A stretch of 34,298 bases of DNA. It comes from Candidatus Aphodousia faecigallinarum (GTDB taxonomy: Bacteria > Pseudomonadota > Gammaproteobacteria > Burkholderiales > Burkholderiaceae_F). The notes under the pieces were generated by a model, which was not told where the DNA came from, did no database searches, and saw only the letters and a program-made list of their open reading frames with translations. Numbering within the stretch: the stretch's first letter is position 1; each line of letters opens with the position of its first letter. A program made the translations under genes and the position numbers. Shown here piece by piece: positions 1-34,298 of the stretch. The stretch spans positions 1 through 34,298 of the forward strand of contig DVMY01000076.1 of assembly GCA_018714755.1 (NCBI GenBank), given 5' to 3'.

Positions 1-453
1 GACCCTTCCGGAAAATTAGATCGGGTGAAAATGCGCGAGCTTGTTTTTAGTGATCCTCAAGCTCGCCATAAACTAGAAGCCATTCTGCATCCGCTCATTG
101 CGAATGTCACAATGGCCTCTGTGTCCCAACATGCTGACGCGCCCTATGTTGTGTTGGTGGTTCCTCTTTTAGCGGAAAGTCCTCAATGGTTAAGCCGTTG
201 CGATCGCGTCCTGGTCATTGATTGCGAAGTCGAAACTCAGATTGATCGGGTAATGCGTCGCTCAAATCTGTCTCGCGAAGAAGTACTCTCCATTATTGCC
301 ACTCAAGCAACACGTGAAGCTCGCCGGGCGATCGCCAACGAAGTTATCGTCAATGAATCAACGCTAGAGTCGCTCACTCAGCAAGTGCGCCGTTTGCACG
401 ATTTTTACCTCAATATGGCTCGTCAGTCCCCGAAGGCCGGAGAACCCATATGA
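1..453 (+). CDS. coaE: Dephospho-CoA kinase, 5' end truncated by window edge
   Basis: Frame is open from base 1 ([33 protein letters not shown]...), matching the CoaE core. Followed by yacG, a common neighbour. Confidence 0.9.
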
Positions 454-686
454 TTGTCAAGTGCCCTATCTGCAAAAAGCCAGTTGAGTGGTCAGAGAAG
501 AATCCGTGGCGTCCTTTTTGCTCTGAACGTTGCAAGCTAATTGACCTGGGAGAATGGGCAAGCGACGCCTACGTTATACACGGCAACTCCTATGCGCAAA
601 CCAACGAAAGTGAAGCCGATAAATTAGCGCAGGAACTTTTTTCTCATCTTGAAGAAGAGAAAAAAGAAGAGCCGTCCGCTAAATAG
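450..686 (+). CDS. yacG: DNA gyrase inhibitor YacG, zinc-binding
   Basis: 78 aa with CPIC...[22 protein letters not shown], the typical YacG C4 zinc motif. Overlaps the coaE stop. Confidence 0.92.
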
Positions 687-1530
687 TTTCAATCCAGCCG
701 TTAGCGCCGTGCGGCCTTAATAGTTTCTCATCATTGACGTTGATATTTGTGAGATAAAGCGGAACTGGATTATCTGAAATGAGCCTCAGCCACGCACTAG
801 AGGCCACACGGATAGTCGGATCGACCCAAGCAAATAGTGCTTTAGATTGAGCAATTTCGTCCCACTTTGAGTAGTCAGCCTTCACAGCGAAACGTTCGTG
901 GCTCACCTCGGAAACAGATTGTCCTTCATCGACAAAAACACCATCAGCTTTGGCTTGAACGGTTGGATCCGTATCCGCATCAACCCAAATTTCCTTTACG
1001 CCCTTATTGATCAATAACTTTTTGCAATCATCAAAATGCTCTGCAAGCGAAGAGGCTAAAATAGCCGCTTCAAATCGTTTGTCTTTCAGCGTTTCAAGTT
1101 TTGATAAAGCCTCCGGCGAAGTCAACTTTACCCAGTGTTTCGGCATCAACAGCCACTGACAAATCGGTTCACTTGCTTCCAATATCGGATCCGGCCATTG
1201 GCCTGGTTTAAAAAAGCCAAATTGCTGTTTTTCCAATCCGCGAGGAACCCCTTGCCATTGCCAAGACCGAACGAAATGAAGTCTTACGCGGGCATGAGGA
1301 TAATCATGCACAAGCGTCACCCATGGAGCTGAGTTTTGCAGGTGAATACCCAATTCTTCCCGCATTTCACGCCTCGCGGCTTCCTCAACCGTCTCCATCG
1401 CTTCTAATTTTCCACCCGGGAACTCCCACCAACCGGCGTACACCTTCCCCTCTGGCCTGCAGCCGAGCAAGCAGCGTCCCTCTTGGTCCATTAACACAAC
1501 ACATGCCACCAATGTTTCCTGACGTTCCAT
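679..1530 (-). CDS. NUDIX hydrolase (MutT-like) with C-terminal ThiE/TenI-like region
   Basis: Nudix box [24 protein letters not shown] in the N-terminal half. The C-terminal ~140 aa has ADGVFVDEG and [29 protein letters not shown], which resemble degenerate thiamine-phosphate-synthase strands. Confidence 0.82.
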
Positions 1531-1552
1531 TTCAAATTCCCTATCTCGAAAG

Positions 1553-1575
1553 AAAAAGCGCTCGATCCGAGCGCC
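1553..1575 (-). terminator. Rho-independent terminator downstream of secA
   Basis: Minus strand reads GCGCTC-ggatc-GAGCGC followed by TTTTTCTTT, in the secA-mutT gap. Confidence 0.75.
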
Positions 1576-1597
1576 TTTCCTATGAAGTCATAATGAC

Positions 1598-4375
1598 TTA
1601 ATCAATGTGTCCATGGCAATTCTTAAATTTCTTGCCCGACCCGCAAGGACAAAGATCATTGCGAGAAACACCTCTCCAATCGATCTTATCTAAATCCACA
1701 CCGGCAGGAGAAATGCCCGTAAAGGATAACTCTCGGCCTTCGTCATCATGCACCACTTTGCGCTTGGCTTCTTCTTGAGCCTTTGCGATCGCTTGAGCTT
1801 GGGCTTGGGCCTGAGCACGAGCCAATGCCTCTTCTTGAGCGCGTTGCTGCTCGGCCATCGCTTCTTCGCGTGTTTGGATGCGAACCGTCATCAAGATGCG
1901 CATGACGTTTTCACGAACACGATCCAGGAGGGTTTCGAACATCGAGAACGCTTCGCGCTTGTATTCTTGTTTCGGTTGCTTTTGCGCGTAACCACGCAGA
2001 TAAATGCCCTGGCGCAACGCATCCAAAGCCGTGATATGAGCGCGCCAAATACTGTCAAGAACTTGCAAGGTAACTTGCTTGGCGAAGTCACTCATGGCTT
2101 GAGCGCCGGCCAACTCAACTTTGTCGTTGTAGATACGATCGCACTCATCGATCAAAGCCTTCAAAAGATCCTCGTCGGTTGTTGAGTTGCTCTTTTCGAG
2201 CATACCTGCGAAATCAATGTCGATACCCCATTCGCTCTTGAGAATGGTGCCAAGCGTTGACAAATCCCACTGTTCTTCAACCGTATCCGCAGGCACATAC
2301 GTTCTGAACAGATCAGTGAAGTAACCGTGACGTAAATTGGTCATCATTTCGGAAAGATCGTTGCTTTCCAAAATTTCGTTACGCAAGCGATAAATCTCAC
2401 GACGTTGATCATTTTGAACGTCATCAAACTCAAGCAGTTGCTTACGAATATCGTAGTTGCGACCTTCCACTTTGCGCTGAGCGCTTTCAATCATGCGGCT
2501 AAGCATGTTGGACTCAATCGCTACCCCTTCTTCCAACTTCAGTTTGTCAGCAATGGCGCGCATACGATCGCCGCCAAAGATGCGCAAAAGCGGATCTTCC
2601 ATGGACAAGTAAAAGCAAGAAGAGCCCGGGTCACCTTGACGTCCCGCGCGTCCACGCAACTGGTTGTCAATACGACGAGATTCGTGACGTTCGCTGCCAA
2701 TGATTCGCAAGCCGCCAGCGGCTACAACCTTATCGTGTTCGACTTGCCACTCGGCCTTGATTTTTTCAATCTCGGCGCTCTTTTCTTCCTCTGACAAATC
2801 GGGATTGTTCTTAATGTCATCAATGTGTTTATTGATGCCGCCGCCCAGCACAATATCCGTACCACGGCCAGCCATATTGGTGGCAATGGTCACCACACCC
2901 GGGCGCCCCGCCTCAAGCACAATCTGCGCTTCACGCTCGTGCTGCTTAGCATTCAAAACATTGTGCTTAATGCCTTCCTTATCAAGCAGCTGGCTCAATG
3001 CTTCCGAATTTTCAATGGACGTGGTGCCCAACAGAACCGGTTGCTGCCGTTTATTGCAGTCTTTGATATCTTCAATAATGGCACGATATTTTTCATCAAC
3101 CGTGCGGAAAACTTTATCTTGTTGGTCATCACGAATCATCTTTTTATGCGTCGGGATGACAACCGTTTCCAAACCATAAATGTCTTGGAATTCGTATGCT
3201 TCCGTGTCTGCCGTACCGGTCATGCCGGAGAGCTTTTCATACATGCGGAAGTAGTTTTGGAACGTAATCGAGGCGAAGGTTTGGTTTTCTTGATTGATCT
3301 TGACGCCTTCCTTAGCCTCAATTGCCTGGTGCAGGCCCTCAGACCAACGACGGCCTGGCATCAAGCGTCCCGTGAATTCGTCAACAATAACAATTTCACC
3401 GTTTTGCACCACATAGTGCTGGTCGCGTTTAAAGAGCGAGTGAGCTCTTAAAGAGGCCATCAAGTGGTGCATCAAAATAATATTTTGAGCGGAGTACAAG
3501 CTCTGACCCTGCGGGATCAAACCGCGTTCGGTCAGGATTTTTTCAATATGTTCGTGACCTTCTTCAGAAATATAAACTTGGTGAGCCTTTTCATCGACCC
3601 AATAATCGCCCTCGCCTTTTTCCGTGGCTTGACGAGTCAACAAAGGAGGAATGTCGTTAATCTTTGAATACAGCTCGGTGTTGTCATCAGCAGGACCGGA
3701 AATAATCAACGGCGTGCGCGCTTCGTCAATCAAAATGGAGTCCACTTCGTCAACAATCGCATAATGCAATCCGCGTTGGCGACGATGATTGATGTCATAC
3801 TCCATGTTGTCGCGAAGATAGTCAAAACCAAACTCATTGTTTGTGCCGTAAGTGATATCAGCCGCATAGGCCTGAACTTTTTCTTCATTAGGCTGCTGAC
3901 TGTAGATGGTGCCAACCGTCATGCCGAGGAAGTGGTACACGCGACCCATCCATTCGGCGTCGCGCTTGGCCAAATAATCATTAACGGTCACCACGTGCAC
4001 ACCCTTGGCGGGCAGGGCATTAAGATAAACCGCGAGCGTTGCCGTTAACGTCTTACCTTCACCGGTTCTCATTTCCGCGATTTTGCCATCATTGAGCACC
4101 ATGCCACCGATTAATTGGACATCGAAGTGGCGCATGCCCAAGACACGCCAACTGGCTTCACGCACCACAGCGAAAGCTTCCGGAAGCAAGGACTCGAGCG
4201 TCTCACCTTTTTCCAAACGGTCACGGAATTCCTGCGTCTTTGCCTTAAGCGCCTCATCGCTTAACGCCTTCATGGCAGGTTCTAATTTATTGATTGCAGC
4301 GCACTGACGACGATACTGTTTAATTAAACGGTCATTACGACTGCCAAAGACTTTCGTTAAAAGCTCAGAAAACAT
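1598..4375 (-). CDS. secA: Preprotein translocase ATPase SecA
   Basis: 925 aa with [13 protein letters not shown] Walker [21 protein letters not shown], and C-terminal zinc motif [14 protein letters not shown]. Confidence 0.99.
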
Positions 4376-4608
4376 CTTGAATGTACCCTACGCGCCAGGC
4401 TTTATCGTTGTCCTGCGCGTTTGTGTTAATTTTTGACGACAACTTCGTCGGAAGAATAAACCATAGCTCGGAATTATCGCATATTGAAAAGCGCTTTTCG
4501 CTTTGAAATTTCTCTGTTTTTTAATAAATCATGGCTTTTTTGTAACTTTTTTGCTCATTTCCTGTGGTGAGACCAAATGTGAGACAATGCTGTCGATGAG
4601 GGGGAAAA

Positions 4609-5061
4609 ATGTACGGATTGGAAAGCATCGGCAAATTACTTAATTCAATGGATGCAGACTCGCTTCTTGCCCGACAAATGTTAAGCGCGAGAATCGTCAA
4701 TGTTTTAAAGCGAGCCTGCGAAAGCAAGCGTATTCACATTGACTTTCAGCATTGTGTTCACGTGGAGTGCTCGTCGCGTGAAATCATCATCAACACCACT
4801 AGCGCCACCATTGCCAGCCGCTTAAAACAAATTCAACCCACTTTGGAGAAGTTTCTTTTCGATCATGGACTGAACCTTCCCATCGGGAGCATTCGCGCTG
4901 GGAAAATCTCTCCCCTGCCTCAGCTTGAACAATATCCGAAAGACGCTCCCCGAATCGCCTCACCCGGGGCCGCGGCCTCCGTAAGAGTCAATGCCGCCAG
5001 AGCCGTTGATGACGATGTGAGAAAAAGTCTTGAGCGACTGGCCGACGCGCTTGAGTCTTAA
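4609..5061 (+). CDS. DUF721 / DciA-like protein (putative replicative helicase loader)
   Basis: 150 aa, YGLESIGKLL...LNVLKRAC-type N-terminus with a DUF721-like region. Located between secA and lpxC, where dciA is often found. Divergent from secA. Confidence 0.65.
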   Translation: MYGLESIGKLLNSMDADSLLARQMLSARIVNVLKRACESKRIHIDFQHCVHVECSSREIIINTTSATIASRLKQIQPTLEKFLFDHGLNLPIGSIRAGKISPLPQLEQYPKDAPRIASPGAAASVRVNAARAVDDDVRKSLERLADALES

Positions 5062-5733
5062 TTAGAGAAAATCGGAAACTGCGAAACCCAGTACTAAAAA
5101 ACCAATCGCGAAGAAAACACAAGCGCTTGCCCGATTAATAATCTGCGAACCTCTTGGTCCCGTGAAGAATCGTCTGGCCCGCTCAGCCAAAATCGCATAC
5201 AAAACCAAATTAACAAAAACCAGTACTGCATAGACCGATATCATCAAAACAGACTGAGCCAAATACGACTGGTTAGGATCGACAAATTGAGGTAAGACAC
5301 TGATTCCGAAAATTATGGGTTGCGGATTGCACAAAGAAATCACCACACCCTTGGTGAAATTCGCCAGTCCATCTTTAGGCACCCCATTGGCCGCATCGGC
5401 GTGTTGATCTTGAGCGGAGCCGAAATGCATGGCAGGCTTATGCCAACTTCTCCAACCTAAGTAAAGGATAAAAAACGATCCCGCAATCTTTATAGCGCTA
5501 AAAAGCGTCGGACTGGAAGCTAAAATCACCCCCATGCCTGACATGGCGGCCGTGAATAAAAGAGAGATGCCCACAGCTTGACCGAGACTGAAAAAAACAG
5601 TCTTGTGCCAACCTTGTTGCAGCGATAAAACGATGGCAAAAATGACACCCATGCCGGGCGACAAAATATTTGCGAGAGAAGTGATTAAAAATAAGGAAAA
5701 TAAAGAGGACATCTCTGCACGCAGACCGACCAA
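5062..5733 (-). CDS. LysE/RhtB-family amino-acid exporter (likely start is internal Met at 5712)
   Basis: FLITSLANILSPGMGVIFAIVLSLQQGWHKTVFFSLGQAVGISLLF and FILYLGWRSW are typical LysE features. Multiple TM segments. Confidence 0.85.
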   Translation of the reverse strand: MVGLRAEMSSLFSLFLITSLANILSPGMGVIFAIVLSLQQGWHKTVFFSLGQAVGISLLFTAAMSGMGVILASSPTLFSAIKIAGSFFILYLGWRSWHKPAMHFGSAQDQHADAANGVPKDGLANFTKGVVISLCNPQPIIFGISVLPQFVDPNQSYLAQSVLMISVYAVLVFVNLVLYAILAERARRFFTGPRGSQIINRASACVFFAIGFLVLGFAVSDFL

Positions 5734-5788
5734 AAGCTACTTGAAAACAATGCTACGCTCTTTCTCGCTTTAGTGTCCGCTTTGAGAC

Positions 5789-6700
5789 TCACAGGGCCAA
5801 AACTCTTTCCAAGGAAAAGTCCTTAGGAGCCTCTGCCTTTTCAAAACTCGCCCACTCCCAAGCTGAAGAATCCGCCAATAGCGCTCTCAATAATTGGTTA
5901 TTCAACCCGTGACCGGATTTATGCGCGCTATATCGGGCCAATAAGGGGTGTCCTAAAACATACAGATCACCCATTGCGTCAAGAATCTTATGTTTTACAA
6001 ACTCATCTTCTCCACGCAAGCCCTCGGGATTGAGAACCTTATACTCATCCAAAACAACCGCGTTCTCAAGCGAGCCTCCTTGAATCAGACCTATGGAGCG
6101 CAGCATATCGACGTCTTGCACAAAACCAAAGGTGCGTGCGCGACTCACCGCGTGCGCATAATCCACCTTTGATAGATCAACTTCTGTAAATTGAAGCGTG
6201 CTGTCAATCGCAGGATGACCAAAATTAATGGAAAACGCTAAAGAAAAGCCTTCATGGGGTTCCAATTGCGCCCACTTGTCACCATCGGTCACACGAACCG
6301 TTTTCAAAACGCGAACGAAACGTTTAGGAGCCTGCTGCTCAACGATTCCCGCGGCTTGAATCAAGAACACGAAACTGGCGCCCGAACCATCCATAATCGG
6401 AATTTCTGGCGCATCCACATCAACAAAACAGTTATCAATTCCCAAACCATTAAAGGCACTCATTAAGTGCTCAATGGTGGAAATCTTGACGTCACCTTCG
6501 TTAAGCGTAGTGGCCATTCGGGTATCGTTAACACGGGTAGCCTCCGCTGGCATCACAACCGGAGGATTGCAATCGACGCGTGTATAAACGATTCCCGTAT
6601 CGGGATCGGCAGGCCTCAAAGTCAAATGAACTTTACGACCAGAGTGCAAACCGATACCCACCGTACGGACTACTTTTCGAAGCGTTCGTTGTTTCAGCAT
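5789..6700 (-). CDS. lpxC: UDP-3-O-acyl-N-acetylglucosamine deacetylase
   Basis: 303 aa; [20 protein letters not shown]-terminus, STIEHLMSA and [11 protein letters not shown] motifs. Confidence 0.98.
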
Positions 6701-6712
6701 AAAGAAAAAAGC

Positions 6713-7993
6713 TTACTTTGTATCGTGACGAATTGACCACCAACCCGTTTCCCATTCATCGGCCGCTTTTTCTTCTTTTTCAGGTTCCGTCTGAGGTTGT
6801 TGAACCGGTTGCGGCTGAGGCTCCGGCTGGACAGGATCCAGCGTTACGGGTTTGGGCTCCGACAAAACACTTTGCTGAGTCTGTTCGGGTTGAGCCTGGG
6901 TCACTTTTGCAGCCGCCTGCTGCGTTTGACGCGGAGCCCACGGATCCGTTTCTTTTGTTTCCGTAAAGGTTCTATCGTTATGTTTCCAAACGTCTTGCTT
7001 TTCAGCAGGCTTATCAATGGGGGCCACTTCTTTGTCTTTTCCACCATCCAAACCTGTTGCCACAACGGTCACACGCATGGAGTCCCCCATGCTGTCATCG
7101 TAGGCGGAACCGTAAATTACCTGCGCGCCCTTAGCCGTGAAGTTCGTGATGATGTTCATAACCGTCTTGGTTTCTTTCATCTTCATCGACTCTTCGCTTG
7201 CCGTGATGTAAACCAAAACACCACGGGCGCCATTTAAGGTCACGCCTTCCAGAAGCGGACAAGCCACCGCGTTTTCGGCTGCGATTCGAGCGCGGTCGGG
7301 ACCTGAGGCAATAGCAGAGCCCATCATCGCGGTTCCCCGTTCACTCATGACGGTGCGCAAATCCTCGAAGTCAACACCAATCAAACCCGGTGTTTGAATA
7401 ATTTCAGTGATACCAGCGCAGGCTTTGAACAAAACGTCATCGGCAGCCGCGAAGCATTCGCTTACAGACGCATCCTCGCCTAATTCATCTTCCAGCTTGT
7501 CATTTAAAATAACAATCTGACTATCCACACATTGTTTGAGCTTGACTAGACCTTCTTCAGCGCGCTGCATACGCAAGGCGCCTTCATAGCTGAAAGGTTT
7601 GGTGACGACCGCCACCGTTAAAATTCCCATTTCACGAGCAATTTGCGCCACAACCGGAGCCGCGCCGGTTCCCGTTCCGCCACCCATGCCGGCGGTAATG
7701 AAAACGAGATTGGCGCCTTGTAAAAGTTCTCTGATCCGATCCTTGGCTTCAATAGCCGCCTGTTCACCCACTTCCGGACGAGCCCCCGCTCCCAAACCGG
7801 TTTTACCGATCTGTAGAGTGGCGTGTGCGCGAGAGTGCGACAAAGCCGTATAGTCCGTATTAATTGCAATAAATTCAATACCTTGAGCACCGCGCTCAAT
7901 CATATGTTCAACAGCGTTTCCACCGCCGCCGCCCACACCGACGACTTTGATCACAGTTTGACGGGGATCGTTATCACTGAGTACTTCAAACAT
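6713..7993 (-). CDS. ftsZ: Cell division protein FtsZ
   Basis: GGGTGTGAAPV tubulin signature; conserved GTPase domain; Q/P/E-rich linker. Confidence 0.98.
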   Translation of the reverse strand: MFEVLSDNDPRQTVIKVVGVGGGGGNAVEHMIERGAQGIEFIAINTDYTALSHSRAHATLQIGKTGLGAGARPEVGEQAAIEAKDRIRELLQGANLVFITAGMGGGTGTGAAPVVAQIAREMGILTVAVVTKPFSYEGALRMQRAEEGLVKLKQCVDSQIVILNDKLEDELGEDASVSECFAAADDVLFKACAGITEIIQTPGLIGVDFEDLRTVMSERGTAMMGSAIASGPDRARIAAENAVACPLLEGVTLNGARGVLVYITASEESMKMKETKTVMNIITNFTAKGAQVIYGSAYDDSMGDSMRVTVVATGLDGGKDKEVAPIDKPAEKQDVWKHNDRTFTETKETDPWAPRQTQQAAAKVTQAQPEQTQQSVLSEPKPVTLDPVQPEPQPQPVQQPQTEPEKEEKAADEWETGWWSIRHDTK

Positions 7994-8113
7994 GGGAATA
8001 GGCCTCCAAAACCAATTTCATAATTATGTATGAATAAGGAGTTTTTTGCTTAGAATTTCAAAAAGATTTTCAATCTTTTGCTGTCTTTTGCCGGTTCTGA
8101 AAAATAATTTTTT

Positions 8114-9406
8114 TTAGTATTGACCGACAAAAAATTCCGTCACGAACCGTTTGGCCTTGGCCCACAACGAATTGTCAGACATTGATTGCTCACTTTCACC
8201 TTCTTCACCTTCTTTAAACCGCATGGCCTCGTAAGCAATCAACCCCATCACCGCACTCTCTTTCGGAGAGCTAAGCCCGATGCAAGCATCCCCCGTATAT
8301 CGGGACCGCCCCAAGCGAGTGCTGAAGGTATAAGCCATGGGACCCGGCATATCAGAAAACAATTCTGTAATCCCCATGAGCAAGGCTGTTCCACCGGTCA
8401 GCACAATTCCACCGGTCAGTGTATTACACGGCGCACCATTTGAAGAGGTATACCAACCGGCCTCGAACAGTTTCTTACCAATTGTCAGATTCAAGTTTCT
8501 CAACTCTCGATAAACCATCTTGGATATTTCGAGCTTGGAATATTTTCTATTACCCTCTTCGATCGGCGAACGATAAAGAATGACATCCGCGTCTTCAGCG
8601 GGGCAATTCAAATCCAGCCGAGCCTTGATCGCCTCGGCTTCCTGCATGGTGCAGTGCAAATACCCGCTAATGCGTTGAGTGATACGACGGCCACCGTAGT
8701 TGAGCGTGTACGTATAGCGGGGCAAACCACCCATAAAAACAGCGACATCCGTTGTTCCCGCACCAATATCTATCACAACAACGCCATTTTGAATCTCGTC
8801 TTCTGTGAGCACTGCGTACCCGCTTGCCCAGGCCTCTGGCAGCATGCGCGATATATCCATCCCGTTGCGACGAATGACTTTTACCCGAGCAAGCGCATTG
8901 GACGCGCTGGCAACAGCCGAATGCATATGGGCGGAGATTCGGGAACTTCTCGCATTCAAGGGATTTTGGCCGACAAAACCTTCATCCTGATTATCAAGCA
9001 TGTAATAGAGCAGTTCTGACTTGATCAAACGCTGATCATCTTTTAGCTCCAGAGCATCTTGGGCCATGTTTTGGACATTTTTCATATCCATCAACGTGAC
9101 CGTGCGTCCCCGCAACGGCATCTCAGCGCTTGAGTCCACCCCTTCAACGGATTTGCCGGAAATATTGGTGCAGATATCCGTGCCCGCCATTTTCCCAGCA
9201 ATGCCGAATGCCTCAACCAATGCAGCTTTCACCTGTGGCTGCACTTCTTCCAAATTGGTGACATTGCCGTCCAGAACGCCGGCCGAATCTGTACGTCCCT
9301 GAGACAAAACACGAAATGTTCCGTCTTTATAGACTTCAGCAACAACGGCTAAGATCTTACTGGATCCTATATCCAATGCGGTGACAATTTTCTTATTCTC
9401 TTTCAT
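8114..9406 (-). CDS. ftsA: Cell division protein FtsA
   Basis: ALDIGSSKI, VVIDIGAGTTDVAVF and VLTGGTALLMGI actin-fold motifs; C-terminal amphipathic helix. Sits between ftsQ and ftsZ. Confidence 0.96.
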   Translation of the reverse strand: MKENKKIVTALDIGSSKILAVVAEVYKDGTFRVLSQGRTDSAGVLDGNVTNLEEVQPQVKAALVEAFGIAGKMAGTDICTNISGKSVEGVDSSAEMPLRGRTVTLMDMKNVQNMAQDALELKDDQRLIKSELLYYMLDNQDEGFVGQNPLNARSSRISAHMHSAVASASNALARVKVIRRNGMDISRMLPEAWASGYAVLTEDEIQNGVVVIDIGAGTTDVAVFMGGLPRYTYTLNYGGRRITQRISGYLHCTMQEAEAIKARLDLNCPAEDADVILYRSPIEEGNRKYSKLEISKMVYRELRNLNLTIGKKLFEAGWYTSSNGAPCNTLTGGIVLTGGTALLMGITELFSDMPGPMAYTFSTRLGRSRYTGDACIGLSSPKESAVMGLIAYEAMRFKEGEEGESEQSMSDNSLWAKAKRFVTEFFVGQY

Positions 9407-10221
9407 CGCGCACTACCATGCCTATTGGCTTCCGCTATTGACTCGGCCGCCTGCCGGCGCCCTGCTTGAGAACGATATATCTTCAGACTTTTTTCCGGCA
9501 ACGTAGCTGAAAACGCCAACTCATATCGAGCATCAATACTCGAAGGCGGTCCTTTCATTAACTTAACAATATCTGAGTATTGTACGATAACTATCCCAAA
9601 TCGATCCTCTAAAGTCCACCCCTCATGTTCAACCCCCAACTCAATTCGTGTGGGTGGAATAGTGTCAGAGGCAATCGCCAAAGCCCAGCTGTCTCGGTCA
9701 TTGACGCTGACTTCCGTCACGCGCGCTTTAGGCATGATCACTTGAAGCATTTTGTTAAATCGCTTATAGCGTCGAGTCACTTCACCCACCATCTCAGCAC
9801 GACCAAAAAATTCCGGCAGCGACAATGGATTGTCCACTTCTTCAGGATTGGCGGCGAACAATTCTCCATTGATAGACACTAATCGCCCATCTTCCCATAG
9901 CGCCAATGGTTTGTATTCAGTAATCTCAATATTGATTTTGTCAGGCCAAACACGCCGCACATTAGCCACCTTCACCCAAGGCGCTTTCAGTGCCGCCTCT
10001 CTGATCGCATCTAAATCGATGTCAAAAAAAGTGCCGACTGTCGTATTGCCGAGCGCGCGTCTGAAATGCAGCGCAGAGATATGATCGATTTCTCCGGTAA
10101 GCTCAACCGATCGAATGGTGAAAAACGATTCTACATGACGCGGAAAGCTGCTCACCGCGACCGCGGCAAGCAGCAATACCACTGAAAAAACGATGAGAAC
10201 CGCTTTTAGAACACTCTTCAT
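9403..10221 (-). CDS. ftsQ: Cell division protein FtsQ
   Basis: Single N-terminal TM then POTRA-like domain (VRSVELTGEIDHIS..., APWVKVANVRRVWPDKINIEITEYKPLALWEDG). Overlaps ftsA start. Confidence 0.93.
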   Translation of the reverse strand: MKSVLKAVLIVFSVVLLLAAVAVSSFPRHVESFFTIRSVELTGEIDHISALHFRRALGNTTVGTFFDIDLDAIREAALKAPWVKVANVRRVWPDKINIEITEYKPLALWEDGRLVSINGELFAANPEEVDNPLSLPEFFGRAEMVGEVTRRYKRFNKMLQVIMPKARVTEVSVNDRDSWALAIASDTIPPTRIELGVEHEGWTLEDRFGIVIVQYSDIVKLMKGPPSSIDARYELAFSATLPEKSLKIYRSQAGRRQAAESIAEANRHGSAR

Positions 10222-10246
10222 CAGCCAAAATTAAATGACTTTTCTT

Positions 10247-11215
10247 TTAGTGACGAGGAAAATCCAATCGAGCTTCCGACAAAATCTTAAGGACCAGTTC
10301 CTGATAACTGATAGAAGCGTTCTTCGCAGCCAACGGAACCAGTGAGTGCGCTGTCATACCCGGAGAAGTGTTCATTTCCAATAAACTGAAGGAACCGTCT
10401 TCGGACAAAATCAAGTCAATCCGACTCCAACCGCGAGCGCCTAAGGCTCGATAAGCACTCAAGCAAGTGCGCGAAATATCCTCTCTGAGATCATCAGACA
10501 ACTTTGCCGGGCACTCATAACGAACATCATTGGTAAAGTATTTGTTCTGATAGTCATAGTCTCCGTTCGGAGCAATGATTTCAATAATCGGGAGAACTTG
10601 CGCATCTTGACCGCTTCCAAGCACAGCCACCGTCAATTCCCGACCAAAAATTCTCTCTTCCACCATCACGTGTTGATCTAAAACCAACGCCTTTTCAATG
10701 GCGGCATGTAAATCTTCAACTGTTGCGTCCTGCAATTTGGTCAGGCCAATACTTGAACCCTCACGAGCCGGCTTCACCACCAAATCTCGTCCCAATTCCT
10801 GCATAACGAAATTCAAATCGCTGTCGGCAGAAACCAACATTCCCTTTGGGCTTGGAATTTGGCGTTCACGCCAAATTTGCTTGGTTAAATTTTTATCAAT
10901 GGCTACCGCGCTCGTCTTGACACCGGGGCCTGTGTAAGGAATGCCTAAATATTCAAGGACGCCTTGGATGGTTCCATCTTCACCATAGCGGCCATGCAAG
11001 GCAATAAACGCGCGATCATAGCCTCCCTTTTCCAATTCAGAAATGCTTTGTTCTTTAGGATCAAAACGCGTGACATCCACTCCGGCCTCTACCAATGCAT
11101 CGTAAACACCTTTGCCACTCATGAGCGAGACTTCGCGTTCGCTGGACATCCCACCTAAAAGTAAAACAACCTTTCCAAGACTTTCAGGCTTAATTTCTTT
11201 TTTGTCTTCTTGCAT
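10247..11215 (-). CDS. ddl: D-alanine--D-alanine ligase
   Basis: GGMSSEREVSLMSG, ALHGRYGEDGTIQG and EMNTSPGMTAHSL motifs. Confidence 0.97.
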   Translation of the reverse strand: MQEDKKEIKPESLGKVVLLLGGMSSEREVSLMSGKGVYDALVEAGVDVTRFDPKEQSISELEKGGYDRAFIALHGRYGEDGTIQGVLEYLGIPYTGPGVKTSAVAIDKNLTKQIWRERQIPSPKGMLVSADSDLNFVMQELGRDLVVKPAREGSSIGLTKLQDATVEDLHAAIEKALVLDQHVMVEERIFGRELTVAVLGSGQDAQVLPIIEIIAPNGDYDYQNKYFTNDVRYECPAKLSDDLREDISRTCLSAYRALGARGWSRIDLILSEDGSFSLLEMNTSPGMTAHSLVPLAAKNASISYQELVLKILSEARLDFPRH

Positions 11216-11228
11216 TGAACTGTTCCTT

Positions 11229-12626
11229 TTAATTAGACAAACCGGCGCGCTCTTTCAGACGTCCGGGAACGCCACCAACACTTCCCGCTCCCATGGTAAC
11301 AACCACGTCACCATCACGAGCCAATTTCATGATAGCGTCATCCATTTCGGCCGGAGTATCCACAAAGACTAACTCAGTTTGACCGACAATGCGAATGGCG
11401 CGAGCGAGCGCTCTACCATCCGCTCCAACGATCGGCGTTTCTCCAGCGGGATACACATCGGCCAAAACCAAGGCCTCGACACTGCTTAACACCTTGACAA
11501 AATCCTCAAAGCAATCGCGTGTTCTCGTATAACGATGCGGTTGGAAAGCCACCAGTACCCGACGTCCGGGGAACGCTCCGCGGACCGCCTCAAGCGTTGC
11601 CTTCATTTCATGCGGATGATGACCGTAATCATCGATCAACGTAAAGGACCCGCCGTTGGGAAGTGCAATTTCACCATAACGGCTAAAGCGTCTGCCCACC
11701 CCCGTGAACGTTTCCAAAGCTAATTTAATTTTGTCATCGGCGACATCGGCCATCGTCGCGATGGCGATGGCGGCCAAACTATTTCGAACATTATGAAGGC
11801 CCGGCAGATTCAAGCGGACATCCAACGGTTCACGACCTTGCCGTAAAACTGTGTAACACATTTGAGTGCCATCGGCTCGAATATTGACGGCCCGCACATC
11901 CGCTTCTTCAGCCAAACCGTAGGTCACCACGGAACGCGGCACACGAGCAATGATTGAACGAACATTTTCATCGTCCAGACACAAAACAGCCTTACCATAA
12001 AATGGCAGTCTCGTCAGAAAATCGACAAACGCTTGCTTCAGCTTATCGAAGTTATGATCATAGGTGTCCATGTGATCCGCGTCGATATTGGTTACCGCGG
12101 CGATCACCGGAGAGAGATATAAGAAGGACGCGTCCGACTCGTCAGCCTCGGCCACAATAAATTCGCCGCGACCCAGTCTTGCGTTGGCACCGGCGGAATT
12201 AAGCCTACCGCCAATCACAAATGTGGGGTCAAGACCACCCGCGGCCAATAAACTCGCAACAAGCGAAGTGGTCGTCGTCTTGCCATGAGCGCCAGCAATC
12301 GCGATACCGCTTCTGAAACGCATTAACTCAGCCAGCATAACAGCGCGGGGAACCACGGGGATTCTCGCTTGGCGCGCCGCCACCACTTCGGGATTATCCG
12401 CTTTGATCGCCGAGGATATCACGACAACATCCGCACCTTCCACATTTTCGGGGCGATGTTCACGGAAAATTTTCACACCCAATCCGCTCAGTCTTTCCGT
12501 GGCCGCATTCGTCGCCATGTCAGAACCGGTCACCTGGTAACCCAAAGTCACCAGCACTTCCGCGATACCGTTCATACCGGTACCGCCGATGCCCACAAAG
12601 TGAATCTTGTTGACTGCAAATCTCAT
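11229..12626 (-). CDS. murC: UDP-N-acetylmuramate--L-alanine ligase
   Basis: [31 protein letters not shown] and DDYGHHPHE motifs. Confidence 0.98.
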
Positions 12627-12657
12627 TTATTTTTGCCTTCAATACATAAACCTGAAG

Positions 12658-13746
12658 TCATAATTTTGCCAAACGTTCTATCGTATCGGCTACTGTCTTC
12701 GCCGCCCCCCGTTTTGCAAGGCTTCTAGCCTTTGAAGCCATTTCCAAAAGATCCTCTCGGGTAAGCGAACTTAGTTTTTCATACAGTGAATCAGGCGTTA
12801 AATCTTTCTGTTCAAGCAAAATTCCGGCACCCTCATCCTGCATATAACAGGCATTGCCCAATTGATGCTGAGTGGTTGATACAACAAAGGGCACTAAAAT
12901 GGCCGGAACACCCCCGGCGGTGAGCTCGCTCACTGTTGTCGCGCCAGCGCGGCAAACAACAACATCGGCTTGTTCATAGGCACTTGCCATATCATCAATG
13001 AAACTCACCACTCGGGCTTCAACTCCATACTTGGCATAAAGCGCCTTCACTTCCTCCACCGCGGTCCGTCCGCACTGATGCGTAATAACCGGGCGATTTT
13101 GGGGATCAAATTTAGCCATCGCCGCCGGCACCGTTTCATTGAGAACTTTTGCCCCCAGTGAGCCTCCAAAAATGAGTACATTGAGTCGACCGCTTCGTCC
13201 TTGATAACGCTCTTGCGGAGTAGGCAGCGCCAAAATTTCTTCTCTCACCGGATTACCGGAGACAATGGCTTTAGCCCCGGCGCGGTGCGCGCACTCGCCA
13301 TCAAACCCACACATCACAGCCTGTGCCCAAGGCATTACTACACGAACACTCATCAGGCTGCCGGCGTCACAGTTCATCATCACCAGTGGCTTATTTTTGC
13401 TTCGAGCGCCAAAAGCGGCCGGAACAGCAATGTAACCACCCGTAGAGAAAACCGCGCTCGCCTGCCTTTTTTCGACCAATGCCTTAGCCGCGAAACAAGA
13501 CTTGATAAGCTTGACGGCGCCCGTGAGCATGTGCTTTAAGCCTTTTCCTCTCATTCCAGTAAAGTCCAAGGCGTCAAAGTCAATATTTCTTTGGCCCACC
13601 AAGCGAGACTCCATTCCAACAGGCGTTCCTATCCAAGAAACCGTCCACCCTCTTTTTTTCATTTCCTCGGCTACCGCCAAACCGGGCATCACATGCCCTC
13701 CCGTTCCCGCGGCGGCGATAATCAAATGTTTTGTCTGCTGCATCAC
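12658..13746 (-). CDS. murG: UDP-N-acetylglucosamine transferase MurG
   Basis: AAGTGGHVMPGLAVA, IFGGSLGA and CRAGATTVSEL motifs. Confidence 0.97.
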   Translation of the reverse strand: MMQQTKHLIIAAAGTGGHVMPGLAVAEEMKKRGWTVSWIGTPVGMESRLVGQRNIDFDALDFTGMRGKGLKHMLTGAVKLIKSCFAAKALVEKRQASAVFSTGGYIAVPAAFGARSKNKPLVMMNCDAGSLMSVRVVMPWAQAVMCGFDGECAHRAGAKAIVSGNPVREEILALPTPQERYQGRSGRLNVLIFGGSLGAKVLNETVPAAMAKFDPQNRPVITHQCGRTAVEEVKALYAKYGVEARVVSFIDDMASAYEQADVVVCRAGATTVSELTAGGVPAILVPFVVSTTQHQLGNACYMQDEGAGILLEQKDLTPDSLYEKLSSLTREDLLEMASKARSLAKRGAAKTVADTIERLAKL

Positions 13747-14954
13747 CGTTTCCTCTTTCCTCGCATCAGAAGCCGATTTTCATAGTCAACACGCAACAAA
13801 AGCGCAAGCGCACACAACGTTACCACTATAGAGGATCCACCATAACTCACCAACGGCAACGTTAATCCTTTGGTTGGAAACACTCCGATGGCTACTCCAA
13901 TATTAATAAGCGCTTGCACACCAATCCATAGCCCAACTCCTTGAGCCACTAAACCGGAATAAACCGAATCCAAACGAACGGCTTGACGTCCGATTTCAAA
14001 AGAGCGCCGCACCAACCAATAAAAAAGAAATAAAACAAAGGTGAAACCGACCAAGCCCAATTCTTCGCCAATGACAGCCAATATAAAGTCTGTGTGCGCT
14101 TCAGGTAGATAGTGCATTTTTTCGACACTAGCGCCCAAACCCACGCCGAAAAGCTCCCCGCGACCAAAAGCAATCAAAGAGTGTGTTAACTGGTAGGCTT
14201 TCCCCAATTGATTTTCGATGTCCCAAGGATTGAGATAGGCAAAAACACGAGCCGTTCGCCAAGGCGACAGCGCGATAGAGAGCACGATAACCACGCCAAT
14301 CACAAAGCCGAAAGGAATGATGATTCGCCAACTCAGGCCCCCTAAGAACACGACCCCCAACACAATGGCGCTGATCACAACCGTCGCCCCCAAGTCAGGC
14401 TGCAAGGAAAGCAACATGGCCACCGCTCCGATATAGAGCATCACAGGAATTAATCCTCTGGTGTACGAGTGCATGTAGGCTTGACGAGTGAGAACAAACT
14501 GCGAAATCACCAAAACGGAGACAAACTTGACGACTTCGGATACCTGAAGATTAATCGGACCAAACCCGATCCAACGGGTTGAACCGTTAACCTCGTGCCC
14601 CAGCCCCGGGACAAAGACCGAAATCAAAAGCAGAATGCCAAATAGCCCCAGCGGATAACTCAGCATGTACCATCGGTACATTGGCACTTTGAAGACAAAA
14701 AAGGCCGCCGCCAACCCTATCAAAATATAAACAGCGTGACGAATGGCGAAATAGCCCTCTGAAGTTTGGTACTTTGGCGAATCACCCAAAGAGATGGAAG
14801 CGGAATAAACCATGATTAAGCCCAATATCAAAAGGGCCAATATCACCGCTATCACACTAAAATCAATCGACGAAATGGTCGCAAAAGAGTCTCTGGAACT
14901 CCAGTCCTCTTGCTTTTTCGCATGCCTTTTGAAAAATCGCTTCAGGTCAATCAT
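13743..14954 (-). CDS. ftsW: Lipid II polymerase/SEDS protein FtsW
   Basis: SEDS family: LQPDLGATVVI, GIGE/AHTDFILAVIGEELG, PTKGLTLPLVSYGGSS. Confidence 0.96.
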   Translation of the reverse strand: MIDLKRFFKRHAKKQEDWSSRDSFATISSIDFSVIAVILALLILGLIMVYSASISLGDSPKYQTSEGYFAIRHAVYILIGLAAAFFVFKVPMYRWYMLSYPLGLFGILLLISVFVPGLGHEVNGSTRWIGFGPINLQVSEVVKFVSVLVISQFVLTRQAYMHSYTRGLIPVMLYIGAVAMLLSLQPDLGATVVISAIVLGVVFLGGLSWRIIIPFGFVIGVVIVLSIALSPWRTARVFAYLNPWDIENQLGKAYQLTHSLIAFGRGELFGVGLGASVEKMHYLPEAHTDFILAVIGEELGLVGFTFVLFLFYWLVRRSFEIGRQAVRLDSVYSGLVAQGVGLWIGVQALINIGVAIGVFPTKGLTLPLVSYGGSSIVVTLCALALLLRVDYENRLLMRGKRKR

Positions 14955-16408
14955 TGGTGATCATCACCGGCTAACGCTTTGGCGCTGGCAATGAATATAG
15001 CCGAGCGCTCCGCATAGTCTTTGAACATATCCCAACTGGCGCAAGCCGGTGAAAGCAAAACGCAGTCTCGAGGTTGAGCGATTGCGGCAGCCTTTTGAAC
15101 CGCCTCGGGCATATCTTTGGCGTGAACAATCGGGTAGGCAGCCCCCGCCAGCGCTTTTTCAATAAGAGGCGCGTCTCGTCCGATTAAAACAGCGCCTCTG
15201 GCGTGCCGTTTCATAGAGTCGGCGATGGGCGCGAAATCCTGCCCCTTGCCGTCGCCGCCTAAAATAACAACCAACTTGGTTCCGTTGGCTCCCAAACCTT
15301 CAAGCGCGGCAACCGTTGCCCCTACATTTGTTCCTTTGCTATCGTCAATGTAGTCAACGCCATTGACCGTCATCACATACTCGACCCGATGCGGTTCTCC
15401 ACGATACTGCGCAAGCGCTCTGAGTGCGTCACTAATTGGCAAACCGGCTGCGTAAATTAGCGCCAACGCCGCCAATGCATTCATCGTATTGTGTCTGCCA
15501 CGGATATGCAGAGCCTCTTCAGGCATCAGACGCTGCAAAACTTGCCCCGAAAGCACCTTCTTTTTGCTGAGTTGAACCGAGTCATCTTCATTAAAAGCCA
15601 GCCACACCAGACCGTCTTCTTCAACCAGTCCCCATTCATTGGGCAAAAGCGGACTTTTCTCTCCGAAAGTAAACACACGACGATCTTCAGCCGCGAAATT
15701 CATCACGGTCGCATCATCTCGATTGAGAACTCTTGCTGTTTTTTCATGAGCGAATATCTTGGCTTTCGCTGAAACATACTCGTTCATTCCGCCGTGCCAA
15801 TCCAAATGATCTTGGGTGACATTCAAAAGCGCGGCGGCATCAGGGGCCAAACTGCTAGTTGTTTCAAGCTGAAAGCTCGATAGCTCCAACACCCACACAT
15901 CAGGCAACTCTCCGCTCGCTAAATAACGATCCAATTCCGCTACCGCATTGGGACCGATATTGCCCGCGGCCACTGCCTTTAATCCTGAAGCGGCGGCCAT
16001 CTTTGTTGTCAGCGATGTTGTGGTGGTTTTACCGTTTGTTCCGGTTACCGCAATCAGCTTTGGGCTATAGCCCATTTCTTTTTTGAGCTTATCCAGCTCT
16101 CTGGCAAAAAGCTCAATCTCCCCGACTAACTCAATACCCATTGAGAGCGCTTTTTGAACTAAGGGCGTGACTTCCGAGTGCCAAGGACTGATCCCGGGAG
16201 ACATGACTAGAAGTCTTGCGTCTTCGAGTTCTTTTTCCGCAGCTTCTAAAGCGACAAACTTAAAACCCTCTTTTCCAGCCAAACGAGACAGGGCGGGCGG
16301 TTGCGAACGCGTATCAGTTGCGCAAACCAACCAGTCGCGCTTGAGTAAAAAATTGGTGCACGCCTGACCTGAGGCCCCTAATCCAATCACAAGAGCTTTT
16401 TGCTGCAT
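14951..16408 (-). CDS. murD: UDP-N-acetylmuramoylalanine--D-glutamate ligase
   Basis: [26 protein letters not shown] and YIDDSKGTNVGAT motifs. Confidence 0.97.
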   Translation of the reverse strand: MQQKALVIGLGASGQACTNFLLKRDWLVCATDTRSQPPALSRLAGKEGFKFVALEAAEKELEDARLLVMSPGISPWHSEVTPLVQKALSMGIELVGEIELFARELDKLKKEMGYSPKLIAVTGTNGKTTTTSLTTKMAAASGLKAVAAGNIGPNAVAELDRYLASGELPDVWVLELSSFQLETTSSLAPDAAALLNVTQDHLDWHGGMNEYVSAKAKIFAHEKTARVLNRDDATVMNFAAEDRRVFTFGEKSPLLPNEWGLVEEDGLVWLAFNEDDSVQLSKKKVLSGQVLQRLMPEEALHIRGRHNTMNALAALALIYAAGLPISDALRALAQYRGEPHRVEYVMTVNGVDYIDDSKGTNVGATVAALEGLGANGTKLVVILGGDGKGQDFAPIADSMKRHARGAVLIGRDAPLIEKALAGAAYPIVHAKDMPEAVQKAAAIAQPRDCVLLSPACASWDMFKDYAERSAIFIASAKALAGDDHQ

Positions 16409-16418
16409 GGTATGCCTA

Positions 16419-17573
16419 TTAACGAATCTTTAAGGTCGACAAGCCGATCAAAACTAAAATGAAAGTGATAATCCAAAAACGCGTGACCACTTGCGTTTCT
16501 TTCCACCCCTTCAGTTCGAAATGGTGGTGAATCGGCGCCATCAAAAACACTCGCTTGCCGCCAGATAGCCTGAAGTAGGTTGTTTGAATCATCACCGAGA
16601 GGGTTTCCACAACGAAAATACCTCCCATAATGGCTAAAACCAACTCTTGTCGAGTAATCACTGCCACCGTGCCTAATGTGCCGCCAAGCGCCAAAGCGCC
16701 CACGTCGCCCATGAAAACCTGGGCGGGGTGCGCGTTAAACCACAAAAACGCAAGACCGGCACCAGCTAACGCCGCGCACACGACAACCAACTCCCCGGCA
16801 CCGGGAATGTAAGGAAAGAGTAAATAGTGGGCGAAGTCAACGCGGCCTTCAACATAGGCGAAAATCCCCAAAGCGCTTCCCACCATCGCAGCGGGCAAAA
16901 TAGCCAAACCGTCCAATCCGTCCGTTAAATTAACCGCGTTACTGGTACCGACAATCACAATGAAAGTGAGAACAATGAAACCAAAAATTCCCAACGGATA
17001 GGCAAAATGTTTGAAAAACGGAATAATCAGATCCGCATGTGAGGGCATTTGCATCGGGAAACCCGACTCAATCCAACCCAGAACCATGTGCACCACATGA
17101 ATATCATTCGGAGCGCTGATGGCGAAGGCTAAGTAAACCGAAGCGATCAGACCAATAAGGGATTGCCAACCGAATTTTTCTTTGGCGCTCATTCCCTTCG
17201 GATCATGGTGAACAACCTTACGATAATCATCCACCCAACCAATCCAGCCGAAACCCAAGGTCACGAACAAAACAACCCACACAAAACGGTTGCTCAAATC
17301 CATCCACAGCAGAGTGGACAGGCCGATCGCGATCAAAATTAAAACGCCGCCCATCGTCGGCGTGCCGTCTTTAACAATGTGCGTCTTAGGACCGTTGGTT
17401 CGAACCGCCTGACCCATTTTCATGGCACGCAAATACCGAATGGTAGCCGGCCCCGCCATAAAGCCAATAACCAAAGCCGTCAGCGCTGCCATCACAGCGC
17501 GCAAGCTTAAATAGTTAAAAACCTGAAAAGCTCGGATATCTTCTCCGAGCCACCGGAATAGCTCGAGCAACAT
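16419..17573 (-). CDS. mraY: Phospho-N-acetylmuramoyl-pentapeptide transferase
   Basis: [24 protein letters not shown] and [13 protein letters not shown] motifs. Confidence 0.98.
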
Positions 17574-17576
17574 GCT

Positions 17577-20438
17577 TTAATCCTTTTGTTCCGTCGTTGC
17601 TTGTTCAACCAGCGCTTTCACAACGGTTGACAGTTTCATACAGTTTGAACCCTTCACGCTAACCGTATGACAACTTTTACTTTCAGAGAGCACTGATTCA
17701 ATAAATTGCTTTCTATCTTGCTGCCAAAGACTCATGGCGTTCGGGCTAAGAGACTTAAACTTTTCGACAGCGTAACGCATCTGATCGCCAGTCGCATAAA
17801 ACGCGTCAATATGTTTTTCCGCGGCATAAGCACCAATTTCTTCATGAAATTCAATGCTTTTTTGTCCTAATTCAGCCATATCACCCGCCACCAACATTCT
17901 TGGCGCAGGATAGGACACCAATAAGTCAATAGCAGCCTTCATGCTATCAGGATTGGCATTATAGGCATCATCAATTACGGTGAGCTTACCCACCTTATGA
18001 ACCTGTCCGCGCCCCTTGATCGCTTCGAATTGTTCCACTCCCTGTCGAATAACTTCAAGAGAAATATTAAGTCCCAAACAGACCGCCGTCGCGGCTAAAG
18101 CGTTCTTGAAATTGTGTTCACCGCGAACTTTCATTCTCGCTTCAAACGATCCGATCGGCGTTTTAATCAAAGCGGTCATCCCTGTGGAGTCGGTTCGCAT
18201 GCAACCGTTAACATCGGCCGTGGCATCTATTCCAAAAGTCATGACATTGGCTTGTTGCGCCATCTCCAACCAGATTGAACGGCAGGGATCATCTGCGGAA
18301 ATAACAGCGATGCCATTTGAAGGCAGCACTCGGAAAACTTCCCCGTTTTCACGCGCGGTCGCCTCCACGGACTGCAAAAATTCCTGGTGCTCTCTCTGGG
18401 CGTTGGTCACCACCGCTATGGTCGGTTGAACGAGACCGCTCAAATAGCGCATTTCTCCGACATGATTCATGCCGGTTTCAATAACCGCCGCTTCGTGATC
18501 GTCCCTTAAACGCCAGAGCATGATGGGCACGCCGATGTCATTGTTGAGATTGCCCTCTGTGGCTAACGCATGCTCTCCATATCGAGCCTTTAATATGGAA
18601 GCGATCATTTGCGTGGTGGTTGTTTTGCCATTGCTGCCCGCTACAGCCACCAAGCCTAAATTTCTACCGCGTCTCCAATAACCAGCGGTCACCCCCAAAG
18701 CTAATTTGACATCCTTAACAACAATCTGCGGCAGTGGACAATACACCTCATGATCGACCACCACCGCCGCGGCTCCCGCCCGCATGGCCTGCATGACAAA
18801 ATCGTGCCCGTCAAAACGTTCCCCCTTTAGGGCGAAAAATAAAGAGCCTTCTTTAACCTGACGGGTATCCGTGCACACATTGGTAAAGGGGACGTCGCTG
18901 CCGAGCAAATGCGATCCGGGTAAAAGTTTCGATAAGAATTTCACATTCAAGAGGGCATCCGCAGGGGGTGTTTTCAGGCGTTGAGCGTTTCGCGCTTCCA
19001 CCACGTCGCTAAACGGGTGTTTCACTCCCTTGATCTCTTGATAGAGTTCGTGACCTTTGCCAGCGATCAGCACAACGTCTTGAGGATCCGCCTCCTTAAT
19101 GGCAGTGTGAATAGCTTCGCGTCGGTCCACAATGATTCTTTCCGGCTGCTTTAGACCAGCGGCCATTTGACGCAAAATCAGCTCCGGATCTTCCCCACGG
19201 GGATTGTCGCTTGTCAGTATGACCCTATCGGCCCCCGCCTCGGCCACCTGAGCCATTATGGGACGCTTGCCGGCATCACGATCACCGCCCGCGCCTAAAA
19301 CGACCCAAAGTTTGCCGCGACGCACTTTGGCCACTCCCCTGAGAGCCTCCAGAGCTTTTTCAACCGCATCCGGCGTATGGCTGTAGTCCACAATAGCTAA
19401 CGCTGCACCCGTATAGGGTACTTTTTGCATGCGGCCGTCAGGAGCCACCAACAAGGGTAACTTTTCAACGATTTCTCCCAACGCGAACCCGCGGCACAAA
19501 GCCGCTCCGATCACACCCAGTAAATTGGAAATATTAAAAGCGCCAAAAACGGATAGGTGCACGGTATGGCGTTCGCCTTGATAGACGATGTCAAATTGCA
19601 TGCCCTCCGGCATGGGGCGAATATTTTCCGCAGCCAACAAGTGGGTCCCTGCTAAAGCGATCGTTCCGCGCATTGTGGTCACAATTGTGTGTATTGAACG
19701 ATGCGAGCAACGCTCAGCCATGCGAACACCGGCTTCATCATCAATATTGATCACCGCGTGCTTTAAACCGGGCCAATCGAAGAGAATCGCCTTGGCTCGT
19801 TCATAGGCTTGCATATCATGGTGGTAATCCAAATGATCTCTAGTTAAGTTCGTAAAAATTCCCACATCAAAATGCGTGCCTTGCAATCTTCCCTGTTCCA
19901 GCCCAATTGAGCTCGCCTCAAGAGCAAAAGCGCAAGCGTCCGCCTTCAAAAGCCGACGATACAATCCCTGAAGACTCACCGCGTCGGGCGTCGTAAGCGA
20001 AGCCGTTTCAAACTTTTGTCCTTGCATGAAGCAGCCAATGGTTCCAATGGCGGCACACTTTTGGCCCAATAAACTTAAAAGCTGCGAGAGCCAATGAGAA
20101 GTTGTGGTCTTACCGTTGGTTCCTGTGATACCGATGGCAAACAAGTTAGCGCTTGGATCCCGATAAAAGCCGGAAGCGAATTCACCCAAATGTTGACTTA
20201 AATTCGGCACGGCGATAGCGGGCACACCGAATGTACGACGCACTCCATCGTCTTCGTACACGAGCGCACACGCCTTCTGAGCCGCGTCGCTTAAAAACTC
20301 CCTTCCATCACGGTGCAGCCCCGGAACTGCAATAAAGACATCACCGTCTTGTAAGTTTCGAGAATCCAACGTTAAGCGCTTGGCCTCCGGCGCCAAGCGT
20401 CTTAACAAACTGACATAGGATTGAATGTTGTCAAGCAT
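17577..20438 (-). CDS. murEF: Bifunctional MurE-MurF fusion (UDP-MurNAc-tripeptide synthetase / D-Ala-D-Ala adding enzyme)
   Basis: Single 953-aa ORF. N-terminal half has GITGTNGKTTTSHWL, DNPRGEDPELI (MurE m-DAP motif). C-terminal half has VAGSNGKTTTTQMIASIL and DDAYNANPDSMKAA (MurF). Confidence 0.97.
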   Translation of the reverse strand: MLDNIQSYVSLLRRLAPEAKRLTLDSRNLQDGDVFIAVPGLHRDGREFLSDAAQKACALVYEDDGVRRTFGVPAIAVPNLSQHLGEFASGFYRDPSANLFAIGITGTNGKTTTSHWLSQLLSLLGQKCAAIGTIGCFMQGQKFETASLTTPDAVSLQGLYRRLLKADACAFALEASSIGLEQGRLQGTHFDVGIFTNLTRDHLDYHHDMQAYERAKAILFDWPGLKHAVINIDDEAGVRMAERCSHRSIHTIVTTMRGTIALAGTHLLAAENIRPMPEGMQFDIVYQGERHTVHLSVFGAFNISNLLGVIGAALCRGFALGEIVEKLPLLVAPDGRMQKVPYTGAALAIVDYSHTPDAVEKALEALRGVAKVRRGKLWVVLGAGGDRDAGKRPIMAQVAEAGADRVILTSDNPRGEDPELILRQMAAGLKQPERIIVDRREAIHTAIKEADPQDVVLIAGKGHELYQEIKGVKHPFSDVVEARNAQRLKTPPADALLNVKFLSKLLPGSHLLGSDVPFTNVCTDTRQVKEGSLFFALKGERFDGHDFVMQAMRAGAAAVVVDHEVYCPLPQIVVKDVKLALGVTAGYWRRGRNLGLVAVAGSNGKTTTTQMIASILKARYGEHALATEGNLNNDIGVPIMLWRLRDDHEAAVIETGMNHVGEMRYLSGLVQPTIAVVTNAQREHQEFLQSVEATARENGEVFRVLPSNGIAVISADDPCRSIWLEMAQQANVMTFGIDATADVNGCMRTDSTGMTALIKTPIGSFEARMKVRGEHNFKNALAATAVCLGLNISLEVIRQGVEQFEAIKGRGQVHKVGKLTVIDDAYNANPDSMKAAIDLLVSYPAPRMLVAGDMAELGQKSIEFHEEIGAYAAEKHIDAFYATGDQMRYAVEKFKSLSPNAMSLWQQDRKQFIESVLSESKSCHTVSVKGSNCMKLSTVVKALVEQATTEQKD

Positions 20439-20501
20439 AGGGGTTTGCCATTGAGTCTTGTGTTGATTTAGCAGGATTGTTTCTAAACATACTGCCTTAT
20501 G

Positions 20502-22316
20502 TTAATGAGCTGTTTTCGCCAACAACCCGCCACCGGCCACCATCATCGGATCATCCGGATTGACAAGCAATGTGCGCAGCGCGGCTTCCACCACTTCACC
20601 AAAAACCGGAGCGGCCACCACACCGCCGGCGTGACCCGAATCCTTCGGCTCGTCAATCATGACGGCCACCACCAAACGAGGCTGCGTAGCTGGTGCGACG
20701 CCCACAAAGGAGGCTACATAGTCTTTAACGTACTCGCCGTTTTTAACTTTATAGACGGTGCCTGTTTTACCCGCCACGGTGTAGCCGGTTACCTTCAAGC
20801 GCGAGGCGGTTCCGCCTCTGTGCACGGTGGTCATCATCATGGCTCGCATCTGTCGGGCCACTTCCGGACGATAGACCTGTTCACCGACCGCCGGATGATC
20901 TTGCTTTGTCAGAGTCAACGGAATGACGTCGCCATTGCGAGCAAAAACGGTGTAAGCCTGAGCAATTTGCATGAGCGATGCTGACAGACCATAGCCATAG
21001 GAAATAGTGGCTTGTTCAACCGGACCCCAGGACTTGGCAGGACGCAGCCGACCGGCAACCGCTCCCGGGAACCCAACCTGAGGCGCCTGTCCAAAGCCTA
21101 AACGACTATAGGTCTCCCAGAGCGTTTGCGAGGGTATTTGCAAAGCGATCTTCACCGTTCCAACGTTGGACGACTTGGCGATAACCTGAGAGACCGTCAA
21201 AAGGCCGTAATTGTGCGTGTCGCTGATTCTGCGATCTGCCACCATGATCCGACCCGGCGCCGTTTGAATCAAACTGTCCGGGCGCACAATACCCATATCC
21301 AGCGCTTTAGCAATAGCAAAGGGTTTCATGATGGAGCCGGGTTCAAACGTGTCGGTCACCACACGATTACGAATCTTGTCAAACACAAACGTGCTTCGGT
21401 CATTGGGATCGAAGCCCGGCCAACTCACCAAAGCTAAGATTTCTCCCGTAATGGAATCAGCCACTACAACGGCGCCAGCCTTAGCCTGGTGCTTTTCAAC
21501 AGCATTTCGCACCGCGCTATAAGCGATATATTGGATCCGAGAGTCAATCGACAGATGCAAATCTTGACCGGGTACAGGCTCTTGAGTCCACATTTCTTCA
21601 ATGATATGACCCAAACGATCGCGAATAACCCGACGAGCGCCTTTTTGACCGGTAAGCGTTTTGTCGTTAGCTAATTCAATGCCTTCCTGACCACGATCCT
21701 CACGGTTATTGAATCCCACAATATGAGCGGAGACTTCGCCGCCAGGATAGTGACGCTTGACGTCAGGCGTATAGGTTAATCCTTCCAAGTGTAAGGCTTG
21801 AACTTGACGCACCACATCCATATCGACCTGGCGAGCCAAGTTGACAAACGCATCCTTGCGCGCCAGTCGTTTCTGGAGCGTTCTCTCGGAAACCCCCAAC
21901 AAGTCGGAAAGTTCACTAATCTGTTGAGGTGTGGCGGTCACAAGGTTAGTGGTCGCCCAAATACTGCGAGCCGGCAGCGACGCGGCAAGCACCACTCCGT
22001 TGCGGTCAAAAATCTGACCGCGACCTGCTGCGATTTCAAGCGTTTTGGCGTAACGAACCTCACCCTGTTTCTGCAAAAAATCTGTATTAAAGCATTGCAA
22101 ATACCCGGCTCGCAGGAAACAAACCACAAAGATGCCCACTAGCGCGCCCAGCACCATGTGTGAACGTTTTTGAGAGATTTCAAGCGCTCTCCATTCCTTA
22201 TCGCGTTCTTTGGAGCGCTTTGGCATACGAGGAGCCGTGTCCTCGCTCCAAAATTCATGGAAACGTCTTTTAATAAAAGCAAAAACACGCGCGTAGAAGG
22301 AGTGATTCGTCATCAT
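20502..22316 (-). CDS. ftsI: Peptidoglycan transpeptidase FtsI (PBP3)
   Basis: SIMKPF (SxxK), KSSNVG (SxN) and AGKTGT (KTG) motifs; N-terminal TM anchor. Confidence 0.97.
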   Translation of the reverse strand: MMTNHSFYARVFAFIKRRFHEFWSEDTAPRMPKRSKERDKEWRALEISQKRSHMVLGALVGIFVVCFLRAGYLQCFNTDFLQKQGEVRYAKTLEIAAGRGQIFDRNGVVLAASLPARSIWATTNLVTATPQQISELSDLLGVSERTLQKRLARKDAFVNLARQVDMDVVRQVQALHLEGLTYTPDVKRHYPGGEVSAHIVGFNNREDRGQEGIELANDKTLTGQKGARRVIRDRLGHIIEEMWTQEPVPGQDLHLSIDSRIQYIAYSAVRNAVEKHQAKAGAVVVADSITGEILALVSWPGFDPNDRSTFVFDKIRNRVVTDTFEPGSIMKPFAIAKALDMGIVRPDSLIQTAPGRIMVADRRISDTHNYGLLTVSQVIAKSSNVGTVKIALQIPSQTLWETYSRLGFGQAPQVGFPGAVAGRLRPAKSWGPVEQATISYGYGLSASLMQIAQAYTVFARNGDVIPLTLTKQDHPAVGEQVYRPEVARQMRAMMMTTVHRGGTASRLKVTGYTVAGKTGTVYKVKNGEYVKDYVASFVGVAPATQPRLVVAVMIDEPKDSGHAGGVVAAPVFGEVVEAALRTLLVNPDDPMMVAGGGLLAKTAH

Positions 22317-22657
22317 GACTGATCCCCCTCTTTACGCGTTACAAAGCGAGGCACGGGTTTAGGCTGCAAAATCACCGTGTTTTCATTGCGGGCAGGCTCC
22401 AGTCCCATTTCCCTGGCGCCGGAAGCTATGTAGCCCGGCAAGGTCACCTTGGCCAATTCAATGTTGATTTCGCGCTGCTCATCGAGCAGACGTCTGGATT
22501 GCTCTTGCTCCTGCTCAATCTCAGAAATCAAAGCTCGAACCTTATATTGATTGTTGACAATCAAGAGCGCCAACCAAACCACTAAAATCGTTAATAAAAC
22601 GATGCTCACCAAGCTCCAGTTTTGACGCAGACGGCGCAGCAACTCCAATCGAATCAT
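22313..22657 (-). CDS. ftsL: Cell division protein FtsL
   Basis: 114 aa; single TM followed by coiled coil. Located between rsmH and ftsI. Confidence 0.88.
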   Translation of the reverse strand: MIRLELLRRLRQNWSLVSIVLLTILVVWLALLIVNNQYKVRALISEIEQEQEQSRRLLDEQREINIELAKVTLPGYIASGAREMGLEPARNENTVILQPKPVPRFVTRKEGDQS

Positions 22658-23604
22658 GACGACCTCCCCGCTCTCACACGAGTGGCCAGACGCAAAATAG
22701 CGCTTCTGGCTCGTGGGTTGGCGTCACACTCTTGCGGTGTCGGCAAAACACGCTTTACCTCTGTTAATTGCGCACGGGGCAATTCATCGGCACGAAGCGG
22801 CAACCGAGAATCGATTCCTTTTTCTGGATGGGCTTTTTCATCAAAGAAGCGTTTGACGATTCGATCTTCCAAAGAATGGAACGTGATGACCGCGATGCGG
22901 CCACCATCAACCACCAAATCCATTGAAGCATTCAACGCTTGAGCAAGCTCATCGAGTTCGCTGTTGATATGGATACGAATGGCTTGAAAGGTCCTCGTGG
23001 CCGGATTTTGCGTCGGATCCTTTTTGTTGGCAGGAACCACGTCTGCCACTAACTTCGCCAGCTGCTGAGTGGTTTCTATCGGAGTCTGCACGCGCGTTTG
23101 AACAATCGAATGAGCAATACGTTTGGCAAAGCGTTCTTCTCCCAACGTGTGAATCACACGTGCAATATCTTCTTCACTCGCAACCGCCAACCACTCGGCC
23201 GCTGTCTGTCCGCTCGTGGTATCCATCCTCATATCCAAAGGACCGTCCATACGGAAAGAAAAACCACGGGAAGCATCATCAATCTGAGGGCTTGAAACGC
23301 CGATATCCATGAAGACACCGTTGACCTGATCAACCCCCCTGGCGTTCAGTTCTTCCTTTAGTCTTGAGAATGGCGCATGAATAATGCGAAAACGCTCATC
23401 GTTGATTTCTGAGGCCGCTACAACAGCTTCGGGATCTCTATCGAAAGCGAAAAGTCTTCCTTGATCTGAAAGAAGGGAAAGAATTTTGCGTGTATGCCCC
23501 CCTCGGCCGAACGTCGCATCAACGTACGTACCGTTTGGATCCGTTACCACCAAAGGCGGCGCCACCTCTGCCATCACGGAGAGATGAGCCAAACGCTTAT
23601 TCAT
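22654..23604 (-). CDS. rsmH: 16S rRNA (cytosine1402-N4)-methyltransferase RsmH (MraW)
   Basis: HLSVMAEVAPPLVV..GTYVDATFGRGGHTR, DIGVSSPQIDDASRGFSFR and ITFHSLEDRIVKRFF motifs. Confidence 0.98.
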   Translation of the reverse strand: MNKRLAHLSVMAEVAPPLVVTDPNGTYVDATFGRGGHTRKILSLLSDQGRLFAFDRDPEAVVAASEINDERFRIIHAPFSRLKEELNARGVDQVNGVFMDIGVSSPQIDDASRGFSFRMDGPLDMRMDTTSGQTAAEWLAVASEEDIARVIHTLGEERFAKRIAHSIVQTRVQTPIETTQQLAKLVADVVPANKKDPTQNPATRTFQAIRIHINSELDELAQALNASMDLVVDGGRIAVITFHSLEDRIVKRFFDEKAHPEKGIDSRLPLRADELPRAQLTEVKRVLPTPQECDANPRARSAILRLATRVRAGRSS

Positions 23605-23613
23605 CCACCTCTC

Positions 23614-24042
23614 CTAAAGCACTAAATCAAACACGTCTTGCGGCAGTCCTTTCTGCAATTCTGCCTGTTCAAACTGCATGTACTTCACTTGATCCCACAG
23701 TTCAAAGTGATTACCCAAACCAATCAAAGTCACTTCACGATTTAAACCACAGAGGCTGCGCAGATCGGTCGGCACGAGGAGTCTGCCAGCGGCGTCGGCG
23801 GTCACATCAACCGCGCTACCCAACATGACACGCTGCAAAACCCTCGCCGAATAGGGCAAGGCCACTAATCGCGCTCTGAGTTCTTCCCAAACAGCCCGGG
23901 GGAAAATCAACGCGCAGCCATCCGGGTGGCGCGTCAATGTCACTTCACCTTCGCAAGGCACAAGAAGGCTCTCCCGGTACTTGGCAGGTAACGAGAGACG
24001 GCCTTTTGCGTCGAGCACCAGTAGTGACGTGCCTTGAAACAT
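23614..24042 (-). CDS. mraZ: Transcriptional regulator MraZ
   Basis: 142 aa with two SpoVT/AbrB-like halves (DAKGRLSLPAKYRE..., DAAGRLLVPTDLRSL...). First gene of the dcw cluster. Confidence 0.97.
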   Translation of the reverse strand: MFQGTSLLVLDAKGRLSLPAKYRESLLVPCEGEVTLTRHPDGCALIFPRAVWEELRARLVALPYSARVLQRVMLGSAVDVTADAAGRLLVPTDLRSLCGLNREVTLIGLGNHFELWDQVKYMQFEQAELQKGLPQDVFDLVL

Positions 24043-24092
24043 CAGTCCACCCTTGAAATTTCACGTAAAGACAAAAAAGCGGTTCGCGCTTT

Positions 24093-24117
24093 GGGCACAA
24101 ACTTCCACTTTTTCCCA
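24093..24117 (-). promoter_or_regulatory. Putative MraZ box
   Basis: Minus strand TGGGA-AAAAG-TGGAA-GTTTG-TGCCC: one perfect and two degenerate TGGGN-like repeats at exact 10-nt spacing upstream of mraZ. Confidence 0.6.
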
Positions 24118-24131
24118 CTTTCTAACACGGA

Positions 24132-24160
24132 AATTTAAAAGTATCTGTGAACTAAGTCAA
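24132..24160 (-). promoter_or_regulatory. Putative sigma70 promoter of the dcw cluster
   Basis: Minus strand TTGACT - 17 nt - TAAATT, just upstream of the putative MraZ box. Confidence 0.55.
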
Positions 24161-24300
24161 GGATTTTCAAAAATTTTTTAGAAAGAATTGATACGAGAAA
24201 AAGGGGGTTCAAACTGACGACACAGGATATTGTTAGTAAGAAGACAAAAAGAACTAAAACTTGTTAAATATCTATTTTGCTATTAACTGACGTAAATTTA

Positions 24301-24320
24301 AGGCGCTCCTCAGAGCGCCT
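24301..24320 (-). terminator. Possible terminator of the acyl-CoA synthetase gene
   Basis: Perfect 8-bp inverted repeat AGGCGCTC-ctca-GAGCGCCT, 10 nt past the stop codon. On the minus strand it is followed by TTAAATTT (imperfect T-tract). Confidence 0.5.
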
Positions 24321-24329
24321 ATCAGGGCA

Positions 24330-26444
24330 TTAAAGTTTTGTTAAATCGACTTTAATTCGTCCGTCCACCGCGATGCCCTCGCCATTTTTCTCACTGATGA
24401 TGAGAGGATTGATATCCAATTCGACAATCGCAGGGAAGTCGCTAACCAATTGAGAAATTCTCAACAGACATTCCCGCAGTTGCTCCATTTGAGCCGGAGT
24501 CGTTCCGCGGGCACCTTCCAAAAGCTTATAGGCTTTCACTCCTTTGATCATTTCGTCGGCGTCCACGTCGGTAAGCGGCGCCATCCGGAAAGTGACGTCT
24601 TTCATCACTTCGATGAAAACGCCACCCAAACCGAACATCACCATATGACCATATTGCGGATCGGTTGCCACACCGCAAACCATTTCCCGGGATCCCTTCA
24701 CCATTTCCTGAATAATGACACCTTCAAGCCCTTCCAAGAGGTTCTTTTCTTTGAGCTTTTCGATTAAATCACGATACTCGGCTCGCAATTGATCTGCGTC
24801 TTGAATGTTAACTCGGACCCCACCGACATCTGTTTTGTGAGAGGTTGTTTTCGAAGTCATCTTCATGACAACCGGATAACCCACTTTTTCGGCAATGGCC
24901 ACCGCCTCTTCTTCGCTAACGGCAAAGCCGGAGCGACACACACGGATCCCGTACGCATCCAAAACATCGATGCTTTCGCGAGTGGTTAATTGCTCGCGAC
25001 CCTGAGAGGCACTTTGCATGATGATTTCGCGGGCGCGATCACGATCTACTTCAAAAGTCGGCGTCATCCCGACAGGTTTTTCAACCCAAAGACGCTGCTG
25101 ATTGAGGCGATTTAATCCATCGGCTGCCTGTTCGGCGTACATGAAAAACGGCACATTAACCTTCATATCCGATAACTCGGAGAAGAACGCGCTCTTCGTC
25201 ATAAACACGCCGACAATCGGTTTTTCAGAATGTTGCGCTTTGATATCCATCACGGCACGCGCCACGTCAATGTCTTTCAAACCCAAAAACGGCAAGTAAA
25301 TGACAATGACCATATCGACATTTTCGTCAGCCAACACCGTCTCAAGCGTTTGCTTGTAATGCTCAATCGGCGCCGAGGCGATCATATCAACCGGATTTTT
25401 GACCGATGCGGCCGCAGGCAGGAAGGAGCGAAGCTTTTCCTTCGTTTCTTCACTCAAGGCGGCCATTTTCATGCCATACTCACAGACCGCGTCCGTAGCC
25501 ATGATGCCGGGACCGCCGGAATTGGTGATGATGGCTACTCTGTCGCCCTTCGGAATCGGACAATTGGCAAATACTTTTGCGGTCGCAAAGAGGTTTTCAA
25601 GAGAATACTCACGAATCACACCGGATTGAGTCAACAGAGCATGGGCGGCTTTGTCAGCACCGGCCAATGAACCGGTATGCGAAGAGGCCGCGCTGGCGCC
25701 AGCGGCGCTGCGACCGGCCTTTAAGGCTAAAATCGGTTTTTGCTTTGAGACACGGGTGGCCAGTTTTCTGAAGTTCGCGGGATTTTGGATAGATTCCATA
25801 TAAAGCAGAATTTGCTTCACATCGTCTTCATTTTCCCAATATTCAATGGCGGTTTCAGCGTTTACGTCAGCTTGATTGCCAATGGAGATAAATTGCGCGA
25901 AACCTAAATTCAAGTCCTTCAAAATATTCAGAATCCCGCCGCCTAAAGCACCGGACTGGGAGACAAAACCAATTCCACCGCGCTCGGGCAGGCTTTCGGC
26001 AAAACAGCCGTCCATTCGGACGTCCGGATGGGTATTGACTACGCCCAAGCAATTGGGACCCACACAACGCATTCCATAGGCGCGCACCTTTTCCAGAAGA
26101 GCCTGTTCCAATTGAGCGCCTTCTTTTCCGGTCTCCTTAAACCCTGCGCTAATCACACAGAGACCACCAACTCCCTTTTCGTGACACTGATCAATTGTGG
26201 AAAGAACAAACTTGGCGTTAACCACCACAATGGCCAAATCCACTTCACCGGGAACATCCAAGACAGTCGGGTAAGCCTGCAACCCTTCGATGACACCCCC
26301 TTTGGGATTTACAGGATAAATGTTTCCTTTAAAGCCATACTCCTGCAATCGTTTCATGATGTCTGAGCCAATCGTATGGGCTTTTGTGGACGCTCCGATC
26401 ACCGCGATGGCATGAGGTTTCATAATTTTGTCGAGGTTTTGCAT
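24330..26444 (-). CDS. Acyl-CoA/acetate--CoA ligase (NDP-forming), fused alpha-beta subunits
   Basis: CoA-binding domain (IAVIGASTKAHTIGSDIMKRL), SSHTGSLAGADKA and a C-terminal ATP-grasp domain (GYPVVMKMTSKTTSHKTDVGGV). ORF extends to 26462, but the internal Met at 26444 has an AAGGA RBS. Confidence 0.9.
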   Translation of the reverse strand: MQNLDKIMKPHAIAVIGASTKAHTIGSDIMKRLQEYGFKGNIYPVNPKGGVIEGLQAYPTVLDVPGEVDLAIVVVNAKFVLSTIDQCHEKGVGGLCVISAGFKETGKEGAQLEQALLEKVRAYGMRCVGPNCLGVVNTHPDVRMDGCFAESLPERGGIGFVSQSGALGGGILNILKDLNLGFAQFISIGNQADVNAETAIEYWENEDDVKQILLYMESIQNPANFRKLATRVSKQKPILALKAGRSAAGASAASSHTGSLAGADKAAHALLTQSGVIREYSLENLFATAKVFANCPIPKGDRVAIITNSGGPGIMATDAVCEYGMKMAALSEETKEKLRSFLPAAASVKNPVDMIASAPIEHYKQTLETVLADENVDMVIVIYLPFLGLKDIDVARAVMDIKAQHSEKPIVGVFMTKSAFFSELSDMKVNVPFFMYAEQAADGLNRLNQQRLWVEKPVGMTPTFEVDRDRAREIIMQSASQGREQLTTRESIDVLDAYGIRVCRSGFAVSEEEAVAIAEKVGYPVVMKMTSKTTSHKTDVGGVRVNIQDADQLRAEYRDLIEKLKEKNLLEGLEGVIIQEMVKGSREMVCGVATDPQYGHMVMFGLGGVFIEVMKDVTFRMAPLTDVDADEMIKGVKAYKLLEGARGTTPAQMEQLRECLLRISQLVSDFPAIVELDINPLIISEKNGEGIAVDGRIKVDLTKL

Positions 26445-26549
26445 GATGATCCTTTTCCCCAAGCTTGTAAGCTAAAAAACATTCTTATGATACATAGACA
26501 ACTTTAAAAAATTAACCCCCCAAAAAGACATACTTTTGGAGCAAAGGGA

Positions 26550-27509
26550 CTAGTTAACCTTGATTCCTTCTAACAGCCATGGCGCTATTTTCCGTAACTT
26601 CGGCGTTATCTCCCTTTCAAATATCTGTTTTGAAAGATCGGCCACACGAGAAACCAGATGCGGAGGCTCATCTGAACGAGCCACTAGATATAAAGGACTG
26701 GAAAGTTCGGGAGGAGGCAACGGGTAGAGCGCTATTTTTTGAGCGATTTCCGGGTTTTGCAAAATACCCAACGCTCTTGCGATCGTCCAACCCGCCCCCC
26801 TGGCGACCAGTGACATCATTGTGCTGCTTGAATCCACTTCAATTCGGGAAGGAATATCCATGTGCAGCAAACTGATGTAGGTGTCATTTAGGCGTCCCTC
26901 CCCGCCTTTTTGAATGTACTGCAGATAAGGTAAACCGCACAACTGGATTTCTTGCCAAGTCCATGATTCAGGATGAGCGCGAGCAAAATCAACCGGCATC
27001 ATCAGTATCGATTGCTCCTCGAAAATCTTTCGTCGAGTCAATCCTTTCATTTCGGAAAACACATTGCTGACAAACGCAAAGTCAATCTCACGATTCTGAA
27101 CCGCGTTAATAAGAAATTGAGAAGTCCCCGTGATGGCGAATACCCGAGAAGCCTCTTGCCTCACGGCCGTGATAAAAGAAGGAAGAAATGATTTTGCGAG
27201 ACTTTCAATGGTTCCAACACAAAAAACCGGCAACAAAAAAGCGCCTTCTCGAATTTCTCCCACTGTTTTTTCTAATGACTCACGAGCTAAAAGTGCCTGA
27301 TGCATCAGCACCTCTGCTTCTTGCGTGAGCGCAATCGGTCGCTTTGAGCGATCAAAAAGGTCCGCGCCCAAGCGATCTTCTAATTTTTTAATCTTTTTTG
27401 TGACAGCCGATTGAGTTAACGATAGCTTCTGGGCCGCTTTAGAAAAACTGTGTGTTTCACAAACGGCTATGAATACGTCAAGATCATCATCGAGCATGGA
27501 CATGATCAC
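26550..27509 (-). CDS. LysR-family transcriptional regulator
   Basis: N-terminal wHTH: LDVFIAVCETHSFSKAAQKLSLTQSAVTKKIKKLEDRLGADLFDRSKRPIALT. Confidence 0.95.
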   Translation of the reverse strand: MIMSMLDDDLDVFIAVCETHSFSKAAQKLSLTQSAVTKKIKKLEDRLGADLFDRSKRPIALTQEAEVLMHQALLARESLEKTVGEIREGAFLLPVFCVGTIESLAKSFLPSFITAVRQEASRVFAITGTSQFLINAVQNREIDFAFVSNVFSEMKGLTRRKIFEEQSILMMPVDFARAHPESWTWQEIQLCGLPYLQYIQKGGEGRLNDTYISLLHMDIPSRIEVDSSSTMMSLVARGAGWTIARALGILQNPEIAQKIALYPLPPPELSSPLYLVARSDEPPHLVSRVADLSKQIFEREITPKLRKIAPWLLEGIKVN

Positions 27510-27618
27510 ACTCCGAATACCATTCCACGAAAGAATAATAAATAGTATGCCAAAGAATTTAATTGGCGGGCGAAAAATTTATTCAGACAATGAAAAGCGT
27601 AACAAAGGAGCATGTCCG

Positions 27619-28560
27619 ATGAGCATAAAACATATTATTGAATTGCAAGATCTGCTGGATGATCCCGCGGTGAACGGTCAACGTGTCGCCGAGTATCTTC
27701 GAGGCTACGGCGCAGAGGATATTAAGGTAACGACGCTGACCGGAGAAAAAGGCTCGACTGATTTCATTCGTATTGTTATTCCCGGCACTCAGGGAAAAAC
27801 GCTCGGCGGGCATTATCCGACATTAGGCGTGGTGGGACGCCTGGGTGGATTGGGCGCCAGACCTGAACGCATTGGATTCACAAGTGACGGTGACGGGGCG
27901 CTTGCGGCCTTGGCTGTCGCCGCCAAATTAGCTCAAATGCGCGCTCGAGGCGACGCGATTAAAGGCGACGTCATCATCACCACTCACATTTGCCCGCATG
28001 CACCCACTCGCCCGCATGAACCGGTCCCGTTTATGGATTCTCCTGTAAGCAGCCAAAAATGCAACACTGTGGAAGTGGATGAAGCAATGGACGCGATTTT
28101 GTGTCTGGACACCACTAAAGGCAACCGCATTGTGAATGTCAATGGCATTGCGATCACGCCCACTGTAAAAGAAGGCTACATTTTGCGCACCAGTGAACCT
28201 CTGCTTTCCATAATGGAGATTGCCACCGGCAAACTGCCAGTTGTTTTGCCCTTAACACAACAAGACATCACGCCATACGGCAACGGCATTTATCACTTGA
28301 ATTCTATTTTGCAGCCAAGTGTCGCCACCCATGTTGCCTGCGTCGGCGTCGCCATCACAACTCAAACTCAAGTTCCGGGTTGCGCCACGGGAGCCACACA
28401 TCTTTGCGACATTGACGACTGCGTTCGTTTCGTGATTGAGGCTGCCAAGGTGTATGAGGCGGATCAAAGTCTTTTCTACGACGTGGAAGAATACGAGCGA
28501 CTAACCGCTCTTTATGGTTCTCTGAAGCACTTCCAAACTAATGGTGGAGGACTCTCATGA
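27619..28560 (+). CDS. DUF1177 family protein
   Basis: MSIKHIIELQDLLDDPAVNGQRVAEYL... with GGHYPTLGVVGRLGG, TSDGDGALAALAVA and HICPHAPTRPHEPVPFMDSPV. The ORF-track start (27469) is too long; ATG 27619 has an AGGAG RBS. Confidence 0.8.
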   Translation: MSIKHIIELQDLLDDPAVNGQRVAEYLRGYGAEDIKVTTLTGEKGSTDFIRIVIPGTQGKTLGGHYPTLGVVGRLGGLGARPERIGFTSDGDGALAALAVAAKLAQMRARGDAIKGDVIITTHICPHAPTRPHEPVPFMDSPVSSQKCNTVEVDEAMDAILCLDTTKGNRIVNVNGIAITPTVKEGYILRTSEPLLSIMEIATGKLPVVLPLTQQDITPYGNGIYHLNSILQPSVATHVACVGVAITTQTQVPGCATGATHLCDIDDCVRFVIEAAKVYEADQSLFYDVEEYERLTALYGSLKHFQTNGGGLS

Positions 28561-29840
28561 CCTTTTCTATGATCGGAGCCACTGTCATAGTGCTCTTAAC
28601 AATCGCAGCCCTTCTGAAACGATGGGAAACACGCCTAGTGTTGATTACCGCGGGTCTTGCCATGGGGATCATCAGCCTCGCGCCCAATATCGCGCTTGGC
28701 AACATGATGAAAAACATGACCAACGCCTCAATGATTTTGGCCATTTGCTCCTCATTGGGTTTCGCGGCGGTCGTTTCAATGACCCGATGCGATGTGCATT
28801 TTGTAGGTCTTCTGGTTAAACCGCTTGGGAAATTGGGCTTTTTCCTTTTGCCGTTTTGCATGTTGGTGGCCTCCTGCGTGGCTATTGCCATTCCCTCTGC
28901 CGCTGGATGCGCGGCAGCGCTCGGCCCCACAATGATTCCTTTAATGGTGAGAGCCGGCTTTAGGCCCGCCATTGCGGGCGCAGCCATCATCGGCTCCATC
29001 ATCCCATCTGCCCTCTCACCGGGATCTAGCCACAACGTTTGGGTGGCCAAGATTTCCAATATGGAAGTGATGGATCTTATCGTCCAATTCGCACCGAAGA
29101 TTCTCGTTTTGTGCGCCCTCAACATCATCATGGTCACGGCGATGATTTTTGTGTTCAGAGACTACAAAAAGAATGCCGGCAATCAAGGTGATGTGTTTGA
29201 AGTGGCAAGCGACGCCCGTGGTGAGTTGCCCGAACACGTCAACTTCTTCTACGCCATCGCTCCGATCCTTCCGATCGTTCTTTTGATGCTTGGCGCGACC
29301 TGCGTGCCCGCCCTCAAAATGAGCGTGGCAGAAGCCATGATTTACGGCACGATTTACACCCTTTTGGTCACTCGAGCCAATCCTGAAAAACTCACGAAAG
29401 AATTTTTCAATGGCATGGGTAAAGGCTACGCCAATATTCTGGGCATCATCGTGGCGGCCGGTTGCTTCGCGGGTGGCCTTCAAGCCGCGGGCGTCATCGA
29501 CGCTTTGATTGAATCGCTTAAAAATTCAAAGGAAATCGCCGCGCTCGCCGCCAATTTCGGACCCTTCTTAATGGGCGTTTTAACCGGCTCGGGTGATGCG
29601 GCGGGGCACGCCTTTAACCAGGCCGTCACTCCATACGCCGCGGAATTTGGAATGAAAGTGCCCAACCTTGGCGTTGTCGCGTCGTTGTCCGGCGCCTTGG
29701 GACGTATGTGTTCGCCGATTGCAGGCGCCACATTGGTGGTGGCCGGCATGATTAAGGCGAGTCCCTTGGAAGTCTCGAAACGCATGGCCATCCCGATGAT
29801 TGTCAATGTCATCTTATTAGGCTTTATCTTTGAACTCTAA
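28557..29840 (+). CDS. DcuC-like C4-dicarboxylate/anion transporter family membrane protein
   Basis: 427 aa polytopic membrane protein with IPSAAGCAAALGPTMIPLM...SALSPGSSHNVWVA and LTGSGDAAGHAFNQAVTP, typical of the DcuC family. 4-nt ATGA overlap with the DUF1177 gene. Confidence 0.8.
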   Translation: MTFSMIGATVIVLLTIAALLKRWETRLVLITAGLAMGIISLAPNIALGNMMKNMTNASMILAICSSLGFAAVVSMTRCDVHFVGLLVKPLGKLGFFLLPFCMLVASCVAIAIPSAAGCAAALGPTMIPLMVRAGFRPAIAGAAIIGSIIPSALSPGSSHNVWVAKISNMEVMDLIVQFAPKILVLCALNIIMVTAMIFVFRDYKKNAGNQGDVFEVASDARGELPEHVNFFYAIAPILPIVLLMLGATCVPALKMSVAEAMIYGTIYTLLVTRANPEKLTKEFFNGMGKGYANILGIIVAAGCFAGGLQAAGVIDALIESLKNSKEIAALAANFGPFLMGVLTGSGDAAGHAFNQAVTPYAAEFGMKVPNLGVVASLSGALGRMCSPIAGATLVVAGMIKASPLEVSKRMAIPMIVNVILLGFIFEL

Positions 29841-29853
29841 ACAGGATACAAAC

Positions 29854-31125
29854 ATGACCGCGCACGATTACAAAAAACAAATGGTCGCCGATCGTCGGTG
29901 GCTGCACGCCCACCCTGAAGAAGGCTGGTGTGAATTTGAAACCACGTATTTCATCGTCAAACGTTTGGAAGAATTAGGACTCAAGGCGCTTTGCGGCATT
30001 GAAGTGATTGAACCGAGCGCCGTGATGGGTCGCAATGAACAAACCGTTCAAGCGGCTCAAGCTCGTGCTTTAGAGCACGGAGTTCCAGCCGAATTCTTAA
30101 AACGCCTTGGCGGCTACACCGGAGCTATGGCTGTTTTGGAAACCGGCCGCCCCGGTCCTGTCACCGCGATTCGTGTCGATATTGACTGTCTCCCGATTGA
30201 GGAAACAACTGATCCTAAACACGAGGCCAATCAAGGACATTACCGTTCGGAATATCCGGGCTTTTCTCACGCCTGCGGTCATGACGGTCACACGGCGGTC
30301 GGCTTGGGGGTCGCCGCTTGGCTCGCCGACAATAAGAACCAATTAAACGGAACAGTCAAAGTTCTTTTCCAACCGGCCGAAGAAGGGGTACGAGGTGCCG
30401 CCGCCATGGCAGCCAAAGGCATTGTTGATGATGTCAACTGGTTTGCGGGCGCTCATATCGGCTGCTCAGCCTACTTGGGACAAGTAGGTGTTTCTCACCA
30501 AGGCTATTTAGCCACCACCAAGTTTGACCTTGAATACGACGGCATTCAAGCCGCGGCAGGCTCCCCTGAAAATGGAAGAAGCGCCTTGATGTGCGCTGCC
30601 GCCACCTGCATGTCCTTGGGCTCACTGCCCGGCCACAGCGAAGGCATCACACGTGTTCAAATCGGCAAACTCATTTCCGGTGTCGGCCGCAATATTGTGG
30701 CGCCTCATGCCTACATGCAATTGGAAGTTCGCGGTGAAAGCACCAAGATCAATGACTATTTGGCCGCCAATGTCGAAATGACTGTCAAAGGCATGGCCGC
30801 CGCTTACGGTGTGCAATATCGATTGACGCGCATGGGCGAAGCCGTTACCTATAAGGGTGACGAAGAAGCGGTCGAGGCGGTGAAAGCGGCCGCCCGCGAC
30901 GTCCCCGGCGTTGAATCTGTGGTGGATATGAACGCTAAAGTGGGCAGCGAAGACTGCACCATGTTGATTCGTCGTGTGCAAGAGCACGGCGGCAAAGCCG
31001 CATTCTTCTACTATGGCTGCAACCATCCCGGACACCATCGCGCGGATTTCTGCATTCAAGATGAAGTGTCTTTGCCGATAGGCTGGGGCGTCTTCACTAA
31101 CTTTATTAAAGGTCGCAACGCCTAA
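29854..31125 (+). CDS. M20 family amidohydrolase, AbgA-like
   Basis: RRWLHAHPEEGWCEFETT, FSHACGHDGHTAVGLG, FQPAEEGVRGAAAMAAKGIVDDV and SEDCTMLIRRVQEHGG closely match p-aminobenzoyl-glutamate hydrolase subunit A from memory. RBS upstream of ATG 29854. Confidence 0.85.
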   Translation: MTAHDYKKQMVADRRWLHAHPEEGWCEFETTYFIVKRLEELGLKALCGIEVIEPSAVMGRNEQTVQAAQARALEHGVPAEFLKRLGGYTGAMAVLETGRPGPVTAIRVDIDCLPIEETTDPKHEANQGHYRSEYPGFSHACGHDGHTAVGLGVAAWLADNKNQLNGTVKVLFQPAEEGVRGAAAMAAKGIVDDVNWFAGAHIGCSAYLGQVGVSHQGYLATTKFDLEYDGIQAAAGSPENGRSALMCAAATCMSLGSLPGHSEGITRVQIGKLISGVGRNIVAPHAYMQLEVRGESTKINDYLAANVEMTVKGMAAAYGVQYRLTRMGEAVTYKGDEEAVEAVKAAARDVPGVESVVDMNAKVGSEDCTMLIRRVQEHGGKAAFFYYGCNHPGHHRADFCIQDEVSLPIGWGVFTNFIKGRNA

Positions 31126-31151
31126 TAGTTCACAAAATTCCCTGTACTTTT

Positions 31152-31188
31152 GCTCAATAGGAGTTCATCTTCTATTGAGCGTTTTTTT
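31152..31188 (+). terminator. Rho-independent terminator of the DUF1177 operon
   Basis: GCTCAATAG-gagttcatctt-CTATTGAGC followed by GTTTTTTT, 27 nt after the amidohydrolase stop. Confidence 0.88.
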
Positions 31189-31284
31189 ATTTCAATTGAA
31201 AATGCACTGGTTTAGCCGACAAACCGCCCTTGTTTCAGATCAGCAAGCCAATACTTCAGACATCAGGATAAGTCAGATTCGCAA

Positions 31285-31313
31285 TTGTGCTACCCACCTA
31301 TTGCTCCTATAAT
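31285..31313 (+). promoter_or_regulatory. Putative sigma70 promoter of the autotransporter gene
   Basis: TTGTGC - 17 nt - TATAAT (perfect -10, weak -35), about 43 nt upstream of ATG 31356. Confidence 0.6.
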
Positions 31314-31355
31314 GGCCTAGCTATCAAAACAATCGCTTCAACAAGGAGTTTCAAC

Positions 31356-34298
31356 ATGAAGCAATTAAATAAACCCATTTCTCATACCTGCCCCCCCCCG
31401 AAAACTCTTCTATAAATTATCTTTCCCGCACGAAGTTATCACTGATAACTGCCGCTGTTTTTGCCACATTTGTTACTTCTGATGCATTAGCAAACGTTAC
31501 TATCAAGGGAACAGTTACTATAAATGATCAAGTTGTCGAAGTAGATCAAACAACGAATGTTTCTCTCGGTAGCGACGGTGATGTGATCAATATCGAAGGG
31601 AATGAAAACAATGCCTTGTACGTTAATGGAGACAATCTCAGCCTTGACGGTTCAAAAATTAATGTCGAAGCCACTGGTGGCGCTGCCGTTTCCACACAAA
31701 AAAATACCACTAACGTCAATATTGGGTCTCTGAACACAGAATACGTTAATTTAAACGGTTACAAAAATGGAGTTAAAGCCATTTCTGGCTCAATTGTTTC
31801 TGTTGATTCAAACAACCAAATCTATATCGGAACCGTTGATTCTGATGTTAGCAGTACAGACTTATCTGCGCTTTACTCAAGTGGCGCCTCAATAACAGTT
31901 GGCCAGAATGCCAAACAAATTTTCCTGAATACTGAAACGTCCGCTAAATCCTCAACAAAAGATGCACTTGGGATTTACGCAGTCAAAAATGGGAATGTGT
32001 CTGTCGGCAACGAAAATGCTGAAGAGGTGCAAATCAATGTTAACCAAGTCAGCTCTGCCATAGGAATTTGGTCTATAGGGGACAATAGCACCCCTTCATC
32101 CACCGTTGAAATCAGCGGTAAAAAATTAAGCATGGTCACATCTTCCGGAGGCGAGGCTCGCGGCATCGCGGCTCACAATGGCGGGAATGTTCAATTAAAT
32201 GGTGAGTCTATTACGTTGACCGCCACGAGTACAGGAGCGGCCGTAAGAGATAAACATTCTAAAGCCACAGGTATTGAAGTTTTCAGTGAACAGGACGGCA
32301 TCTCTGAAGTCACCCTGAATGCTCAATCAATCAGCTCAACGGCTATTGCAGAAGTTGAAGCCATCGGTGCTTACACAGGAACCAATAGTGTTTTAAATAT
32401 TAGTTCGGATAAAACTCAAAATATTTCCATTAGTGCAATCAATAAACAAGCAACCGATTCTTCTCGCGCGTACGGTTTATGGGTTGACAATACCGCCAGC
32501 TTGGATAAAAGTGGAGGCAAAGTCAATATAAGCGCTAAAACAGTTACAGTCTCTGCGCAAGGGAGTACCGACATCCGCGCCATTCACGTTGCCAGCAACA
32601 ATTTAGATCAAGAGGAACGATCTCAACTGACTATTGACGCAGATAAAGTTATTATCGAAGCGCAGTCAACCGATTCAAGTAGTAAAGCAGCCGGCATTTC
32701 CGCCATGAGTGCCGGCGATGTTTCAATTCTCGGCGACACCTTCATCACTGCTGACAATGCAATTCAAGCTAGAGGGGACGCTCAGGTCTTAATTAACAAG
32801 GACTCAGATCATACGACACAAATCAATGGTGACATTGTTTTTACGTACGATGCTGAAACCTCCGGCACAGGCGTTGACGCTACTGTTGACATAACATTAT
32901 CCGGTGAAAATTCCTACCTTGAGGGCCAAAGCAAAATTACAGGCAATCCCCCGCAAGAGAAGTCTGACGTTAAAAACTTCTCTATGACAATGACCCAAGG
33001 CGGCACGTGGAAAGTAACTGGCGACAGTTTTGTCAACCACCTCAATCTGCAAGACGCAGGCTCCGTGTCACTTCTTAAGGAAACGGGCACTTTCTCAGCC
33101 GACAATCTTTCCATGGACGGCGGCGTGATTCAAACCTCTTCTGCCGAACAAAAAGTGAAAGTGCAAACGTTAAAGCTCAGTCAAAATGGCGGCACATTGA
33201 ACGCTTCGAGCGTTGCCAATCAAGATGGCTCTATCTCCACCGCCACGCTTTCTGTCGGCTCTGTTGAAGAAGGCCAAGGCGGCGCTCTCAATGTTAACTA
33301 TTCCGGCATTAATTCCGACCAAATCACTGAGAAAAATGCCTCTGACTTGAAAGCGGTCCAACTGGCTGAAACGGCCGACGGAATTGCCATGACTGAAGTG
33401 GTCGAAGAAGGCGACATTAACGGTAAATGGACAAGAACGACAACGGCTGATGGTCAAACGAATACGACACAAGCGGCTAACACCAAGCTTGCCGACTACA
33501 GTTCTGTCAACGCCATGAGTTTGGTCCAGTGGAGAAATGAAATCAATCACCTCACCAAACGTTTGGGCGACCTTCGCGCTTCTGAGTCTGCGATTGGCGC
33601 CTGGGCTCGTGTTTATGGCGGTGAATCCGAATGGGGCTCCGGCGACGAAATCAGCATGGATCACACCACCATTCAAGTCGGCGGCGACTATCGCATCAAT
33701 CCCAATTTGATTGTCGGCGGCGCCTTCTCCTATACAGACTCTGACGCGGATCTGGTCAATGGCAGCGCAGACGGCAAGTCTTACAGTCTTGCCGCTTATG
33801 CCACATACCTCACAAACACCGGCTCTTATTTGGACGTCATTGGTCGGTATGGTTATTTGAAGAATGACATTCATGCCGGCAACATGAAGCTTGACACGGA
33901 CTCCAATGCCTTCAGTCTGTCCATGGAAGGCGGGCACACATTCCGTTTCATGCAAGAACGTGCCTACATTGAACCTCAGGTCGAATTAACCTACGGCTTT
34001 ATTTCCGGCGATAACGCTAAAGCATCCAATCAAGTCAAAATTGAGCAAGATGACTATCAAAGCTTGATCACCAGACTCGGTGTCCGCGCCGGGATGAATT
34101 TCCCTGAAAAGGCGGGAACCGTCTATGCCACAGTTTCCTATTCGTATGATTTCTTGGGTGAAGCCGAAGGCAAAGCCATTAAGAACAACGTCACGAGCGA
34201 TCTCAGCGAAGATCTCGGAGGCGGTTGGGTTACCTATGGCGTTGGCACCCAATTCCAATTAGGGAAACAAGCCTACGTTTACGGTGAACTGGAACGCA
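31356..34298 (+). CDS. Type V autotransporter, out of frame in this sequence because of a 9-C tract; C-terminus cut by window edge
   Basis: ATG 31356 with AAGGAG SD gives MKQLNKPISHTCPPPKTLL* (stop right after the C-tract). The +1 frame is open from the tract to base 34298: SRTKLSLITAAVFATFVTSDALA signal peptide, beta-helix-like passenger, then a beta-domain (SAIGAWARVYGGESEW...TIQVGGDYRINPNLIVGGAFSYTDSDADL...SYSLAAYATYL...YIEPQVELTYGF). Confidence 0.85.
31391..31399 (+). repeat. Poly-C homopolymer tract (9 C), candidate contingency locus
   Basis: Nine consecutive C residues within the extreme 5' coding region of the autotransporter, exactly where the reading frame breaks. Confidence 0.9.

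Follow-up and report, generated by a model that had tools for sequence, protein, structure and literature searches.

The last gene of the analysed DNA, a stretch of 34,298 nucleotides (the window), is best explained as a classical (type Va) autotransporter of a Parasutterella species. With a probability of roughly 0.87, judged from sequence comparisons, it is translationally phase-variable, caught in the OFF register and one of a phasome shared by the genus. Near its 5' end lies a run of nine C (C9). Since most of the long C/G runs of these genomes mark the start or the promoter of surface-protein genes, this run very probably switches the gene on and off at random. The features of the locus, all on the plus strand, are the following.

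31151..31181, plus strand: hairpin resembling an intrinsic terminator (13 pairs and a T run), after the upstream M20 peptidase gene
31285..31313, plus strand: probable promoter, read from the sequence: TTGTGC (31285-31290), a 17-nt spacer and TATAAT (31308-31313)
31343..31348, plus strand: Shine-Dalgarno AAGGAG, read from the sequence
31356..31358, plus strand: start codon ATG of the short frame
31356..31415, plus strand: short frame opened by the true start codon, with 19 codons before TAA; the OFF product
31391..31399, plus strand: C9 tract in the signal-peptide n-region, the presumed slipped-strand switch
31400..34297, plus strand: remaining autotransporter frame, 966 codons, free of stops, reaching the contig end; one base off the ATG frame
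31433..31492, plus strand: hydrophobic core of the signal peptide, KLSLITAAVFATFVTSDALA
31487..32839, plus strand: passenger domain, a beta-helix by structure prediction, residues about 30-480, block pLDDT mostly 75-96
33599..34291, plus strand: autotransporter beta-barrel (PF03797); the nearest solved folds are the translocators of EspP, BrkA, Hbp and NalP

The frame of ATG 31356 reads MKQLNKPISHTCPPPKTLL-stop, with the stop codon at 31413-31415, while the autotransporter frame is open from just past a TAA at 31370-31372 and runs off the window where the contig (C43) ends as well. Ahead of the signal peptide this second frame contains no ATG, GTG or TTG: the earliest is a GTG at 31583, beyond the signal peptide. 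A CTG (31388-31390) does lie in the right frame, and translation from it, or from some other downstream or non-standard start, would make the tract irrelevant. This is highly improbable: the CTG has no Shine-Dalgarno, the ATG has a strong one, and none of the usual start codons precedes the signal peptide. The promoter combines a weak -35 with a perfect -10, is free of homopolymers, and was left out by the automated promoter scan, whose -35 threshold is 4/6. The hairpin at 31151-31181 separates the gene from that of the M20 peptidase (29830-31125). M20 peptidases are strongly multiplied, with 17 matches in the incomplete genome of the window and up to 24 in relatives. Elsewhere in the window, a single frame of 953 aa (17577-20438, minus strand) carries two sets of Mur ligase domains and is a probable MurE-MurF fusion, in an apparent division and cell-wall gene cluster.

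The C-terminal beta-barrel that defines type Va autotransporters is recognised by both PF03797 (160.7 bits against a cut-off of 26, E=7.1e-47, residues 734-964 of 966) and TIGR01414 (161.8 bits against 16). Assignment to the BafA family (NF040482) was rejected: the match scores 47.4 bits against a cut-off of 700 and is confined to the barrel region. The structure predicted from an alignment of seven sequences features a well-scored beta-helix, followed by a linker helix and by a barrel of lower confidence; among solved structures, Foldseek matches it best to the translocators of EspP, BrkA and Hbp. Signal peptide, beta-helical passenger and barrel are thus all present and predicted to fold, with the start codon in a different frame in the assembly, and the model indicates an intact protein whose sole defect is the register at the C9 tract. 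Relative to the closest homologue, from P. secunda, dN/dS is about 0.30 in the passenger and about 0.15 in the barrel. The sequence-only reading had described an ATG with AAGGAG, nine C and an early stop, followed, in the +1 frame, by more than 950 codons running to the window edge, lacking a usual start before the signal peptide, ending in an autotransporter beta-domain and showing no decay: the positions prove exact, the frame counts 966 codons at a one-base offset, its first usual start is the GTG at 31583, the domain is PF03797, and the uninterrupted frame, the predicted beta-helix and barrel and the dN/dS values agree with the absence of decay.

A fixed frameshift, marking a pseudogene in early decay, might be suspected from the shifted frame in the window's own genome, the tract-free P. 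secunda homologue being intact. Such a pseudogene was rejected on the intactness of the frame, and is very improbable: 966 stop-free codons and a well-folding model speak against it, and the frameshift coincides exactly with a long C/G run, of which the genome has just 11.

As a separate observation, the 3' half of the autotransporter (32852-34297) shares 97.1% DNA identity with a P. secunda autotransporter, while identity to the same species is about 50-60% in the 5' passenger and 77.8% in the neighbouring peptidase gene. This sharp mosaic boundary suggests a recent interspecies exchange of the translocator half.

C9 is the sole C/G run longer than 6 within the 34 kb window. Since 0.24 such runs per window are already expected from base frequencies, a single C9 is, in isolation, weak evidence: its significance comes from the genome-wide pattern, obtained by pattern searches. 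The assembly of the window is a Parasutterella MAG (1.496 Mb in 108 short contigs, 75.9% complete). It contains 11 C/G runs of 8-11 and only one of exactly 7; in nine genomes of the genus, 90 runs of at least 8 are found, along with 29 of exactly 7. Run lengths are therefore bimodal: a chance distribution declines with length, while the observed one climbs again. One genome of the genus (G005) has zero PF03797 matches and zero C/G runs of at least 8. Among genus autotransporters, counted when they match PF03797 and have a frame of 400 aa or more, 32 out of 79 carry a tract within -600 to +300 of the 5' end, against 0.42 expected (binomial P ~1e-51); the remaining 47 do not, which counts against the best explanation. 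C9 exceeds the cut-offs used in Bordetella (>8; PMC1891110) and in Campylobacter (>=7; PMC6321876) and, as expected of a translational SSR, is an above-chance homopolymer in the 5' coding region, whose length alters the frame.

In the MAG, 7 of the 11 runs mark genes with a surface function recognised by Pfam: four PF03797 autotransporters (contigs C43, C72, C18 and C51), one ESPR adhesin (C108) and two O-acyltransferases (C59, C70). The runs on C24 and C6 mark proteins with a signal peptide and no Pfam match; in P. secunda an autotransporter occupies the position syntenic to C6, beside a gene of 96% identity. The run on C62 lies just upstream of a gene start, at the contig end, and that at C59:27869 splits a gene of unknown type, which bears a tract in two other species as well. 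Genes of this last type, without Pfam match, have the tract inside the gene in all three species (G008 C4:21820 and G001 C67:40278 being the others) and lie near polysaccharide genes; an ABC-type exporter, judged from sequence, is found near C59:27869.

Across the genus, Pfam places tracts, beyond the autotransporters, at five further ESPR genes, six porins, five Acyl_transf_3, one MBOAT, four GT2 glycosyltransferases, one TupA-like enzyme, two sulfatase/EptA-type transferases, one DNA methylase and one ResIII helicase. In total, 59 of the 90 tracts are at recognisable surface-structure or restriction-modification genes, a count which takes in one tract inside an autotransporter passenger (G004, contig C9); about 19 have no assignment, and a few seem unrelated to the surface, such as those adjoining UvrA and DcuA/B genes. 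Three further cases may be mentioned. A G8 run lies in the frame of an N6/N4 DNA methylase (G004 C17:14978, PF01555), a candidate phase-variable methyltransferase. Three poly-G runs (G003 C2:92392, 92855 and 93399), all within about 1 kb, separate short genes whose starts resemble one another (M.SGYVT.DGKDLDSRYLGI...) and which possibly encode phage tail proteins. In G006 a pair of poly-G runs about 180 bp apart (C67:895 and 1077) face outward, each into a secreted-protein gene, and are possibly divergent, switchable promoters. Autotransporter genes with G9-G10 beside -10-like hexamers are also found on Duodenibacillus MAG contigs, so the habit of carrying tracts reaches past the genus.

Coding tracts, the class to which the window gene belongs, are placed, in unrelated proteins, downstream of the ATG and ahead of the signal peptide's hydrophobic core, a region that presumably tolerates additional prolines. 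In other genomes in-frame starts are found (MRFVAPPV..., MRYTPPQF..., MIDIAPPRN..., MSIRVAPPH..., MFSIKNLPPPK...), while those of the MAG are out of frame (MKQLNKPISHTCPPP, MRKFAPP, MRKFAPPP). By contig, 5' coding tracts are in frame in G004 (P. secunda; C4, C7, C13, C14), G008 (C13), G001 (C12) and G003 (C1), and shifted in the MAG of the window (C43 by +1, C51 by +1, C6 by -1) and in G006 (C49 by -1), among others. Since both homologous and non-homologous genes show the same arrangement in frame elsewhere, the in-frame register appears to be the functional one and the window copy to be in the OFF register. The idea that the gene is switched off rather than dead, already put forward in the sequence-only reading, is supported by these in-frame counterparts, those of P. 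secunda among them, together with the undamaged frame; its phase-variation reading gains from the concentration of long C/G runs at 5' ends and promoters of surface-structure genes, in the genome and throughout the genus.

The varying offset also bears on programmed ribosomal or transcriptional slippage at the poly-C, which would yield a constant low level of full protein, with no genetic switching. Homopolymers are able to provoke transcriptional slippage, which gives the idea its general plausibility. A programmed shift, however, would hold one offset, and the register needed differs from gene to gene (+1 for C43 and C51; -1 for C6, G006 C49 and others; 0 for many): programmed frameshifting was rejected for this reason, and has very little probability left.

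A consensus error of one C in the MAG is possible at C9. If the homopolymer was misassembled or miscalled, and the true consensus is in frame, the gene would simply be ON. The source is, indeed, a MAG of 108 contigs, and all three of its autotransporter-type 5' coding tracts (C43, C51, C6) are out of frame, while the genome of P. secunda strain ET73 has its four tracts in frame. Yet shifted tracts are found in 98%-complete genomes as well (G003 C4:451 and C8:67252; G008 C4:26828), and the MAG itself has its acyltransferase tract in frame. On balance, an error is unlikely, though far from negligible. A one-C error leaves, moreover, an equally long tract: the captured state would change, not the nature of the locus, which is then the same switch in the ON register.

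For the window gene, the downstream sequence of G004, G008, G006 and G007 features no autotransporter after the peptidase that precedes it; a same-locus comparison is therefore not available, and a syntenic locus shared by G000 (the MAG; contig C6) and G004 (contig C4) was used instead. There the spacing from ATG to C9 is kept, the flanks have diverged, and the registers differ between the two species: out of frame in G000, in frame in G004. The closest homologue of the window gene, from P. secunda (71% identity), has no tract and a different locus; being tract-free, non-syntenic and beside a transposase-like gene, it was rejected as an ortholog for the window tract. The tract is thus not conserved with its gene family.

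In the preferred reading, that of a phase-variable gene, replication of the C tract would, through slipped-strand mispairing, add or remove C's, so that the ATG gains or loses the frame of the signal peptide. With the tract as captured, ribosomes starting at ATG 31356 would stop after 19 codons, and no protein would be exported; the right change in tract length would allow the whole adhesin-like protein to be made. The tract would be one member of a dispersed phasome, of at least 11 tracts in the incomplete genome and, over all nine genus genomes, about 90, acting in 5' coding regions or promoters and together diversifying the outer surface among sister cells. The anatomy of the locus, the intact protein, the genome-wide enrichment, the mixed registers at like sites and the retention of a tract at a locus syntenic in two species are the observations behind this mechanism. 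Since the comparison spans assemblies, with one genome per species, we infer from them the slippage itself and its rate, the benefit it would bring, and the loss of protein when the gene is OFF.

A second class of tracts, in promoters, is present in the same genome. Here a poly-G of 8-11 lies between a TTGAYN4RTCAA box, which is the FNR consensus, and a -10-like hexamer directly abutting the tract (TAGCGT, TAAAGT, TAGAGT, CAGAAT...; on average 3.1/6 matches to TATAAT, versus 1.5 for random). The genus set includes 17 such promoters, which belong to surface-protein genes, four of them in the MAG (C24:2318, C62:3519, C72:19641, C108:4081), with a distance from box to tract end of 15-22, mostly 20-22. 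A looser pattern finds 37 overlapping matches, and its reversed-pattern control zero. The stricter one occurs in 13 out of 67 genomes and 3 out of 18 genera of the family; among 386 sampled genomes from the rest of the class, two have it, with one occurrence each, and the reversed control likewise turns up once. The architecture is thus nearly confined to the family. The window gene, with its plain TATAAT promoter, falls outside this class, and other promoter tracts lie between a TTGACA-like -35 and the -10.

At the Pfam cut-off, a single Crp/Fnr-type regulator is recognised in each genome of the genus; that of the MAG passes the NCBIfam Fnr model (231 versus 228 bits) and carries a C-x2-C-x5-C cluster motif and an ETVSR recognition helix. 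A box centred near -40 would be in the position of class II activation, so tract length would set the spacing between activator and polymerase, much like the C-stretch of the Bordetella fim promoters, whose activator is BvgA. If the predicted FNR box drives these promoters, the second set of adhesins would be expressed only when the cell is anaerobic and the poly-G length permissive. A two-layer surface switch in Parasutterella and relatives, made of random coding C tracts and of putative FNR-gated poly-G promoters dependent on tract length, is at present a matter of even odds. The promoter class looks like the novel part, and the one most worth testing: among open-licence papers nothing relevant was found on FNR together with homopolymeric phase variation, itself weak evidence of novelty.

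Few colonisation factors are known for Parasutterella, a genus of gut commensals. Should dozens of loci make its surface phase-variable, the presence or absence of genes in a strain would fail to predict the adhesins, porins and glycans on display, and genes listed as broken in metagenome assemblies would merely reflect whichever ON/OFF state was captured. The FNR-box/poly-G promoters offer a directly testable link from oxygen sensing to random switching, and deep gut metagenomes that already exist could be used to read the homopolymer loci.

No description of phase variation or autotransporters in Parasutterella or Sutterella was found in open-licence papers, which is limited evidence; the switching mechanism is already known, and the window gene adds a further case. 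Phase variation is proven, within the same order, for the autotransporter genes bapC and tcfA of Bordetella pertussis, whose coding-region C/G tracts vary within single cultures or colonies (PMC1891110). They share with the window gene the order, the protein class and a coding-region homopolymer of 9-11 C/G, and the B. pertussis reference genome also records bapC in an out-of-frame register (PMC1891110). Length variation was, however, measured there, while for the window gene we infer it; orthology of these genes to the window gene is not established, and the tcfA tract starts at codon 130, unlike that of the window, which lies in the signal-peptide n-region (PMC1891110). The SSR phasomes of Campylobacter and Neisseria are similar in their many dispersed tracts, in the surface-structure genes affected and in the mixture of translational and transcriptional switches (PMC6321876, PMC5953494), and the window tract exceeds the Campylobacter cut-off of at least 7 G/C (PMC6321876); they belong, however, to other lineages, and the Parasutterella set is rich in autotransporters. 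The second tract class resembles, finally, the fim2, fim3 and fimX promoters (a C-stretch and a fim box) of Bordetella, the organism of bapC and tcfA, in having a promoter homopolymer whose length would set transcription (PMC1891110), but differs from them in the FNR-type box upstream and in the tract abutting the -10.
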